From NCBI GenBank assembly GCA_036273515.1, contig DASUHM010000054.1, positions 1-64,000 of the forward strand: a stretch of 64,000 nt of DNA. The letters are read 5' to 3'. Positions 1 through 64,000 of the stretch are shown here, piece after piece. This DNA comes from Gaiellales bacterium (lineage in GTDB: Bacteria > Actinomycetota > Thermoleophilia > Gaiellales > JAICJC01). The position numbers were made by a program, and so were the translations under genes. Position 1 is the stretch's first letter, and each line of letters starts with the position of its first letter. The notes under the pieces are model-generated. The model had not been told where the DNA came from, searched no databases, and worked only from the letters and a program-made list of their open reading frames with translations.

Positions 1-610
1 GGGTTGCGGTTTGAAGGCTGATCTGTGATCCCGGTTTCTTGTTCGTTCAGCCGCGCTCGCCATCTCCTCTCGCGGCCCCGAAGCTGCCCCGCAGTCCGCG
101 CTTCGCCCAGCCACGGCGATTCGTAGGCGGCCCCACAGCGCCCCGCCGACCCCGCAGCATGCGTGGCGCGGCCTGGTGGTCTCTCGAAGTTCGCCCTCGC
201 CTTCGGCGCTCGCTATCGCTCGACGGGCTCTCCGTCGCCACCTTCGCTACCGCTCGGCGGCGTCCGGGTTCTTGGGGCAGGCGGCGGAGCGTTTCGTTCG
301 TTGTCAAGGCCGGTTGAAAAGTGACCCACCTGTCGGGTTTCCGAGGTCGGCCGGCGCGCCCTCTGTAGCGCTGGCGTGCTGGCCTCGGCAGGCGCGGAGC
401 GCCCGTTTTCGGCGGGCTCGTACCCTTGGGGTGGCCGGGTGAGGGGCTGAGAGGGCGGCGGCGGCCACGCGCGGCGCCGGCCGCGCGATCCCTCCACCCA
501 CGCATCCCAGTGGTGATCTGCGGAGGCCTCCGAGACCGCGGTGCGCGAGGCCCCGCCTACCGTGCCGCCCCCGGCCGGTGCTCCGCGGCGAGCGTCGCCC
601 GCGGCGCCCG
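1..610. other. Gene-free left end
   Basis: I see no convincing gene here. The open frames on both strands are rich in Arg, Pro, Ala and Gly with no recognisable domain, as expected of chance frames in GC-rich DNA. Near 313-330 the stretch GTTGAAAAGTGACCCACC reminds me of sequence found at ends of some insertion elements, but no transposase is visible and I cannot confirm it. The stretch may hold the tail of something outside the window. Confidence 0.4.
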
Positions 611-895
611 CTACGCAGTCATCCGGATCGCGACCTCGTACTTCGAGACCGACGTGCGACTCCCGGGCGTCTCATCTGTCGGCATCGCGCTCAGGGCGGC
701 GTCGCCCTTCCGGTAGCTCTCCTCGTCGGCGAAGAACACGATGGCGAGCGATTTCTGCGCGTCAGGGTCGTGGAGGATCATGATCTCCGTCGCCGGAATC
801 TCATCCGGCCGGCCCTGCTCGCCGATCTGGCGCCGTACCTCTTCCATCCGCTCCTTGGTGACCCCGTCGAATGCGACGACCCGTGCCAGCGACAT
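611..895 (-). CDS. Small hypothetical protein, dimeric alpha-beta-barrel type
   Basis: A 94-residue soluble protein with no signal peptide or membrane segment. It opens with a beta-strand-like MSLARVVAF, then an amphipathic helix rich in charged residues (MEEVRRQI) and a second strand around ILHDPDAQKSLAIVFF. That pattern resembles small ferredoxin-like or antibiotic-monooxygenase-like proteins in which the strand ends in a hydrophobic FF pair. The upstream sequence has a GGAGGTG-like ribosome binding site (read on the minus strand), supporting the ATG. It stands alone, 267 bp from the histidine kinase upstream; that gap shows nothing clear. The fold is inferred; the substrate or partner is unknown. 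Confidence 0.6.
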   Translation of the reverse strand: MSLARVVAFDGVTKERMEEVRRQIGEQGRPDEIPATEIMILHDPDAQKSLAIVFFADEESYRKGDAALSAMPTDETPGSRTSVSKYEVAIRMTA

Positions 896-1162
896 TGAAG
901 CACCTCCTTCGGTTGTGAGGCGAGCCTACGCCGTTCTCGTCAAGCTTGCAGAGTGGCCTCCGATTCTCACGGGTCGGAGAACCCGCGCCCGAGGAAGAAC
1001 GGTGCCGGCTGTCGACCGCACTGCGGACGGCGCCGCCGGCGGCAGCGGGCGCCGCGCCGAGCCTCCGCGTGAGCGGTGCCGCGGTAGTTGGCTTGGAGCA
1101 ATTGCCGGGAGTGAACGATGTCGGCATCAGAGACCCGTCCGATCGTTCGTTCGCGCGAGTGC

Positions 1163-2500
1163 CTACGACGATTCGGTCATCGTCGCCGATGTGGGCGCCC
1201 ACCGCGAAGGGTTCGCCGGGGCCGGTGGTTGAGCCGGGAACCGGAAGGCGATCCGCGTTCCGCCGCCTTCGTGGGAGTCGATCGTGCACGTTCCGCCCAT
1301 CGTCTGGACGCGCTCGATCATCGTGTCGAGCCCGAGGTGCATCTCGGCGCGCGTGCGAGTCAGCGTCGTGTCGAGGTCGAACCCGCGGCCGTTGTCCCTC
1401 ACCTCGCCGATGAGCACGTCGGATCCGCCTTCGGCCAGCGAGATGGAGACGGTCGTGGCGTTCGCGTGCTTGCGGACGTTCGCAAGCGCCTCCTGCAGCG
1501 ATCGGTAGGCAAGCGCTTCGACGGTCGCCGGGTAGCGCCGGTAGGGGATGTTCACGTCGACGGACGCTCCGGTCTCGCGACGGATCTCGTCGGCGAGGAC
1601 GGCGACCGCGGCCGCCAGGCCGCGCTCATGCAGCACGGCCGGTCGGAGCTCGAACATCATGCGGCGCGTGCGGTCGATCGCCTCGGCGAGCAATTCGCGG
1701 GCCCGCAGCAGCGGCTGCTGCTCCCCCGCGACAGTCCTGGCCAGCGCACGGTCGAGCGACATCAGGACCGCCACCATGACCTGGACGGTGTCGTCGTGCA
1801 GCTCGGAGGCGATCTGCGCGCGAGTCTGTTCCTGCGCCTGGGCAAGCTTTCGCAGCGTCCATGCCCGCTCCGCCTCCAGTTCTCGGCGCCGAGTCACGTC
1901 GCGGATGAATGCCGTGAACGCGACGCCACGGTGCGCGTCGACACGGCTGATCGTGACCTCGACCGGGAATCGTTGCCCATCGCGCGTGACCGCGTCGAAC
2001 TCGATCGCCCGCCCGGCGCGCGCCAACGGCTCACCTGCCACGGCCCGCGCGAACGCCGCATCGTGCCGCTCCCGAAGGTCCTGGGGAATCACGAGCGAGG
2101 CGATTTCGCGGCCGTGGGCGTCATCTCGGGAATACCCGAACATTGCCTCCGCTGCCGGGTTCCACTCGACCACCCGACCTTGCCCATCGACGGCCACCAC
2201 CGCGTCGCCGGCAGACTGCAGAAGGCCCCAGGACAGTGCCAGCGCCTGACTGCGGGCCGCGTCGATCGAGTCGGCCCGCACGCCGCCGATGCCGGCGACC
2301 AGCGCCAGCGCCACCAGCAACGTGCCCACCAGGGCGATCCGTGCCGTCCCCGGTGGCACGAGCACGGCCATCCCGCCGGTGACGGTCGTGCCCATCACGA
2401 CCGTCCCCACGATGACCCATGTCCTCGCCCCGTGACGACCCCGAAGCACCGCCGCGCCGCCCATGGGTGCAAGACTATCCAGCGCCGACCATCCAGGCAA
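1163..2500 (-). CDS. PAS-domain sensor histidine kinase, NarL-partner type
   Basis: A 445-residue membrane sensor kinase. Two hydrophobic segments lie at about residues 27-75, followed by a PAS domain (about 88-205, with VVEWNPAAEAMFGYS near its start), a short coiled stretch and a HisKA_3 dimerisation domain whose motif SELHDDTVQVM places the phosphorylated histidine at about residue 235. The HATPase_c domain follows, with an N-box around LQEALANVRKHANA and a DNGRGFD G1 box. This class normally signals to LuxR/NarL-type response regulators, but no response regulator gene is in the window, so it is an orphan here. It lies 15 bp downstream of the TetR gene on the same strand and may share its transcript. 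The PAS ligand cannot be predicted. Confidence 0.88.
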   Translation of the reverse strand: MPGWSALDSLAPMGGAAVLRGRHGARTWVIVGTVVMGTTVTGGMAVLVPPGTARIALVGTLLVALALVAGIGGVRADSIDAARSQALALSWGLLQSAGDAVVAVDGQGRVVEWNPAAEAMFGYSRDDAHGREIASLVIPQDLRERHDAAFARAVAGEPLARAGRAIEFDAVTRDGQRFPVEVTISRVDAHRGVAFTAFIRDVTRRRELEAERAWTLRKLAQAQEQTRAQIASELHDDTVQVMVAVLMSLDRALARTVAGEQQPLLRARELLAEAIDRTRRMMFELRPAVLHERGLAAAVAVLADEIRRETGASVDVNIPYRRYPATVEALAYRSLQEALANVRKHANATTVSISLAEGGSDVLIGEVRDNGRGFDLDTTLTRTRAEMHLGLDTMIERVQTMGGTCTIDSHEGGGTRIAFRFPAQPPAPANPSRWAPTSATMTESS

Positions 2501-2515
2501 TCCCAGCGCCGCCGG

Positions 2516-3115
2516 TCACCTCCCGAGCCGGCAACCGGTCGCCATCCGCGCGAACGAGAGGATCATCCGCCGGGCCTCGGCGGCGACCTCGCCGCCCGAG
2601 ATCATGTAGAGGCCGTAGGCGTCCTCGAGCGCGACGAGGTTGCGGGCGATCGCCTGGCTCGTATCGGCGAGCGTGAATGCGCCCTGCGCGGCGCCGAGCT
2701 CGAGCACCCGGCGGTAGACCTCGACCTGGCGGGCGGTCATGGAGCGGATCAGCGCGCCGAGCATCGGGTTGTCCCGGAAGTACCCTGCGGCGTCATACGT
2801 CACGCGCAGGTCGTCGTCGTCCGGCCCGCTCGGAAGGCCGGCGTGGATCAGTGCGACGAGAGCCTCGCGGGGATCGTCGATGCCGTCGACCGTCTCCTGG
2901 CGGCGCTCGGCGAAGCGCTCGACCACGTGCTGGATGGCCTCTTCGATCAGGGTGTCCAGCTCCGGGTAGTAGTAGAGCACCGCCTGCGAGCTCAGCCCGG
3001 CGTGCTCGGCCACGTCCTTGATGCGCACACCCTCGATGCCGCGCTCGGCGATCGCCCGTCTCGCCGCCTGCTTGAGCTGTCCGCGTCGGGCGGCCTGGTT
3101 CTTCGGTCGCGCCAT
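2516..3115 (-). CDS. TetR-family regulator, BetI-like
   Basis: A 199-residue regulator. The N-terminal helix-turn-helix covers about residues 12-55 (IKDVAEHAGLSSQAVLYYY is the recognition part). The remainder is all-helical and matches the BetI_C-like ligand-binding type, with the acidic loop PSGPDDDDLR near residue 100. It is divergent from the APC permease and P1 peptidase pair, and a perfect palindrome lies between them. By family precedent it should repress the permease operon and itself, with release by a small ligand, perhaps the transported compound. The histidine kinase follows 15 bp downstream. Assignment to TetR is firm; ligand and targets are inference. Confidence 0.87.
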   Translation of the reverse strand: MARPKNQAARRGQLKQAARRAIAERGIEGVRIKDVAEHAGLSSQAVLYYYPELDTLIEEAIQHVVERFAERRQETVDGIDDPREALVALIHAGLPSGPDDDDLRVTYDAAGYFRDNPMLGALIRSMTARQVEVYRRVLELGAAQGAFTLADTSQAIARNLVALEDAYGLYMISGGEVAAEARRMILSFARMATGCRLGR

Positions 3116-3190
3116 CGGCGCAGCATAGGCGGAACGGTGGTTCGGCCCATGGGCAGGGACGCCTTCGTTGACGTCCGTCGAACCATTTGA

Positions 3191-3220
3191 TTGAATCTCG
3201 ATTCAAGGAATCATCATTCC
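3191..3220. promoter_or_regulatory. Two adjacent palindromes, likely TetR operator
   Basis: The sequence holds a perfect inverted repeat TTGAATC-TC-GATTCAA (3191-3206), immediately followed by a second, GGAAT-CATC-ATTCC (3207-3220). They sit between the divergent TetR and APC permease genes, just upstream of the permease ribosome binding site (AAGAAAGGGG). Size and position suit a TetR dimer site blocking transcription of the permease. That the neighbouring TetR binds here is inference. Confidence 0.6.
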
Positions 3221-3236
3221 AAGAAAGGGGTTCGTC

Positions 3237-4661
3237 GTGATCGGCGAGAGGGTCCGTTACGAGCAGGAGCTGCACAGGTCGCTGCGCGTGCTGGGGAACG
3301 TCATGATCACGTTGTCGTCGATCACGCCCGCGTCGTCGGTGTTCATCATCGTGCCGCTGATCCTGACGACGGCCGGGACGGGCGCATTCCTGACGCTCGC
3401 GATCGCAGCGGTGGTCGGCGTCTTCATGGCCTTCTGCTGGGCCGAGCTGTGCGCCGCCTACCCGATCGCCGGTGGCGACTACGCCATCGTCTGGCATGCC
3501 TTCAAGGGCTGGGCCAAGCCTTTCGCGGGCCCGGTCAGCGTCGTCCTCTTCGCGCTCTGGATCGACACGATCGTCTTCATCCCCGCCGTGATCGCGCTGG
3601 GCACCGCCCAGTACCTCGGCGTCGTCTGGTCGGTCGACGCCAAGACCGCCGGCGCCGTCGTCATGCTGCTCTCGGCCGGCATGGCCATCCTGCAGATCCG
3701 CCTGAACGCCTGGGTTACCGGCGTGTTCCTGGCAATCGAGCTGACGGCGCTCACGGTCGTCACCGGCCTCGGTCTCGCCAACTTCCACGCCGACCGCGTC
3801 TCCCACCTGTTCTCCAACTGGCAGATCGGAAACGCCCACGGCGGACTTGACCCGGTCGCGTTCGGGACGATCCTGACCGCCACCGCCGTCGGCGTGTTCG
3901 CCTACAACGGCTACGCCGCCCCGGTCAACCTGGCCGAGGAGACGCGCGGCTCGAGCCGGGGCATCGCCCGCGCCATCCTCTGGTCGCTCGCCATCACCGT
4001 CATCGCCGAGCTCGTGCCCACCACGGCGGTGCTCCTCGGCGCGCCGAACCTGGCCGACCTGACAACGAGCGCCGTGCCCATGAACGACTTCCTCCTGGCC
4101 ACCTCGAACTCGACCGTGAACACGCTGGTCTCGCTCGGGATCACGATCGCGATCGTGAACGCCGTGATCGCGATCATCATCCAGTTCGGGCGGGTGCTCT
4201 ACTCCTCCGGGCGCGACCGGGCCTGGCCGGGGCCGGTGAACGGATGGATGGCCCAGGTGTCGGAGCGCTTCCACACGCCGTGGTTCGCAACCGCGCTCGT
4301 CGGCATCCTCGGCGCCGTCCTCTGCCTTACCGTCTCGCTCAACGAGATCATCGTCCTCACGGGAGCGACCCTCGTCCTGAACTACGCCCTCGTGGCCCTC
4401 GGCGCCGTCGTCGGCCGCATGACCGGCGCGACCGATCACAGCCCCTACCGGATGCCGTGGTGGCCGCTCCCGCCGCTGCTCGCCATCGCCTCGCTCGTCT
4501 ACATCACCACGAAGCAGACGCACAAGTCCCTCGAGGTCACCGGCATCACCATGCTGATCGGCCTTGTCTACTGGGCCGTCGTCATCTGGCCACAGAAGGG
4601 CCGGGCCTGGAACTTGAAGGATCCGGTGCTCGACGAGGAGCCCGAAGCGGAGACGCCGTGA
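3237..4661 (+). CDS. APC-superfamily amino acid/amine permease
   Basis: A 474-residue integral membrane transporter with about twelve hydrophobic helices. The first helix carries the unwound-helix signature of the family (SSITPASSVFIIVPLI), and the second contains WAELCAAYPIAGGDY, typical of APC amino acid permeases. The start is GTG at 3237, about 8 bp after AAAGGGG. Its stop overlaps the GTG of the P1 peptidase (GTGA), so the two proteins are probably made together and the substrate may be an amino acid, amine or short amide that the peptidase processes. The operator-like palindromes and divergent TetR gene suggest substrate-induced expression. The exact substrate cannot be read from sequence. 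Confidence 0.9.
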   Translation: MIGERVRYEQELHRSLRVLGNVMITLSSITPASSVFIIVPLILTTAGTGAFLTLAIAAVVGVFMAFCWAELCAAYPIAGGDYAIVWHAFKGWAKPFAGPVSVVLFALWIDTIVFIPAVIALGTAQYLGVVWSVDAKTAGAVVMLLSAGMAILQIRLNAWVTGVFLAIELTALTVVTGLGLANFHADRVSHLFSNWQIGNAHGGLDPVAFGTILTATAVGVFAYNGYAAPVNLAEETRGSSRGIARAILWSLAITVIAELVPTTAVLLGAPNLADLTTSAVPMNDFLLATSNSTVNTLVSLGITIAIVNAVIAIIIQFGRVLYSSGRDRAWPGPVNGWMAQVSERFHTPWFATALVGILGAVLCLTVSLNEIIVLTGATLVLNYALVALGAVVGRMTGATDHSPYRMPWWPLPPLLAIASLVYITTKQTHKSLEVTGITMLIGLVYWAVVIWPQKGRAWNLKDPVLDEEPEAETP

Positions 4662-5797
4662 CCGTCTCCGTGCGTCTCGAGACCCCCTCCGGGAAGCCGC
4701 GTGCCCGGGCGCTCGGGATCCCATTCCCGGGCGATCCGGGGCCGGCCAACGCGATCACCGACGTGCCCGGCGTCGAGGTTGGATACACGACATTGATCGA
4801 GGGAGACTGCGTCCGCACGGGCGTGACCGCGATCCACCCGCGCGGCCGAGCCGGGCCCGGCGACCCGGTTGCAGCCGGGTTCCATTCGCTGAACGGCAAC
4901 GGCGAGATGACGGGCGTCGCCTGGGTCGAGGAGTCGGGCACGACGGCCGGCCCGATCGCGATCACCAACACGCACGCCGTCGGGATCGCACACGCCGGGA
5001 TCGTGCGCTGGACGGCCGAGCGGCATCCCGACCTCGCCCGGGCCTGGCTCCTCCCAGTCGCCGCCGAGACCTGGGACGGCTACCTGAACGACATCAACGG
5101 AGGACACGTCACCGAAGCGCATGTGGTCGCGGCGCTCGACGCCGGCGAATCAGGGCCGGTCGACGAGGGCGCCGTCGGCGGCGGCACCGGGATGTGCTGC
5201 TACCAGTTCAAGGGCGGGACGGGCACCGCGTCGCGCCTGGTTGGCTACGGCGGCGAGCAGTACACCGTCGGCGTGCTCGTCCAGGCCAACTTCGGGTCGC
5301 GGCACGAGCTCGTCATCGCCGGAACACCCCTGGGTGAGAAGCTCGCGGCGGACAACCCGATGGACGAGTGGACGGGCGCTCCGGCCGGCGCCGGGTCGGT
5401 GATCGCGATCGTCGCCACCGACGCCCCGCTCCTGCCCGGCCAGTGCAGGGCGCTGGCACGCCGGGTGACGGTCGGCCTGGCCCGTACCGGCACCACCGGC
5501 TCGCACTTCTCCGGCGACCTCTTCCTGGCCGTCTCGACGGCCAACCCGGGCGCCTTTACACCTGGCGGACGGGCGATGTTCGAGCCGGACGGCGGCCGCC
5601 TCGACGCCCTCCGGTTCATCCCCTGGGGCTACCTCGACGACATCTACGCGGCGGGCGCCCACGCGACCGAGGAGGCGGTGCTGAACGCGCTCTGCGCCGG
5701 AGAGGAGATGGTCGGGTTCGGGGGGCGGCGGGCGCCCGCACTGCCACGTGAGTTGGTGATGGCCCTGGTCGGCGGGGCCCGCCCGGCAGGCCGTTGA
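4658..5797 (+). CDS. P1 family (S58, DmpA-type) aminopeptidase/amidase
   Basis: A 379-residue N-terminal-nucleophile hydrolase, close to the size of DmpA. Family landmarks are the N-terminal GPANAITDVPGVEVGYTT, the GAVGGGTGMCCYQFKGG glycine-rich block, and GAGSVIAIVATDAPLLP, in which Ser247 matches the DmpA nucleophile generated by self-cleavage between Gly and Ser. The later GLARTG and SGDLFLAVSTAN blocks also match. The family removes N-terminal residues from small peptides or amides, including beta-amino and D-amino substrates. I chose GTG 4658 because it overlaps the permease stop and the frame upstream is only a shadow of the permease. Coupling suggests hydrolysis of the imported compound in the cytoplasm. 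Confidence 0.92.
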   Translation: MTVSVRLETPSGKPRARALGIPFPGDPGPANAITDVPGVEVGYTTLIEGDCVRTGVTAIHPRGRAGPGDPVAAGFHSLNGNGEMTGVAWVEESGTTAGPIAITNTHAVGIAHAGIVRWTAERHPDLARAWLLPVAAETWDGYLNDINGGHVTEAHVVAALDAGESGPVDEGAVGGGTGMCCYQFKGGTGTASRLVGYGGEQYTVGVLVQANFGSRHELVIAGTPLGEKLAADNPMDEWTGAPAGAGSVIAIVATDAPLLPGQCRALARRVTVGLARTGTTGSHFSGDLFLAVSTANPGAFTPGGRAMFEPDGGRLDALRFIPWGYLDDIYAAGAHATEEAVLNALCAGEEMVGFGGRRAPALPRELVMALVGGARPAGR

Positions 5798-5952
5798 CGG
5801 AGCAGCTGGCGAGCACGATTCGCCGCCGCAGCGCTGGGCTCGACGACGAGGAGGCGCGCACACACCCAACGGGCGTCAACCACCGGACGTCTTCCACGGC
5901 GCGCGGAGGATCGCGGGCCCTACCTTCAACAGGCGAATGCCGCGCCGGCTCC

Positions 5953-6435
5953 TTACCGTGGGTCGGTTCGCTCCGCCTCGGTCGCGGTGGTGCCCATCGA
6001 AACCCACGACTCGGACTGCCGGCTCACGTCAGCTGCCCTCGCCGTCGCGGCGCTCGCGACGTGTCCGTCCATCGAGCCTGAAGGCTCCACCTCCTGGCAC
6101 GATCCCACCACGGCGAAAACGTCGTCCGTGTGAGTGAGCTCGATCACCCTGCGTACGAGAGATCCGGGCGGGACGATGAGGATCACCTCGCCGCCGGCCC
6201 GCGCGCACATGCCGCGGTGCTCGACGAGCACACCGATGATGCTGCAATCGACGAACGTCGTCTCGGCGAGATCGACGATCGTGGTCGCGGAAACCTCACG
6301 GGCCGCCGCGAGCACGCGATCCAAAGCGCCGGCGCTCGCCAAGTCGTGTTCGCCGGCCAAGATGGCGATGCAGCCGTCGGCGGTCTGATCAAGACGGATC
6401 GTCCCGTGGGGTGTCTGGACTACGGTCTCGCTCAT
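5953..6435 (-). CDS. STAS-domain anti-sigma factor antagonist
   Basis: A 160-residue protein with a SpoIIAA-like STAS domain in its first ~110 residues: a beta start (GTIRLDQTADGCIAILAG), the EHDLASAG strand-turn and the phospho-loop FVDCSIIGVLVE. In classic members this loop reads D-S-S-G; here it reads D-C-S-I, so the usual second serine is kept and the glycine is lost. The tail beyond residue 120 is low in structure. The ATG at 6435 lies inside the end of the upstream MEDS/HATPase gene (47 bp overlap), so the two are co-transcribed. The expected role is partner switching: its phosphorylation by the HATPase partner would control a sigma factor. Which sigma factor is unknown. Confidence 0.82.
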   Translation of the reverse strand: MSETVVQTPHGTIRLDQTADGCIAILAGEHDLASAGALDRVLAAAREVSATTIVDLAETTFVDCSIIGVLVEHRGMCARAGGEVILIVPPGSLVRRVIELTHTDDVFAVVGSCQEVEPSGSMDGHVASAATARAADVSRQSESWVSMGTTATEAERTDPR

Positions 6436-7351
6436 TCGCGCCGATCTTGACGTGCACCCGTACCGATGTCCCTGCCCTGTTCGACCGGATTTGAACCAGG
6501 TCGCAGACCTGGTTCGCGAGCCAGAGGCCACGTCCGTCTGGCCGGCCAGGTTCTGGCAGCCGGCGCCCGACGAGCGGGTCGACGATCCGGCCTCGGTCGT
6601 CGACTTGACAGCACAGTCTCGACGGCTCGCGCCACACGCCCAGCACGCCACGCCCTCCGCCGTGACGCACCGCGTTGGCGGCCAGCTCGGTAACAGCAAG
6701 ACGCACGTCGTTCACCGCACGTTCACCGAAGCCAAGGGATCGCGCGGCGGATGCGGCCATGGCGCGCACCCTGCCAAGGTCGCCCCGGCCGAACGGCAGC
6801 CGGGTTGCGTCTGCGGGCACAGGGCTCAGCTCGTCCCAGGCCAGCGTGTCCAGCGACTCGACGTCAGCGCACACATCGCCGGCGGAATCGTGGTGAGGGT
6901 GGGTCCGCCGAGCGATGGCGATCACCTCTGGCGAGAGCGCCGACTCGTCATAGGGGCACTCGAGCAGGAATCCCGCGGCCGACGCGAACGCGCGATTGAT
7001 CAACGCCTCGTGAACGTGTGCCTCGATGAGATCCGCCCGGTCGCGACCGGGCCAGATCGGCTCACCGATGCCACGGATAGCGCCGCGCGCATGGTCGTCG
7101 AGGAACTGCTGCCATGCCGGGATGATCCGAGCCGGATTCGACCCCACGTCCGCCATGTCGCGGAAGATGACCCGGCCACCGTCGCCGTTCAGCGCAGATT
7201 CCAGTAGCTCGATCTTCGGTTGACGCACGGCGACCATGACTGGTTCTCCGGCCGCCAACCCGTCCCGAATAAATCGAAGCGCGCCGTCAACAAAGTCGGC
7301 CTCTCCGGCGTAGAACCGCGCCTGATGGCGGAAGGCGTTGGCCGCTTCCAT
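6389..7351 (-). CDS. MEDS-domain and HATPase switch protein (anti-sigma kinase-like)
   Basis: A 320-residue cytoplasmic protein. Residues 1-180 look like a MEDS (DcmR-type sensory) domain, starting with FRHQARFYAGEADFVDGALR and containing GEPVMVAVRQPKIELLESAL. The last ~130 residues are a RsbW-like HATPase_c domain, with an N-box near AVTELAANAVRHGG and a glycine box PDGRGLWLANQVCDLV. These proteins phosphorylate or bind STAS antagonists, and the STAS gene overlaps its 3' end. I placed the start at ATG 7351 (MEAANAFRHQ) because sequence upstream in the frame is a shadow of the broken propeller gene. The MEDS ligand is unknown. Confidence 0.84.
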   Translation of the reverse strand: MEAANAFRHQARFYAGEADFVDGALRFIRDGLAAGEPVMVAVRQPKIELLESALNGDGGRVIFRDMADVGSNPARIIPAWQQFLDDHARGAIRGIGEPIWPGRDRADLIEAHVHEALINRAFASAAGFLLECPYDESALSPEVIAIARRTHPHHDSAGDVCADVESLDTLAWDELSPVPADATRLPFGRGDLGRVRAMAASAARSLGFGERAVNDVRLAVTELAANAVRHGGGRGVLGVWREPSRLCCQVDDRGRIVDPLVGRRLPEPGRPDGRGLWLANQVCDLVQIRSNRAGTSVRVHVKIGANERDRSPDTPRDDPS

Positions 7352-7439
7352 GGTCTCCGAATACCCCGTTGCGCAGGGTACCAATGGTCGCAGCACTGCA
7401 AACGTCGATTGCGCCATGCTCCCGAGCTCGACCCTGGCT

Positions 7440-8167
7440 ATGCGCAGTAGGAGAGCAGTCGTCCCGGCCGGTTTGCGCCGTGCCGAGGTACAGACAGCCG
7501 TTGACGACGATGGGGCCGGCAGTGACCCCGCCCGCCAGCGACGTGCTCCAGAGCGACTGTCCGCCGGTGGCGTCGTAGGCCCGCACGTCGCCGTTCCGGG
7601 CTGCGCAGTAGATGACGCCGTTTGCGCCGACGGCCTGGCAGTTTCCGGGATAGCCCCGAAGTTCGACCACCGCAGGGCGCCGTTGGTGGTGCTGAGCGCC
7701 GACATCTCGTAGCCGTCGGTGAAAGGCGCTTCCGCTGCCGATGATCGGCGGTGCGCTGTAGCCGGCGGGGAGCGTGTGCGTCCAGATGACGTGCCCGCTC
7801 TTGGGCTTGAGCGCATCGACGACCTGCAGCGAATACGTGTAGACGACGCTGTTTGCGACCGCTACGAAGGGCGAGCCGAGGTTGTCGATGTGGCTCCACT
7901 TCTCGACGCCGGTGGTCGCGTTGACGCGTACACGTCGTGGTCGCCCGAGCCGACGTAGAGCGTGCCGCTCGCGTAGGCGGCGTCCTGGACGGGCTCGTCT
8001 GCCGGGAACGTCCACTCCAGGCTGCCGGTCGAGGTGCTCGGAGAACTGCCCGGTCTGATCCTGGGTGTTGTACTCGACGTACTGGGTCGTGCCGACCGAG
8101 AGGATGTTCGATACGAGGCTCCCGGGGCGAGCGTTGCGACGTTCGAGGCGCCCAGACAATCCGTCAA
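7440..8167 (-). pseudogene. Frameshifted PQQ-type beta-propeller gene
   Basis: Propeller-like segments occur in order but hop between reading frames: SILSVGTTQYVEYNTQ-like sequence near 8060-8115, then GSLEWTFPADEPVQDAAYAS and YVGSGDHDVYA in another frame, then TTGVEKWSHIDNLGSPFVAV back in the first, then GYEMSALSTTNGALRWSNFG in a third, then GNGDVRAYDATGG-like and LWSTSLAGGVTAGP in the first again. GSGDxxVYA followed by TGxxxW is the PQQ-like repeat pattern. At least four frame changes in about 700 bp mean no intact product. It is either a decaying outer-envelope or secreted propeller gene or a stretch of poor assembly. The limits and the original start are approximate. Confidence 0.7.
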
Positions 8168-8182
8168 CCGCGCGGCCGCGCC

Positions 8183-9607
8183 CTACGCCGTGACCGGTCG
8201 TTCAGCCGGCTCGGGCCCTGCAGTTGGCGTGCGGCGGAACGTCGTCATGGCGACCCCGCTCAGCGCGGCGAGGACGGCGAAGCAGACGCCCGCCCAGAGC
8301 GCCGGCCCGAAGCCGGCCGTCACCCCGGAGGAGGTGCCGAGGTGGCCGTGTGCCGAGAAGGCGGCGCTTGAGATCGCGAGCGCGAAGACGGTGCCGAACC
8401 GCTGCGCCATGTAGTTGATCCCTGACGCCTTGCCCAGCTCCTGCGGCTCGACCGCGCTGAGGACGGCGGCCGGCACAGTGGGGAGGGCCATCGAGATGCC
8501 GACGCCGGCGACGAGCAAGCCGACGACGAGCTCGACCCAGCCGTATCCGAGCGAGTTGGTGGCGGCAGCCAGGCCATACCCGAGTGCCTGCAGGGCGAGG
8601 CCGGTCAGCATGATCGGCCGGCGGCCGATCCGGTCGGAGAGGGCCCCGGCGAGCGGCGCGACGATCATCGGGGTGCCGAAGAACGGCAACAGGCGCAGCC
8701 CTGTGCCAAGCGGCGAGTCGCCACGGGCGAGCTGGAACTCCTGCGTGACGAAGAAGGCGGTGGCGAATGTGGCGCCATGGAGGAAGAACATCGTCAGGTT
8801 GCCGACGGCGAACTCACGGCTGGCGAAGAGCCGCAGGGGCACCATTGGGTCGACCGCCCTGTGCTCCCACCACAGGAAGGCCGCGACGAGCACAAAGCCG
8901 GCGGCGAGACTCCCGACGATCTCGGCGCTCGACCAGCCGGCGGCGTTCGCGCGGGTGAGGCCCCAGACGAATGCGAAGGCTCCGGCGGTGACGAGCCCGA
9001 CGCCGATCAGATCGAGCCGCGCGGGCGCGCCGTGGCTCTCGGGCAGCAGCCGCGTGCCGAGAACCGCCGCCGCGAGTCCGATCGGGACGTTGATCCAAAA
9101 GATCCAGTGCCAGTCGATGCCCTCGGTGATCGCGCCGCCGACGATCGGGCCAAGTGCGACGGCAAGGCCGGCGAGACCTCCGTAGACGCCGATGATCATC
9201 CCGCGCTTCTCGGCCGGAAACGCCGTCGTCAGGATGGTCAGGCTGAGCGGTAGGACGGAAGCGGCGCCGAGGCCTTGCACGGTGCGTGCTGCGACGAGCT
9301 CAGCGACGTTCGGCGCGAGCGCGCAGGCCGCCGAGGCGAGTGTGAAGAGCGCGACGCCGCTGATGAAGACCCGGCGGCGGCCGAAGCGGTCGCCGAGAGC
9401 CGCGGCGGTGATGATTCCCGCGGCGAAGGCGATCCCGTACGCGTTGACCGTCCACTGCAGCGAAGACAGCCCGACGTTGAGGTCGGCTTGCATCCGCGGC
9501 AGAGCGGTGATGACGACGAGCGCGTCCAGAACGACCATGAAGTAGGCGGCTGAGGTCAGCCCGACCACCCAGCCAAGGCGGCGCGCCGGTGTTGTCGTGT
9601 CCGTCAT
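8183..9607 (-). CDS. MFS drug exporter, DHA2/EmrB-QacA type
   Basis: A 474-residue membrane protein with about fourteen hydrophobic segments, the number expected for DHA2 proton antiporters. Motif A appears as GDRFGRRRVF after helix 2, and motif C-like GPIVGGAITEGIDWHWIF lies near helix 5, where the W-IF-IN-P pattern is typical of the group. It begins with ATG at 9607 overlapping the stop of the SRPBCC gene (ATGA), so the pair is translated as a unit. Transcription should start from the minus-strand ECF-like promoter at 10182-10208, placing it in the putative ECF42 regulon. Likely role: export of a toxic compound; the substrate is not predictable. Confidence 0.9.
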   Translation of the reverse strand: MTDTTTPARRLGWVVGLTSAAYFMVVLDALVVITALPRMQADLNVGLSSLQWTVNAYGIAFAAGIITAAALGDRFGRRRVFISGVALFTLASAACALAPNVAELVAARTVQGLGAASVLPLSLTILTTAFPAEKRGMIIGVYGGLAGLAVALGPIVGGAITEGIDWHWIFWINVPIGLAAAVLGTRLLPESHGAPARLDLIGVGLVTAGAFAFVWGLTRANAAGWSSAEIVGSLAAGFVLVAAFLWWEHRAVDPMVPLRLFASREFAVGNLTMFFLHGATFATAFFVTQEFQLARGDSPLGTGLRLLPFFGTPMIVAPLAGALSDRIGRRPIMLTGLALQALGYGLAAATNSLGYGWVELVVGLLVAGVGISMALPTVPAAVLSAVEPQELGKASGINYMAQRFGTVFALAISSAAFSAHGHLGTSSGVTAGFGPALWAGVCFAVLAALSGVAMTTFRRTPTAGPEPAERPVTA

Positions 9608-10134
9608 CGCTCCTCCTGAGGCCGGCTCGCCGGCCGGTTCCGGCGGCGTCCGATCACCGCGGCGAGGTTGTCGAGCTCGTTGCGGCGGTGCTCGACCGAG
9701 CCCTGCGTCCAGGGGTCGTCGTGGAAGGGGTCCATCGTCAGGACGACGTCCGTGCGATCGCCGGCGGACGCGATGTCGATGGTCGTCAGGTGGTCGTACG
9801 GCTCATGACCGGGTACGAAGTCGACCAGCGTCAGGTAGGCGAGCCGGGTGGGCCGTGCGACCTCGGTGAACGTCTTGCGCAGTTCGACCGCAATCGGCGC
9901 GCCGATGCTCTGCATGAACGCGACCTGCTCCGCCGCGGTCGCGGTCATCGTGTAGCGCAGGTGACCGCCGGGTCGCAGGTCGAGTTCGCGCACCCGGGTT
10001 TCGAAGCCCTCCGGTGCGAACCACTTCTCGAGGCCTTCGGTGGTGGTCCAGAGCTCCCAGATCAGCTCGGCCGGCGCGTCGTACGTGCGCTCGAGCCGTG
10101 CGGCGTCGTGTCGTGGCGTCGGATTGGTCGTCAT
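9604..10134 (-). CDS. SRPBCC / AHSA1-domain protein
   Basis: A 176-residue soluble protein with the START-like AHSA1 fold. Landmarks are LERTYDAPAELIWELWTTTE near the N-terminus, then LEKWFAPEGFETRVRELDLRPGG with a beta-rich middle, and a C-terminal helix around VEHRRNELDNLAAVIG. The start ATG 10134 is preceded by GGAGG at good spacing; a longer frame upstream is excluded because it would run through the promoter. Members bind hydrophobic small molecules and often occur beside YCII/DGPF proteins and ECF sigma factors, as here. It is coupled to the MFS exporter. Ligand and activity are unknown. Confidence 0.85.
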   Translation of the reverse strand: MTTNPTPRHDAARLERTYDAPAELIWELWTTTEGLEKWFAPEGFETRVRELDLRPGGHLRYTMTATAAEQVAFMQSIGAPIAVELRKTFTEVARPTRLAYLTLVDFVPGHEPYDHLTTIDIASAGDRTDVVLTMDPFHDDPWTQGSVEHRRNELDNLAAVIGRRRNRPASRPQEER

Positions 10135-10181
10135 CGATCCTCCATCGGGTGCGACCGGCTGTCCGCCGGGTTCGCTTCGAC

Positions 10182-10208
10182 GACGAACGGCGAGAGGCTG
10201 GACGGACA
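10182..10208 (-). promoter_or_regulatory. ECF-type promoter, minus strand
   Basis: Read on the minus strand this is TGTCCG, a 17-bp spacer and CGTC, about 48 bp upstream of the SRPBCC start. The same arrangement with a similar spacer occurs in the opposite direction at 10231-10257. As I recall it, the published ECF42 promoter has TGTCGA at -35 and CG[A/T]C at -10, which this matches well. Function is inferred from the match, position and duplication. Confidence 0.65.
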
Positions 10209-10230
10209 CGCCTCACAAGAATTCGGTGGG

Positions 10231-10257
10231 TGTCCGTCACTCGAGCCGCCGTTCGTC
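10231..10257 (+). promoter_or_regulatory. ECF-type promoter, plus strand
   Basis: TGTCCG (10231-10236), a 17-bp spacer ending GCCGTT, then CGTC (10254-10257), about 40 bp before the YCII start. It mirrors the minus-strand motif, including the spacer end, so the sigma factor encoded downstream may drive both its own operon and the divergent exporter operon. This is inference from sequence symmetry and the recalled ECF42 consensus. Confidence 0.65.
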
Positions 10258-10296
10258 TAGAAGGTGACACCACCCGCCCACGCAGGAGGAGACACC

Positions 10297-10647
10297 GTGC
10301 GGTACGCACTCGTGATCTACAACAACGACGCGGTTCGCGAACGGACATCCGAGCAGCAGCGCCAGGTCAACGCAGCGATCGCCGAGATTCTGGAGCGACC
10401 GGCCGTCACCGGCTGGATCCAGCTCCAAGACCTGGAATCGACAACGACAGTCCGACACGACCACGGCAAGACGCTGCTCACGGACGGACCGTTCGTCGAC
10501 AGCAAGGACTTCCTCGGCGGCTTCATCGTCCTCGAGGCCGAGAACCTCGACGAAGCCCTGGCGATCGCCGGCGAACTGCAGGAGGTACGAGGCGCGGGCG
10601 CGATCGAGGTGCGGCCGATCCTCGGCGAGGGTCCGGAACGTGCTTGA
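10297..10647 (+). CDS. YCII/DGPF-domain protein
   Basis: A 116-residue protein of the YCII-related family. The hallmark DGPF motif is present (LLTDGPFVDSKDFLGGFIVL), after an N-terminal strand VRYALVIYNN and before a helix NLDEALAIAGEL and a last strand IEVRPI. The GTG at 10297 is chosen because AGGAGGA lies 7 bp upstream and the family usually starts at this strand; the longer ATG-less extension to 10264 reads through the ribosome binding site. It overlaps the sigma factor gene by 8 bp. DGPF proteins are characteristic partners of ECF42 sigma factors; their biochemical role remains unknown. Confidence 0.9.
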   Translation: MRYALVIYNNDAVRERTSEQQRQVNAAIAEILERPAVTGWIQLQDLESTTTVRHDHGKTLLTDGPFVDSKDFLGGFIVLEAENLDEALAIAGELQEVRGAGAIEVRPILGEGPERA

Positions 10648-11815
10648 GGAGGTCTTCCGCGACGGCTGGGGTCGCGTGGTTGCCTCCCTGGTCGGCTTCC
10701 TGGGGGACATCGAGCTGGCCGAGGACGCCACCCAGGAGGCCTTCGCCATCGCCGCCGAGCGTTGGCCGCGCACGGGTACGCCGGCCAACCCGACCGGCTG
10801 GCTGATCGCGACGGCGCGCAACCGCGCAATCGACCGCATCCGGCGCGAGCGGACGCTGGCGCGCAAGACCGAGCAGCTCGAGCGGCAGCTGCGAGACCGA
10901 TCGGAGACGACGGTGGATGAGACGACGACGTTTCCGGACGAGCGGCTGGAGCTCGTGTTCACCTGCTGCCATCCGGCGCTCGCGCTCGACGCGCAGGTCG
11001 GCCTGACGCTGCGGACCCTCGGCGGCCTTTCGACCGAGGAGATCGCGCGCGCCTTCCTCATCCCCTTCGAGACGATGAGCAAGCGCCTAACCCGGGCGAA
11101 GCGCAAGATCCGCGACGCTGGCATCCCGTTCGCCGTGCCGTCCGACCATCTCCTGCCCGAACGGCTCGATGCCGTACTCGCCGTCGTCTACCTGATCTTC
11201 AACGAGGGCTGGGGCGACGGCCGCGTTGACCTGGCAGCTGAAGCCATCCGCCTCGGCCGTGGGCTCGCCGAGCTGATGCCGGACGAGCCTGAGGCGCACG
11301 CGCTCTTGGCGCTGATGCTCGTGAACCACTCTCGCGGCGATGCACGGTTTCGCAGCGGCGAGCTCGTCCTGCTTGACGACCAGGACAGGTCGCTCTGGAA
11401 TCGAGACCGGCTCGAGGAAGGCCGCGCGGCGCTCGCCCGGGCGCTCGCACTGCGCGGGAGCGGCTCGTACGTCGTTCAGGCCGCGATCGCCGACCTGCAC
11501 ACTCGGGAGCCGCGCGACTGGGCGGAGATCGACCTCCTCTACCGGCGCCTCGAGGGGATCACGGGCTCACCGATCGTGACGTTGAATCGTGCCGTCGCCG
11601 TCGCCGAGCTCGAAGGGCCCGAGGCAGCCCTGACGCTGCTCGACACTCTCGACCTCGACGAGTACCGCTACTTCCACTCGACGCGCGCCGACCTTCTGCG
11701 TCGCGTCGGCCGAGACGACGAGGCCCGCGCCGCATACTCCCGCGCCCTCGACCTGTTCCGGCCGGGGCCGGAACAGCGGTTCCTCCATCGCCGCTTCGCC
11801 GACATTGCCGAGTGA
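10640..11815 (+). CDS. ECF42-type RNA polymerase sigma factor with C-terminal TPR-like domain
   Basis: A 391-residue sigma factor. Region 2 is at about 1-75 (EDATQEAFAIAAERWP, then TGWLIATARNRAIDRIRRE) and region 4 at about 115-160 (LTLRTLGGLSTEEIARAFLI, ETMSKRLTRAKRKIRDAG). The following ~220 residues form helical repeats with FNEGWGDGRVDLAAEAIRLG and AVAVAELEGPEAALTLLD, the TPR-like tail typical of ECF42. This group has no classical anti-sigma factor; the tail is thought to control activity. It starts with GTG 10640 inside the YCII gene. The neighbouring YCII, SRPBCC and exporter genes and the paired promoters suggest a small autoregulated stress regulon. Confidence 0.92.
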   Translation: MLEEVFRDGWGRVVASLVGFLGDIELAEDATQEAFAIAAERWPRTGTPANPTGWLIATARNRAIDRIRRERTLARKTEQLERQLRDRSETTVDETTTFPDERLELVFTCCHPALALDAQVGLTLRTLGGLSTEEIARAFLIPFETMSKRLTRAKRKIRDAGIPFAVPSDHLLPERLDAVLAVVYLIFNEGWGDGRVDLAAEAIRLGRGLAELMPDEPEAHALLALMLVNHSRGDARFRSGELVLLDDQDRSLWNRDRLEEGRAALARALALRGSGSYVVQAAIADLHTREPRDWAEIDLLYRRLEGITGSPIVTLNRAVAVAELEGPEAALTLLDTLDLDEYRYFHSTRADLLRRVGRDDEARAAYSRALDLFRPGPEQRFLHRRFADIAE

Positions 11816-11976
11816 GGCCCCGGCGGCCTTCGGCGCACGCCGACCGTGCGACCGGCGCAACATCCGTGGCGAACGCGACGCCCACGCGGCGGACGGCGAC
11901 ACGAGACGGCCCAGGAGATGTGCCGGCCCGTCCGTACCCCTGGGACGCGAACGGGCTCGGTGGTGGTAGAGGGATC

Positions 11977-13050
11977 ATGAACATACTCCCAGTCACGCTC
12001 CTTGCGGTCGTGGTCGCAGGCTGCTCCGGGACCGCGTCGAGCTCTCCGGTCATGTCCGCGAGCAGCACGCCGTCGGCGCCGAGAACGACCGCTCCTGCCG
12101 GAGCCACGGGCTCGGCCACAGCGACGGGGCATACAGCAGCGCTTGACACGCCGATCGCCGTTGTCACCGCCGAGACCGAGCACGCCGTGCTCGAGGTGTC
12201 GCCGGCCACCGGCCGTGTGCTGCGCCGCGTCCCGATCACCGGCGATCCCACGACCCTCGCCGCCGCACCCACCGGCCCGGTCGTCGTCTGCAGCCCCGCC
12301 GCCGGGACGGTGACGCTGCTTTCCTGGCCCGGGCTGCGGCCGGTGGCGGTCCTGCACCGCTTCCAGACACCCGAGATCGCCGCCATCACGCCCGACCGTG
12401 AGTGGGCGCTCGTCAGCGACGCCGCCGGCACGGTGTCGACGATCCAGCTCTCGAGCCATCGCATCGTCGACCGCGTCCGGGTCGGACGCGGGGCACACCA
12501 CATGGCCATCAGCCCCGATCAGCGGGTTGCGTGGGTCGCGCTCGGGGAGACGGCACGCACCATCGTTCGCCTCGACACCGCCGACCCGACCCACCTGCGC
12601 GTCGTGGGGCGCCTCCATCCCCCGACGGCCTCGCACGACCTCGCCTTCTCTCCGGGCGGCAGAACCGTCTGGGTCACGTCGTCCGACGCCTCGTACGTGA
12701 CCGTCTACACCGCAGCGACCGGGCGGCCTGTCACAACCGTCCCGGCCGGCACCGCGCCGCAACACATCGCCTTCGGCCGGACCACGCCGGCACGCGCCTA
12801 CATCTCCAGCGGCTATGGCCGCAGCCTCGAGATGGTCGACGTCGCCTCCGGCCGGATCCTGCACCGCGCGGCGCTGCCCTACGGATCCTTCAACCTCTCC
12901 ACGCTGGGATCCGTCGTCGCAACCACCTCGCTCCTCGACGGCAGAGTGACCATCATCAATACGGGCAACCTTCGGCGGCGGCTGGCTGCCACCGTCGCCC
13001 CGGAAGCCCGCGAGATCGTCCTCCTCCGGAAGACCCGGAGGCCCGCATGA
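11977..13050 (+). CDS. Secreted lipoprotein with YncE-like beta-propeller
   Basis: A 357-residue lipoprotein. MNILPVTLLAVVVAGCSG is a clear lipobox signal peptide with the acylated Cys at residue 16, followed by a Ser/Thr/Ala linker to about residue 55. The rest is repeated beta-blade sequence such as GAHHMAISPDQRVAWVA, HDLAFSPGGRTVWVTSSDAS and PQHIAFGR, as in YncE or surface-layer propellers. I start at ATG 11977 because the signal peptide begins there, although the open frame reaches back to the sigma factor. It lies 161 bp downstream of the sigma gene and could share its transcript. The ligand is unknown. Confidence 0.82.
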   Translation: MNILPVTLLAVVVAGCSGTASSSPVMSASSTPSAPRTTAPAGATGSATATGHTAALDTPIAVVTAETEHAVLEVSPATGRVLRRVPITGDPTTLAAAPTGPVVVCSPAAGTVTLLSWPGLRPVAVLHRFQTPEIAAITPDREWALVSDAAGTVSTIQLSSHRIVDRVRVGRGAHHMAISPDQRVAWVALGETARTIVRLDTADPTHLRVVGRLHPPTASHDLAFSPGGRTVWVTSSDASYVTVYTAATGRPVTTVPAGTAPQHIAFGRTTPARAYISSGYGRSLEMVDVASGRILHRAALPYGSFNLSTLGSVVATTSLLDGRVTIINTGNLRRRLAATVAPEAREIVLLRKTRRPA

Positions 13051-13066
13051 CCCTGCTTCCGACCGG

Positions 13067-13290
13067 CTACTCGGCCGAAACCCGGAAGCCGGCGACGAGG
13101 TGCCGCAGGCCGTCGGCCGCATGGGCCAGCTCCTGAGCCGCGGCGGCGGCCTCCTGAGCCGTCGCCGAGGTCTCCTGCGTCGGTCGCCGATCTGGTCAGA
13201 GCGCTCGCCGAGTTGGTGGATGGTCGGTGATCTGCTCGGTGGCGTCGCGGAGTTCCGTGGGCAGGCTCCAGCCATCGGTCGCGAGCGGTA
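13067..13290 (-). pseudogene. Remnant of a methyl-accepting chemotaxis protein C-terminus
   Basis: On the minus strand one frame gives LPTELRDATEQITD, a second gives IHQLGERSDQIGD, and the first resumes with TQETSATAQEAAAAAQELAH followed by LRHLVAGFRVSAE and a stop at 13067. This is the typical end of a chemotaxis transducer (alanine-rich coiled coil, then LxxLVxxFRV). Two frame changes and an in-frame stop mean it is dead, and the signalling hairpin and sensory part are missing. No chemotaxis or flagellar genes are nearby. It lies between the lipoprotein gene and the reductase, and explains most of the 13051-13354 gap. Confidence 0.6.
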
Positions 13291-13354
13291 TCGTTGAACG
13301 CCCACCTGCTGCCCCCGGCAGATGACTTTGGCGCCGTGGCACCGTCCAACCAGC

Positions 13355-13969
13355 ATGACCAACACCACATGTCACATGTCGATCTCGCTCGACGGCTACG
13401 TCGCCGGGCCCGATCAGAGCCTTGAGAACCCTCTCGGCATCCGCGGAATCGAGGTTCACCGCTGGCACCTTGGCGATGACCTGAACGAGGTCGACCGCCG
13501 CGTGCGCGACCTGCTCATGCGCCCGCGCGGCGCGTACGTGATGGGACGCAACATGTTCGGGCCGGTCCGCGGCCCATGGGAGGGCGAGTGGCGCGGATGG
13601 TGGGGCGATGACCCGCCGTACCACGCTCCGGTGTTCGTGCTCACGCACCACGCGCACGAGCCGATCGAGATGGACGGCGGGACGACCTTCTACTTCGTCA
13701 CCGAGGGCTTCGATGCCGCGTTCGCGCGCGCGTCGGAGGTCGCCGGCGACAAGGGCGTCGACATCGCCGGCGGCGCATCCACGGTGCGCCAGGCGCTCAA
13801 GGCGGGGGTGATCGACGAGCTCGTGCTCGACTTCGCCCCGGTTCTGCTCGGCGCCGGCGAGGCGCTCTTCGAGGGTGTGCCCGACCCGGGCCTCGAGCCG
13901 GTGGAGGTGACCCACTCGCCGCTGGCGACACACGTCGTCTATCGCGTCGGCTCGGCCGGCGAGGCGTAG
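13355..13969 (+). CDS. RibD_C/dihydrofolate reductase-like protein
   Basis: A 204-residue protein of the RibD C-terminal/DHFR-like reductase family. It opens with CHMSISLDGYVAGPDQS, the usual first strand and substrate loop, and has AYVMGRNMFGPV, VFVLTHHAHEPI and a nucleotide-binding-like DIAGGASTVRQALKAGVIDE, ending with VLLGAGEALFEG. The fold binds NADPH; the natural substrate in these stand-alone proteins is usually unknown, and it need not act on folate. The ATG at 13355 fits the family N-terminus; the ribosome binding site is weak. Such genes often accompany YCII/SRPBCC sets, which are just upstream. Confidence 0.85.
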   Translation: MTNTTCHMSISLDGYVAGPDQSLENPLGIRGIEVHRWHLGDDLNEVDRRVRDLLMRPRGAYVMGRNMFGPVRGPWEGEWRGWWGDDPPYHAPVFVLTHHAHEPIEMDGGTTFYFVTEGFDAAFARASEVAGDKGVDIAGGASTVRQALKAGVIDELVLDFAPVLLGAGEALFEGVPDPGLEPVEVTHSPLATHVVYRVGSAGEA

Positions 13970-13988
13970 AAGGGCTGGGCCCGCCTTT
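13970..13988. terminator. Possible bidirectional terminator
   Basis: AAGGGC, a 7-base loop TGGGCCC and GCCTTT form a short hairpin with A and T runs at its ends, exactly between the stops of the convergent reductase and DUF899 genes. It could end transcription in both directions. Short stem with one wobble pair, so confidence is modest. Confidence 0.4.
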
Positions 13989-13994
13989 ACCGCG

Positions 13995-14732
13995 TTAGTC
14001 CGGGTACTCGTCCTTGCGATAGGTGAGGAACGGGCTGGTCTCGTCCTTCGGCGTGCGGTCGAGCAGGAAGCTCGTGAACGGCGCCACGAAGGGGTCGGGG
14101 GCCGAGACGGTGTAGGTGTGGTAGACGACGCCGTCCTCGAGCGCGAAGGCGATGTAGCTCGGGTTCTCGCGGAGCCCGTCCTTGAGGTCGGCGTCCACCT
14201 GCGTCGACCAGAACTCGAGCCAGTCCGGCGGCTCGTCGATCATCTGCTGCACCTCGGGGATCTCGCCGGCCTGCTCCTCGCTGAGCGCCAGGCCGAAGTC
14301 GAACGGGAAGTCGCTCCCGTACGTCGAGATCCAGGGGAACTGCCAGCCCATCCGCCGCTTGTACGCGGCGAGCGCGTCGATCGGCGCCCGCGAGAAGCAC
14401 ACGAACGTCACATCGCGGTGGTTGAGATGGATCAGCGTCCCGTCGAAGTTGTCGGCGAGGCCGGTGCAGCCGGGACACGCGCCGGCCTTGTAGTCGGGCC
14501 CGTACATGATGTTGTAGGCGAGCAGCTGCGAGCGGCCGTCGAACAGCTCGGCGAGCGCCTTCTTCCCTGACTCCGTGTCGAACTCGTACTCCTTCTCGAC
14601 GGGCACCCAAGGGAGCTCGCGGCGCCGGCGCTTGATCTCCTCGTTTCGCTCCGCCTGCTCGCGTTCGAGATTCGCCAGGTCGCTGCGCGCGGCCTGCCAC
14701 TCCTCACGGGTGCCGATGGTGTGCTCGGGCAT
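13995..14732 (-). CDS. DUF899 thioredoxin-like protein
   Basis: A 245-residue soluble protein of the DUF899 (COG4312) family. It shows the family start (TREEWQAARSDLANLERE), the coiled helix into ELPWVPVEKEYEF, LFDGRSQLLAYNIMYGPDY and the cysteine site GACPGCTGLAD, which resembles a thioredoxin CxxC reading CPGC, followed by FVCFSRAPIDALAAYKRRMGW. The C-terminal YHTYTVSAPDPF is also conserved. The fold suggests a redox or peroxidase-like role, but no activity is established for the family. It is transcribed toward the reductase and ends at a possible shared terminator. Confidence 0.88.
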   Translation of the reverse strand: MPEHTIGTREEWQAARSDLANLEREQAERNEEIKRRRRELPWVPVEKEYEFDTESGKKALAELFDGRSQLLAYNIMYGPDYKAGACPGCTGLADNFDGTLIHLNHRDVTFVCFSRAPIDALAAYKRRMGWQFPWISTYGSDFPFDFGLALSEEQAGEIPEVQQMIDEPPDWLEFWSTQVDADLKDGLRENPSYIAFALEDGVVYHTYTVSAPDPFVAPFTSFLLDRTPKDETSPFLTYRKDEYPD

Positions 14733-14789
14733 GTGGGTCTCCCTCCTTGCTGCCGGGTCGAGAACTGGGACGCCCGGAGCAGCGGAAAC

Positions 14790-15140
14790 TCATCGTAGGC
14801 GCCACCCGGCGAGGCGGTCGAGCACGCCCGTCCGCCGCCGAGGTGGGAGCCCGCCGCCCGCGCCCAGGCTCTCCAGGAACCTGGTCAGGCCGTCCGTCGA
14901 GTCGTCGTCGAGCGCGACCACACATGTGACGCGGCCGTCGGCGCCGTAGATGCTCATCCGCGTGTGCGGCGGGCCGTCGGCCGGATCGAAGTAGCGCGAG
15001 ACGCGCAGCCCGCGGCCGGACGCCTCGACGTCGGGATGCGGCGGAAACAGGGCCACCACCTTGCGCCGCTGCGGCGCGGCGCACCACGGGCAGAACCGGT
15101 GCTCCCGCTCGACCGACTGACCACAGCTCCTGCAGACCAC
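14790..15140 (-). CDS. Zinc-ribbon hypothetical protein
   Basis: A 116-residue protein. Two cysteine pairs at the N-terminus, CRSCG and CPWCA separated by about 12 residues, form a zinc ribbon. The rest has a beta-rich stretch (YFDPADGPPHTRMSIYGADG, then TCVVALDDDST) and ends in an arginine-rich tail. I do not recognise the family beyond the ribbon. It lies 57 bp upstream of the DUF899 gene on the same strand and may be co-transcribed. The start ATG places the first cysteine at residue 3, as in many zinc-ribbon proteins. Confidence 0.65.
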   Translation of the reverse strand: MVCRSCGQSVEREHRFCPWCAAPQRRKVVALFPPHPDVEASGRGLRVSRYFDPADGPPHTRMSIYGADGRVTCVVALDDDSTDGLTRFLESLGAGGGLPPRRRTGVLDRLAGWRLR

Positions 15141-15209
15141 GTGACGCCGTCCCCGCTCGCTCTCTACGGCAAACGTACTCCTCGCGGGGCGGTCGCGCCA
15201 CCCGCGCGA

Positions 15210-15617
15210 TCAGGGCCTTCGCAGCGCGTCGATCGGCGCCGTCTCGACGATTCCCGAGACCGCGCGGGCGAGGTCGTCGTTCGCCGTGACGAGCGCGTCC
15301 GCCTGCAGCCGGCTGAGCGCCACGTACTCGGCGTCGTAGGTCGTCTCCCAGCCGAGCCGCTCCGCGATCTCCCACGCGTTCGCCTGGAGCACCTTGTCGC
15401 CGAGGAAGCGCACCTTCAGCGAGTTGATCCGCTGCACCCGGGTCCGGCCCTCGGCCGCGGAGATGTCGCCGCGGCGCGCCGCCCCGTACATCGCGGCGAG
15501 CGCCTGGGAGCGGACGAGCGTCGGCGCGAGGAGCCGGTGTCCGGCCGCCACCTCGATCTCGCCGGCGGCGATCCGCAGCAGCACCTCGCAGTCGACGACG
15601 TACCTGGCCACGGCCAC
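15210..15617 (-). CDS. PIN-domain protein
   Basis: A 135-residue PIN-domain nuclease-like protein. It starts VARYVVDCEVLLRI, with the first acidic residue in the usual place. The second half, RLGWETTYDAEYVALSRLQA followed by DALVTANDDLARAV, supplies the other conserved acids (TYDAEY and TANDDL). Such proteins are often VapC toxins cleaving RNA, but no antitoxin gene adjoins it. The divergent alpha/beta hydrolase starts 17 bp away on the other strand. It could be a solitary nuclease or a toxin whose antitoxin is elsewhere or lost. Confidence 0.75.
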   Translation of the reverse strand: MAVARYVVDCEVLLRIAAGEIEVAAGHRLLAPTLVRSQALAAMYGAARRGDISAAEGRTRVQRINSLKVRFLGDKVLQANAWEIAERLGWETTYDAEYVALSRLQADALVTANDDLARAVSGIVETAPIDALRRP

Positions 15618-15633
15618 ACGCTATATCTCTGCG

Positions 15634-16389
15634 GTGCACTACGTCGAGCGCGGAGAGGGGACGCCCGTGCTGCTCCTGCACGGCGCGGGGGTGGACCACC
15701 GGGAGCCGCTCGGGACGATCGAGCCCGCCTTCGCGCGCACCTCGGGGTACCGGCGCATCTATCCCGACCTGCCGGGCCACGGGCGGACACCCGCGCCGGA
15801 ATCGGTCCGAAGCGCCGACGACGTGCTCCGCGTCCTGCTCGACCTGATCGACGACCTCGCCGGCGACGAGCCGCTGCTCGTGGCCGGGCACTCCGCGGGC
15901 GGCTACCACGCGCGCGCCATCGCCCAGCGCCGCCCGGATCAGGTGATCGGGCTGGCACTCATCTGCCCACTGCTGGAGGACGTCCGGGATGTGCCGCCCC
16001 ACAGGCCGATCGCGCAGGAAGACCTGGACGGGGAGCACGACGCGTTTCGCAGGTACTTCGTCGTGCACACGCCGGCGATGCTGCGAAGCTACGCCGAGAA
16101 CGTGGCGCCGGGGGTCGAGGCGGCGGACGCCGAGGCGCTCGAGCGGATCGGCGATCGCTGGCGCCTGACCGCCGCCGAACCCGGGCGGCCATATGCGGGC
16201 CCGGTGCTCGTCGTCGTCGGCCGCCAGGACTCGGCCGTCGGGTACGCGGCCCAGTGGGATCTGATGGAGGCGTATCCGCGGGGGACGTTCGCGATGCTCG
16301 ACGGGGCGGGCCACGCGCTGCCGCACGAGCAGCCCGAGCTCCTGGGCGCGCTGCTCAGGGAATGGCTGCGCCGGGTCGAGCGTCCCTGA
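15634..16389 (+). CDS. Alpha/beta-fold hydrolase
   Basis: A 251-residue hydrolase. The oxyanion strand PVLLLHGAGVDH, nucleophile elbow GHSAGGYHARA (Ser), acid region VVVGRQDSAVGY and DGAGHALPHEQPELL with the catalytic His are all present, so the triad looks intact. The substrate cannot be told; relatives are esterases, lipases or C-C hydrolases. Start GTG 15634 gives the standard short N-terminus (VHYVERGEGTPVLLLHG); the longer frame upstream is a shadow of the PIN gene. Its 3' end overlaps the convergent MFS gene by 35 bp. Confidence 0.85.
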   Translation: MHYVERGEGTPVLLLHGAGVDHREPLGTIEPAFARTSGYRRIYPDLPGHGRTPAPESVRSADDVLRVLLDLIDDLAGDEPLLVAGHSAGGYHARAIAQRRPDQVIGLALICPLLEDVRDVPPHRPIAQEDLDGEHDAFRRYFVVHTPAMLRSYAENVAPGVEAADAEALERIGDRWRLTAAEPGRPYAGPVLVVVGRQDSAVGYAAQWDLMEAYPRGTFAMLDGAGHALPHEQPELLGALLREWLRRVERP

Positions 16390-17599
16390 CCGGCACCCGC
16401 CGGACGGCCGGCGCGACCGCCACCAGCAGCACCAGCCCGAGGCCCACGATCGCCGCGAGCAGCGCGAAGCCGCCGCGCGCGCCGGCATGGTTCACCAGCG
16501 GGCCGACGCCCAGCGTCACGCCCACCTGGAGCAGCATCGAGACGAGCAGGAACGTCGACGACGTTCGCCCCATCACCTCGTTCGGGACGACCTTGAAGAG
16601 GTAGGCGTTCGTGATCACCCGGAACGCCGACGAGCAGAAGCCGGCGACGAAGAGCAGCGCGTAGAAGACCGGCACGGACGCCGAGGATGAAGCGGCCAGC
16701 GTGACGTAGCAGCCGATCAGCACGATCAGCACCGCCGTCATCGCCCGCCACTCGCCGAGCCGCAGGACGAGCAGGGCGGCGAGCACGCCCGACACCATCG
16801 CGCCGGTGCCGTACGTCATGTCCGCCAGGCCGTAGGCCGTCGCGCCGAGCCCGAGCACGTCGAGCACGTAGGCGACGAGGACGACGTTCAGGCTGATCGT
16901 CGCCACCCACGGGATCACGCTCGCGACGCCGAATCCGGCGAGGGGCCGGTGGCGGCGCAGGTAGGCGAACCCCTCCCGGGCCATGGCGAGGCCGGACTCG
17001 TGCGGCCCCTCGGCCGGTGCCGGGCGATGGTGGAGGGCGAGCAGCGCGAGCGCCGAGAGCGCGTACGTGCCGGCGTCGATGGCAAACGCCGTCCCCAGCC
17101 CGAAACGGACGAGGATCGGCCCGCCGAGCGCCGCGCCGGTCAGGCTGCCCGCCTGCCACACGATCTCGACGAGGCCGCTCGCGGCGGTCAGCTGCTCCGG
17201 CCGGATCACCTCCTGCAGGAGGGCGGTGATCGCCGGCCAGAACACGCTGTGCGCGAGGCCGATCACGAACGTGAGCACGTAGAGGGCGGGCAACGACGGG
17301 GAGCCGGCGTAGGCGAGCGCCGCCATCGTCCCCACCAGCACGAGCCGCACGATGTCGGCCGAGACCGCCAGCATCCGGCGCGGGTAGCGGTCGGCCAGCG
17401 GCCCGGCAAACGGCAGCATGAAGATGCCCGATCCGAGCCCGAGCGCCCAGACGAGCGCCACCGACGTCGCCGATCCGGTGCGGTCGAGCAGGTACCAGCC
17501 GAGCGCGACGATGTGCAGACCGGCCCCCGCCGTCGAGAGCACCTCGCCGACGAAGTAGAGGCGGAAGTCGCGGTCGGCGAGCGGTGCGAACGGGTTCAT
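16355..17599 (-). CDS. MFS transporter, Enterobactin-exporter-like (MFS_3)
   Basis: A 414-residue protein with about twelve hydrophobic segments, beginning NPFAPLADRDFRLYFVGEVL, which is typical of the MFS_3/EntS-like exporter branch. Motif A reads GPLADRYPRRML after helix 2, and the repeat half contains VFYALLFVAGFCSSAF. The start ATG 17599 overlaps the TrmO stop (ATGA), so the two are co-translated. The longer frame upstream is a shadow. The transported compound is unknown; a role together with TrmO is not expected beyond shared transcription. Confidence 0.85.
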   Translation of the reverse strand: MNPFAPLADRDFRLYFVGEVLSTAGAGLHIVALGWYLLDRTGSATSVALVWALGLGSGIFMLPFAGPLADRYPRRMLAVSADIVRLVLVGTMAALAYAGSPSLPALYVLTFVIGLAHSVFWPAITALLQEVIRPEQLTAASGLVEIVWQAGSLTGAALGGPILVRFGLGTAFAIDAGTYALSALALLALHHRPAPAEGPHESGLAMAREGFAYLRRHRPLAGFGVASVIPWVATISLNVVLVAYVLDVLGLGATAYGLADMTYGTGAMVSGVLAALLVLRLGEWRAMTAVLIVLIGCYVTLAASSSASVPVFYALLFVAGFCSSAFRVITNAYLFKVVPNEVMGRTSSTFLLVSMLLQVGVTLGVGPLVNHAGARGGFALLAAIVGLGLVLLVAVAPAVRRVPVRDARPGAAIP

Positions 17600-18021
17600 C
17601 CGTCGGCCGACTCGGCCATGACCGGCTTGATGTCGACGACCGGCGTGCCGTCGACCGCCTCGAGCGCGCCGACCGCGAGCGAGCCGCCGGCCATCGCGGT
17701 GACCGTCACCCGGTGCAGGCCGATCGGGTTCGGCCGGTCGGGCGAGCGGGTGGCGAACACGCCCGCGAGCGGCAGGCTGAGATCGCCGCGCGGATGCGTG
17801 TGGCGGGCGGTGCGGTCGGACTGGTGGAGCCACGTGAGGACGATCACGTCGTCGCCGACCGCGATCCCGTCGAGCAGGTCGCGGTACTCGGGCAGGATCT
17901 CGACCCGGGCCGGCGGCGCGCCCTCGAAGGCCTGCCGCGGCGCCTCCCCACGGGCGCGCAGCTCCGACCGGACGACTCCGATCGGGCGCAGCTCGTAGGT
18001 GTCGGTCCCGGTGTCGGCCAT
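17596..18021 (-). CDS. TrmO-family tRNA N6-methyltransferase
   Basis: A 141-residue protein of the TsaA/TrmO family, which transfers a methyl group from S-adenosylmethionine to N6-threonylcarbamoyladenosine at position 37 of tRNA. The start YELRPIGVVRSELRARGEAP and the core LTWLHQSDRTARHTHPRGD, then FATRSPDRPNPIGLHRVTV, match the family's SAM site. ATG 18021 gives the usual N-terminus. Only 27 bp separate it from the divergent acetyltransferase gene, so the promoters overlap and leaders are very short. It is coupled to the downstream MFS gene. Confidence 0.88.
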   Translation of the reverse strand: MADTGTDTYELRPIGVVRSELRARGEAPRQAFEGAPPARVEILPEYRDLLDGIAVGDDVIVLTWLHQSDRTARHTHPRGDLSLPLAGVFATRSPDRPNPIGLHRVTVTAMAGGSLAVGALEAVDGTPVVDIKPVMAESADG

Positions 18022-18048
18022 CGTTTTCACATACCGTGCGCGCAGCCT

Positions 18049-18798
18049 ATGCCCGACGCCGACCTTCGGACACGCGCCGCGGAGGCCAATGCGGCCAGCT
18101 TCTTCGCGATCGCGACGGCATCGGAGGGCGGACGCGCGCTGGAGGAGCCGGGCGTCCGGGCGATCGCGACGCCGGCGGCGCCGGAGCGGCCGCTCTTCAA
18201 CGCCGCGTTCGGGCTCGAGCCGGGCGCGCTCGCCCGCGCCTACGAGCGGCTGGCCGGGTTCTATGCCGAGGCCGGCGTGCCCCGGTGGACGGCGTTCGTC
18301 GATCCCGCCGACTCGGAGTCCGTGGCGGCGCTGGCCGGGAACGGGCACGAGCTCGACGCCGAGCCGCGGCTGATGCTGGCCGAGGCCGGCGACATCGCGG
18401 ACACCGACGCGCCGATGGAGCTCGATCCGGCGCCGACGCCGGAAACGATTGCGGCGCTGAACGACCGCGTCTACGGCTACCCCGGCAGCTTCGCCCGCAC
18501 GCTGTGCTCGCTGACCGGGCTCGATCCGCTCGTCGCCGTCGTCGACTCGGAGCCGGTCGCCTGCGCGCTCAGCCACGACGCGCGCGGCGACTGCCACATC
18601 ACGCTGGTCGCAACGGTCCCGGCCCACCGCCGCCAGGGCATCGCCAGTGGCCTCATCCGCCGGCTCGTGCGCCGTGGCCGCGACCGTGGCTGCACGACGA
18701 CCTCGCTCGTGGCCACCCGCGCCGGCGCGCCGGTGTACGAGCGGCTCGGCTACCGCGACCTCGGCTCCGTCCAGATGTGGGAGCGTCCCGCGCCATGA
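18049..18798 (+). CDS. GNAT N-acetyltransferase
   Basis: A 249-residue protein whose C-terminal ~120 residues are a GNAT domain. The acetyl-CoA loop is ATVPAHRRQGIASGLIRRLV, and the last strand YERLGYRDLGSVQMWE fits. The N-terminal half, with repeated AxxRAYERLAGFYAEAGVP-like helices, may be a degenerate second GNAT. It is the first gene of a three-gene operon with GTGA/ATGA junctions (acetyltransferase, aldolase, acetyltransferase). Target unknown; small-molecule or protein amino groups are typical. Confidence 0.85.
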   Translation: MPDADLRTRAAEANAASFFAIATASEGGRALEEPGVRAIATPAAPERPLFNAAFGLEPGALARAYERLAGFYAEAGVPRWTAFVDPADSESVAALAGNGHELDAEPRLMLAEAGDIADTDAPMELDPAPTPETIAALNDRVYGYPGSFARTLCSLTGLDPLVAVVDSEPVACALSHDARGDCHITLVATVPAHRRQGIASGLIRRLVRRGRDRGCTTTSLVATRAGAPVYERLGYRDLGSVQMWERPAP

Positions 18799-19556
18799 GC
18801 GAGAACGCGATCACGAGGGCGATCGCCGCCCGTGGCGCGGCGGTCGGCGCCATGCTGTTCGAGTTCGACACCCCGGGCGTCATGCGGATCCTGGCCGCCG
18901 CCGGCGCCGACTTCGCCCTGTTCGACCTGGAGCACACCGCCTGGGACGCCGGCTCGCTGCGCCGGGTGCTCGCCACCGGCCGCGGCACGGGGGTGCACCC
19001 GCTCGTGCGGGTCGTCCGCGCCGAGTACGCGCTGATCGCCCCCGCTCTCGACGCGGGCGCGGGCGGGGTGATGGCGCCGATGGTCGAATCCGCGGAGCAG
19101 GCCCGGATGCTGGTCGAGTCGGTGCGCTACCCGCCGCAGGGCCGGCGCGGGTTCGGCGTCATCATGAGCGACGAGCTCGCCGACGGCGGCCCCGGCGCGC
19201 GCGCCGAGCGGGCCAACCGCGAGAACGTCGTGATCGCCCAGATCGAGTCGCCGCGCGGGATCGAGAACGCCGAGGAGATCCTCGCCGTCCCCGGCATCGA
19301 CGTCGCCTGGCTGGGCCAGTTCGACCTCTCGCTCGGCCTCGGAGTGCCCGGGCAGTTCGACCACCCGACCTATCTGGACGCCGTCGACCACCTCGTCAGC
19401 GCCGCCCGGGCCCGCGGCGTCCCGCTCGGCCAGCTGGTCGGCTCGGCCGAGGACGGCCGGGCGATGCGCGAGCGCGGCTTCCAGGTGCTCGCGTTCTGCG
19501 ACGTGTGGGTGTTCGAGCAGGGGCTGCGCGCGTCGCTGGACGAGCTGCGCCCGTGA
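18795..19556 (+). CDS. HpcH/HpaI-family aldolase
   Basis: A 253-residue TIM-barrel class II aldolase. The pattern GAMLFEFDTPGVMRILAAAG, ADFALFDLEHTAWD, then MAPMVESAEQARMLVESVRY (metal and substrate region) and IAQIESPRGIENAEEILAV is diagnostic; the acids in FDLEHT and IESPRGIEN are metal or phosphate-site residues. The family cleaves 4-hydroxy-2-oxo acids to pyruvate or oxaloacetate and an aldehyde. ATG 18795 overlaps the upstream acetyltransferase stop, and its own stop overlaps the next start. The physiological substrate is unclear because no pathway genes surround it. Confidence 0.88.
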   Translation: MSENAITRAIAARGAAVGAMLFEFDTPGVMRILAAAGADFALFDLEHTAWDAGSLRRVLATGRGTGVHPLVRVVRAEYALIAPALDAGAGGVMAPMVESAEQARMLVESVRYPPQGRRGFGVIMSDELADGGPGARAERANRENVVIAQIESPRGIENAEEILAVPGIDVAWLGQFDLSLGLGVPGQFDHPTYLDAVDHLVSAARARGVPLGQLVGSAEDGRAMRERGFQVLAFCDVWVFEQGLRASLDELRP

Positions 19557-20368
19557 GGGTCGTCCCGGCCGCCGACCTCGGTGCAGCGAAGCTGCTCGAG
19601 GTCTTCAACGCCGGCTTCTCGGACTACCTCGTCCCGCTCCGGCTCGACGAGGCCACGCTGCGCGCGCACGTGCACGAGAACGACATCGCGCTCGATCGCT
19701 CGCCCGTCGCGCTCGCCGAGGAGCCGGCGGCGTTCGCGCTGCTCGGCATCCGCGAGGGCGACGCCTGGATCGGCGGGATGGCGACCGTGCCGGCGAAGCG
19801 CCGCAGCGGCCTCGCCCGGCAGATGCTCGACGCCGCGATCGACTCGGCACGGGAGGCCGGCTGCTCGACGGTGTGGCTCGAAGTGGTCGATCGAAACGCC
19901 GCGGCGGTCGCGCTCTACGAGGCCCGCGGGTTCGCGCAGGTGCGCGACCTCGTGGTGTGGTCGCTGCCCGCCCTCGACCGGGCCGGCGAGGCGACTCGGA
20001 GGGTCGACGAGTACGAAGCTCACGCGTGGATCGCCGCGCATCGCGAGGAGCGGGAGCCGTGGCAGCGGGCGGACGGGACGCTCGCGCGGCTGCGCGAGGC
20101 CGGAGCGGCGCTGCGCGGCCTCGTGCTGGAGCGCTCGGGCGAGGTCACGGGGGCCGTCGTCTATCGCGACGCGACGACGGCCGGCGTCTTCCAGCTCGCC
20201 GCCGACGACGACGAGGCGGCCGCGGCGCTGCTCTGCGCCGCGGCCAACGGCCGCGACCTGCACGTGACGAACGCGCCCGTCGACGGCCGGGTGTCACGGG
20301 TGCTCGCCGAGCGCGGCGCGAACGCGATCGCCGGGCAGCGCGAGATGCGCCTGGATCTCAGCCCTTGA
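19553..20368 (+). CDS. GNAT N-acetyltransferase, two-domain type
   Basis: A 271-residue protein. Residues 1-150 form a GNAT domain with the acetyl-CoA motif ATVPAKRRSGLARQMLDAAI and the end YEARGFAQVRDLVVWSLP. Residues 160-271 look like a second, degenerate GNAT or binding domain (GLVLERSGEVTGAVVYRD). GTG 19553 overlaps the aldolase stop. It converges on and overlaps CtaA by 11 bp. As third gene of the operon it may act on the same metabolite as the first acetyltransferase, but this is speculation. Confidence 0.8.
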   Translation: MRVVPAADLGAAKLLEVFNAGFSDYLVPLRLDEATLRAHVHENDIALDRSPVALAEEPAAFALLGIREGDAWIGGMATVPAKRRSGLARQMLDAAIDSAREAGCSTVWLEVVDRNAAAVALYEARGFAQVRDLVVWSLPALDRAGEATRRVDEYEAHAWIAAHREEREPWQRADGTLARLREAGAALRGLVLERSGEVTGAVVYRDATTAGVFQLAADDDEAAAALLCAAANGRDLHVTNAPVDGRVSRVLAERGANAIAGQREMRLDLSP

Positions 20369-21293
20369 CGGGCTGATCGCCGCGCACGGCGAGGGCGCCG
20401 ACCAGGCTCGCGATCGTGACCACCGCGATCAGGAGCGTCGCCGCGAGGGCGACGTGCATCGCGATCACGTCCCACGGCAGCCCGTTGCGGTACTGGTACT
20501 CGCCCACCGCCGCCTGGCAGCCGAGCAGGACGACGGCCACGATCGAGAGCCGCTGCGCCAGTGAGCCCTGGAACCGCCTCCAGAGCCAGACCGACAGCGC
20601 GACCAGGAGCACGGTGAACGTCGTCGCGACGCGTACGTGCACCCAGGCGGCGTCATAGAAGTTGCCGATCCGCTCGATCGGCGTCGTCGTGCTGCCAGGG
20701 TGCGGCCCGGCCGCGGTCACGAACGCGCCGGACACGATCAGGGCCAGGTAGACGACCACCGCGGCCCAGGCCAGGAGGCCGATGCGCCCGCCGATGATCG
20801 ACCGCGCCGCCTCGGGCCGGAAGATGGCCACGGTCGCCCAGGTCGACAGCGAGACGACGGCCATGGCGAGCAGGAAGTGCGACATGACCAGGTACGGGTT
20901 CAGGTCGAACGCCACCGTGATCGCCCCGAGCGGCACCTGCGCCACCGTGCCGGCGGCCGCGAGCGCGAGGGCGTGGGCGATGCGGCGGTCGACGCCGGCG
21001 ACGCGGTAGGCCATGATGGCGGTGGCCACGGCGGCCAGCATCGCGATCCCCGAGATGGCCCGGTTGGAGAACTCGATCAGCGCGTGGGACGAGTCCTGGG
21101 GCACGATCCCGTTCGCCTGGCAGGTGGGCCAGTGCGGGCAGCCGAGCCCGGACGCGGTCAGCCGGACGAGGCCACCCGTCGTGACGACGAGCCAGAGGAT
21201 GACGAGCGTCGCGACCGCCGCGCGCTGCAGGGTGCGCATCGAGACGGTGCGCAGTCGCAGGCGGGAGAGCGACGGCGTATCGACGTGGGCCAT
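20358..21293 (-). CDS. ctaA: COX15/CtaA haem A synthase family protein
   Basis: A 311-residue membrane protein with eight hydrophobic helices, matching CtaA, which oxidises haem O to haem A for cytochrome oxidase. Conserved features are TGGLVRLTASGLGCPHWPTC near helix 1 (the paired Cys region), the haem-ligand His in SSHALIEFSNR, and ITVAFDLNPYLVMSHFLLAM; the second half repeats with VHVRVATTFTVLL and DVIAMHVALAATL. No oxidase subunits or CtaB lie in the window. Start ATG 21293 is followed by a short arginine-rich cytoplasmic N-terminus. The assignment is strong even without neighbours. Confidence 0.9.
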   Translation of the reverse strand: MAHVDTPSLSRLRLRTVSMRTLQRAAVATLVILWLVVTTGGLVRLTASGLGCPHWPTCQANGIVPQDSSHALIEFSNRAISGIAMLAAVATAIMAYRVAGVDRRIAHALALAAAGTVAQVPLGAITVAFDLNPYLVMSHFLLAMAVVSLSTWATVAIFRPEAARSIIGGRIGLLAWAAVVVYLALIVSGAFVTAAGPHPGSTTTPIERIGNFYDAAWVHVRVATTFTVLLVALSVWLWRRFQGSLAQRLSIVAVVLLGCQAAVGEYQYRNGLPWDVIAMHVALAATLLIAVVTIASLVGALAVRGDQPVKG

Positions 21294-21438
21294 CTGCTGC
21301 CAGTGTAACCCGGCCCACGCCGCCGGCGGGCACTCCGCCGCGTCACCACTCCTTTACGGAAATATCACGCAAATACCGCGCTCGGGTGGTTTCGGCCGAT
21401 TGCAGATTGGGGGCCAGGAATGGCACAGTTTGGGATTA

Positions 21439-21633
21439 GTGGGTACGAGGTCTCCGGTAGCCGTGCAGGACGCGGCGGCGCAGCCGCTGCGTGCGCCCAA
21501 GGGCGAGTTCGTCTCGGGCGAGCTGGCGGCCGACTGCGCCCGTTTCCTGGCCGAGACGCGCCGCCGGGTCGAGCAGCGGCGCACCGTGGACGCCCGCCCG
21601 CAGCTGCGCGCGGACACCTGGCGCGCCCCGTAG
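21439..21633 (+). CDS. Small hypothetical protein, 64 aa
   Basis: A short frame with typical coding composition (GEFVSGELAADCARFLAETR followed by a helix RRVEQRRTV), ending at TAG 21631-21633. The start is uncertain: GTG 21439 or GTG 21463. It overlaps the beginning of the nucleotidyltransferase frame at the stop (GTAG). It could be a small independent protein or the N-terminus of the nucleotidyltransferase separated from it by a frameshift. No family recognised. Confidence 0.45.
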   Translation: MGTRSPVAVQDAAAQPLRAPKGEFVSGELAADCARFLAETRRRVEQRRTVDARPQLRADTWRAP

Positions 21634-22355
21634 ATCCGGCCGTCCGCGGCTATGCCGACGCCCTCGCCGGCGTGCTCCGCGACGCCCTCGGCCCGGCGCT
21701 GATCGGCGTCTACCTGCACGGGTCGGCTGCTCTGGGGGACTACGACCCCGCCCGCAGCGACATCGACATTCTGGCGGTCTGCGCGGCGCCGCTCGGGACG
21801 GAGGAACTGGCGCGCCTGGGCGCCGGTCTCGGGCGCGACGCCCTCCCGTGTCCCGCGGACGCGGGCCTGGAGTTCAGCCTGATCACCGTGGCCGCAGCGC
21901 GCGACCCCGCGGCGGCGCCGCCGTTCGAGCTGCACGGCTGGGACGAGCACGGCCGGGTGCTTCCCGGGGAGGGCCGCGGCGACCCGGATCTGCCGCGGCA
22001 CTTCGCGGTCGTCCGCCAGACCGGGCTGGTGATCCACGGGCCACCTGCGACCGACATCCTGCGCGACGTGCCCCTGGACGAGCAGATCGCACTCGTCACC
22101 GACGAGCTCGACTGGGCGGTCGGGAACGCGAGCCGGAGCACCCAGGTGCTGACCGCCTGCCGCGCCTGGGGGCTCTCCGTCGACGGCCGGTATCGATCGA
22201 AGCGCGACGGCGCGGAGTGGGCGGTCGAGCGGGGCGCTCCCGCGCTGGTCGCCGAGGTGCTCGCCGACCACAGGGCAGCCAGGGAGTCGCATCCGGACGC
22301 GGGGGCCGTCGCCGCGTTCGTGGCATCCGTCCGGACTCGCCTTCAGCACAAGTAG
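21630..22355 (+). CDS. Aminoglycoside adenylyltransferase-like nucleotidyltransferase
   Basis: A nucleotidyltransferase of the AadA/ANT type. The catalytic motif is VYLHGSAALGDYDPARSDID (GSxxxGxxxxxSDxD), followed by a C-terminal helical domain with VTDELDWAVGNASRSTQVLT. The start is uncertain: ATG 21420 would add about 70 residues that look like a shadow of the small upstream frame, GTG 21672 would cut into the first helix, and the conserved region begins near 21630, where only GTA is available. The coordinate given marks that point, not a proven start codon. It may adenylylate aminoglycosides or another substrate; resistance is not demonstrated. Confidence 0.78.
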   Translation, partial: VDPAVRGYADALAGVLRDALGPALIGVYLHGSAALGDYDPARSDIDILAVCAAPLGTEELARLGAGLGRDALPCPADAGLEFSLITVAAARDPAAAPPFELHGWDEHGRVLPGEGRGDPDLPRHFAVVRQTGLVIHGPPATDILRDVPLDEQIALVTDELDWAVGNASRSTQVLTACRAWGLSVDGRYRSKRDGAEWAVERGAPALVAEVLADHRAARESHPDAGAVAAFVASVRTRLQHK

Positions 22356-22364
22356 GCTTTGGCC

Positions 22365-22757
22365 ATGTCCGAGCCGGAGCGCCGCCACAGCCCTGCCGGA
22401 CGGCGTGCGTTCGACGAGGCCCACGACGCCACCCGGCGCACGCGCCTCGCCAACGAGCGCACCTACCTCTCCTGGTGGCGCACCGGGCTCACCGCGCTCG
22501 CCGTCAGCCTGGCCGCCGGCCGCGTCGTCCCGACGCTCTCGCACCGCACGGCCTGGCCATACGAGGTGGTCGGCGCCGGCTTCGCCATCCTCGGCGTCGC
22601 CTGCATCGTGAACGCCTACCAGCGCGAGCGCGAGATCGACCGGGCGCTGCAGGAGGGTCGGTTCGCGTATATGGACCCTCGCTCCACCGCGTTCCTGACG
22701 GCGCTCGGCGTCATCCTCGGCCTGCTCACGCTGGGGCTGATCGTGGTGAATCCGTAA
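22365..22757 (+). CDS. DUF202 (YidH-like) membrane protein
   Basis: A 130-residue inner-membrane protein with three hydrophobic segments. The family signature RTRLANERTYLSWWRTGLTA precedes the first helix, the second spans VVGAGFAILGVACIVNAY and the third ALGVILGLLTLGLIVV. The function of DUF202 proteins is unknown; some are thought to associate with stress-responsive membrane complexes. The ATG 22365 lies 9 bp after the nucleotidyltransferase stop. Its end overlaps the convergent DUF72 gene by 32 bp. Confidence 0.87.
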   Translation: MSEPERRHSPAGRRAFDEAHDATRRTRLANERTYLSWWRTGLTALAVSLAAGRVVPTLSHRTAWPYEVVGAGFAILGVACIVNAYQREREIDRALQEGRFAYMDPRSTAFLTALGVILGLLTLGLIVVNP

Positions 22758-23676
22758 CCGCGACGCCGTCGGTCTTCAGGATCTCCCGCAGCATCTCGGC
22801 GTTCGTCGGCGCCTGCGCGATCGGGCCCTCCGGCCCGGCGCTGCGGCCGTTGTTGTTGAACATGGCGTAGGTGCGCTCCGAGAGCGAGGACAGTTCGCGC
22901 AGCGGCGAAGACCACTCCGCGAGCTCCTCGGGGGAGTAGAGGTAGTCGAAGCGCTCGGCGGCGCTTCGGCCGCGCACGTTCCAGGTGGAGGCGTTGCGGC
23001 CGTGCAGGCGCAGGTAGGCCGTGTCCGACGTGGCAGCGACGACCGTCGGCACCAGGTTGCGGGCGTCGGTGCGGGGCGCGTCGACCATGACATAGGTGGC
23101 GCCGAGCGAGCGCAGGAAGCCGAGCGTCTCGTCGGCGTGCTCCGGCTCGAGCCAGGAGCGGTGCCGGAACTCGACCATCATCTCGTCGCCGCCGAGCTGC
23201 TCCTTGGCCCACTCGAGGTACTCGAGCGAGGCCTGCTTGCGAGTGATGTAGGGCGGGAACTGCATGAGGATGCCGCCGAGCTTGCCCGCCTCGCGGAGCG
23301 GTTCGAGCGCGGCCCGGAAGCGGGTGAACACCTCGCCACGAAGCTCGCGCGACGGCCGCTCGATGCGCCCCTTCGCATCGGTCTCGGCCTCGTCTCGCAG
23401 GTCGGCCGGCAGCTGCTCGGGCTTCACCGGGTGGCGCGTCATCATCCCGAACGCCTTCACATGGAACACGAACCCCGGTGGCGTCCGCTGGGCCCAGGCG
23501 GCCGCGGCGTCGGGGCTCGGGAGGGCGTAGTAGCTCGCGTTCAGCTCGACCGTGTCGAACCGGGCGGCGTAGTGGCCGAGGCGGGCCTCGGACGTGCGCA
23601 CCGAGCCCGGGTACCACACCTTCGTGAGCGTCTCGTCCGCCCACGAGCAGGTGCCGATGCGGACCGGCGCGCTCAG
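22726..23676 (-). CDS. DUF72 (YecE-like) TIM-barrel protein
   Basis: A 316-residue DUF72 protein. Conserved elements in order are VRIGTCSWADETL, the strand FDTVELNASYYALPSPDA, GFVFHVKAFGMMTRHPV, LGGILMQFPPYI, MMVEFRHRSWLEPE, LRLHGRNASTWNVRGR and YAMFNNNGRS. The fold is a TIM barrel of unknown activity. No ATG, GTG or TTG occurs between the family's first conserved residue and the preceding frame; a CTG at 23676 overlapping the rhodanese stop (CTGAGC) is the most likely start, giving SAPVRIGTCSW. It is the second gene of the rhodanese operon. Confidence 0.88.
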   Translation of the reverse strand: MSAPVRIGTCSWADETLTKVWYPGSVRTSEARLGHYAARFDTVELNASYYALPSPDAAAAWAQRTPPGFVFHVKAFGMMTRHPVKPEQLPADLRDEAETDAKGRIERPSRELRGEVFTRFRAALEPLREAGKLGGILMQFPPYITRKQASLEYLEWAKEQLGGDEMMVEFRHRSWLEPEHADETLGFLRSLGATYVMVDAPRTDARNLVPTVVAATSDTAYLRLHGRNASTWNVRGRSAAERFDYLYSPEELAEWSSPLRELSSLSERTYAMFNNNGRSAGPEGPIAQAPTNAEMLREILKTDGVAVTDSPRSAPA

Positions 23677-24002
23677 AGCACGTACCCGCCGGAAGGCACG
23701 AGCGGGAGCGCCGCCGCGGCCCACGCGTGCAGTCCGCCGGCCAGGTTGCTGGCGTCGTAGCCCGCGGCCGCGAGCGCGTCCGCGGCGTAGCCGCTGCGCG
23801 CCCCCGACCGGCACACGATCACGAGCGGGCGGTCGCGAGGCAGCTCGCCGGCCCGGGCCTGGAGCTCGCCGAGCGGGATCCACAGGGACCCGTCGACGTG
23901 GCCGGCTTGAAATTCCTCCGGCTCACGCACGTCGACGGCGAGCGCACCCTCCTCGAGGGCCGTGCCGGCCTGCGCGGGCGTGAGCTGGGGGGCCAGATCC
24001 AC
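23673..24002 (-). CDS. Rhodanese-domain sulfurtransferase
   Basis: A 109-residue single-domain rhodanese. The active-site loop is VIVCRSGARSGYAADAL with catalytic Cys, preceded by AVDVREPEEFQAGHVDGSLW and IPLGELQARAGELP, as in GlpE-like enzymes. It moves sulfane sulfur to acceptors such as cyanide, thiols or proteins. Its TGA overlaps the presumed CTG start of the DUF72 gene, so both are probably made together. It lies 31 bp downstream of the NlpC/P60 gene on the same strand. Confidence 0.88.
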   Translation of the reverse strand: MDLAPQLTPAQAGTALEEGALAVDVREPEEFQAGHVDGSLWIPLGELQARAGELPRDRPLVIVCRSGARSGYAADALAAAGYDASNLAGGLHAWAAAALPLVPSGGYVL

Positions 24003-24033
24003 CCCCGGAGTGTACGGGGCGCGCCCCTGCGGC

Positions 24034-25110
24034 TCAGGCGGGGCCGGGCTGGGTGGCGCCGACGTAGGTCGCCTGGAACCAGCCCATGGAGAACGGCGCC
24101 ATGCGGACGAAGTCGCCCGTGTGCGGCGCGTGCACGACCCAGCCGTTGCCGATGTACATGCCGACGTGGCCGAGGTCGTGGAAGAAGACGAGATCGCCGG
24201 GGCGCAGCTCGGCCTTCGTGATCTGCGGGCCCATGTGGAACTGCGAGGCGGCGAAGTGAGGCAGCTCGACGCCGTACTTCGCGTACAGCCACATGACGAG
24301 GCCCGAGCAGTCGAATCCCTGCGGCGTCGCCCCGCCCCACACGTACGGCACGCCGATCTGCTGCAGAGCGTCGAGGGCGACGTGGTCGCGCATCACCTGG
24401 CCGGGGTCGGCGGCGTCGAGGTGCATGTCGGCGGTGAGCCACTTCTGCGCCTGGAGCGCGAGGTCGGCCTGGCCGATCCGGTCGGCGGCGGTCATGACGG
24501 TGATCTGGCGCCCGAGCTTCGCGACCAGGCCGCGGCGCCGGCGCAGCGCCCGCGTGATCTGGTGGCGGCGGATCGTGATCTCACGCTTGTCCTTGCGGGC
24601 CTTCACCTGGGCGGCGGCGATCGCGCGCCGCTCGGCCGCGATGGCCAGGCGGGCCGCGTTGATCGCGTCGACGGTCTCGGAGACGGCCGCGTTCAGGCGC
24701 GCCTTCATGTCCATCCCGCCCGTCACCTGGGAGAGCGAGGAGGCGGAGAGGACGAGGTCGATCGTCGCAGGGTCACCGCCCTTGTACTGCTCGATGATGA
24801 GCTCGGAGAGGATCCCCTGCTCGTACTTCAGCTTGGCCCGCTCGACGATCAGCCGGTGGGTGGCGATGCGCATGCGCTTGCGCAGGACGCCCAGCTGCCA
24901 CACCACGTGGTCGTACTGCTCGGTGAGGAACTCCGCCCGGTTGTCCAGGCGGCGGATGTCGGCGCGGACGCGCGCGTACTTGGCCCGCTTCGCGTCGAGG
25001 AGGTTGTCGGCCAGGGCGGGACGAGCGTGCACGCAGGTGCCGGCTACGACCGCGGCAAGTGCAACCGCGAGCAGCCAGGCCATGCGGCGGGGAGTCGACC
25101 CGAGCTCCAT
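24034..25110 (-). CDS. Secreted NlpC/P60 peptidoglycan endopeptidase
   Basis: A 358-residue secreted protein. A signal peptide covers about residues 1-35 (hydrophobic WLLAVALAAVVAG). A coiled coil of about 150-180 residues follows (YARVRADIRRLDNRAEFL onward). The C-terminal C40 domain has catalytic Cys in PQGFDCSGLVMWLYAKYG, His in LGHVGMYIGNGWVV and the second His in VVHAPHT. It should cut stem peptides in the cell wall, the coiled coil acting as an auto-regulatory or docking part, as in RipA/PcsB-like enzymes. The start ATG 25110 gives the signal peptide; the divergent zinc-ribbon gene begins 83 bp away. Confidence 0.9.
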   Translation of the reverse strand: MELGSTPRRMAWLLAVALAAVVAGTCVHARPALADNLLDAKRAKYARVRADIRRLDNRAEFLTEQYDHVVWQLGVLRKRMRIATHRLIVERAKLKYEQGILSELIIEQYKGGDPATIDLVLSASSLSQVTGGMDMKARLNAAVSETVDAINAARLAIAAERRAIAAAQVKARKDKREITIRRHQITRALRRRRGLVAKLGRQITVMTAADRIGQADLALQAQKWLTADMHLDAADPGQVMRDHVALDALQQIGVPYVWGGATPQGFDCSGLVMWLYAKYGVELPHFAASQFHMGPQITKAELRPGDLVFFHDLGHVGMYIGNGWVVHAPHTGDFVRMAPFSMGWFQATYVGATQPGPA

Positions 25111-25193
25111 CTCCCCGGTGTTCGGCCGGTGAAGGCCGGAATTGAGCGGGCGCTAAAGCCGGGCGCCCCTGCGGCCGATCCTTGAGCCTGAGC

Positions 25194-25529
25194 ATGCAGA
25201 TCACCATCGACTGCCCCCGGTGCGACACGGCCAAGCGGCCGCTCCACGCCTGCGCTGCCTGCGGCGCACCCGGCGGCATCGCGGAGATCGCGGCCTGGCG
25301 GGAGCAGCTGCACCGCCACCACCTGGGCGTGATCATGGCCGAGCCGCAGCGCGCGCCCGTGCCTCCCGTGTCGCTGCCCCGGCCGCTGCGCGTCGTGGTC
25401 GCGATGGACGACCTGGTCGGGGCCACCGAGGCGATGATCGTCCCGGACACCGTCGGCCCGGCCACCGACCCGCTCTCGTTCGACTGGCACGAGCGCCGCG
25501 GCCTGCGCCGCCTGCGCCGCAGCGCCTAG
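25194..25529 (+). CDS. Zinc-ribbon hypothetical protein
   Basis: A 111-residue protein starting MQITIDCPRCDTAKRPLHAC, with two CxxC pairs in the first 25 residues that form a zinc ribbon similar to ribosomal or transcription-linked ribbons. The middle is amphipathic and proline-rich, and the end is arginine-rich (RRGLRRLRRSA). I do not recognise the rest. ATG 25194 is chosen over TTG 25182 for the direct lead into the ribbon. It is convergent with the dCMP deaminase. Confidence 0.6.
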   Translation: MQITIDCPRCDTAKRPLHACAACGAPGGIAEIAAWREQLHRHHLGVIMAEPQRAPVPPVSLPRPLRVVVAMDDLVGATEAMIVPDTVGPATDPLSFDWHERRGLRRLRRSA

Positions 25530-25531
25530 AG

Positions 25532-26086
25532 CTACCCGGCGACGCCGACCGCGTCCGGCCGCAGGTCGAGCAGGTCTTCGGACAGCTCGAGCGGCTCGAC
25601 GGCGACGCCGCGGACGGCCATCTCGGAGATCAGGTCGGCGTAGGCCTCGGCCTCGACCGGGTCGCGCGGCACCCACTCGTTCAGGTAGCGGACGCCGCGG
25701 ACGCCGGCCTGGTAGAGCTCCTTCAGGCAGCCGAAGCAGGGCCGCAGCGTCGTGTAGCAGCGGGCCGACTGCACGGAGTATCCCAGCCGGGCCGCCTGGA
25801 GCAGGGCGTTCTGCTCGGCGTGGACGCAGATGCAGACGTCGTAGCCGCGGCCGCTCTGGTACTCCTCGGGGTGGGCGCAGCGGTGGCAGCCGCCCTCGTC
25901 GCAGTTGTGAAAGCCGGTCGGCGTGCCGTTGTAGCCGGTGGCGATGATGCGCTGGTCGGCCACGAGCACGGCACCGACGTGGCGGCCGAGGCACACGGCG
26001 CGCTCACGGGTGGCGACGGCGAGCAGCATGAAGTACTGCTCCGGCGTCGGCCGCACGGTGGCCTTGCGGACGTTTGGGTCGGCCAT
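25532..26086 (-). CDS. Deoxycytidylate deaminase family protein
   Basis: A 184-residue cytidine/deoxycytidylate deaminase. The zinc site is built from HAEQNALL (His plus catalytic Glu) and LRPCFGCLKEL (two Cys), and a second cysteine-rich loop NCDEGGCHRCAHPEEYQSG resembles the extra zinc region of ComEB-like dCMP deaminases. The enzyme converts dCMP to dUMP in thymidylate supply. Start ATG 26086 (MADPNVRKATVRP) is preferred; GTG 26095 would add only three residues. It lies downstream of MscS on the same strand. Confidence 0.88.
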   Translation of the reverse strand: MADPNVRKATVRPTPEQYFMLLAVATRERAVCLGRHVGAVLVADQRIIATGYNGTPTGFHNCDEGGCHRCAHPEEYQSGRGYDVCICVHAEQNALLQAARLGYSVQSARCYTTLRPCFGCLKELYQAGVRGVRYLNEWVPRDPVEAEAYADLISEMAVRGVAVEPLELSEDLLDLRPDAVGVAG

Positions 26087-26108
26087 GGGGGCCACCCTAT
26101 CGCGCCGC

Positions 26109-27011
26109 TCAGCCGGTGCGCTGGCGCATGCCGAGCGTGCGCGCGAACTGGCGCGAGGCCGACTCGTCGACCTGCCACACCACCGGGCCGTGCACGATCA
26201 CGTCCTCGCCGCGCTCCTTCATCAGGTCGGGGAGGAAGGTCTCGACAAGCCACTCCCGGCCGTGGGCGACGGTCGCCCGGGCGCGGACGCGCACCAGGTC
26301 GTCGTCGAGGTACTCGACCTCCTCGACCCAGGGCGCGCGGACGAACCGGGTCGACCCCGACGGCACCAGCCGGGCCACCTCGTGGACGAGCTCGCGGCCG
26401 GCCTCCTCGCTCGCCGCGAAGAACTCGATCTCCGCCTCGCGGGCGCCGCGCGGCTGCACCCGCACCGACTGGATCTGGGAGTTGTTCACCCGGATCACCT
26501 CGCCGTTCACGGCCCGCAGCCGCGTCGCCCGCAGGCCGACCTCGTCGACCACGCCGCGGATCTTGAGCGGCTCGATGGTGACGTTGTCGCCGACCGAGAA
26601 CCAGCCCTCGAAGAACATGAAGAACCCGGCCAGGATGTCGGTCATGAAGCGCTGCGCGGCGAAGCCGACCAGGACGACGATCAGCGACGCGCCGGCGACG
26701 GTGCCGAGCCGGTTGCCGAAGCTGAGGGAGCCGAGCGCGAGGATCAGTGCGAGCCCGTACGCCGTGTAGCGCACGCTCGTGCGCACGAGCGAGACGGCGG
26801 TCTCGCGCCGCTTGAGCGAGGTCATGACGCCGGTGTCGGCCGGGCCGTCCTCGCTCAGATGGCGCGCCTCGCTGCGGCGCACGATCCAGGTCGCCAGGCG
26901 GCCGGAGAGCCGCGAGACGAGCCACGCGGCGAAGAACACGCCGACCACCCACGCGGCGGTCTGCCACGTGGGGGTCGGCAACGCAGAGAGGAAGCTCGTG
27001 CCCGTGCCCAT
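26109..27011 (-). CDS. MscS-family mechanosensitive ion channel
   Basis: A 300-residue membrane protein. Hydrophobic segments lie at about residues 16-40 and 80-130; the pore helix region is SLIVVLVGFAAQRFMTDILA, then the beta domain starts GFFMFFEGWFSVGDNVTIEP, a signature of MscS. The C-terminal cytoplasmic vestibule (VEYLDDDLVRVRARATVAHG) completes the channel. It releases solutes at osmotic downshock. Upstream of the dCMP deaminase on the same strand with a 22-bp gap. Confidence 0.88.
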   Translation of the reverse strand: MGTGTSFLSALPTPTWQTAAWVVGVFFAAWLVSRLSGRLATWIVRRSEARHLSEDGPADTGVMTSLKRRETAVSLVRTSVRYTAYGLALILALGSLSFGNRLGTVAGASLIVVLVGFAAQRFMTDILAGFFMFFEGWFSVGDNVTIEPLKIRGVVDEVGLRATRLRAVNGEVIRVNNSQIQSVRVQPRGAREAEIEFFAASEEAGRELVHEVARLVPSGSTRFVRAPWVEEVEYLDDDLVRVRARATVAHGREWLVETFLPDLMKERGEDVIVHGPVVWQVDESASRQFARTLGMRQRTG

Positions 27012-27052
27012 GTCCGCAGTGTGCCGCAGGCTGCCCTCCGATGCGTCGATCG

Positions 27053-27460
27053 CTACGGCGTGTTGGTGAGCGAGAACGTCGCCGTGCGCACGGGTGTGGA
27101 GTGCAGGCTCGCGATCACCTTGTACGCCCCGGCGCTGCCGTTCGCCTTGACGGCAACCCGCACGTACCCGTGCTTCCCGGTGCGGTGCGTCCAGCTCGTG
27201 CGCCCGTTCGCGAACGTCAGGCTCGGCCCCGATCCGGGCGCCTTGAAGGTCACGAGGAGGCCCACCCGAGGATTGCCCTTCGCCCCCACGACGCGAGCGG
27301 AGAGCTTGTGAGGGAACGCGGTGTTCACCTTCGCCGACTGCGGTGTGCCCCCGGTCGCCGAGATCTTCGGCCCGGTCGCGGCGGCTGCGATGACCGCCGG
27401 CGTGAGGACGACCGCACAGGCGACCAGGCCGCCCCTCCGAGTGATCGACGTGAGTCTCAT
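27053..27460 (-). CDS. Secreted Ig-like domain protein
   Basis: A 135-residue exported protein. It has an N-terminal signal peptide (arginine-rich start, then GLVACAVVLTPAVIAAAATG) and one beta-sandwich domain with the pattern PKISATGGTPQSAKVN, FPHKLSARVVGAKGNP, GLLVTFKAPGSGPSLTF and YVRVAVKANGSAGAYKVIAS, which resembles bacterial Ig-like (Big) folds. It presumably sits outside the membrane; a binding role is likely but unproven. The start is ATG 27460 in front of the signal peptide. Monocistronic. Confidence 0.7.
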   Translation of the reverse strand: MRLTSITRRGGLVACAVVLTPAVIAAAATGPKISATGGTPQSAKVNTAFPHKLSARVVGAKGNPRVGLLVTFKAPGSGPSLTFANGRTSWTHRTGKHGYVRVAVKANGSAGAYKVIASLHSTPVRTATFSLTNTP

Positions 27461-27574
27461 TTCCCTACCTCCTGGCGTCGAAGTCCTGGAGCCCGCCGTG
27501 CAGGGTCGCGCAGGGACATGGGAGGAGGGTTTGGCTGTCGTTTGCCCGCATCACGATCGGGTATCTCCTGCCAC

Positions 27575-27682
27575 ATGAGCACGATCAACGCGTTCCCGTG
27601 GCAGGAGGACATCCTGCGCAGCCTCCAGGGCGGCGCGTCCGTCACCCTCGAGGGCGACGTGGCCGCCTCCCGCCTGCCGTAG
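27575..27682 (+). CDS. Possible 35-residue small protein
   Basis: Short frame starting MSTINAFPWQEDILRSLQGG and ending TAG at 27680-27682. Composition is protein-like, but there is no strong ribosome binding site and no recognisable family. It could be a truncated gene end. Listed with low confidence because it lies in an otherwise gene-free gap. Confidence 0.25.
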   Translation: MSTINAFPWQEDILRSLQGGASVTLEGDVAASRLP

Positions 27683-27755
27683 GGCGGCCGCGTCACACCG
27701 CCGCGGCCGGGCCGCCGGTAGAGTGGAAGCCAGGCCGCGACGGAGCAGGTGAGCC

Positions 27756-27974
27756 TTGCCGTATACCCACTTCTGGCACCAGTACGTGCAGCAGCACGCG
27801 AACGGGAGCGGATCGACGCTGACGTTCGACCCGGCGATGGCGTTCGCCGCGGCCGTGTGCCTGTTCCTGGTGGCATGCTGGACGGCCTACCAGATCCAGT
27901 CCAGATGCGGGAATTGCGGCGCGATCCCGGCCCGGTGCCACTGCCGGCCGGTGAGTGATCGCGAGCCGCTCTAG
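27756..27974 (+). CDS. Small membrane protein with zinc-like cysteine cluster
   Basis: A 72-residue protein starting with TTG 27756, preceded by an AGGTGAG-like site. One hydrophobic helix spans AMAFAAAVCLFLVACWTAY (about residues 26-45), and the C-terminal tail holds CGNCGAIPARCHC, four cysteines that could bind metal. Topology would put the cysteine tail on one side of the membrane. No family recognised. Neighbouring repeats suggest the region is prone to rearrangement. Confidence 0.5.
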   Translation: MPYTHFWHQYVQQHANGSGSTLTFDPAMAFAAAVCLFLVACWTAYQIQSRCGNCGAIPARCHCRPVSDREPL

Positions 27975-27978
27975 GACG

Positions 27979-28031
27979 GCAATTCGCTAGCCTTACGGAT
28001 CAATTCGTAGCGTCAGCGGATTTGCGTTTCG
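27979..28031. repeat. Dispersed repeat copy A, imperfect palindrome
   Basis: Right arm 28004-28031 is the dispersed repeat (begins TTCGTAGCGTCAGC, two variable bases, then ATTTGCGTT). The left arm 27979-28000 is a partly matching inverted copy, so the whole could fold into an imperfect hairpin. Other copies lie at 28738, 48202 and a diverged one at 47086. Function unknown; copies lie at gene ends or beside broken genes. Confidence 0.65.
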
Positions 28032-28083
28032 CACCCGATCAGACGGGCGAGCCCTGATCCGGGACGGCGGCGGGTTGGTCGAG

Positions 28084-28737
28084 ATGAGCGAGCGCGCCAA
28101 CGCTGTCGTCTAGCTTCAACGCATCATCGAGTTCCTCGACGGCCAGATGGCGCAGGCCGAGGTCTTTGGGCGTCGAGATCCGCCAGTACGTGGCCTCTGA
28201 CGGCGGGATGCGGACGCTCCTGCCCCGGCGCGTCGGTCAGACCGCCCAGGCGGCCCAGCAGAAGCGACGGGCGAGCGCGGGGAAGCAGCGGGACGAGGAG
28301 TCGTTCTTCGCCGATCTCGCCCAGCGCGCCGGGGCCGAGGCCGGCCCGGTCGCCCGCCGAATCCTGGAATGGGGCCACGAACGTGGCCTTCGGATCTTCT
28401 GGAACAGCGGGGCGGTCGACGGCTCGCTCACTCCTGTCCTCGACAGCAAGGACACCGGGTACTGGCTCGCCACGGTGTGGACGTACGGTCGGATCGAGTT
28501 CGCGTTCCAGTCGCTGCGTACCCGCCCGCCCTTTGATGATGAGGTGCGCCGTCGTGGCTTGCTCGACCGCCTGAACCAGATTCCAGGGATCACAGTCCCG
28601 GCCGACGCGTATGACCGGCGGCCTGCGGTACCGCTCGCGTCGATCGCCGCCGCCGGCTCGACTGATGAGCCGATCGGCTTTGGGACGAACTCCTCACCAC
28701 GGCTCGCGCGATCGGCGCTGAGCGACTCCCTCCGCCA
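28084..28737 (+). pseudogene. Broken gene of an uncharacterised protein family
   Basis: A frame starting MSERANAVV is stopped by TAG (28111-28113) where a glutamine codon is expected, then continues LQRIIEFLDGQMAQAEVF. A one-base shift near 28168 leads into VEIRQYVASDGGMRTLLPRR, and the frame shifts again near 28665, where ADRLWDELLTTARAIGAER looks like the true C-terminus. The conserved run (AEV, VEIRQYV, TLLPRRVGQTAQA) reminds me of a bacterial protein family of unknown or nuclease-like role with the wording EVxQYV...TLVPRVIGQT. The segment lies between two direct repeats and is not functional. Confidence 0.6.
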
Positions 28738-28766
28738 TTTCGTAGCGTCAGCAGATTTGCGTTACG
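28738..28766 (+). repeat. Dispersed repeat copy B
   Basis: 28-29 bp copy beginning TTCGTAGCGTCAGC and ending ATTTGCGTTACG, same orientation as copy A 734 bp upstream. It ends 4 bp before the stop of the solute-binding protein gene. No inverted arm is obvious beside this copy. Confidence 0.65.
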
Positions 28767-28770
28767 CCCG

Positions 28771-30426
28771 TTACTGCGACAACCACATCGACGGGAACAG
28801 GTCGTAGTACGTCCCGTTGAAGACGAGGCCGTGCAGTCGGGCGGACACGAACTTGTAGCGGGCGGCGTTCATGAACACGACCCAGGGCGCGTTGGTGCGC
28901 ATGTAGTCGGCGTCGAGCTTCGCCCAGAGCGCGTTTCGGGCGTTCCCGAGCGGCATCTCGCGGGCCTTGTCGATCAGCTTGTTGTACGCCGGGATGTTCA
29001 CGTTCGACTGGTTGTTGTTGCCGACGTTCACGATGCCCTCGCCGTTCAGCTGGGTGTCGATGAAGTCCTCGCCCTCGGGGAAGTCCTGGCTCCAGTTGTT
29101 GTAGGCGATCTGGGGATCGTTCTTCTCGGTGGCGATCAGATCCCAGTAGACGGATGCATCGACGACCTTCACGCTCGCCACCATGCCGAGCGAGTTGAGG
29201 ACGCTTGCCATGTACTGGGCGACGTTCGGATACGGGTCGGTGTTCAGCACCCAGACGGTGACGTGCGCGCCCGCGACGCCGGCCTGCTGGATGAGCCGCT
29301 TGGCCTTCGCCGGGTCGTACGGGTAGAACGTGTGCTTCTGGTAGGCGGAGCCGAAGCTCGGCGGGATCACGTTCTCGGAGATGTCGCCCTGGCCGCCCTC
29401 GAGCTTCAGCATCGCCCGGCGGTTCGACGCGTAGTTGACGGCCTGGCGCACGGCGAGCTTGTCGAACGGGTACCGGCGCTCGTTCATCGAGAAGTACTCG
29501 ATCTCGCCGGTCGCGCCCTTCTGGAGCTGCTTCGGGTACTGGCGCTCGATCTGCGCGAGACGGTCCGGCGGCGGATTCAGGAAGTACCAGTCGAGCTGGC
29601 CGTCCGCCGTCTCGTTCACCGCCTGCTCCGGCGTGATCCCGACGGTGATCTTGACGCCCGCCAGGTGCCCGTCCGGCGTGTTCGGCCACGGGTGGAAGTT
29701 GGGGTTCCGGGTCAGCATGACCTGCTGGCTCGGGGTGTAGGACGAGATCATGTAGGGGCCGGTCGCGACGCGGTACTGCGAGAGCGTGGAGACGTCACGC
29801 GCCGGCGTGCCGGCCGGGTAGACGAACGCCGGCGGCAGCGCCAGGTATTCGAGGAAGGTGCCGTCGGGCTTCGTCAGGTGGAAGCTGACCGTCATGGCCT
29901 TGTCGTTCGCGACGATGCCCGGCACGCTCTTCGCCTTGCCCGCCTCGTACGCCGTGGCCCCGACGATGCCGGTGTACCAGCTGACGTTCGGCGAATTGAT
30001 CTTGAGGATCCGCTCGATCGACCACTTGACGTCCGACGGCCGCACCGCCCGGTTGACCGGGGGCGAGAAGCGGACGCCCGGGCGGACATGGAACGTGTAG
30101 ACCGTGCCGCCGTCGGTGATCTTCGGAAGCCCGGTCGCCAGGTCGGGCACGACCTGCGAGCCGGCGCCACCGCCGGCGCGGCGGAACGTCATCAGGCCGT
30201 CGTTCGTCGCCTCGAGGATCTCCCACCCCTCGGTGGTGGCCGAGAGCGCGCCGTCGAGGTGGTCCGGGTTCGACGGGATTCCCGCAAGCAGCGTCCCGCC
30301 GTTCACCGGCATCCCGCCGCCGGAGGCGCCACCCGAGGAGCTCGAGCCGCCTCCGCAGCCGCCCGCGGCGACCAGGGCGCACACGGCCGCCGGGACGGCG
30401 AGAGCTCGTAGTGAGAACGTTCTCAT
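28771..30426 (-). CDS. Extracellular solute-binding lipoprotein, peptide/nickel ABC type
   Basis: A 551-residue lipoprotein of SBP family 5. Signal and lipobox: SLRALAVPAAVCALVAAGGCGGG with Cys at about residue 24, then a Gly/Ser linker. The family pattern follows: GGTLLAGIPSNPDHLDGAL, GTVYTFHVRPGVRFSPPVNR, YEAGKAKSVPGIVANDKAM, MISSYTPSQQVMLTRNPNFH and later FPEGEDFIDTQLNGEGIVNV. It would bind oligopeptides, sugars or siderophores for an ABC permease, but no permease or ATPase genes are nearby, so it is an orphan here or part of a truncated operon. The start ATG lies inside a palindrome. Gene convergent with the broken gene. Confidence 0.87.
   Translation of the reverse strand: MRTFSLRALAVPAAVCALVAAGGCGGGSSSSGGASGGGMPVNGGTLLAGIPSNPDHLDGALSATTEGWEILEATNDGLMTFRRAGGGAGSQVVPDLATGLPKITDGGTVYTFHVRPGVRFSPPVNRAVRPSDVKWSIERILKINSPNVSWYTGIVGATAYEAGKAKSVPGIVANDKAMTVSFHLTKPDGTFLEYLALPPAFVYPAGTPARDVSTLSQYRVATGPYMISSYTPSQQVMLTRNPNFHPWPNTPDGHLAGVKITVGITPEQAVNETADGQLDWYFLNPPPDRLAQIERQYPKQLQKGATGEIEYFSMNERRYPFDKLAVRQAVNYASNRRAMLKLEGGQGDISENVIPPSFGSAYQKHTFYPYDPAKAKRLIQQAGVAGAHVTVWVLNTDPYPNVAQYMASVLNSLGMVASVKVVDASVYWDLIATEKNDPQIAYNNWSQDFPEGEDFIDTQLNGEGIVNVGNNNQSNVNIPAYNKLIDKAREMPLGNARNALWAKLDADYMRTNAPWVVFMNAARYKFVSARLHGLVFNGTYYDLFPSMWLSQ
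30412..30425. promoter_or_regulatory. Perfect 14-bp palindrome over the binding-protein start
   Basis: TGAGAACGTTCTCA is a perfect palindrome that includes the minus-strand start codon ATG (30424-30426). It could be an operator or a chance palindrome in the coding start; no regulator gene adjoins. Low confidence. Confidence 0.3.
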
Positions 30427-30619
30427 TCCGGGGCCGCGAGTCTACACCCGGGGGTGGCTCGGTGGCAAGGGCTGCGAGCGGAGACCAGCCATGGTCGCGT
30501 GGGCTGAGCACGGGAGATCCATCGAGCCGCGCAAGGGCCGCGGCGGGCGCGCTCCAGGCCGCCCCCTGCGGCGTCCGCGCGCCTGCGGCGGGATCCGACG
30601 ATCGCCTCCACCCGGATCG

Positions 30620-30648
30620 TTGACACCAGGCAGCCCATGTGAGATTGT
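30620..30648 (+). promoter_or_regulatory. Candidate sigma-70-type promoter for the TPR gene
   Basis: TTGACA (30620-30625) matches the -35 consensus perfectly, and GATTGT (30643-30648) follows after a 17-bp spacer as a weak -10 box. It is about 65 bp upstream of the preferred start of the large TPR gene at 30713. Strong TTGACA boxes are rare in such GC-rich DNA. The transcription start is inferred. Confidence 0.45.
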
Positions 30649-30712
30649 ACGAGAGGTCACGATGTACCTCCCGAGGGCAGGGATGGCCGCGTCGGATCAC
30701 AGGAGAGCGTGC

Positions 30713-33700
30713 ATGGCAACACGCGTCACCGTATTTCGATCGCGCTACCGCGCCGCGCGGTTCGCGCGCCGACTCAGCGGGGTTGTTGCGACCCTCGCCG
30801 GCGGCCCGTCTCGCATTATCGCTCCGCTGATTGTGTCGGCACTCGGGCTGTGGCTGACGACGAAGACCACCGGTGGCCGGACGCAAGCAACGTCAAGCAT
30901 CTTACTGGATATTGTTGGCTATCTCATCGCGGGCTACGCGGCGTTCATGGTGGTGCGCTGGGGCGATCGCCTACGGCGAACGACGACCTTCGAGGAGTTC
31001 AGAGACGAGACAGGGGAGGGACTCTCCGCGTTCGCCAAGTCGTTGAGCGTGCGCGTGCCGATCGAATACGAACAACTGCGTCGCTTGCATCGTCAGGCGG
31101 AAGAGACTGACTCGTACGAGAAGCCGATCGACGATGAGCGATACCGATCTCCTCGGGCAACCGTCAAAGCTGAGGACGTAGCCACCTTCCTCGAGACCGC
31201 CTTCCAACCTGAGTCCACCGTGAGCGTTGGGTTCTTCCGAATCCCGATCCAGGCCCTGGGGACGGTTGTGGGGCGGCTCTTGCGAGGCCCTCGCATCACG
31301 GGGACGCTGCTGCGAGACAGCGATGGCATTCGCGTGGTCGCACAGTTCGTCGGGGGTCGGCGCAGCGAAAGTTGGCACGTCATCGCGACCTCCGGAGACG
31401 TCCCGTCCGAAGACGTCGTACATGAGCTCGCGTGCCGCATTTTTACTGCCCTTGCCGACAACGGACCCGGGACATGGCAGGCTGCATCTTGCTTTTGCGC
31501 CGGCATGAGCGAATATCGAAAGTACGTTTCGGCGGAAGGGGGCTTGCGCAAGGTTCACCTGCAACGCGCCGAGCGCATGTTCCATCGAGCTCTCGCGGAA
31601 GACCGAAACCTCGATTTCGCACACTATAACCTTGGGGTCGTCTACGCGAAGCTCCGGGAATTCCGCGCTGCCGAGCGCGCGTTCCTACGTGCGATCGCGC
31701 GCAACCCATCCGAACCCGCCGCCTACTATGCGCTGGCGCGTATCCGCTACTTCGACCTCGGCAAGAAGCACAGCGCACGGGACCTCGCAGAGCGCGTTGC
31801 GAGTCGCAGCAAGGAGGCCGGAGAGCGAGCTCGCGCCCACGACCTCCTGGGTCTCATCAAACGGGGCGATGGCGAGCGCGGGAAGGCAATCCAGAGCCGC
31901 GAGCAGGCGGTGCGGGACGCATCGTGGTCGCTCGTCAGGGCGGAGCTCCGGGCGAACGAGCGCGAGGGGGTCACTCCGACCGTGCACCGCGAGTTGGCCG
32001 CTACCTGCATGATGAACCTGGCGATTGCGTACTCGTTCGAGGCCGAGGCGGGCCGAGCGGCCTACACGCGGCCGGGCGGCACACGCCGGGAGCGGCGGCA
32101 GGTCACGCATGTGGTGGACGCCGCCGAGTGCCTCCTGAAACAGGCTCTCGAGCTGTCCCGCGTGGACGGTGAGATCCATTTCGAATTGGCGAAGCTCTAC
32201 GAGGCGGCCGCGAGGTACGCGGACGCACTGGAGCAGTACGAGTTTGCCATGCGCGCGACACCCGATAGCCCGTACTTCGCGGCGTACCTCGCCAAAGCGC
32301 GCGCTGACGCCTGGGAGCGTGACCGGTCAGTTCCGGAGGAGCTTGTCCGAGCAGCGTGCATGGCGACGCTTGACTCGCCGGAAGCGATCTTCCGGCCGCA
32401 CGAGTCGACCCACGATGCAATAGAACGGCACATTCGAAAGCTCCGGGGAAGGCCGCAGTTAGCTCCCCTTAGCTTCTCGGATCGATCCGAAGACGTCCAA
32501 GAGCTGCTCGTTTCCGCAACGGTCGATCGAGTGGCCCAGGCGTTTGAGACATTGGGCGACCGCGGGGCGGCCAGGAGCGTGCGAGAAATGCCCCGAATCT
32601 TCGCCGAGCTTGAGTCTAGTTGGGACGAGGTGAGCCTCGACCGACTCGCGTCACGCTACGAGGCACAAGGGCGCGCATGGGCGCATGGACGGGCACTTTT
32701 CCAGCGCGGCGTCCTCCGACTAGAGCGCGGAGAGCCAGCCTCGGCGCAGACGTTCCTCAAGGGAGCACTCACGAGGCTACGCGAACACCGTGGCGAGGTC
32801 AGGGAACTTGAGGTCCGAGCCTGGCGCGCACGTGCCTTCCGCGAGTGCGGCCGTCTCGGCGAGGCGCTCAGAGAGGCAGAAAGGGCAGTGGCGCTTGACC
32901 CGCTGAGCAGATATGAGCGGTACGAGCTGGGCCGCGTCTATGAGGCCATTGGTGACTGGCCAAAGGCACGTGACGCATTCGCGGGGGCACTACTACTGTC
33001 GCCCGACGACCCGCTCCTGCACTGGCACGCAGGCCGCGCCACCTGGCGCCTCGCCTGCGGCAGTCGCGGCGATCCCAAGCTTGACGCCCTGACGACTGCC
33101 CAGAGTCATTTCGAGCAGTTGATCGAACTTGACGATCGACCGAAACGGCCGCTGATCGCACGGTATTGGCTTGGCCGGATCGCCACCTCACTCGGCGATC
33201 ACGAAGCAGCACTGGATCACTACCGCGGAGCGCAACGGCTCCCCGATGCGAGACCCCAGGCAACGCTGTTCCTCGGCGAGGAGTATCTAAAGCTGGGCGC
33301 CCACAACGAGGCAACATCGACGTTCGAGGAGTGCCTCGGCGTTTCCGACCCGGACGGAGGCGGGGAGCTGGGAGGCGAGCTCGGCGCAGAGTTGCGAGCC
33401 GAACTGCGTGCGGAGTGGCCCACCGAGTTGCTTCACGCGTGGGCGCATGTTGGGATCGCCCAGTCATATGCCAGGCGTTGGCTCAGCACACGAGTTGCCC
33501 TGCGCCATCTGCGTGACGCCGAGCGATGCGTGGAAGACCTGACACCGACCGAACCGACGCGCGAACTCGAGGCCGCGGCCTCAGCGTGCAGGGGGGAGAT
33601 ATACCTGCACAAGGGGGACGCCGACCGGGCGATCCGGGCGCTCGAGCGGGCTGCATCCTTGCACGAAGACGGTCGGACCCACGGGACGCTCGCCCTGGCG

Positions 33701-33925
33701 TACGAATCGAAGATGCGAACCTGCCAATCGGCTCCAGAGATCGTGCGCGCACTCCGAAGCGCACAGGGCCACGCCGCACTCGCGGACCGGGCGGAGCCCG
33801 CAGTTCTCGGAAAGGACGAGCAAAACATCGATCTCGAGCGGAGGCTCCGTGTATGGGAGCGGTATGCCCGTCGGGGACCTGCACCTGTCCAGGAGCCAGC
33901 GAACGGAGCCTCTTCCGGATCCTGA
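30713..33925 (+). CDS. Large membrane-anchored TPR-repeat protein
   Basis: A 1070-residue protein. Near the N-terminus are two hydrophobic helices (about residues 30-48, PSRIIAPLIVSALGLWLTT, and 62-84, LLDIVGYLIAGYAAFMVVRW). A mostly helical middle domain follows to about residue 265, then many TPR-like helix pairs, for example AERMFHRALAEDRNLDFAHY, GEIHFELAKLYEAAARYADA and AVALDPLSRYERYELGRVYE. An ELGGEL/ELRAEL acidic run lies near residue 890. I start at ATG 30713 because AGGAGA precedes it at 7 bp. Codon use is clearly less GC-biased than neighbours, suggesting transfer. TPRs imply protein binding, but no partner or enzyme domain is recognisable, so function is open. Confidence 0.8.
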   Translation: MATRVTVFRSRYRAARFARRLSGVVATLAGGPSRIIAPLIVSALGLWLTTKTTGGRTQATSSILLDIVGYLIAGYAAFMVVRWGDRLRRTTTFEEFRDETGEGLSAFAKSLSVRVPIEYEQLRRLHRQAEETDSYEKPIDDERYRSPRATVKAEDVATFLETAFQPESTVSVGFFRIPIQALGTVVGRLLRGPRITGTLLRDSDGIRVVAQFVGGRRSESWHVIATSGDVPSEDVVHELACRIFTALADNGPGTWQAASCFCAGMSEYRKYVSAEGGLRKVHLQRAERMFHRALAEDRNLDFAHYNLGVVYAKLREFRAAERAFLRAIARNPSEPAAYYALARIRYFDLGKKHSARDLAERVASRSKEAGERARAHDLLGLIKRGDGERGKAIQSREQAVRDASWSLVRAELRANEREGVTPTVHRELAATCMMNLAIAYSFEAEAGRAAYTRPGGTRRERRQVTHVVDAAECLLKQALELSRVDGEIHFELAKLYEAAARYADALEQYEFAMRATPDSPYFAAYLAKARADAWERDRSVPEELVRAACMATLDSPEAIFRPHESTHDAIERHIRKLRGRPQLAPLSFSDRSEDVQELLVSATVDRVAQAFETLGDRGAARSVREMPRIFAELESSWDEVSLDRLASRYEAQGRAWAHGRALFQRGVLRLERGEPASAQTFLKGALTRLREHRGEVRELEVRAWRARAFRECGRLGEALREAERAVALDPLSRYERYELGRVYEAIGDWPKARDAFAGALLLSPDDPLLHWHAGRATWRLACGSRGDPKLDALTTAQSHFEQLIELDDRPKRPLIARYWLGRIATSLGDHEAALDHYRGAQRLPDARPQATLFLGEEYLKLGAHNEATSTFEECLGVSDPDGGGELGGELGAELRAELRAEWPTELLHAWAHVGIAQSYARRWLSTRVALRHLRDAERCVEDLTPTEPTRELEAAASACRGEIYLHKGDADRAIRALERAASLHEDGRTHGTLALAYESKMRTCQSAPEIVRALRSAQGHAALADRAEPAVLGKDEQNIDLERRLRVWERYARRGPAPVQEPANGASSGS

Positions 33926-34035
33926 AAAGCACGGCCCGTATAGGTCGGGCAAGTGGCTGGGCTACGACCACGCGCATCGCCCACACCGGTTGTCGCCGGC
34001 GGAAACCGGAATGAAATCGCTCCGTCCGAGCCGAG

Positions 34036-34108
34036 TGGGCGGTACTGGTCTCGAACCAGTGACCTCCTGCTTGTAAGGCAGGCGCTCTCCCAGCTGAGCT
34101 AACCGCCC
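34036..34108 (-). tRNA. tRNA-Val (anticodon TAC)
   Basis: The minus strand folds as a tRNA of 73 bases without encoded CCA: acceptor GGGCGGT paired with ACCGCCC, D-arm AGCTCAGCTGGGAGAGC, anticodon stem CCTGC/GCAGG around CTTACAA (anticodon TAC), and T-arm with GGTTCGAGACC. All stems pair. Its 3' end faces the TPR gene, 110 bp away, a common placement for islands inserted at a tRNA. Confidence 0.97.
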
Positions 34109-34224
34109 TCGCTCGAGGGACAGTCTAAATGCCGCCGGAATGCGGCCGGGCCTACCCGATTTCGGGGATGCGCCTCCCCGATTCGGCGTAGGCTCTGCCA
34201 AGACACCGCGAGCACAATCTGACC

Positions 34225-37200
34225 ATGCCCGACCCGTTCCCCTCCGAGACGCTGCGCGAGATCGCGGATCGCGCCCGTGTCGCGCTGGGCGCCGACCAGG
34301 CGCTGGTGCTGCCGCTGGCGGGCGGCGAGCCGCTGCCGCCGGGGCCCGAGGGCGGACCGAGCCTGTCCGCGCCGATCCGCATCGACGGCGATCCGGTGGC
34401 GACGCTCATCGTCAGCCGCGATCCGGGCGGGGCGCCATTTGGCGAGGAGTCGGCGCTGCTGTCGACGGTCTGCGAGCTGGCGGCCCACGCCATCGCCGCC
34501 TCCCGCCGCGCCGACCTGCGCACCGAGCAGCTGACCCTCGTCCAGGCCGTCGCGAGCGCCGTCGGCGCGGCGACGTCGGTCGACGAGGCCTTCCGGATGG
34601 CGGCCACGGCCGTCTTCGATCACACCCGCTACTCCGGCGTCACGGCCACGATGGTCGACCGCGCGGCCGGCGAGCAGGTGGTGACCGTCGACCTCGGCGG
34701 CGACGTGACGACGGGGCAGACGATCCGCCGCCCGATCGACACAGGTCTCGTCGGCGCCTGCATCGCTCAGGGCACCCAGATCATGCTCTCCGACGCCACC
34801 GCCGACGAGCGCTACTCGTGGACGGCGGACGGCCGCTGGGAGTCGCTGCTCCTGACGCCCGTCGAGGTCGAGGGCCGCTGCGAGGGCGTGCTCGAGCTCG
34901 CCGACGTCGAGCGCGACCGCTTCGACGCCGCCGACGCCGCCCTCATGCAGGCGGTCGCCGACCAGGTGGCGACGGCGCTCGTGGGTGTGCGCATGCGCGA
35001 GCGCTCGCAGCGGCTCCAGCACGAGTCGCAGCGGCGGGCGCAACGCCTGGAGCTGGCGGCCGACCTGTCGCGCGAGATCGCCTCCACCGGCAGCGTCGAC
35101 GAGCTCCTGCGCACCGTGACGATCACCCTCCACCGCCACACCGACTACACGGCGGTGTGGACGGCCGGCGCCGACCACCGCCACGGCACCCAACGGATGT
35201 GGACGATCACGCGCGGCCGCGACACGGTCGCCGTCTCGACCCACCCGCTCGACTCGGGCGTGATCGGCCAGGTCGTTCGCACGGGCAAACAGGCGCTGCT
35301 CGGGCGCTCGCACCTCGCCGACGCCGGCGGGGCGTGGGCGGCCGCCGGGTACGAGTCGCTGATCGCGACACCGGTCGTGGTCGGCCGCCGGTGCGAGGCG
35401 GTGATCGGCCTCTCCGACCTGCGTGCCGACCAGTTCGACGAGTCCGACGCGCTGCTCATGCGCACGCTCGCCGAGCAGGTCGCCGCCGCCCTGCGCGGCG
35501 CGGCGCTGCGCGAGGAGTCCGACCGCCGCGCGACCCGACTGAACGTCGTCGCCGAGGTGGCCCGGGCGCTGCGCTCGCCCGAGAGCGTCGACCAGGCCCT
35601 GCACGACGCCGCCCAGGCCATCAGCCGCTACACCGGCTACTCCGGGCTGACCGCCTGGGTGGTCGAGCCGATGCGAGGCGAGCGCCGGGCCGTGTTCGCG
35701 CGCGACCGCGGCACCGACGTCTACGTCGGCCTGCGCGTGCCCACGGCCGCCGGCATCCCCGGCGCCGCGATCACGTCGGGCAAGGTGCTGCGCCTCGGCC
35801 GGGCGGGCGACCATCCCGCCTTCTCCTGGCCGGGCCGCGACCCCAACAACTCCGTCCTGATCGCCCCGGTGATGGTCGAGGGCACGTGTGCCGCCGCCCT
35901 CGTGATCGCCGACGAGCACCCGAACTGGTTCGACTCGGACGACGAGGAGCTGGTCAAGGCGATCTCAGACCACCTCGCCGCCGCCATCCGCTCGGTGGAG
36001 CTGCGCGAGGAGTCCAGCCGGCAGGCGCACCGGCTCTCGCTGGCCGCCGAGATCGCCGCGCTGCTGCCGGCGCAGGACACGCCCGAGAGCGCGATCCGGG
36101 TTGCCGCCGAGGCGGTGCACGAGCGCGGCCGCTACGACGCCGTCATGGCCATCACCGTGCTCGAGGCGAGCGACGAGCAGCTCGTCGTCGCCGACTTCGG
36201 GGCGTCGCGCGAGAGCTTCACCGGCCTGCGCCGGCCGATCGGCACCGGCATCACCGCGCGGACGATCAAGTCGGGCCGCCAGAACCTGATCAACGGCCAC
36301 GAGCGCGACCCCGACTACGCCCCGTGGGGCGACGAGGAGTCGTTCGACTCGCTGCTCTCCACACCGGTCATGGTCGACGGCCGCTGCGTCTCCGTGATCG
36401 AGGTGGCGAGCCGGCCGATGAACCAGTTCGACCACTCCGACGAGGCGCTCATGGCCGCCGTCGCCGAGCAGCTCGCAGCGGCGCTGCGCGGGGTGCGGCT
36501 GCGCAGCGAGTCGGAGCGGCGGGCGCAGCGTCTGGCACTGGCGGCGTCGGTGGCAAGCGCCGTGACGAACGCCGACACCGTCCAGAACGTCCTCCGCGCC
36601 GCGGCCGACGCGATCTTCGAGCCGACCGACTACGGCGCGGTGACGGCGATCGTGGCCACGCCGAACGCGGACGAGTACACGGTCGTCACCGACCGGGTGC
36701 GCGTCGGCGGATCGATCGAGGGCACGCGCCTGCCGCTCGAGACCGGCGCGGCCGGCCGGGCGCTCGCGACCGGCGAGCAGATCGTCGTCGGCGACCTCGA
36801 GGACGGGGCGACCCCGCTCGCGTACCGGTCCGCGCTCGTGACGCCGGTGTTCGAGGGGCCGACCGCCGCCGCGATCGCCATCTACGACCATCGCCCCGAT
36901 CGCTTCGACGCAGCCGACGCGACGCTCTTGCGCACCGTCGCCGAGCAGGTGATCGCCACGATGCGCGGCGTGCGCCTGCGCGACGAGTCCGAGCAGCGCT
37001 CGAGCCGGCTGGCGCTCACGACCGAGGTGGCCGGCGCGATCGCTTCGGCAGAGACGATCGACGAGGTGCTGGCCGCGGTCGTCGAGACGGTCTACCTCGG
37101 CCGCGGCTACTCGGCGGCGGTCGCGATCCGGGTGCTTCCCGAGGCGGGCGAGCAGGTCGTCGTCGCCAACCTGGGCAACGAGGGCACGACGGCCGCGGGC

Positions 37201-38190
37201 CTGCACCGGCGCATCGACGCGGGCACCGTCGGCACCGTCATCGCCTCGGGCGAGCAGGTGGTGCTGGGCGACGCCCAGGCCCACCCCGCCTACGAGTGGC
37301 CGGCGCCGATCCCGCTCCCGTCCGAGCTGCTCACGCCCGTCGTCGTCGACGGCGAATGCATCGCGGTGCTCGGCGTCTACGACGGCCTTCGCGACCGCTT
37401 CGACGCGGCCGACGCGCTGGCGATGCGCACAGTCGCCGACCAGGTGGCGGCCACATGCCGAGGCGTGCTCCTGCGCGAGCAGCTGGAGCAGCGGGCCGAG
37501 CGGCTGGCCGCACTCGAGCGGCGCCATCGCGAGCTCATGGAGCGGCTCGTGCGCGCGCAGGAGCAGGAGCGCTCGCGCGTCGCCGCCGACCTGCACGACG
37601 ACACGATCCAGGTGATGTCGGCCTGCGTGATCTCGCTCGACAGCGTCCGCATGGCCGTGCAGGACGGCAACACGGAGCGGGTGCGGCGCGGGCTCGAGCA
37701 GGTGTCGGAGCTGATCTCGGGCGCCGTCGAGCGGACGCGGCGGATGACCTTCGACCTGCGCCCGGCGGTGCTCTGGCACCACGGCCTGGTCGTCGCGCTC
37801 GAGCAGGCGCTGCACACGCTCGAGAGCGAGACCGGCATCGCCACGAGCCTCGACGTGGTCGGCCTCGAGACCCGGATCGACGCGACCATGGAGACGCTCG
37901 TCTTCCGCTCGATCACCGAGGTCCTCGCGAACGCGCGCGTCCATTCAGGCGCGACGACGCTCGACGTGCGGCTCGAGCGCGGCGCCGGCGTCCTGAACGT
38001 GCACGTGGCCGACGACGGCCGCGGCTTCGACCTCGAGCCGGCGCTGGCCCGGGCGCGGCGCACGAACCACCTCGGTCTCGAGTCGCTGATGGAACGGGTC
38101 GACGCCGCCGGCGGCCGGGTCGAGATCACGACGGCGCCCGGCAAGGGCACGGTCGTCGAGATCGCCCAGCCGCTGTGGCCGGGAGACTGA
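34225..38190 (+). CDS. Histidine kinase with tandem GAF domains
   Basis: A 1321-residue soluble sensor kinase. After a short divergent GAF (residues 1-95) come about six GAF domains of roughly 165 residues each, separated by similar helical linkers rich in LREESERRAxRLALAAEVA-like sequence. Residue 1124 is the phospho-His in the HisKA_3 motif AADLHDDTIQVMSAC, then a HATPase_c domain with the N-box ITEVLANARVHSGA and VADDGRGFDLEPAL. GAF domains bind small ligands or cyclic nucleotides. No transmembrane segment is present. It resembles the orphan kinase at 1163-2500 in its kinase core. No response regulator is nearby. The start ATG lies about 116 bp from tRNA-Val on the opposite strand. Confidence 0.9.
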   Translation: MPDPFPSETLREIADRARVALGADQALVLPLAGGEPLPPGPEGGPSLSAPIRIDGDPVATLIVSRDPGGAPFGEESALLSTVCELAAHAIAASRRADLRTEQLTLVQAVASAVGAATSVDEAFRMAATAVFDHTRYSGVTATMVDRAAGEQVVTVDLGGDVTTGQTIRRPIDTGLVGACIAQGTQIMLSDATADERYSWTADGRWESLLLTPVEVEGRCEGVLELADVERDRFDAADAALMQAVADQVATALVGVRMRERSQRLQHESQRRAQRLELAADLSREIASTGSVDELLRTVTITLHRHTDYTAVWTAGADHRHGTQRMWTITRGRDTVAVSTHPLDSGVIGQVVRTGKQALLGRSHLADAGGAWAAAGYESLIATPVVVGRRCEAVIGLSDLRADQFDESDALLMRTLAEQVAAALRGAALREESDRRATRLNVVAEVARALRSPESVDQALHDAAQAISRYTGYSGLTAWVVEPMRGERRAVFARDRGTDVYVGLRVPTAAGIPGAAITSGKVLRLGRAGDHPAFSWPGRDPNNSVLIAPVMVEGTCAAALVIADEHPNWFDSDDEELVKAISDHLAAAIRSVELREESSRQAHRLSLAAEIAALLPAQDTPESAIRVAAEAVHERGRYDAVMAITVLEASDEQLVVADFGASRESFTGLRRPIGTGITARTIKSGRQNLINGHERDPDYAPWGDEESFDSLLSTPVMVDGRCVSVIEVASRPMNQFDHSDEALMAAVAEQLAAALRGVRLRSESERRAQRLALAASVASAVTNADTVQNVLRAAADAIFEPTDYGAVTAIVATPNADEYTVVTDRVRVGGSIEGTRLPLETGAAGRALATGEQIVVGDLEDGATPLAYRSALVTPVFEGPTAAAIAIYDHRPDRFDAADATLLRTVAEQVIATMRGVRLRDESEQRSSRLALTTEVAGAIASAETIDEVLAAVVETVYLGRGYSAAVAIRVLPEAGEQVVVANLGNEGTTAAGLHRRIDAGTVGTVIASGEQVVLGDAQAHPAYEWPAPIPLPSELLTPVVVDGECIAVLGVYDGLRDRFDAADALAMRTVADQVAATCRGVLLREQLEQRAERLAALERRHRELMERLVRAQEQERSRVAADLHDDTIQVMSACVISLDSVRMAVQDGNTERVRRGLEQVSELISGAVERTRRMTFDLRPAVLWHHGLVVALEQALHTLESETGIATSLDVVGLETRIDATMETLVFRSITEVLANARVHSGATTLDVRLERGAGVLNVHVADDGRGFDLEPALARARRTNHLGLESLMERVDAAGGRVEITTAPGKGTVVEIAQPLWPGD

Positions 38191-38197
38191 CCCGGCG

Positions 38198-39994
38198 CTA
38201 GCCCAGCTGGCGGTCGAGGTTCACGGCCGCGCTGATCAGCGAGAGGTGCGTGAAGGCCTGCGGGAAGTTCCCGAGCGCCTCGCCGGAGGGGCCGATCTCC
38301 TCGGAGTAGAGGCCGAGGTGGTTCGCGTAGGTGAGCATCTTCTCGAAGGCGAGCCGGGCCTCGTCGACGCGGCCGGCGCGGGCGAGCGCCTCGACGTACC
38401 AGAACGTGCAGATCGAGAACGTGCCCTCGTCGCCCTGGAGGCCGTCGGGCGACGCCTTCGCGTTGTAGCGGTAGACCAGGCTGTCGGCGACGAGCTCGCG
38501 GCCGATCGCGTCGAGCGTGCGCAGCCAGCGCGGGTCCTTCGGGGCGATGAACTTCGTGAGCGGCATCAGGAGCAGCGACGCGTCCAGCACGTCCGAGCCG
38601 TAGTGCTGCACGAACGCGCCGCGCTTCTCGTTCCAGCCGCGGGTCATCACCTGCTCCGTGATCTGGTCGCGCACGTCGAGCCACTTCACCAGGTCGCCGG
38701 GCAGGCCGCGGTAGCGGCCCATGCGCACCGCCCGCTCGATCGCCACCCACGACATGAGCCGCGAGTAGGTGAAGTGCTGGCGGCCGCCGCGCGTCTCCCA
38801 GATGCCCTCGTCGGCCTGGTCCCAGTTGTCGCAGAGCCACTCGACGATCTTGCGCAGCTCCACCCAGGAGTCGTACGAGATGGGATCGCCGTACTTGTTG
38901 TAGAGGTAGATCGAGTCGATCAGCTCGCCGTAGATGTCGAGCTGGAGCTGGCTTGCGGCGCCGTTTCCGATCCGCACCGGAGCCGAGCCGGCGTAGCCCT
39001 CGAGGTGGCCGAGCACGTCCTCCGGCAGCTCGGCGCGGCCGTCGATCCCGTACATGATCTGGAGCGGCCCACCCTCGCCGTAGGAGGTCTCGCCGAAGCG
39101 GTCGGTCAGCCAGGTGATGAACGCCTCCGCCTCCTCCGTGAACCCGAGCCGCAGGAGCGCATAGAGCGAGAACGCCGCGTCGCGCACCCAGGTGTAGCGG
39201 TAGTCCCAGTTGCGCTCGCCCCCGATGTGCTCCGGCAGACTCGTGGTCGGCGCGGCGACGATGGCGCCGGTGGGCCGGTAGGTGAGCAGTTTGAGCGTCA
39301 GGGCGGAGCGGTTCACCATCTCCCGCCAGCGGCCCTTGTAGACGGAGTGGGAGAGCCAGCCCCGCCAGAAGCGCACCGTCCGCTCGAACGACTCGGCCGC
39401 CGCGGCCTCGCTGATCGGCTTCAGCTTCTGGCCGCGCGTGTTCGGCTGGAGGAGGAAGGTGGCGCTGGCCCCGTTGGCGAGGTCGAAGTGGGCGGTGACG
39501 TCGTCGCCGTCGCGCTCGAGCGGCACGTTCGTCGCCAGGGTCAGCGAGAGGGCGGAGGTGTTGAACACGGCGCCGCCCTCGTAGAGCTCGACCCCGTGCG
39601 GCCGGCGGGCGTAGTCGAAGCGCGGCCGGCACTCGAGCCGGAAGCGCATCTCGCCCCGCACCGCCACCACCTGGCGCACCAGCCGGCGGGGATGACGCGG
39701 GTCGCGGTGGATCGGCATGAAGTCGTGCACCTCGCCGACGCCGTCGGGCGTCATGAAGCGGGTGATGAGGACGTTCGTGTCGGGGAAGTAGAGCTGGCGC
39801 ACCGTGTGGCCGCCGTTCACCGGCGCGATCCGCCAGAAGCCGCCCTTCTCGGCGTCGAGGATCGACGCGAACACGCTGGGCGAGTCGAAGCGCGGGCAGC
39901 AGAACCAGTCGATCGTGCCGTCGGTGCCGACGAGCGCGACGCTGTGCAGGTCACCGATCACGCCGTGCTCGGCGATGGGCAGGTAGGCGCTCAT
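38198..39994 (-). CDS. GH15 family glucoamylase/trehalase
   Basis: A 598-residue glycoside hydrolase family 15 protein. The N-terminal beta domain starts [20 protein letters not shown] and contains [20 protein letters not shown]. The (alpha/alpha)6 barrel follows, with [20 protein letters not shown] (substrate-binding and general-acid region) and near the C-terminus [20 protein letters not shown], which carries the second catalytic Glu. It has no signal peptide, as in actinobacterial intracellular trehalases of this family; glucoamylase activity on malto-oligosaccharides is also possible. Convergent with the GAF kinase, only 7 bp apart. Confidence 0.9.
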
Positions 39995-40043
39995 CGTGCA
40001 GGCGGAGTCCTACAAGATGGGCCGGATGCGCACAAGCCGGGGC

Positions 40044-40049
40044 TATACT
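40044..40049 (+). promoter_or_regulatory. -10 box before tRNA-Asp
   Basis: TATACT is a near-consensus -10 hexamer 45 bp upstream of the tRNA-Asp, in sequence otherwise poor in A/T. No clear TTGACA partner is seen. The promoter role is inferred from position and composition. Confidence 0.5.
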
Positions 40050-40093
40050 CTGCCGGCCGCCGGGCCGCCCTTCTGTGCCCGTGCGACGAACGC

Positions 40094-40167
40094 GGGGGCG
40101 TAGTTCAGCTGGTTAGAACGCCGGCCTGTCACGCCGGAGGTCGCGGGTTCGAGTCCCGTCGCTCCCG
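40094..40167 (+). tRNA. tRNA-Asp (anticodon GTC)
   Basis: 74-base tRNA: acceptor GGGGGCG paired with CGCTCCC (one G-T pair), D-arm AGTTCAGCTGGTTAGAACG, anticodon stem CCGGC/GCCGG around CTGTCAC (anticodon GTC), T-arm GCGGGTTCGAGTCCCGT, discriminator G. CCA is not encoded. All stems pair. Confidence 0.98.
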
Positions 40168-40212
40168 CTCTTCCCACCCGTGGCCGCGACGATGGACGTT
40201 GGCTTGGTCGAA

Positions 40213-40320
40213 CCGTGCTGGATGCGGCGGATGTGGCGACGCCGATCGGGTGCTCGACTTCCGCCAGGCAGACGCTGAGAGCCTGCCATCGGCGAATGCG
40301 TCGTTCGACGCGGTGGTGCC
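40213..40320 (+). pseudogene. Methyltransferase gene fragment
   Basis: Just downstream of tRNA-Asp, two frames give VLDAADVAT-like and FRQADAESLPSANASFDAVV, i.e. the SAM-binding strand and the motif DAExLPxxxxSFDAVV of class I methyltransferases, with frameshifts between and no start or end. About 35 residues of a decayed gene. An intact unrelated methyltransferase lies 100 bp further on the other strand. Confidence 0.4.
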
Positions 40321-40420
40321 CGAGCTTCCTCGCCGCACGCCGCGCCCCTGAGCGATCAGAGGGAGGCCAGCGCGACCAGCAACAGGGCGAACGCCGTCCA
40401 CGCCGTCGGCGACCGCGCGG

Positions 40421-41071
40421 TCAGCGCCGCCGAGCCCGCAGCACCACGTCCGCGATGTGCGGCGTGCCCGGCGGCGGGTCGATGCGCGGCTCGACCGCGT
40501 GCAGCTCGACGATGAAGTCCGCCTCGAGCAGCGGGGCGAGGTCGTCGGCGCCGACGTAGTCGGCCGGGTCGTTGCCGCGCGCCTTCATGTGCTCTCGGTG
40601 CTCGTGGTCGAGGTCGTGGTAGACGGCGAGGACGAGGCCGCCGGGCCGGACCGCGGCGAGCAGCTCGCGCACGGCGCCCTCGCCGCCCGCCTTCGGCAGT
40701 GCCGGGTACTGCAGCGACACGAGATCGAACGACCCGGCCGCAAACGGCGTCCGCAGGGCGTCGCCGGCGGCCCACTCGACGGCGACACCGAGCCGTTCGG
40801 CGACCTCTCGGCCACGGCGGACGGCCACCTCGGAGACGTCGATCGCGGTCACGGTCCAGCCCTGCTGCGCGAGCCAGATCGCGTCGGCACCCTCGCCGCA
40901 GCCGACGTCGAGCGCCGTGCCGGGGCTGAGGCCCGTGACTTCGGCGACGAGCCGGCCGTTCGGCCGGCCGCTCCACATCGCCGCGTCGTGCTTGCTGTAG
41001 CGCGCGTCCCACTCGGAGGCCTGGCCCGCCGAGCCGAACCGGCCCTCATCCTGCTCGTCCACGGGCTGCAT
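40421..41071 (-). CDS. Class I SAM-dependent methyltransferase
   Basis: A 216-residue methyltransferase. Motif I is ALDVGCGEGADAIWLAQQGW, the second acidic strand is VTAIDVSEVAVRRG, motif II-III is VEWAAGDALRTPFAAGSFDL and the later strand is VRPGGLVLAVYHDLDHEH. The N-terminal WDARYSKHDAAMWSGRPNGR suggests a thiopurine/tellurite-type (TehB-like) small-molecule methyltransferase. Acceptor unknown. ATG 41071 is divergent from the small ORF at 41118. Confidence 0.88.
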   Translation of the reverse strand: MQPVDEQDEGRFGSAGQASEWDARYSKHDAAMWSGRPNGRLVAEVTGLSPGTALDVGCGEGADAIWLAQQGWTVTAIDVSEVAVRRGREVAERLGVAVEWAAGDALRTPFAAGSFDLVSLQYPALPKAGGEGAVRELLAAVRPGGLVLAVYHDLDHEHREHMKARGNDPADYVGADDLAPLLEADFIVELHAVEPRIDPPPGTPHIADVVLRARRR

Positions 41072-41117
41072 GGTACGCGCGCCTCACCGGAACCACGTCG
41101 GCGGTTAAGGTGACCGC

Positions 41118-41240
41118 ATGCCCTTGATCAAGTCCGACACGTTCCCCTTCGGGAACCTCGCGGGTGAAGACCACGGCGCCGGCATCTCGCTGGTGTGCAT
41201 CCACGCCAACCCGACGTTCGAGACGGAATGGCTCGAGTGA
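41118..41240 (+). CDS. Small protein of 40 residues
   Basis: Too short for most gene finders. It starts MPLIKSDTFPFGNLAGEDHG and ends at TGA 41238-41240, with a strong AAGGTGA ribosome binding site 4 bp upstream of the ATG and GC-rich third positions. No family recognised; it contains CIHANPTFETEWLE at its end. It is divergent from the methyltransferase and precedes the lipoprotein gene by 70 bp. Confidence 0.5.
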   Translation: MPLIKSDTFPFGNLAGEDHGAGISLVCIHANPTFETEWLE

Positions 41241-41310
41241 GCCGGCCGCGCCCGGGAACCCGGGCGCGGGATCGTCCGTCTCACTCGTGGTGACGTTGCT
41301 GCGAACACCC

Positions 41311-42492
41311 ATGCGCGCTGTGGGCCTCGTCGCCCTTGCGAGCGCCGTGGGACTGGCCGCCGCCGCGTGCTCAGCCTTCTCGAGCTCGACGACGACCATG
41401 GGGCAGGCAACGCCGGAGGCGATCGCGCGCGGCCCTGTGGCGTTCGTGGCGCCGGTGCCCGGCTCCGCGGGCGCCAACGTCGTTGCCGTCTCCCCGCAGG
41501 GCGGGAAGGCCCGGCCCGTCACGCGGGGGCGGCCGCCGGTCGTCGACGCGGCCTGGAGCCGGGACGGCCGCGATCTCGTGTTTGCGCGCCGCAGCAAGAA
41601 CCGCGTCGAGGTCTTCGTCGCGCGCGGGGGCGGACGGCCGCGCCTGATCCGGCGCTGCTCGCTCGCGTGCGATCCCCACGGGTTCGCCTGGTCGCCGGAT
41701 GGGCGCCGGATCGCGTTCGTGACCGACATCGACTCGCACTTCACCGGGACGGCCGGCGAGATCGCGGTCATGAACGCCGACGGCACCGGCTTCCGGGCGG
41801 TCTGCGCCGAGGTCACCTGCGGGCAGGGCCTGGCCGATCCGCAATGGTCGCCGGACGGCTCGCGGCTTCTCTTCTCGAACATGGACGTGATCGACTTCTT
41901 CGGGCTCGGTCCACTTCCGAGCCGCATCTGGGTCGCTCGGCCGGACGGCACGGACGCCCACCAGCTGACGCAGCCGCACTGCCGGCCCGGCCACCCGCCG
42001 CTTCGGGCCTGCTTCTACGACTCGGCGGCCCGGTGGTCGCCGGACGGCCGCTGGATCGCCTTCAGCCGTCATGCCGTGCCGTTCGGCCACGCCCATCCCC
42101 GGCAGCCGTGGACGACGATCGAGCTGATGCACCCGGACGGCTCCGGCCTGCACACGCTGGCGACCTGTACCGGGAACCTCTGCAACCAGATCATGAACCC
42201 GGCCTGGTCGCCCGACGGGTCCCGGCTCGCCTACATCCCCCGGATCGAGCGCAGCGCGAACGTGATCGTCGCCACGCCGGCCGGACGCCTCAAGGTGGTG
42301 CGGGCCTGCGCCGGGCGCCGGTGCATCACGCCGGACGGCCTGGCGTGGTCGCCGGATGGTCACGAGCTCGCGCTGCTCTCCGCGACGAAGGAGCCGGGTG
42401 CCTACCTCGTCACCACGGCCGGCCGCGATCTGCACGCCGTCGGTCGCGACGTGCAGTGCTGCCTCACGTGGCTGCCGTCGCTCGGGCCCTAG
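41311..42492 (+). CDS. Secreted lipoprotein, TolB/PD40-type propeller
   Basis: A 393-residue lipoprotein. MRAVGLVALASAVGLAAAAC is the signal peptide and lipobox. The propeller consists of PD40/WD40-like blades with the repeated W-S-P-D-G core: AWSRDGRDLVF, AWSPDGRRIAFVTDI, QWSPDGSRLLFSNM, RWSPDGRWIAFSRH, AWSPDGSRLAYIP and AWSPDGHELALLSA. Such proteins lie at the outer surface of the membrane and may bind peptides or glycans. Six blade motifs are visible; cysteine pairs (CSLAC, CxxxxC) suggest disulphides. Start ATG 41311 is taken from the signal peptide. Confidence 0.83.
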   Translation: MRAVGLVALASAVGLAAAACSAFSSSTTTMGQATPEAIARGPVAFVAPVPGSAGANVVAVSPQGGKARPVTRGRPPVVDAAWSRDGRDLVFARRSKNRVEVFVARGGGRPRLIRRCSLACDPHGFAWSPDGRRIAFVTDIDSHFTGTAGEIAVMNADGTGFRAVCAEVTCGQGLADPQWSPDGSRLLFSNMDVIDFFGLGPLPSRIWVARPDGTDAHQLTQPHCRPGHPPLRACFYDSAARWSPDGRWIAFSRHAVPFGHAHPRQPWTTIELMHPDGSGLHTLATCTGNLCNQIMNPAWSPDGSRLAYIPRIERSANVIVATPAGRLKVVRACAGRRCITPDGLAWSPDGHELALLSATKEPGAYLVTTAGRDLHAVGRDVQCCLTWLPSLGP

Positions 42493-43442
42493 AGGTCGAT
42501 GCCGTCGAGCGCGTGCGCGCGGGCCGGGAGGTCGCGCCCGAAGCTGTCTGGATTCGTTCCCAGCGACTCGGCGGCCTCGAGGGCGATGCGCTGCACGGCG
42601 GCGGTCAGCGGGAACACCGACAGGAGCTCGCCGCCGGCCTTGGCCTCGATCAGCCGCACCGTCACGCCGCACGACTCGGCGCCGCGGGCGACCGCGAGCA
42701 GCCGCTCCTCGCCCGGGCCGCCGCCGTTCAGGGCGACGAGGGTGTCGCTCGGCCCGACCGCGACCGACGGGCCGTGCAGGTACTGCTCGACGGCCAGTCC
42801 GGACGCCGCCACGTAGGCGGTCTCCCGGATCTTGAGCGCGCCCTCGGCCGCCGTCCACTGGTTGGGGCCGGCACCGATGAACTCGAGCGACCGTGCCGGC
42901 GGTTCGACGCCGATCGGCGGGCCGTCGACGATGCCGGCGACGGCATCGGGCACGCCCGCCAGCGGACCCCCCAGGTCGCCGCCGAGCGCGACGCTCAACT
43001 GCGCCAGGCGCATCAGCGCGCCCAGATGGCTGGCGGTGAACGCGGAGGAGCGCTCCGGCTCGACGGTCTCGATGTCGGCGCCGGCGACCCCACGGGCCGA
43101 GATCGAGACGACGGCGGCGCCGGCCGATCGGGCCCGCTCGACGACGGCGGTCGTGTAGCGCTTGGTGCCGCGGTGGCTGAGCAGGATCAGGCCGTCGTCG
43201 GCCGCCGGCCGCGGGCACGACAGGGCCGCGTCCATCGCCTGCACCGCCCACGCCTCGACGCCGGCCGCGCGCAGGAACCAGGCGCCGATGCCGGCGGCGT
43301 GCCAGCTCGTGCCCGTCCCGACCAGAAGGACGCGGCGGCCGCGCAGCCGCTCGGCGGCCGGGGCGATGGCCGCGTCGTCGTCCAGTAGCCGGCGCAGCTC
43401 GTCCGGCTGCGAGGCGATGGTCTCCTGCATCGCGCTCGCCAT
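42489..43442 (-). CDS. SIS-domain sugar isomerase-like protein
   Basis: A 317-residue protein with two SIS domains, as in the isomerase half of glucosamine-6-phosphate synthase and AgaS. Landmarks are VLLVGTGTSWHAAGIGAWFL with the substrate-binding Ser/Thr, LILLSHRGTKRYTTAVVERA, SLEFIGAGPNQWTAAEGALK, KIRETAYVAASGLAVEQYLH and VALNGGGPGEERLLAVAR. It lacks the glutaminase domain, so it is a sugar-phosphate isomerase or deaminase rather than GlmS. ATG 43442 overlaps the LysE stop. The sugar is unknown. Confidence 0.85.
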   Translation of the reverse strand: MASAMQETIASQPDELRRLLDDDAAIAPAAERLRGRRVLLVGTGTSWHAAGIGAWFLRAAGVEAWAVQAMDAALSCPRPAADDGLILLSHRGTKRYTTAVVERARSAGAAVVSISARGVAGADIETVEPERSSAFTASHLGALMRLAQLSVALGGDLGGPLAGVPDAVAGIVDGPPIGVEPPARSLEFIGAGPNQWTAAEGALKIRETAYVAASGLAVEQYLHGPSVAVGPSDTLVALNGGGPGEERLLAVARGAESCGVTVRLIEAKAGGELLSVFPLTAAVQRIALEAAESLGTNPDSFGRDLPARAHALDGIDL

Positions 43443-44077
43443 CAGTGCCGCCGCCCAGTGACGACGATGCCGACGCCGAGCCCGATCAGCGCCAGGCCGC
43501 CCGAGCCGCCGACCATGGCGAGCCGCCGCGGCGAGCGCCCGAACCACTGCCGCGCCTGGCTTGCGGCCAGGCCCCAGACGGAGTCGGAGGCGAGCGCGAT
43601 CAGCGCGAAGATCACGCCGAGCAGGAAGAGCTGCAGCGTGACGTGGCCGCGGCCGGGATCGACGAAGCCGGGCAGGATGGCCGTGAAGAAGAGGATCGCC
43701 TTCGGGTTGGCGACACCGACGACGAAGCCGTCGCGGATCGCGTGCCACGGATCCTGCGGCTGGAGCTCCGCCTCGGAGATCGCCAGCCGGGCCCGCTCCC
43801 GCCAGGCCCGGACGCCGAGGTAGATCAGGTAGACCGCGCCGACGAGGCGGATGAGCGTCACGACCGGCTCCGACCGCTGCACCACCGGGCCGACGCCGAC
43901 CGCGACCAGCGTCGCCAGCACGAGCATCCCTAGCTCGTTCCCGAGCGCCGATGCGAGCGCCGTCCGCCGCCCGTAGGCCAGCGCCCGGCCGATCACGAAG
44001 AGCACGCTCGGCCCCGGGATCACGATGATCAGGAACGACAGGGCCATGAAGGCCAGCAGCTGACCGGGCGAGCTCAC
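43442..44077 (-). CDS. LysE/RhtB-family exporter
   Basis: A 211-residue membrane protein with about six hydrophobic helices, an amino acid exporter family. The motif FLIIVIPGPSVLFVIGRALA at the start and GRRTALASALGNELGMLVLA are typical of LysE/RhtB, with VGAVYLIYLGVRAW and GFVVGVANPKAILFFTAILPG further on. GTG 44077 gives the normal N-terminus (SSPGQLLAFM); the longer ATG start at 44167 would add 30 residues from a gene fragment. Coupled to the SIS gene. Substrate unknown: amino acids or small amines. Confidence 0.87.
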   Translation of the reverse strand: MSSPGQLLAFMALSFLIIVIPGPSVLFVIGRALAYGRRTALASALGNELGMLVLATLVAVGVGPVVQRSEPVVTLIRLVGAVYLIYLGVRAWRERARLAISEAELQPQDPWHAIRDGFVVGVANPKAILFFTAILPGFVDPGRGHVTLQLFLLGVIFALIALASDSVWGLAASQARQWFGRSPRRLAMVGGSGGLALIGLGVGIVVTGRRH

Positions 44078-44119
44078 GGTGCGATCGTACTCGCCGCGCG
44101 CCTGACCCGGTAGCGGATA

Positions 44120-44330
44120 TGCATCGCGAACGGCGACTCGACCTCCGGACGAGAACACGTCCTCCATGTATGCCTGGTCGACCTCGGCCGGCGCGCCGCG
44201 GCCCTCGTTGCCGTACGTCCACGGGCCGCCGAAGACCCAGTAGTGCAGCCGCTCACCGCCGTCGCCGAGGCCGGCACCGCGGCGGTCGTCGGGGCCGGTG
44301 ATGTCTCGAGCACCTCCGTCGCGTCTCGGT
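44120..44330 (-). pseudogene. Unidentified gene fragment
   Basis: The minus-strand frame continuous with the LysE frame reads GLGDGGERLHYWVFGGPWTY, GNEGRGAPAEVDQAYMEDVF and SSGGRVAV, with G/C third positions, before a non-coding-looking tail leads to the LysE start. No start codon and no family known to me. It may be the end of a lost gene or fill the gap by chance. Low confidence. Confidence 0.3.
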
Positions 44331-44363
44331 CATCGCCAGGGTGACCGGGCGGGGCTCCCGATC

Positions 44364-46052
44364 TCATCGCACGTCGACGTGGCGGGCGCCGAGCGCAGCC
44401 GCGAGCGTCCGGTGCGCGGGGGCTGTCCCGACCACGGTCGAGCGAGCCGGATCGAGCGTGTGCGCCCGGCAGAACGCAAGCGCGAGGCCGGGCAGCGGCG
44501 GCCGGCACCAGCACCGCGGCGGGCCGCCGGGATGCGGGCAGGCGGCGTGCTCGACCGGCCCTTGCACGGCAGTTTGGAGAACGTCCGCGGCTTCCTCTGC
44601 GGCCGACCCGCCATCCGGCGCCCAGTCGAAGACGAGGTGGGGCGCCGCCGGGTCAACCGCCGTGATCGCCCCGCGCCACGCCGGGCGCTCGAGGGCGGCC
44701 GCCGCCACGAGGACGCCGCCGGGCCGGACAGCTGACGCCACCCGCGCGAAGTCGATCTCCTCGACGGCCGCGAAGCCCTCGTCGAGCGCCGGCGGCTCCA
44801 GCTCTCGCACGGTCCGCATCTGCCCCGTCGGCGCGAGCAGCCATGGCTCCTTGCGAGCCGCCGCCCGCAGCTCGGCGGGCGTCGGCAGCGCCCCGAAGCG
44901 CTCGAGCAGCCGCTCCACCATGTTCACCTGGGCCTGGGCGAGCGGCGTCCGCAGCCAGACACAGCGCACCTCGAGGCCGTGGCGGGCGGCGGCGTCGACG
45001 ACGTGGCTGCGCGCCGCCCGGGTCAGGTAGGTGTTGTCGAGGACGACCCGGCGGGCGCCCGCCGCCAGGCGCTCGTCGAGGGCCGTCGCAAGCGCTTTCA
45101 GCGACCCGCCGCGCTCGTCCCGGTTCAGGCGCTCGTAGCCGCGCTCGGCGTACTCACGCGCGAGGCGGGTCTTGCCCGCGCCGGGGATGCCCATGACGAT
45201 CACCGCCTCCCCGCCGCCTGCTGCTTTGCGGCGCGGTGCCCGCCGGACCGTCCCAAACGCCCGGGCCAGGCGCTCCCGCTCGTCATCGCCGAGGATGACC
45301 GAGGCCGCCCGGGCCGCGGAGCGCGCCGTCTCCGGCCGGCGGGCGCCCGGGATCGGCACAACGAGCGGCGAGAGGTCGAGCAGCCAGGCCAGCGCCACCT
45401 CGGCCGCGGTCAGGCCGCGCGCCCCGCCGACCGCGGCCAGCTCGGTCCGGCGGGCCAGCGCCGGCGCGCGGCGGGGGCCGCCCAGCGGCGCATGGGCGAT
45501 CACGGCGATGCCGGCCTCGGCGCAGCGCTCCACCACCCCGCCGCGCAGCGCCCGGTCGTCGAGCGGGCCGAGCGCGACCGAGACGGCCGCGATCGGCGCG
45601 AGCGCGAGCGCCTCGTCCAGCTGGTCGCGGCTCACGTTCGCGACGCCGACGCGGCGCACGAGCCCCTCGTCGGCGAGCCGGGCGAGCGCCCGAAGCGACG
45701 TTCGCCACGGCGTGCGCGGGTCGGGCGCGTGGAGCAGGTAGCAGGCGATCGGGACGCCGTCCAGGGCGGCCAGGCTGGCCTCGCAGTCGGCCCTGACCGC
45801 CCTGGCCCGGCCGTCCGCGACCCAGGCACCTTCCGGCCGCGTCATCCCGCCCTTGGTGACGATGTGCGCCCGGTCGGCCGCCCCGCAGGCGCGCAGGGCG
45901 CGGACGAGCAGGCGCTCGTTGTGCCCGAGGTCGGCGGCGTCGAGCCCGTACGCCCGGGCGGTGTCGAACACCGTGATCCCGGCGTCGAGCGCGGCCGCGA
46001 TCGTCTCGAGCGCGCGGGCCTCGGAGCGATCCGGGTCGGTCGAGAGCCGCAT
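44364..46052 (-). CDS. Aldo/keto reductase fused to P-loop kinase and HAD-like zinc domain
   Basis: A 562-residue fusion. Residues 1-265 are an aldo/keto reductase with an intact tetrad: Asp and Tyr in FDTARAYGLDAADLG, Lys in IVTKGGMTRPEG, His in YLLHAPDPRTP. Residues 285-430 are an AAA_33-type kinase, with Walker A MGIPGAGKTRLAREYAERGY and NRDERGGSLKALATALDERL. The end (about 500-562) carries CPHPGGPPRCWCRPPLPGLA, the zinc-binding pattern of HisB/GmhB-type HAD phosphatases, but the nucleophile Asp and the GDSxTD motif are not seen. The first conserved block, VGLGC, lies upstream of the only in-frame ATG, so the true start may be a rare codon near 46100. Role unknown. Confidence 0.8.
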   Translation of the reverse strand: MRLSTDPDRSEARALETIAAALDAGITVFDTARAYGLDAADLGHNERLLVRALRACGAADRAHIVTKGGMTRPEGAWVADGRARAVRADCEASLAALDGVPIACYLLHAPDPRTPWRTSLRALARLADEGLVRRVGVANVSRDQLDEALALAPIAAVSVALGPLDDRALRGGVVERCAEAGIAVIAHAPLGGPRRAPALARRTELAAVGGARGLTAAEVALAWLLDLSPLVVPIPGARRPETARSAARAASVILGDDERERLARAFGTVRRAPRRKAAGGGEAVIVMGIPGAGKTRLAREYAERGYERLNRDERGGSLKALATALDERLAAGARRVVLDNTYLTRAARSHVVDAAARHGLEVRCVWLRTPLAQAQVNMVERLLERFGALPTPAELRAAARKEPWLLAPTGQMRTVRELEPPALDEGFAAVEEIDFARVASAVRPGGVLVAAAALERPAWRGAITAVDPAAPHLVFDWAPDGGSAAEEAADVLQTAVQGPVEHAACPHPGGPPRCWCRPPLPGLALAFCRAHTLDPARSTVVGTAPAHRTLAAALGARHVDVR

Positions 46053-46104
46053 GCAACCCAGGCCGACGCGCGAGGCGTCCGGGCCCGGCCACGCGGGCTC
46101 GCCG

Positions 46105-47025
46105 CTAGCCGTCGTACCGCACCGCGGTCGTATACGCCGGGTCGGCGTGGCGCGCCCAGTAGCGCTCGCGCAGGTCGAGCGTGCGCGCGCCCGGCGCGCC
46201 CGTCCCGACCGGGCTCCCGTCCACGGCGGTCACGGGGATCACGCCCCCGGCCGTGGAGGTGACGAACACCTCGTCGGCCCGGCGCACATCGTCAGCCGGA
46301 AGGGCCCCCTCCTCGACCGGCGCGCCGGCCTCGCGCATGAGCTCGATCGCCGTGCGCCGGGTGATGCCGTGGAGCGTCCCGGCGGCGGGCGTGCGCCAGG
46401 CGCCGTCGACGAGCGCGAACACGTTGAAGCCCGGCCCCTCGGTCACGCCGCCCTCACGGTCGCGCAGGACGACGAGCTGGACGTCGTGCTCGTATGCGGC
46501 GAACAGGGCCATGTCCATGTCGAGCCAGTGAGAGTTCTTGACGAGCGGGTCGACGCTGTCAGGCGGGATGCGGGGGATGTCCGAGATCCACAGGCCGACG
46601 CCGGTCGTCGTCTGCTGCTCGGGCGTCGCGATCCAGACGAACGGGACGGCGTAGCCGTAGAAGCTGTTCTTGGCCGTGCGCAGGTCGCGGCTGCCCTGGG
46701 GCAGGCGCCCGCGCGTGCAGGTCATCGACACGTAGGCCGATCGCAGGCCCGCGCGGCGCACACACCCGTGCAGGACGTCCTCGATCGCCGCCCGGTCGAC
46801 GCCCGGATCGAGCCGCAGACGGCGCATGTTCGCCGTGAAGCGGTCGAGATGCGCGTCGAGGCGGAAGAAGCGGCCGTCCCAGACGTGCACGACGTCGTAC
46901 GTGCAGTCACCTCGCGTAACGCCGAGGTCGACCACCGAGATACGCGCCTCGTCGATCGGGCAGAACTCGCCGTCGACGAACGCCGCACCCCGCTCCCAGA
47001 GCGCGTTTGCATCGCTCACGTCCAC
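46105..47025 (-). CDS. Class IV aminotransferase
   Basis: A 306-residue PLP enzyme of fold type IV (branched-chain or D-amino acid aminotransferase, or aminodeoxychorismate lyase-like). The sequence shows FVDGEFCPIDEARISVVDLG, GDCTYDVVHVWDGRFFRLDA and HLDRFTANMRRLRL, and the PLP Lys in PLVKNSHWLDMDMALF. Later GPGFNVFALVDGAWRTPAAG and LHGITRRTAIELMREAG form the phosphate-binding and C-terminal parts. Start GTG 47025 follows GGAAGG. The AKR fusion lies immediately downstream (52 bp between its ATG and this stop). Substrate unknown. Confidence 0.87.
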   Translation of the reverse strand: MDVSDANALWERGAAFVDGEFCPIDEARISVVDLGVTRGDCTYDVVHVWDGRFFRLDAHLDRFTANMRRLRLDPGVDRAAIEDVLHGCVRRAGLRSAYVSMTCTRGRLPQGSRDLRTAKNSFYGYAVPFVWIATPEQQTTTGVGLWISDIPRIPPDSVDPLVKNSHWLDMDMALFAAYEHDVQLVVLRDREGGVTEGPGFNVFALVDGAWRTPAAGTLHGITRRTAIELMREAGAPVEEGALPADDVRRADEVFVTSTAGGVIPVTAVDGSPVGTGAPGARTLDLRERYWARHADPAYTTAVRYDG

Positions 47026-47085
47026 GTTATGTAACGACCTTCCAGGAGGTAAATCAGTGATCGCATCGCAACGATCAAATCGATT

Positions 47086-47105
47086 TCTGCTTACGCTTCG
47101 AATTG
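47086..47105 (-). repeat. Diverged copy of the dispersed repeat (partial)
   Basis: On the minus strand CAATTCGAAGCGTAAGCAGA matches copy A at 17 of 20 positions. It lies between the divergent aminotransferase and MetE-like genes. Considered a likely diverged relative; could be chance. Confidence 0.35.
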
Positions 47106-47159
47106 GCCGGCGACCGGTTCACCGCGGAATCCGGATGGGTCGTGTAGCGTTCCGGGGCG

Positions 47160-48206
47160 ATGGCGGCCCCGTCCCTCCCCGCGGCCCTTCCCACCAGCCT
47201 CGTGGGATCTTACGCCCAGCCGGACTGGCTGATCGACCGCGAGCGCCTCCGCCACCGGTTCCCGCCTCGGGTGCGTGCCCGCGAGTTGTGGCGGGTCGAC
47301 CCGAAGTACCTCGAGCAGGCCCAGGACGACGCCAGCCTGCTCGCGATCCGCGACCAGGAACGGGCCGGTCTCGACATCATCACCGACGGCGAGGCCCGCC
47401 GCGAGAGCTACTCCAACCGCTTCGCGACGGCGCTCGACGGGATCGACATCGACAACCCCGGCACCGCGCTCGACCGCAGCGGCCATCCCAACCCGGTGCC
47501 GCGGGTCGTCGGGCCGATCGCGCGCAGGCATCCCGTCCAGGTGCGCGATGTCCAGTTCCTGCGGGCGAGCACGAGCCGGCCGATCAAGATCACCGTGCCA
47601 GGGCCCTTCACGATGTCGCAGCAGGCCCAGAACGACTTCTACGAGGAGGACGCCGAGCTCGCGCTCGCCTACGCCGGCGCCGTGCACGACGAGATCGCCG
47701 ACCTCTTCGCCGCCGGCGCGGACATCGTCCAGATCGACGAGCCGTACATGCAGGCGCGGCCCGAGAAGGCGCGTGAGTTCGGCGTGGCGGCGCTCCAGCG
47801 GGCGCTTGAGGGGATCGGGGGGACGACCGCGGTGCACATCTGTTTCGGCTACGCCGCGATCATCCACGACCGCCCGTCGGCCTACTCGTTCCTGCCGGAG
47901 CTCTCCGCGTGCCCGTGCGACCAGATCTCGATCGAGACCGGCCAGTCCGGGATCGACACGGCCGTGCTGGGGACGCTGCCCGGCAAGACGATCATCCTGG
48001 GCGTGATCGACCTCGACGACGAGTCGGTCGAGACGCCCGAGACGATCGCCGCCCGAATACGGCGCGCGCTCCCCTACAAACGGCCGGAGGAGCTGGTCGC
48101 GGCGCCCGACTGCGGCATGAAGTACCTGCCCCGCGACTCGGCGTACGGGAAGCTCGAATCGCTGGTCGCCGGCGCGGCGATCGTCCGCGCCGAGTCGGCG
48201 GCATAA
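47160..48206 (+). CDS. MetE-like (cobalamin-independent methionine synthase fold) protein
   Basis: A 348-residue protein equal to the catalytic C-terminal half of MetE, as in stand-alone or core-MetE proteins. Zinc and homocysteine-site features are VQIDEPYMQARPE, TTAVHICFGYAAI (His and Cys), SIETGQSGIDTAVLGTL and APDCGMKYLPRDSAYGKLES (Cys). The N-terminus begins ALPTSLVGSYAQPDWLIDRE. It could make methionine from homocysteine with a simpler methyl donor, or demethylate other substrates; family members are diverse. ATG 47160. The 3' end overlaps a dispersed repeat. Confidence 0.85.
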   Translation: MAAPSLPAALPTSLVGSYAQPDWLIDRERLRHRFPPRVRARELWRVDPKYLEQAQDDASLLAIRDQERAGLDIITDGEARRESYSNRFATALDGIDIDNPGTALDRSGHPNPVPRVVGPIARRHPVQVRDVQFLRASTSRPIKITVPGPFTMSQQAQNDFYEEDAELALAYAGAVHDEIADLFAAGADIVQIDEPYMQARPEKAREFGVAALQRALEGIGGTTAVHICFGYAAIIHDRPSAYSFLPELSACPCDQISIETGQSGIDTAVLGTLPGKTIILGVIDLDDESVETPETIAARIRRALPYKRPEELVAAPDCGMKYLPRDSAYGKLESLVAGAAIVRAESAA

Positions 48207-48230
48207 CGCAAATTCGCTGACGCTACGAAT
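48202..48230 (-). repeat. Dispersed repeat copy C
   Basis: Minus-strand copy of the repeat (TTCGTAGCGTCAGC, GA, ATTTGCGTTATG). It spans the 3' end of the MetE-like gene (stop at 48204-48206) and ends next to the stop of the convergent TetR gene, 20 kb from copies A and B. Good match with only a few differences. Confidence 0.65.
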
Positions 48231-48975
48231 CGAGCGTTTCGCGCACGTAGGCGAGCTCGATTCCGTCGAGCAGGCGGGCGAGACCGATCTCGAAGCGATC
48301 GCGTTCCATCGTCTCTGCGGCCAGCTGTTCCCAGTTCGCGCGGATGTCGCCATCCCCCACCAACGCCCGTGTCTGCGGGAAATCGCCGTGCTCGAGCCGG
48401 TCTTCGACGTGGTCGAGGATCGCCTCGTAGGCCGCGGCGCCGCCGTCGTCCTCGTAGAGCGTCGAGCGGCCGGCGCTCATGCTGATGCAACATCCCATGA
48501 CGTAATCGTCGACGATGCCGATCACCTCGAGACGCTGCACCGGTGTTAGCCGCATCGGCGCCACGGCGGCGAGCGACTGCTCCACGTGCGCCATCGCGTT
48601 CGGGCCGAAGCGCTCGCCGCGCAGGGAGTCGATCGCCCAGGGATGCCGGGCCCACGCATCGCGGGTGCGGCGGGCGATGGCCGTGAGCGCCTCGCGCCAG
48701 CCCTCCGGAAGCGCCTCCGCAGGCACCAGGAGCTCGCCCATGACGGAGTCGTCCATCAGCTCGAGCAGGTCGTCCCTCGTGCGCAGGTAGTGGTAGAGCG
48801 ACATCGTGCCGACACCCAGCTCGCGGGCGAGCCGGCGCATCGAGACGGCGGCAAAGCCGTCGCGATCTGCGACGGCCAGCGCGGCCCGCGCGATGTCGTC
48901 ACGTCGGATCCTGGCCCCGCGCCCGGCGGACTCGGGTCTCGTCCAGATCGGCCCTGGTGCGCTCTGGGAGGGCAT
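48223..48975 (-). CDS. TetR-family regulator
   Basis: A 250-residue regulator with an N-terminal TetR helix-turn-helix (about residues 25-70: RRDDIARAALAVADRDGFAA, VSMRRLARELGVGTMSLYHY) and a TetR_C_1-like ligand-binding core such as ARRTRDAWARHPWAIDSLRG and YVMGCCISMSAGRSTLYEDD. This subgroup resembles regulators of drug exporters. ATG 48975 starts the usual N-terminus. A strong inverted repeat lies in the 104 bp between it and the divergent STAS gene. It probably represses itself and the STAS gene; the ligand is unknown. Confidence 0.85.
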   Translation of the reverse strand: MPSQSAPGPIWTRPESAGRGARIRRDDIARAALAVADRDGFAAVSMRRLARELGVGTMSLYHYLRTRDDLLELMDDSVMGELLVPAEALPEGWREALTAIARRTRDAWARHPWAIDSLRGERFGPNAMAHVEQSLAAVAPMRLTPVQRLEVIGIVDDYVMGCCISMSAGRSTLYEDDGGAAAYEAILDHVEDRLEHGDFPQTRALVGDGDIRANWEQLAAETMERDRFEIGLARLLDGIELAYVRETLDS

Positions 48976-49016
48976 TCGTACAGCGTACCAACCGAATCGG
49001 CGGAGGTTAGAGCGTA

Positions 49017-49047
49017 CACCGTACGACGCTACGTACGGCGTACGGTG
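49017..49047. promoter_or_regulatory. Inverted repeat, likely TetR operator
   Basis: CACCGTACG and its exact inverse CGTACGGTG are separated by 13 bp whose centre holds TACGTA. Further GTAC-rich half sites lie toward the TetR start. The site lies between the divergent TetR and STAS genes, so it is a good candidate operator. Binding is inferred. Confidence 0.6.
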
Positions 49048-49079
49048 ACTCTGCGACCGCTGAATTCCGGGCGGCACCG

Positions 49080-49391
49080 GTGTCTCAACGGGAGATGGGA
49101 GTCCCTCGCTCCAAGCCGGTCACCTTCGCGATCGGCGGACCGATCACCCGCGCCGACCTGACCGGGCTGTGCGACCGCGTCTGCGACCTGCTCGCGGGCG
49201 CCGACACCGACACGGTCCTCTGCGACGTCCGCGGCGTGGCGACGGACGTCGTCACGGTCGACGCGCTGGCCCGGCTGCAGCTGGCCGCCCGCCGCCGCGG
49301 CTGCCGGGTCGTGCTGCAGCACGCGTCGGACGACCTGCGCCGGCTGGTGCACTTCATGGGCCTCGCCGACGTGCTGGTGGAAGAGCCTTAG
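49080..49391 (+). CDS. STAS-domain protein
   Basis: A 103-residue protein almost entirely a STAS domain: strands KPVTFAIGGPITRADL, VLCDVRGVATDVVTVDALAR and CRVVLQHASDDLRRLVHFMG. In classic antagonists the loop is DxSG; here the corresponding stretch VVTVDALARL has no serine, so regulation by Ser phosphorylation looks unlikely. It starts at GTG 49080 (ATG 49095 is an alternative). It overlaps the end of the divergent-oriented sigma gene by 4 bp on the other strand. Partner unknown. Confidence 0.75.
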   Translation: MSQREMGVPRSKPVTFAIGGPITRADLTGLCDRVCDLLAGADTDTVLCDVRGVATDVVTVDALARLQLAARRRGCRVVLQHASDDLRRLVHFMGLADVLVEEP

Positions 49392-50377
49392 CTCTCGAGC
49401 CGCGGCGGGAGCCCGAAGAGCGGGAAGATCGTCTCGGTGCTGAGGAAGAACGTGAGCTCGGCGATGCCGCCGTTCTCGATCTCGACGACCTGGAGCGCCC
49501 ACGGGTCGAAGCCGCTGCCGGTCTCGCTCGGCTTGTACTGCCCGAACGCCGGCGAGCCGTTCGCCGCCATCGTGGGGATGACGCGCGAGCCGGAGCAGCC
49601 GATCCCGGGGCCGAGCCACCACTTGAAGATGTCGTCCCGGCCGCGCAGCCACATGTCGTAGGGCGGCATCGACTGGATCGCGTCCTCGTGGATCAGCGCC
49701 GTCAGCTTCTCGATGTCGTACGCCTGGAACGCCTCCACGTAGCGGGCCAGCAGGTCTCGGTCGGCATCGCTCAGCGGCTGGGCCGGAGCGGCGGACACGA
49801 CGTCGGTCTGGTCGAGGGTCGCGCGCGCCCGCTGGAGGGCGCTGTTCACCGAGGCCACGCTCGTGTCGAGCAGCTCGGCCACCTCGGCGGCCTTCCAGCG
49901 CAGCACCTCGCACAGGATCAGGGCGGCCCGCTGGCGCGGCGGCAGGTGCTGGAGCGCCGCGACGAAGGCGAGCCGGATCGTCTCGCGCGACTCGGCCACC
50001 TCGGCCGGGTCGCCGTCGGAGATGGCGCCCTGCGGGATCGGCTCGATCCACGTCACCTCGGGCAGCGTGTTCAGGTTCGACACGACGGGCTCGACGGAGG
50101 GGCCCAGGTCCATCGGCCGGGCGCGACGCTCGCGGCTGTTGAGCATGTCGAGGCAGACATTGGTGGCGATCCGGTAGAGCCACGACCGAAGCGCCGAGCG
50201 GCCCTCGAACCGGTCGATGCTGCGCCAGGCCCGGATCAGCGTGTCCTGCACGGCGTCCTCGGCCTCGAACGGCGAGCCGAGCATGCGGTAGCAGTAGGCG
50301 GTCAGCTCGCGCCGGTGCTGCTCGAGCTCACCGAACGCAGGCGTGGCAGTGAGCGACGATCCCTCCACGGGCGACAT
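49388..50377 (-). CDS. ECF sigma factor with SnoaL-like C-terminal domain
   Basis: A 329-residue sigma factor. Region 2: LTAYCYRMLGSPFEAEDAVQ and AWRSIDRFEGRSALRSWLYR; region 4: AALQHLPPRQRAALILCEVL and AAEVAELLDTSVASVNSALQ. The last ~130 residues form a SnoaL/NTF2-like domain (RYVEAFQAYDIEKLTALIHE, MPPYDMWLRGRDDIFKWWLG). This architecture belongs to groups such as SigG/SigJ-like and TIGR02960, in which the C-terminal domain replaces an anti-sigma factor. ATG 50377. It is divergent from the AlkZ-related gene. Targets unknown. Confidence 0.88.
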   Translation of the reverse strand: MSPVEGSSLTATPAFGELEQHRRELTAYCYRMLGSPFEAEDAVQDTLIRAWRSIDRFEGRSALRSWLYRIATNVCLDMLNSRERRARPMDLGPSVEPVVSNLNTLPEVTWIEPIPQGAISDGDPAEVAESRETIRLAFVAALQHLPPRQRAALILCEVLRWKAAEVAELLDTSVASVNSALQRARATLDQTDVVSAAPAQPLSDADRDLLARYVEAFQAYDIEKLTALIHEDAIQSMPPYDMWLRGRDDIFKWWLGPGIGCSGSRVIPTMAANGSPAFGQYKPSETGSGFDPWALQVVEIENGGIAELTFFLSTETIFPLFGLPPRLES

Positions 50378-50423
50378 GGTACCTCGCCCGGCGCAAAGCG
50401 GACGGCCCCTGTAGCGTCCGGGG

Positions 50424-51203
50424 ATGGAGACGGCTCCCCTGGCCGAGCTGCATGCGCTGCGCGCGTTCGCCTGCCGGCTCGACCCGGCCCGGGCGCTCCG
50501 ATCCGTCGACGAGGCGGCCGACTTCCTGGCCGATCGGGGCATGCTCACCCGCACAACCGACTGCGCCCTGCCGAGCCTTTTCGAGGCCTGCCACCAGCCG
50601 CCCTACCGGGCCGGCCGCGGCGGCTTCGCGGAGTGGCCGGAGACCGCGTACCCGTGGTTCTGGGAGCTGGCGCAGCGCGACGGCGTCCACGAGCTCGCGA
50701 TCCACGGCGGCAAGAAGCTGCTCGTGACCGAGGCGGTCGCCCGCCTGGCCGATCCGCTCTGCCGCGCAGAGCTGGCGCAGGCCGACGCGGGAACGGGCGA
50801 ACCGGCCCGGCTGGCGCGCCATCTTGCCAGCGCCGGCCCGTCCGCCGTCGCCGACCTGAAAGTGGAGCTCGAGTGGGACGCCGGCCGCCTGCGCCGCGCC
50901 CGCCGACCGCTCGAGCGAACCGGCGCCGTGGTCAGCCACGGCGTCACCCTGCCCGGCGTCGAGTCGGGGCACGTCCACTCGAGCGTGCTCGCCCGGTGGG
51001 ATCAGGACATGCCGCACCCGTCCTCGGCCGGTTCGCTCGGCGACCTGGTCGTCGCCGCGGTGCGGGCGGCCGTGCTGGCGCCCCAGGCGGAGGTGGGTTC
51101 GTGGTTCTCGTTCACGCAGCGGGCTGATGCGGCGCTGGTGGACGGACTGGTGGCCGCCGGCCGGCTCGTGCGGCCGGCGCCCGGCTGGATCGCGCTGCCC
51201 TAG
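50424..51203 (+). CDS. AlkZ-related winged-helix protein
   Basis: A 259-residue protein with the look of the AlkZ-related/winged-helix family. It contains SLFEACHQPPYRAGRGGFAE, YPWFWELAQRDGVHELAIHG, GKKLLVTEAVARLADPLC, then helices such as LKVELEWDAGRLRRARRPLE and GSWFSFTQRADAALVDGLVA. AlkZ proteins unhook interstrand crosslinks in DNA; the related group has unproven activity and often lacks the catalytic QxQ, which I could not identify here. ATG 50424. Its 3' end meets the convergent copper amine oxidase with a 4-bp overlap. Confidence 0.65.
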   Translation: METAPLAELHALRAFACRLDPARALRSVDEAADFLADRGMLTRTTDCALPSLFEACHQPPYRAGRGGFAEWPETAYPWFWELAQRDGVHELAIHGGKKLLVTEAVARLADPLCRAELAQADAGTGEPARLARHLASAGPSAVADLKVELEWDAGRLRRARRPLERTGAVVSHGVTLPGVESGHVHSSVLARWDQDMPHPSSAGSLGDLVVAAVRAAVLAPQAEVGSWFSFTQRADAALVDGLVAAGRLVRPAPGWIALP

Positions 51204-53116
51204 CCGTCGTGGTGGCAGGCATGCCCGGCCGACGGCGGCGGCACGTCCAGGGCGGGATTGCGGTCGAAGAACCCGACCGGCCGCAGCTGGAACCCGCACC
51301 GCGCGATCGGCATCACCGGCCAGTCCTCGAGCCGGGGGAAGTGGTGGGCGCCGAACACGTACCAGAGCACGATGTCCTCGTCGACGAGGTTGCGGTCGGC
51401 GGCCGTCCAGCGCGGCAGCCCGTCGCCGCCCGCATCCTGGTTGGGGTACTCGCCGGCCGGATAGCGCTCGTCGCGCCTGTACGGCGTCACCCATACGTGG
51501 TGGTCGAGGAAGCGGGCCCGCTCCCGCACCTGCGAGTCGGGCTGCTGCATCGGCCGCACGTTGTCGCCCGGGACGAGTTCGTAGGCGACCGGGTCGCCGA
51601 TGCGGTTCCGGCGGGCGCGGTTCTCGACGCGGAAGCGCCGGGCCGTGTCGGGCGAGACCGACCGCTGCGCCTGCGACTCCCGCTCGTAGGTCAGGCGCAC
51701 CGGGCGGAACGCGCTCCCGTCCGGGTTCTCCGGGCCCCACGGATCGGCGGCGGCCTCGACGTCGCAGGCCACGTTCGCGGTGCCGTCGATGTCGACGTCG
51801 AGCCGGGCGCAGAAGAAGTGCTGGTGGTGGCTCGTGACGATGCCGTCGCCCAGCGGCAGCGAGTGGGGCGAGCGCTCGGCCGAGACGCTGCCGGCCGTGT
51901 GCAGGATGCCGGTGAGCTTGCCCTCGAACTCGATCGAGGCGTCCTGGTGGAAGTACCAGAAGAAGCCGTACTCGTAGTTTCCGACCGTGACGATGCACGA
52001 GACGACCAGCCGCCGCGACCGGGCCCGGTCGACCCGCCCGGAGTGGTCGTCGGTGTGCTTCCAGAGCAGACTGGCGTCCTCCTCGTGGATGCAGATCGCG
52101 TTTCGGATCGTGCGCGGCTCGCCGTCCCAGCCGTTCGTCACCCCGTCGAGGTAGGCGATCTCGCCGAGGCAGTCGCAGCCGAGCTCGAGCGAGTTCGTGA
52201 GCGGCCCGAGGCCGTACTCGCCGATGTCGAACACGTTCTTGAAGTGCGTCGTCGGGCCGGGGTCGCCGTAGGGGATGACGAGCTCGGCGATCGACGCCCG
52301 GTGGCAGATCGCGCGGCGCTCGCCCCCGTCCGTGTAGCCGATGTCGTGCAGCACGAGCCCCTCGCGCGGGTGGAATCCGACCCGCATGTCCCACCTCTGC
52401 CACGCCAAGTGGCGCCCGGCCAGTGTGAAGCTCGGTCCCTGCGGTTGGGTGATCTCGATCGGGCGCAGATCGTCGCGGTAAGGGTCGCCGCCGCCGCCGC
52501 GGTAGTCGCCGCCCTCCCCCGAGGGCACCGGCGTGCCCGGCGAGACGTCGTCGACGCGGAGGACGCGCATCTCGTCGAGGTCGACGACGGCGGTCAGGCC
52601 GTGCAGCGGCCGCGAGTACGGGTTGTCGCCGTGGTCGTCCCGGCGCACCCACGAGATCGCGCGGGCCTGGCGGGCCGGACCTGGCTCGAACGTCCCGCTC
52701 GACCACGGCTCGACGTGCACGTCGGCGGGATCGACGCCGCGCCGGTGCAGCGCCTCGAGATAGCGCGGGTCGGCGCGGACCGCGTCGATGACCGCGACGA
52801 ATTCCTCGATGTGGATGGCCGGCTGCACCCCCTCGGGCAGGTCGGTGATCGCCACCTCGCCACCGCCGAGCGGGACGACCGCCTCGACGCCGCGGCGGCG
52901 CACCTGGTCGAGCAGCACGCAGAAAGCCTCGCGGGGCGGCAGCGGGCCGCCGCCCTTCCAGGACAGGTAGTCGGCCTTGTCCGGCTCGCGCAGCTCCACC
53001 GACACGACCCGCACCCGGTCGGACAGCCCCGGTGCGGCCAGCGCCCGCCCGGCCGCCGCGGCGACCTCCTCCGCGCTCAGGGGATCGAGCGGGTGCGGCG
53101 CGGCCTCACTCGTCAC
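51200..53116 (-). CDS. Copper-containing primary amine oxidase
   Basis: A 638-residue copper amine oxidase. The cofactor Tyr is in VTVGNYEYGFFWYFHQDASI, the catalytic Asp in HFKNVFDIGEYGLGPL, copper ligands in VTSHHQHFFCARLDVDIDG and VFGAHHFPRLEDWPVMP. The N-terminal half holds two small alpha/beta domains and the linker YSRPLHGLTAVVDLDEMRVL. The enzyme oxidises primary amines to aldehydes with release of ammonia and hydrogen peroxide; relatives prefer phenethylamine, tyramine or histamine. No signal peptide, so it should be cytoplasmic. GTG 53116 overlaps the DUF1028 gene. Last gene of the LysR-controlled operon. Confidence 0.92.
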   Translation of the reverse strand: MTSEAAPHPLDPLSAEEVAAAAGRALAAPGLSDRVRVVSVELREPDKADYLSWKGGGPLPPREAFCVLLDQVRRRGVEAVVPLGGGEVAITDLPEGVQPAIHIEEFVAVIDAVRADPRYLEALHRRGVDPADVHVEPWSSGTFEPGPARQARAISWVRRDDHGDNPYSRPLHGLTAVVDLDEMRVLRVDDVSPGTPVPSGEGGDYRGGGGDPYRDDLRPIEITQPQGPSFTLAGRHLAWQRWDMRVGFHPREGLVLHDIGYTDGGERRAICHRASIAELVIPYGDPGPTTHFKNVFDIGEYGLGPLTNSLELGCDCLGEIAYLDGVTNGWDGEPRTIRNAICIHEEDASLLWKHTDDHSGRVDRARSRRLVVSCIVTVGNYEYGFFWYFHQDASIEFEGKLTGILHTAGSVSAERSPHSLPLGDGIVTSHHQHFFCARLDVDIDGTANVACDVEAAADPWGPENPDGSAFRPVRLTYERESQAQRSVSPDTARRFRVENRARRNRIGDPVAYELVPGDNVRPMQQPDSQVRERARFLDHHVWVTPYRRDERYPAGEYPNQDAGGDGLPRWTAADRNLVDEDIVLWYVFGAHHFPRLEDWPVMPIARCGFQLRPVGFFDRNPALDVPPPSAGHACHHDG

Positions 53117-53783
53117 CGGGCACCCCGTAGCTCGGCGCGCTCGCGGGGTCGAGCGCGCGGGCGACGTAGACGGCGGCCAGCGGCTGCCACCGCGCCCACA
53201 GGTCGGCCAGCGCGGCGACCGGGTCGGCCTCGGTCCAGTCGACGCGTAGATCGGTGACCGGCCATGTGACGGCGTCGCACACGAGCATCCCGGCCGAATG
53301 CACCGGCCCCGCCTCGCCGCCGGCGTCACGCCCGGCCGTGAGCGCGGCCACCAGGCGGTCGCCCAGGTCCGCGTCCGGATCGGCCGCAAAGGCCTCGGCC
53401 ATCGCCGCGGGCACGGAGTCGTCGGCGAGCAGGTTGCCCGCCGCAGCGCAGCCGGCCGCGGTGAAGTCGCCGTGGCGGCCGAGCGTGCACTCGCCGGAGA
53501 AGGCCGCAGCGCGGCCGAACGCGTCGACGACCGTCAGCTGACGGTAGGCGGCGAGCGGGGTCGCCGCCGTGACGGCCGCCAGCGCATCGGCCGCCGAGGC
53601 GCCCGCCGCGATCCGGTCGAGCAGGGCCGGGCCGAGCGACGGGTCGGTGATGTTCTGCGAGCACGCGGCGCCGACGCGGGCCCGTGCCCGGGCGCAGCGG
53701 GAGGCGACCGCGGGGCTGGATGACGCCACGATCGCGCCCAGCATGCCGGTGCGCCCGCAGCAGCCCACCAGCGAGAGCGTCAC
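53106..53783 (-). CDS. DUF1028 protein (Ntn-hydrolase-like)
   Basis: A 225-residue DUF1028 protein. The family start TLSLVGCCGRTGMLGAIVAS and the conserved blocks GAACSQNITDPSLGPALLDR, YRQLTVVDAFGRAAAFSG, TLGRHGDFTAAGCAAAGNLL and AFAADPDADLGDRLVAALTA are present. The family is thought to be related to gamma-glutamyltransferase-like Ntn hydrolases, but its reaction is unknown. It is often found with RidA, as here. GTG 53783 overlaps the RidA stop. Confidence 0.85.
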   Translation of the reverse strand: MTLSLVGCCGRTGMLGAIVASSSPAVASRCARARARVGAACSQNITDPSLGPALLDRIAAGASAADALAAVTAATPLAAYRQLTVVDAFGRAAAFSGECTLGRHGDFTAAGCAAAGNLLADDSVPAAMAEAFAADPDADLGDRLVAALTAGRDAGGEAGPVHSAGMLVCDAVTWPVTDLRVDWTEADPVAALADLWARWQPLAAVYVARALDPASAPSYGVPGDE

Positions 53784-54211
53784 GGCAGCACCGCGACCGC
53801 GGTCACCTCGACCGCCCACTCCGGCCGGGCGAGGCCGGACACGACGAGGCCGGTGAACACCGGGTGGACGCCGGCGAGGTGCTCGCCGAGCACGCGGTAG
53901 ACCGGCTCGCGGTGGCGGATGTCGGTGAGGTAGACGTGGCAGGAGACGATGTGCTCGAGCCCGGCGCCGCACTCCTCCAGGAGCCGGGCGATGTTGCGCA
54001 TCACCTGCTCGGCCTGGCCCACCGGATCGCCGACCGCGACGCTCTCGCGCGTGTCGAGATCCTGGGCGACCTGGCCGCGCAGGTAGATCGTGTTGCCCGC
54101 GATCACGGCCTGGCTGAGATCGTTCCCGAGCCGCTGCTCGGGATAGGTGTCGCGGGTGTTGAACGGCCGCACCCGGACGTGGCCGCCGACGGTGATGCGA
54201 TCGCCGCTCAC
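53780..54211 (-). CDS. RidA/YjgF-family protein
   Basis: A 143-residue RidA-like protein. It shows the family core NTIYLRGQVAQDLDTRESVA, GDPVGQAEQVMRNIARLLEE, HIVSCHVYLTDIRHREPVYR and HPVFTGLVVSGLARPEWAVE, with Arg and Glu in the last block at the positions used to hydrolyse reactive imines. Classic RidA deaminates 2-aminoacrylate; operon relatives may hydrolyse amine-pathway imines or enamines. GTG 54211 overlaps the HpaB-like stop. Acts in the cytoplasm. Confidence 0.88.
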   Translation of the reverse strand: MSGDRITVGGHVRVRPFNTRDTYPEQRLGNDLSQAVIAGNTIYLRGQVAQDLDTRESVAVGDPVGQAEQVMRNIARLLEECGAGLEHIVSCHVYLTDIRHREPVYRVLGEHLAGVHPVFTGLVVSGLARPEWAVEVTAVAVLP

Positions 54212-55662
54212 GTGCCCTCCACCAGCGGCTCGGACAGGCCGGCGTAGCGGCGGACGAGGTCGGCCGGGCCGGCGAAGTCGTAGGTGTTGTAGACGTGCAA
54301 GAGGTGGGCGAAGGCGGGCGACTGGGCGAAGAGCTGGAAGGTGAGCCGGTGGCCGGCGTAGTCGGAGTTGAGGAGGTCGCGGGCGAACGCGAACAGCCGC
54401 CGGCGGTCGTCGGCGCCGAACCGGCCCACGCGATAGTACTTGTGCAGGAGCGGCCCGATCTCGGGGGCGTCGAACGAGGCCGCGTCGGGCGTGACGCAGA
54501 GCTGGCCGCCGCACAGGTCGCGGGCCAGGTGCATCATCGCCGGAAGCTGGGTGCAGGCCACCACGCGCCCGGTCGCGAGCAGCGGCTGGTTGGGCATGAA
54601 GAGGCCGCCCGGGCTGCGCTCGCCCATCTCGATCGCGGCGGTCAGGTGGGCGTTGATGCTCTCCCGGTAGCAGGCGAGCTCCGCCAGCTTCTCGCGCACG
54701 CCCTGGTGCATCTTCACCCCGGTCTGGGTGGCCCCGGTGTAGGCGGTGCCCACCAGCAGGTCGGCGAAGCGCAGGTGGCGCTGGACGAACGGGAACATGC
54801 TGTAGCGGTGCAGGGTTGCCCGGATGAAGGCCGCCGCCCGCGTGTGCTGGTGGAAGAACACGTTCCCCCACGGGATCTCGACGTCGTCGAAGACGATCAT
54901 CGTGTCGATCTCGTCGAACCCGTTCGAGAGCGGATAGTCGGCGGCCGGGCCCTTGCCGGCGAAGGCCGAGCGGCAGATGTGGGTGATGCCCGGCGCGCCC
55001 ATGTCGGCGATGAAGCCGACGGCGTACTCGGACAGCTGCGCGTTGCCCCAGTCGCCGATGGTCGGCTTCACGAACGCCTGGTTCGCGTAGGCGGCGGCGG
55101 TCTCGAACTTCGCGCCGCGCACGACGATGCCGGAATCGGTCTCGCGGACGACGTGGAGCAGGACGTCGGGATCCTGGTCCTGCGGCCGCCGCGAGCGGTC
55201 GCCCTTGGGGTCGGTGTTCGCGGAGACGTGGAACGGATCGGCCAGCGCAGCGTGGCGGACGTGGTGGCGGATGTGCTCGGAGTAGGCCGGGTCGATCTCG
55301 TTCAGGACGTCCTGGCCGTCGAAGAGCGACCACATCTCGCCGACCGTCTCGTCGCCGACGCGGGTGACGATGCCCCCGACGTCGTCGAGGACGGTGTCGA
55401 CCGCCGCCCGCTTGGCGTGCCAGTCCTCCTTGGTGAGCGGGAGCTTCGGGCCCACCGGGCAGCGCTCGCCGGTCTCGGCGTCCGCGTAGGACATCCGCTC
55501 CCGCGTCGCCGCCTCGTGGGCGAGGTCGTAGATGCGGGCCCGGACGTCGACGATCGGCTTGAACGCGCGATGGGACGGCACGTCCTCGACCCGCTCCCCG
55601 TCGATCCACACCCGGCGCCCGTCCCGGATCGATTCGCGATATTCGGCGCCAGTTCTGATCAT
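54208..55662 (-). CDS. 4-hydroxyphenylacetate 3-monooxygenase (HpaB)-family protein
   Basis: A 484-residue member of the HpaB family, FADH2-dependent oxygenases with an acyl-CoA-dehydrogenase fold. The N-terminal block RTGAEYRESIRDGRRVWIDG, DLAHEAATRERMSYADAETG and PLTKEDWHAKRAAVDTVLDD, and the central HVVRETDSGIVVRGAKFETA, FDEIDTMIVFDDVEIPWGNV and VCTPDAA-like region match. It would hydroxylate a phenolic acid using a separate flavin reductase, none of which is nearby. ATG 55662 agrees with the family start. First gene of the operon divergent from LysR. Confidence 0.87.
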   Translation of the reverse strand: MIRTGAEYRESIRDGRRVWIDGERVEDVPSHRAFKPIVDVRARIYDLAHEAATRERMSYADAETGERCPVGPKLPLTKEDWHAKRAAVDTVLDDVGGIVTRVGDETVGEMWSLFDGQDVLNEIDPAYSEHIRHHVRHAALADPFHVSANTDPKGDRSRRPQDQDPDVLLHVVRETDSGIVVRGAKFETAAAYANQAFVKPTIGDWGNAQLSEYAVGFIADMGAPGITHICRSAFAGKGPAADYPLSNGFDEIDTMIVFDDVEIPWGNVFFHQHTRAAAFIRATLHRYSMFPFVQRHLRFADLLVGTAYTGATQTGVKMHQGVREKLAELACYRESINAHLTAAIEMGERSPGGLFMPNQPLLATGRVVACTQLPAMMHLARDLCGGQLCVTPDAASFDAPEIGPLLHKYYRVGRFGADDRRRLFAFARDLLNSDYAGHRLTFQLFAQSPAFAHLLHVYNTYDFAGPADLVRRYAGLSEPLVEGT

Positions 55663-55719
55663 GCCCCGCAGCGTCGCGCACACGGTTACATCGGTCAAAT
55701 CGGGCTTTCGCATCCACTA

Positions 55720-55738
55720 TCATCGGAAACGACGATGA
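55720..55738. promoter_or_regulatory. LysR-type operator candidate
   Basis: Inverted repeat TCATCG-N7-CGATGA with T and A at its ends, between the divergent HpaB-like and LysR genes and overlapping the LysR start. LysR regulators bind T-N11-A dyads near their own promoters. The binding is inferred. Confidence 0.5.
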
Positions 55739-56661
55739 ATGACCCGGCCGGACGGTTCACGCTCCGCCAGCTCTCCTGCTTCGTCGCGGCCTGCGAGGGC
55801 GGCGGGATCGGCGCCGCCGCCGGCCGCCTGCACCTGGCCCAGGCAACCGTCTCGGCCGCCATCGCCGACCTCGAACGGACGCTCGGGGTGCAGCTGCTCG
55901 TGCGCGGGCGGCGACGGGCGGCCACGCCGTCGCCGGCGGGACGCGAGCTGCTCGCCCAGGCGAGCGACGTCCTGGCCGCGGCGGCCCGGCTGGACGAGCG
56001 CTCCGCCTCGCTGCGCGGCGAGGTGTCGGGCGCGCTGCCGGTCGGCTGCCTGGTCACGCTCGCCCCCGCCGTCGCGCCGGCCGTGTGCCGCGCCTTCGAG
56101 CGGCGCTGGCCGCGCGCGCTCGTCAAGCTCGTGCCCGCCCACCAGGCGGAGCTGCTGGCGCGCCTGCGCGAGGGCACGATCGCCGTCGCGATCACCTACG
56201 ACCTGGGCCTGAACGCCGCCGTCGAGTTCGCGCCGCTCGCGCCCGCGCCGCCCTATGCGCTCCTGCCGGCCGACCATCGCCTGGCGACCGCGGACTCGGC
56301 GGACCTGGCCGACCTGGCGGATGACCCGTTCCTGCTGCTCGACCTGCCGCTCTCGCGCAACTACTTCCTGGGCCTCTTCCGGTCGGCCGGCGTCGAGCCC
56401 GCCGTGGCCCGGCGGGTGGCCGACCCGGAGCTCGTGCGCAGCCTGGTCGCCTGGGGGTACGGGTACACGCTCGCGAACGCCCGCCCCGAGCCGGTGCGGG
56501 CCGTCGACGGCACCCCGATCAGGGCGCTGCCGCTGCGCGGCGGGCCGGCGCCGCCCCGGGTCGGGCTGGCCCGCCGGGCCGGCCTCGAGCAGACCCGCAC
56601 GGCGACCGCGTTCGCCGACACGTGCACCGAGGTGCTGACGACCCGCTGGGGGCGGCCGTGA
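55735..56661 (+). CDS. LysR-family transcriptional regulator
   Basis: A 308-residue LysR regulator. The helix-turn-helix is at residues 9-65 (FTLRQLSCFVAACEGGGIGA, AAGRLHLAQATVSAAIADLE, RTLGVQLLVRGRRRAATPSP) and the co-inducer domain covers the rest (GALPVGCLVTLAPAVAPAVC, LREGTIAVAITYDLGL). It is divergent from the HpaB-RidA-DUF1028-amine oxidase operon and most likely activates it in the presence of an amine or aromatic inducer. ATG 55735. Its stop overlaps the DNA ligase start. Confidence 0.9.
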   Translation: MNDPAGRFTLRQLSCFVAACEGGGIGAAAGRLHLAQATVSAAIADLERTLGVQLLVRGRRRAATPSPAGRELLAQASDVLAAAARLDERSASLRGEVSGALPVGCLVTLAPAVAPAVCRAFERRWPRALVKLVPAHQAELLARLREGTIAVAITYDLGLNAAVEFAPLAPAPPYALLPADHRLATADSADLADLADDPFLLLDLPLSRNYFLGLFRSAGVEPAVARRVADPELVRSLVAWGYGYTLANARPEPVRAVDGTPIRALPLRGGPAPPRVGLARRAGLEQTRTATAFADTCTEVLTTRWGRP

Positions 56662-58223
56662 CCGCCTTCGCCGACGTCGCCGCGGCCTCCGAGGACGTGC
56701 GGGCGGAGTCCGGCCGCAGCGCCAAGGTCGTCCGCCTGGCAGCCTGCCTGGCCGCCCTCGACCCGGCCGAGGTGCCCGCGGCCGTCGCGTTTCTCTCGGG
56801 ACGGCTGCTCCAGCGCCAGACCGGCGCCGGCTGGGCGTCCCTGCGCGACCTTCCGGAGGCGGCTTCGGAGCCGGCGCTGCAGGTGCTCGGGGTGGACGCG
56901 GCGTTTGCGCGCATGGCGGAGCTCGCCGGCGCCGGATCGGCCGGCGCGCGGCGGGCGGCGCTGCAGGAGCTGTTCGGCCGGGCGACGGCGCCGGAGCAGC
57001 GGCTCCTGCGCGGCCTGGTGGCGGGCGAGCTGCGCCAGGGCGCCCAGGAGGGCGTGATGGTGGCGGCGGCCGCCCGGGCCGCGTCGGTGCCGGTGGCCGA
57101 GCTGCGCCGGGCGCTGATGCTGCGCGGCGACTTGGGCGACGTGGCCGCGACCGCGCTGCGCGACGGCGTCGAGGGGCTGCGCCGCTACCGCCTCGAGGTG
57201 GGCCGGCCGGTGCTGCCGATGCTGGCCCAGACCGCCGGGAGCGTCGCCGCCGCGTTCGAGCGGCTCGGCGCGGCCGCAATCGAGTGGAAGCTCGACGGCG
57301 CCCGCATCCAGGTGCACCGCAGCGGCAACGACGTCGCGGTCTTCACGCGCACGCTGGACGAGATCACCGCGCGCGTGCCGGAGGTCGTCGAGGAGGCCCT
57401 GCGCCTGCCCGCGGACGACTGCATCCTGGACGGCGAGGCGATCGCGCTCACCCCCGACGGCCGGCCGCTGGCGTTCCAGATCACCTCGGCCCGGATCGCC
57501 GGGCGCAAGGACGTCGCCGCCCTGCGGGCGTCGGTGCCGCTGACCGCGGTCGCATTCGACCTGCTCCACCTCGACGGCGACGACCTGCTCGACCGGCCCG
57601 GATCGGAGCGGGCCGCCGCCCTGGCCGCGCTCGCGCCCAGCCTGGCCGTGCCGCGGCTGTCCGAGCCGTCGCCCGAGGAGGCGGAGGCGTTCGCCGCCGA
57701 CGCGCTCGGCCGCGGCCACGAGGGCGTGATGGTGAAGGCCCTGGCCCAGCCGTACGAGGCCGGGCGCCGGGGCGCCGGATGGCTGAAGGTGAAGCCGGTG
57801 CACACGCTCGATCTGGTCGTGCTCGCGGCCGAGTGGGGCCACGGCCGCCGCCAGGGCGTGCTCTCGAACCTGCACCTGGGGGCGCGCGACCCCGAGAGCG
57901 GCGGGTTCGTCATGCTGGGCAAGACGTTCAAGGGCCTGACGGATCAGATGCTGGCATGGCAGACGAACGCCCTGCTCGAGCTCGAGACGAGCCGGGAGGG
58001 CCACGTCGTCCACGTCCGCCCCGAGCTCGTCGTCGAGATCGCCTTCGACGGCATCCAGGGCAGCCCCCGCTACCCGGGCGGCGTCGCACTGCGCTTCGCC
58101 CGCGTCAAGCGCCATCGCCCAGACAAGCGGGCCGAGGACGCCGACACGCTCGCGGCCGTGCTCGCCATCCACGCGGCTGTCGGCGGCGCTACGGGGCCGG
58201 CTGCGGCGCCGGATCCGGAGTGA
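56658..58223 (+). CDS. ATP-dependent DNA ligase
   Basis: A 521-residue ATP-dependent ligase of the LigB type. Nucleotidyltransferase motifs: I AAIEWKLDGARIQVHRSG (Lys is the adenylated residue), III VFTRTLDEITARVPEVV, IIIa VAFDLLHLDGDDLLDRP, IV GHEGVMVKALAQPYEAG and V GAGWLKVKPVHTLDLVVL; the N-terminal DNA-binding domain precedes and an OB-fold follows. It seals nicks with ATP in repair. GTG 56658 overlaps the LysR stop, so transcription may be linked. No Ku or LigD primase genes are nearby. Confidence 0.9.
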   Translation: MTAFADVAAASEDVRAESGRSAKVVRLAACLAALDPAEVPAAVAFLSGRLLQRQTGAGWASLRDLPEAASEPALQVLGVDAAFARMAELAGAGSAGARRAALQELFGRATAPEQRLLRGLVAGELRQGAQEGVMVAAAARAASVPVAELRRALMLRGDLGDVAATALRDGVEGLRRYRLEVGRPVLPMLAQTAGSVAAAFERLGAAAIEWKLDGARIQVHRSGNDVAVFTRTLDEITARVPEVVEEALRLPADDCILDGEAIALTPDGRPLAFQITSARIAGRKDVAALRASVPLTAVAFDLLHLDGDDLLDRPGSERAAALAALAPSLAVPRLSEPSPEEAEAFAADALGRGHEGVMVKALAQPYEAGRRGAGWLKVKPVHTLDLVVLAAEWGHGRRQGVLSNLHLGARDPESGGFVMLGKTFKGLTDQMLAWQTNALLELETSREGHVVHVRPELVVEIAFDGIQGSPRYPGGVALRFARVKRHRPDKRAEDADTLAAVLAIHAAVGGATGPAAAPDPE

Positions 58224-58399
58224 GCGTGCCGTTTCCGTTCGCCGGGGGCGTACCCAGCAGATCAGACCGCCGATGCCGCCGATGGGGGTCTCGGCGACCC
58301 CGAGGTCGTCGCCCGCGCCGATCCCGTGGAACAGAGGCCCGCCGCCACGGTACTCCCCACGTCATGCGCGGGCAAGCTGGGCGCGGGTATGCTCGGGCC

Positions 58400-59407
58400 G
58401 TGCCGCTCTTCGACACCATCGCCGATCTTGCGGTCGGCATCGACGGCTACGAGATCGAGCGGGCGTCCCTGGACGTCTCGACCGGGTTCACGCGTATCAC
58501 AACAACGGTTGTGATGAATGGAAAAGGCCTGCAGGGACGGGGGGAGGACGTCACGTACACCGGCCCCGACCACGACGGATTCCCGCAGGATCTGCCCCTC
58601 GCCGGGAAGCACACCCTGCGGTCGGCGTCAGCCGCGCTCGACGGCCACGACCTGTTCGCGGCGGCCCCCGCGATGGAGGCCTCGCGCGACTACCGCCGGT
58701 GGGCGTTCGAGAGCGCGATCCTCGACCTCGCCCTGCAGCAGCACGGCACCTCCCTGGCGGCCGCAGTCGGCCGCGAGGCGCGGCCCGTGCGCTTCGTCGC
58801 CTCCACCCGCGCCGACGTACGTGCCTGGATCGACGTCGACCCGGCCCTCGAGTTCAAGCTCGACCCCGAAGAGGACTGGGACGACGAGCTGATCGCGCGG
58901 CTGGCGGCGACCGGGCGTGTGCGGGTGCTCGACTTCAAGGCCTACTACCGCGGCACGACGGTGGACATGACGCCCGACCCGGTGCTCTACCGCAAGGTCG
59001 CGACGGCGTTCCCCGAGGTCGTGATCGAGGACGCCTCGCTCGAGGGCGACTGCCGCGAGGCGCTGCGCGGCGCCGAGGACCGGCTCAGCTTCGACGCGCC
59101 GATCCACTCGCTCGCCGACGTCGACGCGCTGCCGGTGGCGGTGAAGTGGCTGAACGTGAAGCCGTCGCGGTTCGGCACGATCGAGCGGCTGCTCGAGTGC
59201 ATCGAGGCCTGCGAGAACCGGGGCGTGCGCATGTACGGCGGCGGCCAGTTCGAGCTGGGCGTCGGCCGCCGCCAGATCCAGACGCTCGCGAGCGTCTTCT
59301 ACGCGGACACGCCGAACGACGTCGCCCCGGCGATCTACAACGCGGGCGGGCCGCGGCCGGGCCTGCCGAAGAGCCCGCTGCCGGCGCTCGACCAGATCGG
59401 CTTCTAG
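58400..59407 (+). CDS. Enolase-superfamily-like protein
   Basis: A 335-residue protein with the enolase-fold layout: N-terminal capping domain (DGYEIERASLDVSTGFTRIT), then a barrel. Candidate active-site features are the strand VRVLDFKAYYRGTTVDMTPD with Lys, AFPEVVIEDASLEGDCREAL and EDRLSFDAPIHSLADVDALP with acids, and AVKWLNVKPSRFGTIERLLE with Lys. These match mandelate-racemase/muconate-lactonising relatives, but an exact metal trio is not certain. GTG 58400 is preferred; ATG 58364 would add twelve residues. Function unknown. Gap 58224-58399 upstream shows no gene. Confidence 0.65.
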   Translation: MPLFDTIADLAVGIDGYEIERASLDVSTGFTRITTTVVMNGKGLQGRGEDVTYTGPDHDGFPQDLPLAGKHTLRSASAALDGHDLFAAAPAMEASRDYRRWAFESAILDLALQQHGTSLAAAVGREARPVRFVASTRADVRAWIDVDPALEFKLDPEEDWDDELIARLAATGRVRVLDFKAYYRGTTVDMTPDPVLYRKVATAFPEVVIEDASLEGDCREALRGAEDRLSFDAPIHSLADVDALPVAVKWLNVKPSRFGTIERLLECIEACENRGVRMYGGGQFELGVGRRQIQTLASVFYADTPNDVAPAIYNAGGPRPGLPKSPLPALDQIGF

Positions 59408-59928
59408 GCCTTGTCCCAGGGCAGGTTGAGCCCGTCAGGACGGGCGCGCACCGAGTCCGGGTACGGCGCGTACGCCTCGTCCGGCGACGGCGTCTCCCGC
59501 TCGACGCCGGCGCCGTGCCGGAGCGCCACGTCGGCCACGGGGTAGATGACCTCCGTGTCCGGCCGCGCGCCGACCATCAGGACGACGCAGGGGCCGTCGC
59601 CGGCGCCGACGAACACGTGCTCGGTCCAGTCCGGGCAGTGCACGAAGTCCCAGGCCTTGAGCGGCCGCTGCTCACCCTCGACCAGCAGCAGGCATTCGCC
59701 GGAGAGGACGAGGAAGTCCTCCTGGATGTTCTCGCCGTGGTACATGCAGTTCGGCTTGCCCGGGTGCAGCACCGCCAGCTTCAGGGCGATCTGGGGGAAC
59801 GGCCGCTCGCGGGACTCGAACGTGCAGCCCTCGCCGAAGGCGTCGTTGTGGAACCAGCACGCGTCGGCGGCGTTCACGACGAACCAGCCGTCGGTCCGCG
59901 GCTCGAGCCCGCCCGGGGTCTCGGCCAT
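59404..59928 (-). CDS. Cupin-domain protein
   Basis: A 174-residue protein with a cupin fold. The first motif appears as MYHGENIQEDFLVLSGECLL with His and Glu, the second as AWDFVHCPDWTEHVFVGAGD with a late His. Usually one metal and a small acid or sugar are bound. No enzymatic activity can be assigned. ATG 59928 is 23 bp downstream of the ferritin gene on the same strand. Convergent with the enolase-like gene, overlapping by 4 bp. Confidence 0.75.
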   Translation of the reverse strand: MAETPGGLEPRTDGWFVVNAADACWFHNDAFGEGCTFESRERPFPQIALKLAVLHPGKPNCMYHGENIQEDFLVLSGECLLLVEGEQRPLKAWDFVHCPDWTEHVFVGAGDGPCVVLMVGARPDTEVIYPVADVALRHGAGVERETPSPDEAYAPYPDSVRARPDGLNLPWDKA

Positions 59929-59951
59929 GCGCGCCTCGGGGACCGGCACCG

Positions 59952-60482
59952 CTAGATCGCCCCTCCGGCGGCCCCGGGCGCGGTGGCGTCGGCGGCCTCG
60001 GCCGTCGCCTCGCGGGCCAGGTACTCCTCGGCCAGGAGCGGGTTCTCGCGGGCGCGCTCGACCACCCGGAGGAGGTCGGACATGCTCGACACCTCCTCGA
60101 CCTGCTCCTTGATGAACCACTGCATGAACTGCTCGCCGGCGTAGTCGCCGGTCTCGCGGGCGATCCCGGCCAGGGCGTTGATCTGGCTCGAGACGCGCCG
60201 CTCCTGGTCGAGCGCAAGGGCGACCGGCTCGACCGTGTCGGCGAAGTCGGTGCGCGGCGCCTCGACGCCCGGGATCGCCGCCTTCTCGCCGGCGTCGAGC
60301 AGGTACTGCACCATCATCATCGCGTGGTTTCGCTCCTCGATCGCCTGGCGGTAGAAGAACGCCGCAAGGCGGGGGAGCGTCTCGTCGTCGTAGTGGACGG
60401 CGACCGCGATGTACTGCTGGCTGGCGCCGAACTCGTAGGCGATCTGCTCCGTGAGCTTGGCGACGAAACGGCTCTCTGGCAT
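59952..60482 (-). CDS. Ferritin family protein
   Basis: A 176-residue non-haem ferritin. Four-helix bundle sequence with iron-site Glu and His: EQIAYEFGASQQYIAVAVHY, FYRQAIEERNHAMMMVQYLL (EExxH) and later EQFMQWFIKEQVEEVSSMSD. The tail after residue 155 is Ala-rich. It stores iron and removes ferrous iron and peroxide. GGAGGAC precedes ATG 60482. Divergent from the MOSC gene. Confidence 0.9.
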   Translation of the reverse strand: MPESRFVAKLTEQIAYEFGASQQYIAVAVHYDDETLPRLAAFFYRQAIEERNHAMMMVQYLLDAGEKAAIPGVEAPRTDFADTVEPVALALDQERRVSSQINALAGIARETGDYAGEQFMQWFIKEQVEEVSSMSDLLRVVERARENPLLAEEYLAREATAEAADATAPGAAGGAI

Positions 60483-60524
60483 GGGTCCTCCTGCGAAGGG
60501 CGAGGCAGTAACCTACTCGCCACG

Positions 60525-61292
60525 ATGCCCCGGGTGCGCGCGATCAACGTCTCCGCGGTGAAGTCGCTGCACCTGGCGCCGGTCGCGGAGGCGACGATCG
60601 GCCGGGACGGGATCGACCACGACCGCGAGTTCATGCTGGCCGACGCCACGGGCCGCATCGCCACCCAGCGCAACACCCGCCGGCTGGCGCAGATCTCGAG
60701 CACCTATGACGCCGAGGCCGGCGAGCTCGAGCTCGTCCTGCCCGGCGGCGAGCGCGTCCGCTCGACGCCGCGGCCGGCCGGCACGACCACGGTCGAGCTG
60801 TGGGGGCGGGAGTTCCCGGCCACCGTCATGAACGGGCCGTTCGCCGACGCTGTCTCCGAGGTCGTCGGCACGCCGCTTCGGCTGCTGCGTGCGCAGGCAG
60901 GGATCCGCGGGCTCGACTCGCACGCGGTCTCGGTGCTGTCGCAGGCGTCCGTCGACGAGGTCGGCCGCCACGGCGGCCGCGAGGCGCTCGATCCGCGCCG
61001 GTTCCGGCCGACCCTCCTGATCGACGGCTGCGAGGCGCACGCCGAGGATGCGTGGGTGGGCGGCCTCGTCCGCGCCGGCGCGGCCCGGCTGCGGGTGATC
61101 CGGCTCGACCCGCGCTGCGCGCTGACGACGCTCGACCCGGACACGGGTGAGTGCGACGCCGACACGCTGCGGTGGCTGGCCGGGTACCGCCGGCACGACG
61201 ACGGCGAGGTGTACTGCGGGATCTATGCCGACGTGGACGAGCCCGGGCACGTGCGCGTCGGAGACGAGGTCGAGCCACTGGAGGACGCATGA
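60525..61292 (+). CDS. MOSC-domain sulfur-carrier protein (mARC-like)
   Basis: A 255-residue protein with an N-terminal MOSC_N beta-barrel (INVSAVKSLHLAPVAEATIG) and a C-terminal MOSC domain. The latter carries ARLRVIRLDPRCALTTLDPD TGE with the conserved Cys, and RFRPTLLIDG earlier. MOSC proteins bind molybdenum cofactor sulfur or act with molybdenum enzymes such as mARC or YcbX. ATG 60525 begins MPRVRAINVSAVKS. Its ATGA junction couples it to the alcohol dehydrogenase. Confidence 0.87.
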   Translation: MPRVRAINVSAVKSLHLAPVAEATIGRDGIDHDREFMLADATGRIATQRNTRRLAQISSTYDAEAGELELVLPGGERVRSTPRPAGTTTVELWGREFPATVMNGPFADAVSEVVGTPLRLLRAQAGIRGLDSHAVSVLSQASVDEVGRHGGREALDPRRFRPTLLIDGCEAHAEDAWVGGLVRAGAARLRVIRLDPRCALTTLDPDTGECDADTLRWLAGYRRHDDGEVYCGIYADVDEPGHVRVGDEVEPLEDA

Positions 61293-62446
61293 GCGCCGTC
61301 GCACCGTTCCGGAATCACCTGCCGGTCAAGATCCGCTTCGGCGAGGGCGTGGCCGCCGACCTGGCATCCGTCCTGGCGGAGGAAGAGGCGACGCAACCCC
61401 TGGTCGTGATCGACGAGGGCCTCGCCGGCCTCGTGCCGCGGGTGGGGGACGCGCTCGCGGCCGTGTCGAGCGCGACGACGTTCGAGAAGGCGCCCGGCGA
61501 GCCGACGGTCGCGCTGGTCGAGCAGGCGGCAGAGGCGCTCCGGGCGGCCGGCTGCGACGCCGTCGTCGCGATCGGCGGCGGCTCGGCGATGGACACCGCC
61601 AAGGCGGCGCGGCTGGTCGCCGGCCAGGGCGGGCCGTACCTGCGCTACGCCGGGGGCGGCGCGGCCTACGAGCCGCCGAAGATCCCGCTCGTCTGCATCC
61701 CGACGACGGCCGGCACCGGCTCCGAGGTGTCGGGCGGCGCCGTCATCACCGACGAGGCCACCCATCGCAAGGCGGGCATCGCGAGCCCCCACCTGCGCGC
61801 ACAGCACGCGCTCGTCGACCCGGCCCTGACGTGGGGCCTGCCGCCCGGCATCACCGCGCACACCGGCGTCGACGCGCTCGCCCAGGCGATCGCCGCGATG
61901 GTCGTGACCGCGCGGACGCCGATCGGCGACGGGGTCGCGCTCGAGTCGATCCGGCTGGCCGGCGGGGCGCTCGTGCGGGTCGTGCGCGACGGCTCCGACC
62001 ACGAGGCCCGCTCGCAGATGGCGTGTGCGAGCCTGCTCGGCGGCCTGTGCATGAACATCTCCGACTGCGGCGCCGAGCACTCGCTGGCCCAGGCGCTGGG
62101 CGGCCGCTACGGCATGCCCCACGGGCTCACGATCGGGCTCGTACTGGCCGAGACGATGGACCGCGACCGCGCCCACGTCCCCGGGCAGTTCGAGCGGATC
62201 GCCGACGCGCTCGGCGAGCCGGGCTCCGGGACCGACGGCGCCCGGGCGGTGCAGGCCGTGCGCCGCATCCTGGCCGAGCTCGACTTCCCGACGGCGGCCG
62301 CAGCGGGCGTCCAGGAGTCCGACCTCGACGAGCTGACCGCGGCCGCGCTCGAGGACTACTTCATCTCCGTCGCGCCGGCGCCGTGGACGCCCGCAGAGGT
62401 GCGCGCGGCATACGAGCAGGGGCTCGCGCTCGGTGACCGCCGGTAA
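61289..62446 (+). CDS. Iron-containing alcohol dehydrogenase
   Basis: A 385-residue group III iron-dependent dehydrogenase. NAD-binding AIGGGSAMDTAKAARLVAG, PTTAGTGSEVSGGAVITDEA, the metal region ITAHTGVDALAQAIAAMVV, GAEHSLAQALGGRYGMPHGL and the late His-containing region match. Substrates may be alcohols, aldehydes or maleylacetate-like compounds. ATG 61289 overlaps the MOSC stop. It could share a transcript with the MOSC gene and the following small membrane gene. Confidence 0.9.
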   Translation: MSAVAPFRNHLPVKIRFGEGVAADLASVLAEEEATQPLVVIDEGLAGLVPRVGDALAAVSSATTFEKAPGEPTVALVEQAAEALRAAGCDAVVAIGGGSAMDTAKAARLVAGQGGPYLRYAGGGAAYEPPKIPLVCIPTTAGTGSEVSGGAVITDEATHRKAGIASPHLRAQHALVDPALTWGLPPGITAHTGVDALAQAIAAMVVTARTPIGDGVALESIRLAGGALVRVVRDGSDHEARSQMACASLLGGLCMNISDCGAEHSLAQALGGRYGMPHGLTIGLVLAETMDRDRAHVPGQFERIADALGEPGSGTDGARAVQAVRRILAELDFPTAAAAGVQESDLDELTAAALEDYFISVAPAPWTPAEVRAAYEQGLALGDRR

Positions 62447-62741
62447 GCGGGGGCCGCGGCGCTGGTGGGCCGCGTTCGAGACGTGGCTCGCCGAGAAGAC
62501 CCGTCCCACGCTCGTGCGCTGGGAAGCCCTGCCGGGGCAGGCGCAGTTCATGGTCACGCTGCCGGTGGCCGTGGTGCTGCTCTTCGTTCTGCACGTGATC
62601 GCGTTCCACCTGTCCGCGTTCCGGTCGTTCTTCTACGCGCTGTTCTGGGGCATTCCGTTCGCGCTCATCGTGGTCGCGGCGTCGCGCAACGAGTCGCTCA
62701 AGCGCGGCCGCGGCCGCAACGGCGACCCGCCCGCCGAATAA
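62433..62741 (+). CDS. Small membrane protein
   Basis: A 102-residue protein with a cytoplasmic Arg/Trp-rich start (RRWWAAFETWLAEKTRPTL), two hydrophobic helices (about residues 42-60, VTLPVAVVLLFVLHVIAF, and 65-83) and a basic tail (RNESLKRGRGRNGDPPAE). The GTG 62433 overlaps the dehydrogenase end by 14 bp. No family recognised. Probably a bitopic or hairpin membrane protein of unknown role. Confidence 0.65.
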   Translation: MTAGKRGPRRWWAAFETWLAEKTRPTLVRWEALPGQAQFMVTLPVAVVLLFVLHVIAFHLSAFRSFFYALFWGIPFALIVVAASRNESLKRGRGRNGDPPAE

Positions 62742-62759
62742 CGGGGGTCAGACCCCGTT
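62740..62759. terminator. Terminator-like hairpin
   Basis: AACGGGG-GTCAGA-CCCCGTT forms a perfect 7-bp stem with a 6-base loop overlapping the TAA stop of the small membrane gene, followed by TTTCC. It is GC-rich with a short T run. Likely an intrinsic terminator or a processed hairpin. Confidence 0.5.
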
Positions 62760-62784
62760 TCCTCATCGGGTAGGCTTCGCCGGC

Positions 62785-63360
62785 ATGGCGACGCGCGCAG
62801 AGACCGAGCTTCACTGGACGCCCGACCCGGAGGCCAACCGGCTGATCGCCTCTGACGGCAACGCGCTTCTGATCGGCTTCGCGCTCGATCAGCAGGTGCC
62901 GGTGCCGAAGGCGTTCTCCGGGCCGATCGAGCTGCAGAAGCGGCTCGGCCACCTCGATCCCGGCCGCATCGCCGCGACCGATCCCGACGAGCTCGTCGAG
63001 GTCTTCGTCCGCCGCCCCGCCATCCACCGCTTCCCGGCCGCGATGGCGAAGCGGGTGCAGAGCCTGTGCGCCGTGATCGAGCGCGACTACGGCGGCGACG
63101 GCTCGCGGGTGTGGACCGAGGCCGCCGACGCGGCCGACCTGAAGGCGCGCCTGGCGGCGCTCCCGGGCATCGGCGACATGAAGGTGCGCAGCCTCTTCGC
63201 CACGATCGTGAAGCGGCTGGGCTACCGGCCGGACGGCTGGGAGGAGGCGCTGCCGAACCACCCCACGCTCGGCGACGTCGACAGCGCCGAGGCGCTCACG
63301 ACCTACCAGGCCGAGAAGCGGGCCTACAAGGCCGCCCAGCGCGCAGCCAAGTCGTCGTGA
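62785..63360 (+). CDS. HhH-GPD base-excision repair-type protein
   Basis: A 191-residue protein of the actinobacterial HhH-GPD-like base-excision family (TIGR03252-like). It contains LASDGNALLIGFALDQQVPV-type sequence early, PIELQKRLGHLDPGRIAATD, the helix-hairpin-helix LAALPGIGDMKVRSLFATIV, and a C-terminal basic helix. The helix-hairpin-helix with LPGIG binds DNA; a catalytic Asp is not certain. ATG 62785. Its stop overlaps the metallo-beta-lactamase start. Confidence 0.83.
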   Translation: MATRAETELHWTPDPEANRLIASDGNALLIGFALDQQVPVPKAFSGPIELQKRLGHLDPGRIAATDPDELVEVFVRRPAIHRFPAAMAKRVQSLCAVIERDYGGDGSRVWTEAADAADLKARLAALPGIGDMKVRSLFATIVKRLGYRPDGWEEALPNHPTLGDVDSAEALTTYQAEKRAYKAAQRAAKSS

Positions 63361-64000
63361 TCCTCGAGCGCAGCATGAACCCGGGGTGGCTGTCGAACTC
63401 CTACCTGGTCGGCGACGAGTCGGGCGGGACGGGCGTCATCATCGACGCCGGCGGGCCGGTCGCGCCGCTGATCGAGACGGCCGACGTGGAGCGCCTGACG
63501 GTGACACACCTGCTCATCACCCACTCGCACGGCGACCACATCGACGAGGCGGGCGTGATCATCGAGCGGTTCCGCCCGCGGGTGCTGGCACACGAGCTCG
63601 AGGCGGCCCGCATGTCCGGCGTCACCGGGCACATCGGCGACGGCGACGTCGTCACGGCCGGGGGACTCGAGATCAGGGCGCTGCACACGCCCGGCCACAG
63701 CCCCGGGCACCTGGCGTTCCTGGTCGACGACAACTGCTTCACCGCCGACGTCCTCTTCAAGGACACCGTCGGCGGCACGATGAACGACAGCTACGAGAGC
63801 CTGCACCACTCGATCATGGACGTGCTCATGAAGCTGCCGCCCGAGACCCGCGTGCTGCCCGGCCACACCGACCCGACCACCATCGGGGACGAATGGGAGC
63901 AGAACCCGTTCGTGCGCGTGTGGCGGGGCGTCGACGAGCCGGGCGACGACGCGTGCACCGTCGCCGGACGGCCGGCGACCCTCCTGCTGTTCGCCGGCGA
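63357..64000 (+). CDS. Metallo-beta-lactamase-fold hydrolase (truncated at window end)
   Basis: GTG 63357 overlaps the previous stop. The first 214 residues are visible and run off the window without a stop. The metal motif is HLLITHSHGDHIDEAG (HxHxDH), then HTPGHSPGHLAFL, FTADVLFKDTVGG and RVLPGHTDPTTIG with the third His. The layout matches glyoxalase II-like hydrolases acting on thioesters. The C-terminus is missing, so exact type cannot be fixed. Confidence 0.87.
   Translation, partial: MILERSMNPGWLSNSYLVGDESGGTGVIIDAGGPVAPLIETADVERLTVTHLLITHSHGDHIDEAGVIIERFRPRVLAHELEAARMSGVTGHIGDGDVVTAGGLEIRALHTPGHSPGHLAFLVDDNCFTADVLFKDTVGGTMNDSYESLHHSIMDVLMKLPPETRVLPGHTDPTTIGDEWEQNPFVRVWRGVDEPGDDACTVAGRPATLLLFAG

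Follow-up and report, generated by a model that had tools for sequence, protein, structure and literature searches.

Mirror-image predicted ECF42 promoters between a sigma factor operon and an exporter operon, and covariation of their -35 element with the sigma4 recognition helix

The window (the whole 64,000-nucleotide stretch of DNA analysed here, from a soil actinobacterium) contains two divergent operons separated by an intergenic region of 162 bp, which extends from the start of an SRPBCC-domain gene (10134, minus strand) to that of a YCII-domain gene (10297, plus strand). The features of this locus are as follows.

8183..9607, minus strand: DHA2/EmrB-family MFS efflux permease, 474 aa (TIGR00711, 259.4 bits, cut-off 230.2)
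9604..10134, minus strand: SRPBCC/AHSA1-domain protein, 176 aa (PF08327, 50.4 bits, cut-off 22.1)
10182..10208, minus strand: predicted ECF42 promoter of the SRPBCC-MFS operon (TGTCCG 10208-10203, 17-nt spacer, CGTC 10185-10182)
10209..10230, no strand: gap of 22 bp between the back-to-back -35 elements (10, 22, 25 and 31 bp in relatives)
10231..10257, plus strand: predicted ECF42 promoter of the YCII-sigma operon (TGTCCG 10231-10236, 17-nt spacer, CGTC 10254-10257)
10297..10647, plus strand: YCII-domain (DGPF-type) protein, 116 aa (PF03795, 57.2 bits, cut-off 24)
10640..11815, plus strand: ECF42-type sigma factor, 391 aa, with sigma2, sigma4, DUF6596 and a TPR-like C-terminal extension
11066..11119, plus strand: sigma4 recognition helix, codons 143-160, covarying with -35 bases 5 and 6
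11078-11080, 11081-11083 and 11090-11092, plus strand: codons of Ser147, Lys148 and Thr151, which covary with -35 bases 5 and 6

The YCII gene has a GTG start with AGGAGG, and its stop overlaps the start of the sigma gene by 8 nt; the association of ECF42 factors with DGPF/YCII proteins, which an earlier note on this DNA had mentioned, is borne out by a PF03795 gene directly upstream. On the other strand, the SRPBCC gene is the first in its operon and the start of the MFS gene overlaps its stop (ATGA). Good Shine-Dalgarno sequences precede both the SRPBCC and the YCII starts. Downstream of the sigma gene, positions 11978-13050 look like a gene for a secreted beta-propeller lipoprotein, with a likely start at MNILPVTLLAVVVAGCSG, and this gene probably lies outside the YCII-sigma operon. 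Genes for DUF899 or DUF899-like proteins turn up repeatedly close to ECF42 operons or to candidate targets, namely in the window (13995-14732), at L079:3013-3771 and at L234:1970-2716; the window copy has no site directly upstream.

Judged by its architecture and its YCII neighbour, the sigma factor is of the ECF42 type, the group in which sigma2 and sigma4 are followed by a TPR extension of about 200 aa and a YCII/DGPF gene is adjacent (PMC8999054, PMC6180224). The sigma2 domain matches PF04542 with 42.2 bits (cut-off 24) and the sigma4 domain PF08281 with 25.9 bits (cut-off 25.7), without sigma3, and the C-terminal extension matches DUF6596 with 103 bits, along with weak TPR profiles that fall below their cut-offs. 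In the AlphaFold model (mean pLDDT 85.8), two sigma domains are followed by an extension made up largely of helices, and a comparison of the model with the PDB placed TPR proteins at the top (best E 7.8e-4). No anti-sigma gene adjoins the sigma gene, the neighbours being the YCII, SRPBCC, MFS and beta-propeller genes. In a tree computed with the named ECF42 reference sequences left out, the sigma factor falls in a clade of five (node value 99) nested in a 53-row set (node value 100) that includes members with TGTCGA-type promoters.

The 76-bp element at 10182-10257 consists of two divergent predicted promoters, and the sites and the layout of the genes around them are directly visible in the DNA. 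The minus-strand site (10182-10208) reads TGTCCGTCCAGCCTCTCGCCGTTCGTC and the plus-strand site (10231-10257) reads TGTCCGTCACTCGAGCCGCCGTTCGTC. The earlier note had described TGTCCG-N17-CGTC on both strands; this is exact, and the agreement extends further, to TGTCCGTC-N9-GCCGTTCGTC over 27 nt. Since the -35 ends are innermost, 22 bp apart, the promoters point in opposite, outward directions. From the -10 end to the start codon, the distance is 47 nt for SRPBCC (ATG) and 39 nt for YCII (GTG), close to the earlier estimates of about 48 and 40 bp. Scanning 9900-10400 for sigma-70 promoters gave no match.

Chance similarity within GC-rich intergenic DNA draws what plausibility it has from the loose motif TGTCCG-N15-18-CGTC, which is common: the window holds 5 copies against 2.5 expected, which is unremarkable, and the genome about 100, which is uninformative. 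However, when up to 3 mismatches were allowed in the extended motif, only the two sites were found in the window (0.24 expected), and the genome-wide search that the earlier note had proposed as a check returned, for the extended form, just these two exact copies in 4.07 Mb (96.6% complete). A position matrix trained on 115 ECF42 loci, from which the window and its clade were excluded, ranked the pair first and second among all window 27-mers on both strands (16.8 and 16.6 bits), with the third at 5.4 bits, 11 bits below the pair. A mirrored pair of the same form was present in 2 of 129 genomes of the order, both times at this sigma operon, and, when 396 genomes were drawn evenly from the phylum, in the window genome only. 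Given the extended motif, the matrix ranking and conservation across five genomes, we attach a negligible probability to chance.

For comparison, 74 loci of the same order and 80 named GTDB loci were collected, which after deduplication gave about 139 distinct sigma genes. Nearly all of these loci carry TGTC-N19-CGWC at the same spacing, mostly some 60 bp upstream of the first YCII gene, with TGTCGA as the commonest -35 element, and nearly all relatives outside the window clade have one site in a single orientation. Sites were counted when they scored at least 14.5 and started with TGTC, which left 124 loci with reliable sites; a few early picks that fell in coding sequence, of the form TGTAGT... 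and, in L102, a match of 29 nt, proved false and were discarded. The window promoters fit the canonical ECF42 promoter in the TGTC core, the 17-nt spacing and the -10 element CGWC, and bases 5 and 6 of the -35 element are CG at both window sites, not the canonical GA, a departure from the promoter consensus that has no bearing on whether the sigma protein belongs to ECF42. Thus, of the ECF42 recognition sequence TGTCGA ... CG[A/T]C that the earlier note had given, the CGTC part and the spacing hold, but the -35 is replaced here by the clade-specific TGTCCG.

The mirrored pair is present in all five members of the clade with an SKR/Thr151 recognition helix (the window, L079, L153, L154 and L159, the last being the culturable Microbispora rosea ATCC 12950) and in none of the other relatives, the clade of five being a small sample. 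In four of the five genomes, the pair constitutes the only exact motif matches. The inverted arms are nearly perfect, GACGGACA-N22-TGTCCGTC, as might be expected of an operator for a dimeric transcription factor instead of two promoters. However, the gap between the arms varies across the clade (22, 10, 22, 25 and 31 bp), elsewhere nearly every relative has one site in one orientation, the unlinked SRPBCC gene in the L153 genome has a single site, and the arms carry -35 and -10 parts at promoter spacing. We rejected the palindromic operator on the variable spacing of the arms, and consider it very unlikely.

It is somewhat less improbable, albeit still unlikely, that only one site works as a promoter and that the other copy is weak or has decayed. 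In L153, the plus-strand site has one mismatch and is degenerate near the -10, and overexpression of the Sinorhizobium meliloti ECF42 factor RpoE10 did not raise its own YCII gene (PMC6180224), so that autoregulation need not follow from a site before YCII. Nevertheless, the window sites have equal scores (16.8 and 16.6 bits) and 5/5 clade members retain both orientations, which argues for two working promoters.

The genes behind the divergent promoter differ among the five members: SRPBCC-MFS in the window, MFS only in L153 (70% identical), SRPBCC in L159 (66% identical), YCII-SRPBCC in L154 and SDR-DUF899 in L079. The L153 genome (G758) carries a further exact site, TGTCCGTCTGGCGCGGGTTCGTTCGTC, on another contig, 49 nt before the ATG of an SRPBCC gene whose product is 59% identical to the window SRPBCC. 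The gene next to MFS in the window thus keeps the promoter at a separate location in this relative, and no other single observation speaks as strongly for SRPBCC and MFS as real targets. The exporter module proposed in the earlier note describes the window copy only, as the divergent slot varies within the clade. In this sense, the window locus is a compact divergent cassette in which the promoters stay while the target genes change. Separately, in Microbispora rosea, TGTCCATC...CCCGTTCGTC (L267:1501-1527) occurs 43 nt before a mycothiol maleylpyruvate isomerase-like (MDMPI_N) gene, which is a possible further target.

On the evidence of covariation, TGTCCG is a clade-wide variant matched to residues 147, 148 and 151 of the recognition helix. 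When every position of the sigma protein was scanned for mutual information with the -35 element, residue 148 came top for base 5, and residues 147, 148, 151 and 144 for base 6. Across the 124 loci, Lys or Arg at position 148 occurred with C at base 5 in 30 of 30 cases and a non-basic residue with a base other than C in 94 of 94, so that residue 148, alone among the sigma columns, predicts this base without exception. In the model, columns 144, 147, 148 and 151 are spaced as i, i+3, i+4 and i+7 within the N-terminal half of the recognition helix. The helix types pair with the -35 elements as follows: AQR/Val151 with TGTCGA, AKR/Val151 with TGTCCT or TGTCCA, KRR with TGTCCC, SKR/Thr151 (the window clade) with TGTCCG, RQR/T151 with TGTCGC and EQR/T151 with TGTCGG. 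A single SKR/Val151 protein has TGTCCT, which points to residue 151 as a determinant of base 6. By alignment and reading of the helix, residues 147, 148 and 151 correspond to R171, S172 and F175 of Escherichia coli sigma-E, which contact -35 DNA, R171 binding the G opposite C-31 (PMC6713349); this contact fits the occurrence of Lys or Arg at position 147 with C at base 6.

The rule for base 5 was also tested in 17 plasmid loci, several of them from Pseudomonadota and Cyanobacteriota, in which sites were scored blind to bases 5 and 6: sites were found in 14 of the 17 loci and agreed with the rule in all 14, with no usable site in L272, L280 and L281. Examples are SKV-TGTCCA in Caballeronia, AKV-TGTCCT in Nonomuraea, RQT-TGTCGC in Labrenzia and EQT-TGTCGG in Sinorhizobium, and a second Sinorhizobium site differs very little from the SMc01149 promoter of S. 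meliloti, which has been mapped and depends on RpoE10 (PMC6180224). The rule for base 6 is looser, given that GQS and AAR/Thr151 proteins have TGTCGA. The change from Gln to Lys or Arg at position 148 has about two origins in the 124-locus tree, with perhaps one more in Caballeronia; because it arose so few times, phylogeny-corrected statistics are weak, and a formal independent-contrast test on this tree, with too few transitions, was not significant. The code that these data suggest has two parts. At base 5, a non-basic residue 148 (Gln or other) would specify mostly G, and Lys or Arg148 would specify C; at base 6, Ala147 with Val151 would specify A or T, Thr151 with Ser, Gly or Glu147 would specify G, and Lys or Arg147 would specify C. 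Such a code linking helix and -35 specificity has apparently not been described before.

Several of the plasmids carry more than one site. On cyanobacterial plasmids, two tandem TGTCGA...CGAC sites lie between the sigma gene and a divergent YCII gene (L268:1294-1403 and L270:1090-1198). A Pseudomonas aeruginosa plasmid with an ECF42 factor has TGTCGA sites before YciI and NTF2-like genes (L269:2707-2733 and 3624-3650), and similar sigma genes are found on Acinetobacter plasmids. The Labrenzia plasmid, which encodes an Arg147-type factor, has TGTCGC at L278:1032-1058 and 2708-2734, the second site 37 nt before an SRPBCC-DoxX pair, that is, another SRPBCC target.

The window genome encodes a second ECF42 factor (C2:85954-87153, in locus L098, G000:C2:85454-92153), 51% identical to the first, with an AQR helix and a TGTCGA-type site, TGTCGATTTCGGGGGCCGCCGTTCGTC, upstream. 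A one-mismatch TGTCGA-type site also lies 50 nt before a cupin gene (L234:1501-1527 and L234:1578, respectively), which may be a second target of this paralogue. Another sigma factor, such as the TGTCGA-type paralogue, could in principle drive one or both window promoters, given that the -10 and the spacer are common to both types and the proteins are half identical. However, the -35 elements differ at precisely the two bases that track the helix, and the AQR paralogue has its own TGTCGA site, so we regard recognition by another factor as quite unlikely.

Because the promoter is conserved upstream of the YCII-sigma operon and its -35 element covaries with sigma4, direct recognition of both sites by the adjacent sigma factor is the best reading. 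The claim of the earlier note that the sigma factor at 10640 controls both operons draws support from the ECF42 architecture, the promoter conserved in nearly all of about 139 relatives and the covariation, all of it evidence from sequence: both mirror-image promoters are very probably switched on by this factor, and the regulon is probably autoregulated. Under the proposed mechanism, the sigma factor would be activated, probably via the TPR extension and possibly via the YCII protein, both of which are trigger candidates in the literature (PMC8999054). At both sites, sigma4 would then read the -35 TGTCCG and sigma2 the -10 CGTC, and the holoenzyme would start transcription. The sigma factor would transcribe its own operon, amplifying its own synthesis by positive feedback, and the divergent SRPBCC-MFS operon, the products of which may serve the detoxification of some hydrophobic compound. 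The -35 would depart from TGTCGA because Ser147, Lys148 and Thr151 replace Ala-Gln-Val in the clade helix, and this re-specification would limit the regulon to two promoters, insulated from that of the TGTCGA-type paralogue. We consider it highly probable that the adjacent sigma factor reads both promoters, as a local, presumably autoregulated ECF42 regulon that drives the SRPBCC-exporter operon and would be insulated by its re-specified -35.

The closest known systems are the ECF42 factors of Streptomyces venezuelae (Sven_0747 and paralogues), Pseudomonas putida (ECF-10) and S. meliloti (RpoE10), which share the TPR extension of about 200 aa, the YCII/DGPF neighbour, the -10 CGTC at 17-nt spacing and a small regulon extending to neighbouring genes (PMC8999054, PMC6180224). 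Unlike these, the window combines a TGTCCG -35 element with a Ser-Lys-Arg/Thr151 helix and has two divergent, back-to-back sites, with SRPBCC and MFS genes as the target. RpoE10 activates operons (SMc01149-SMc01148 and SMb20475-SMb20474) from TGTCGG-N17-CGTC promoters that have been mapped and of which one precedes a hydrophobic-ligand-domain gene (PMC6180224), but its -35 has G at base 5, its regulon has no exporter and, as noted above, its own YCII gene is not induced on overexpression. The EcfG-NepR-PhyR locus of alphaproteobacteria likewise has divergent units beside an ECF gene, both with regulon promoters of that factor (PMC8103513); it belongs to another ECF group and involves an anti-sigma factor and two-component control; its layout is similar, but the system is unrelated.

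Taken together, these results suggest a simple model in which a two-part code in the sigma4 helix diversified the ECF42 factors into -35 specificity classes, enabling insulated regulons of paralogues and the pick-up of targets by the divergent cassette; we consider this model likely, although with less confidence than the reading of the locus itself. Changes of specificity without crosstalk are usually studied by mutagenesis, whereas the ECF42 factors offer a ready natural series, with promoters that are easy to locate because each adjoins its sigma gene. In this series, specificity swaps are directly testable, and the code may allow regulons to be predicted in a widespread family with few known signals, as well as provide candidate orthogonal sigma-promoter pairs.
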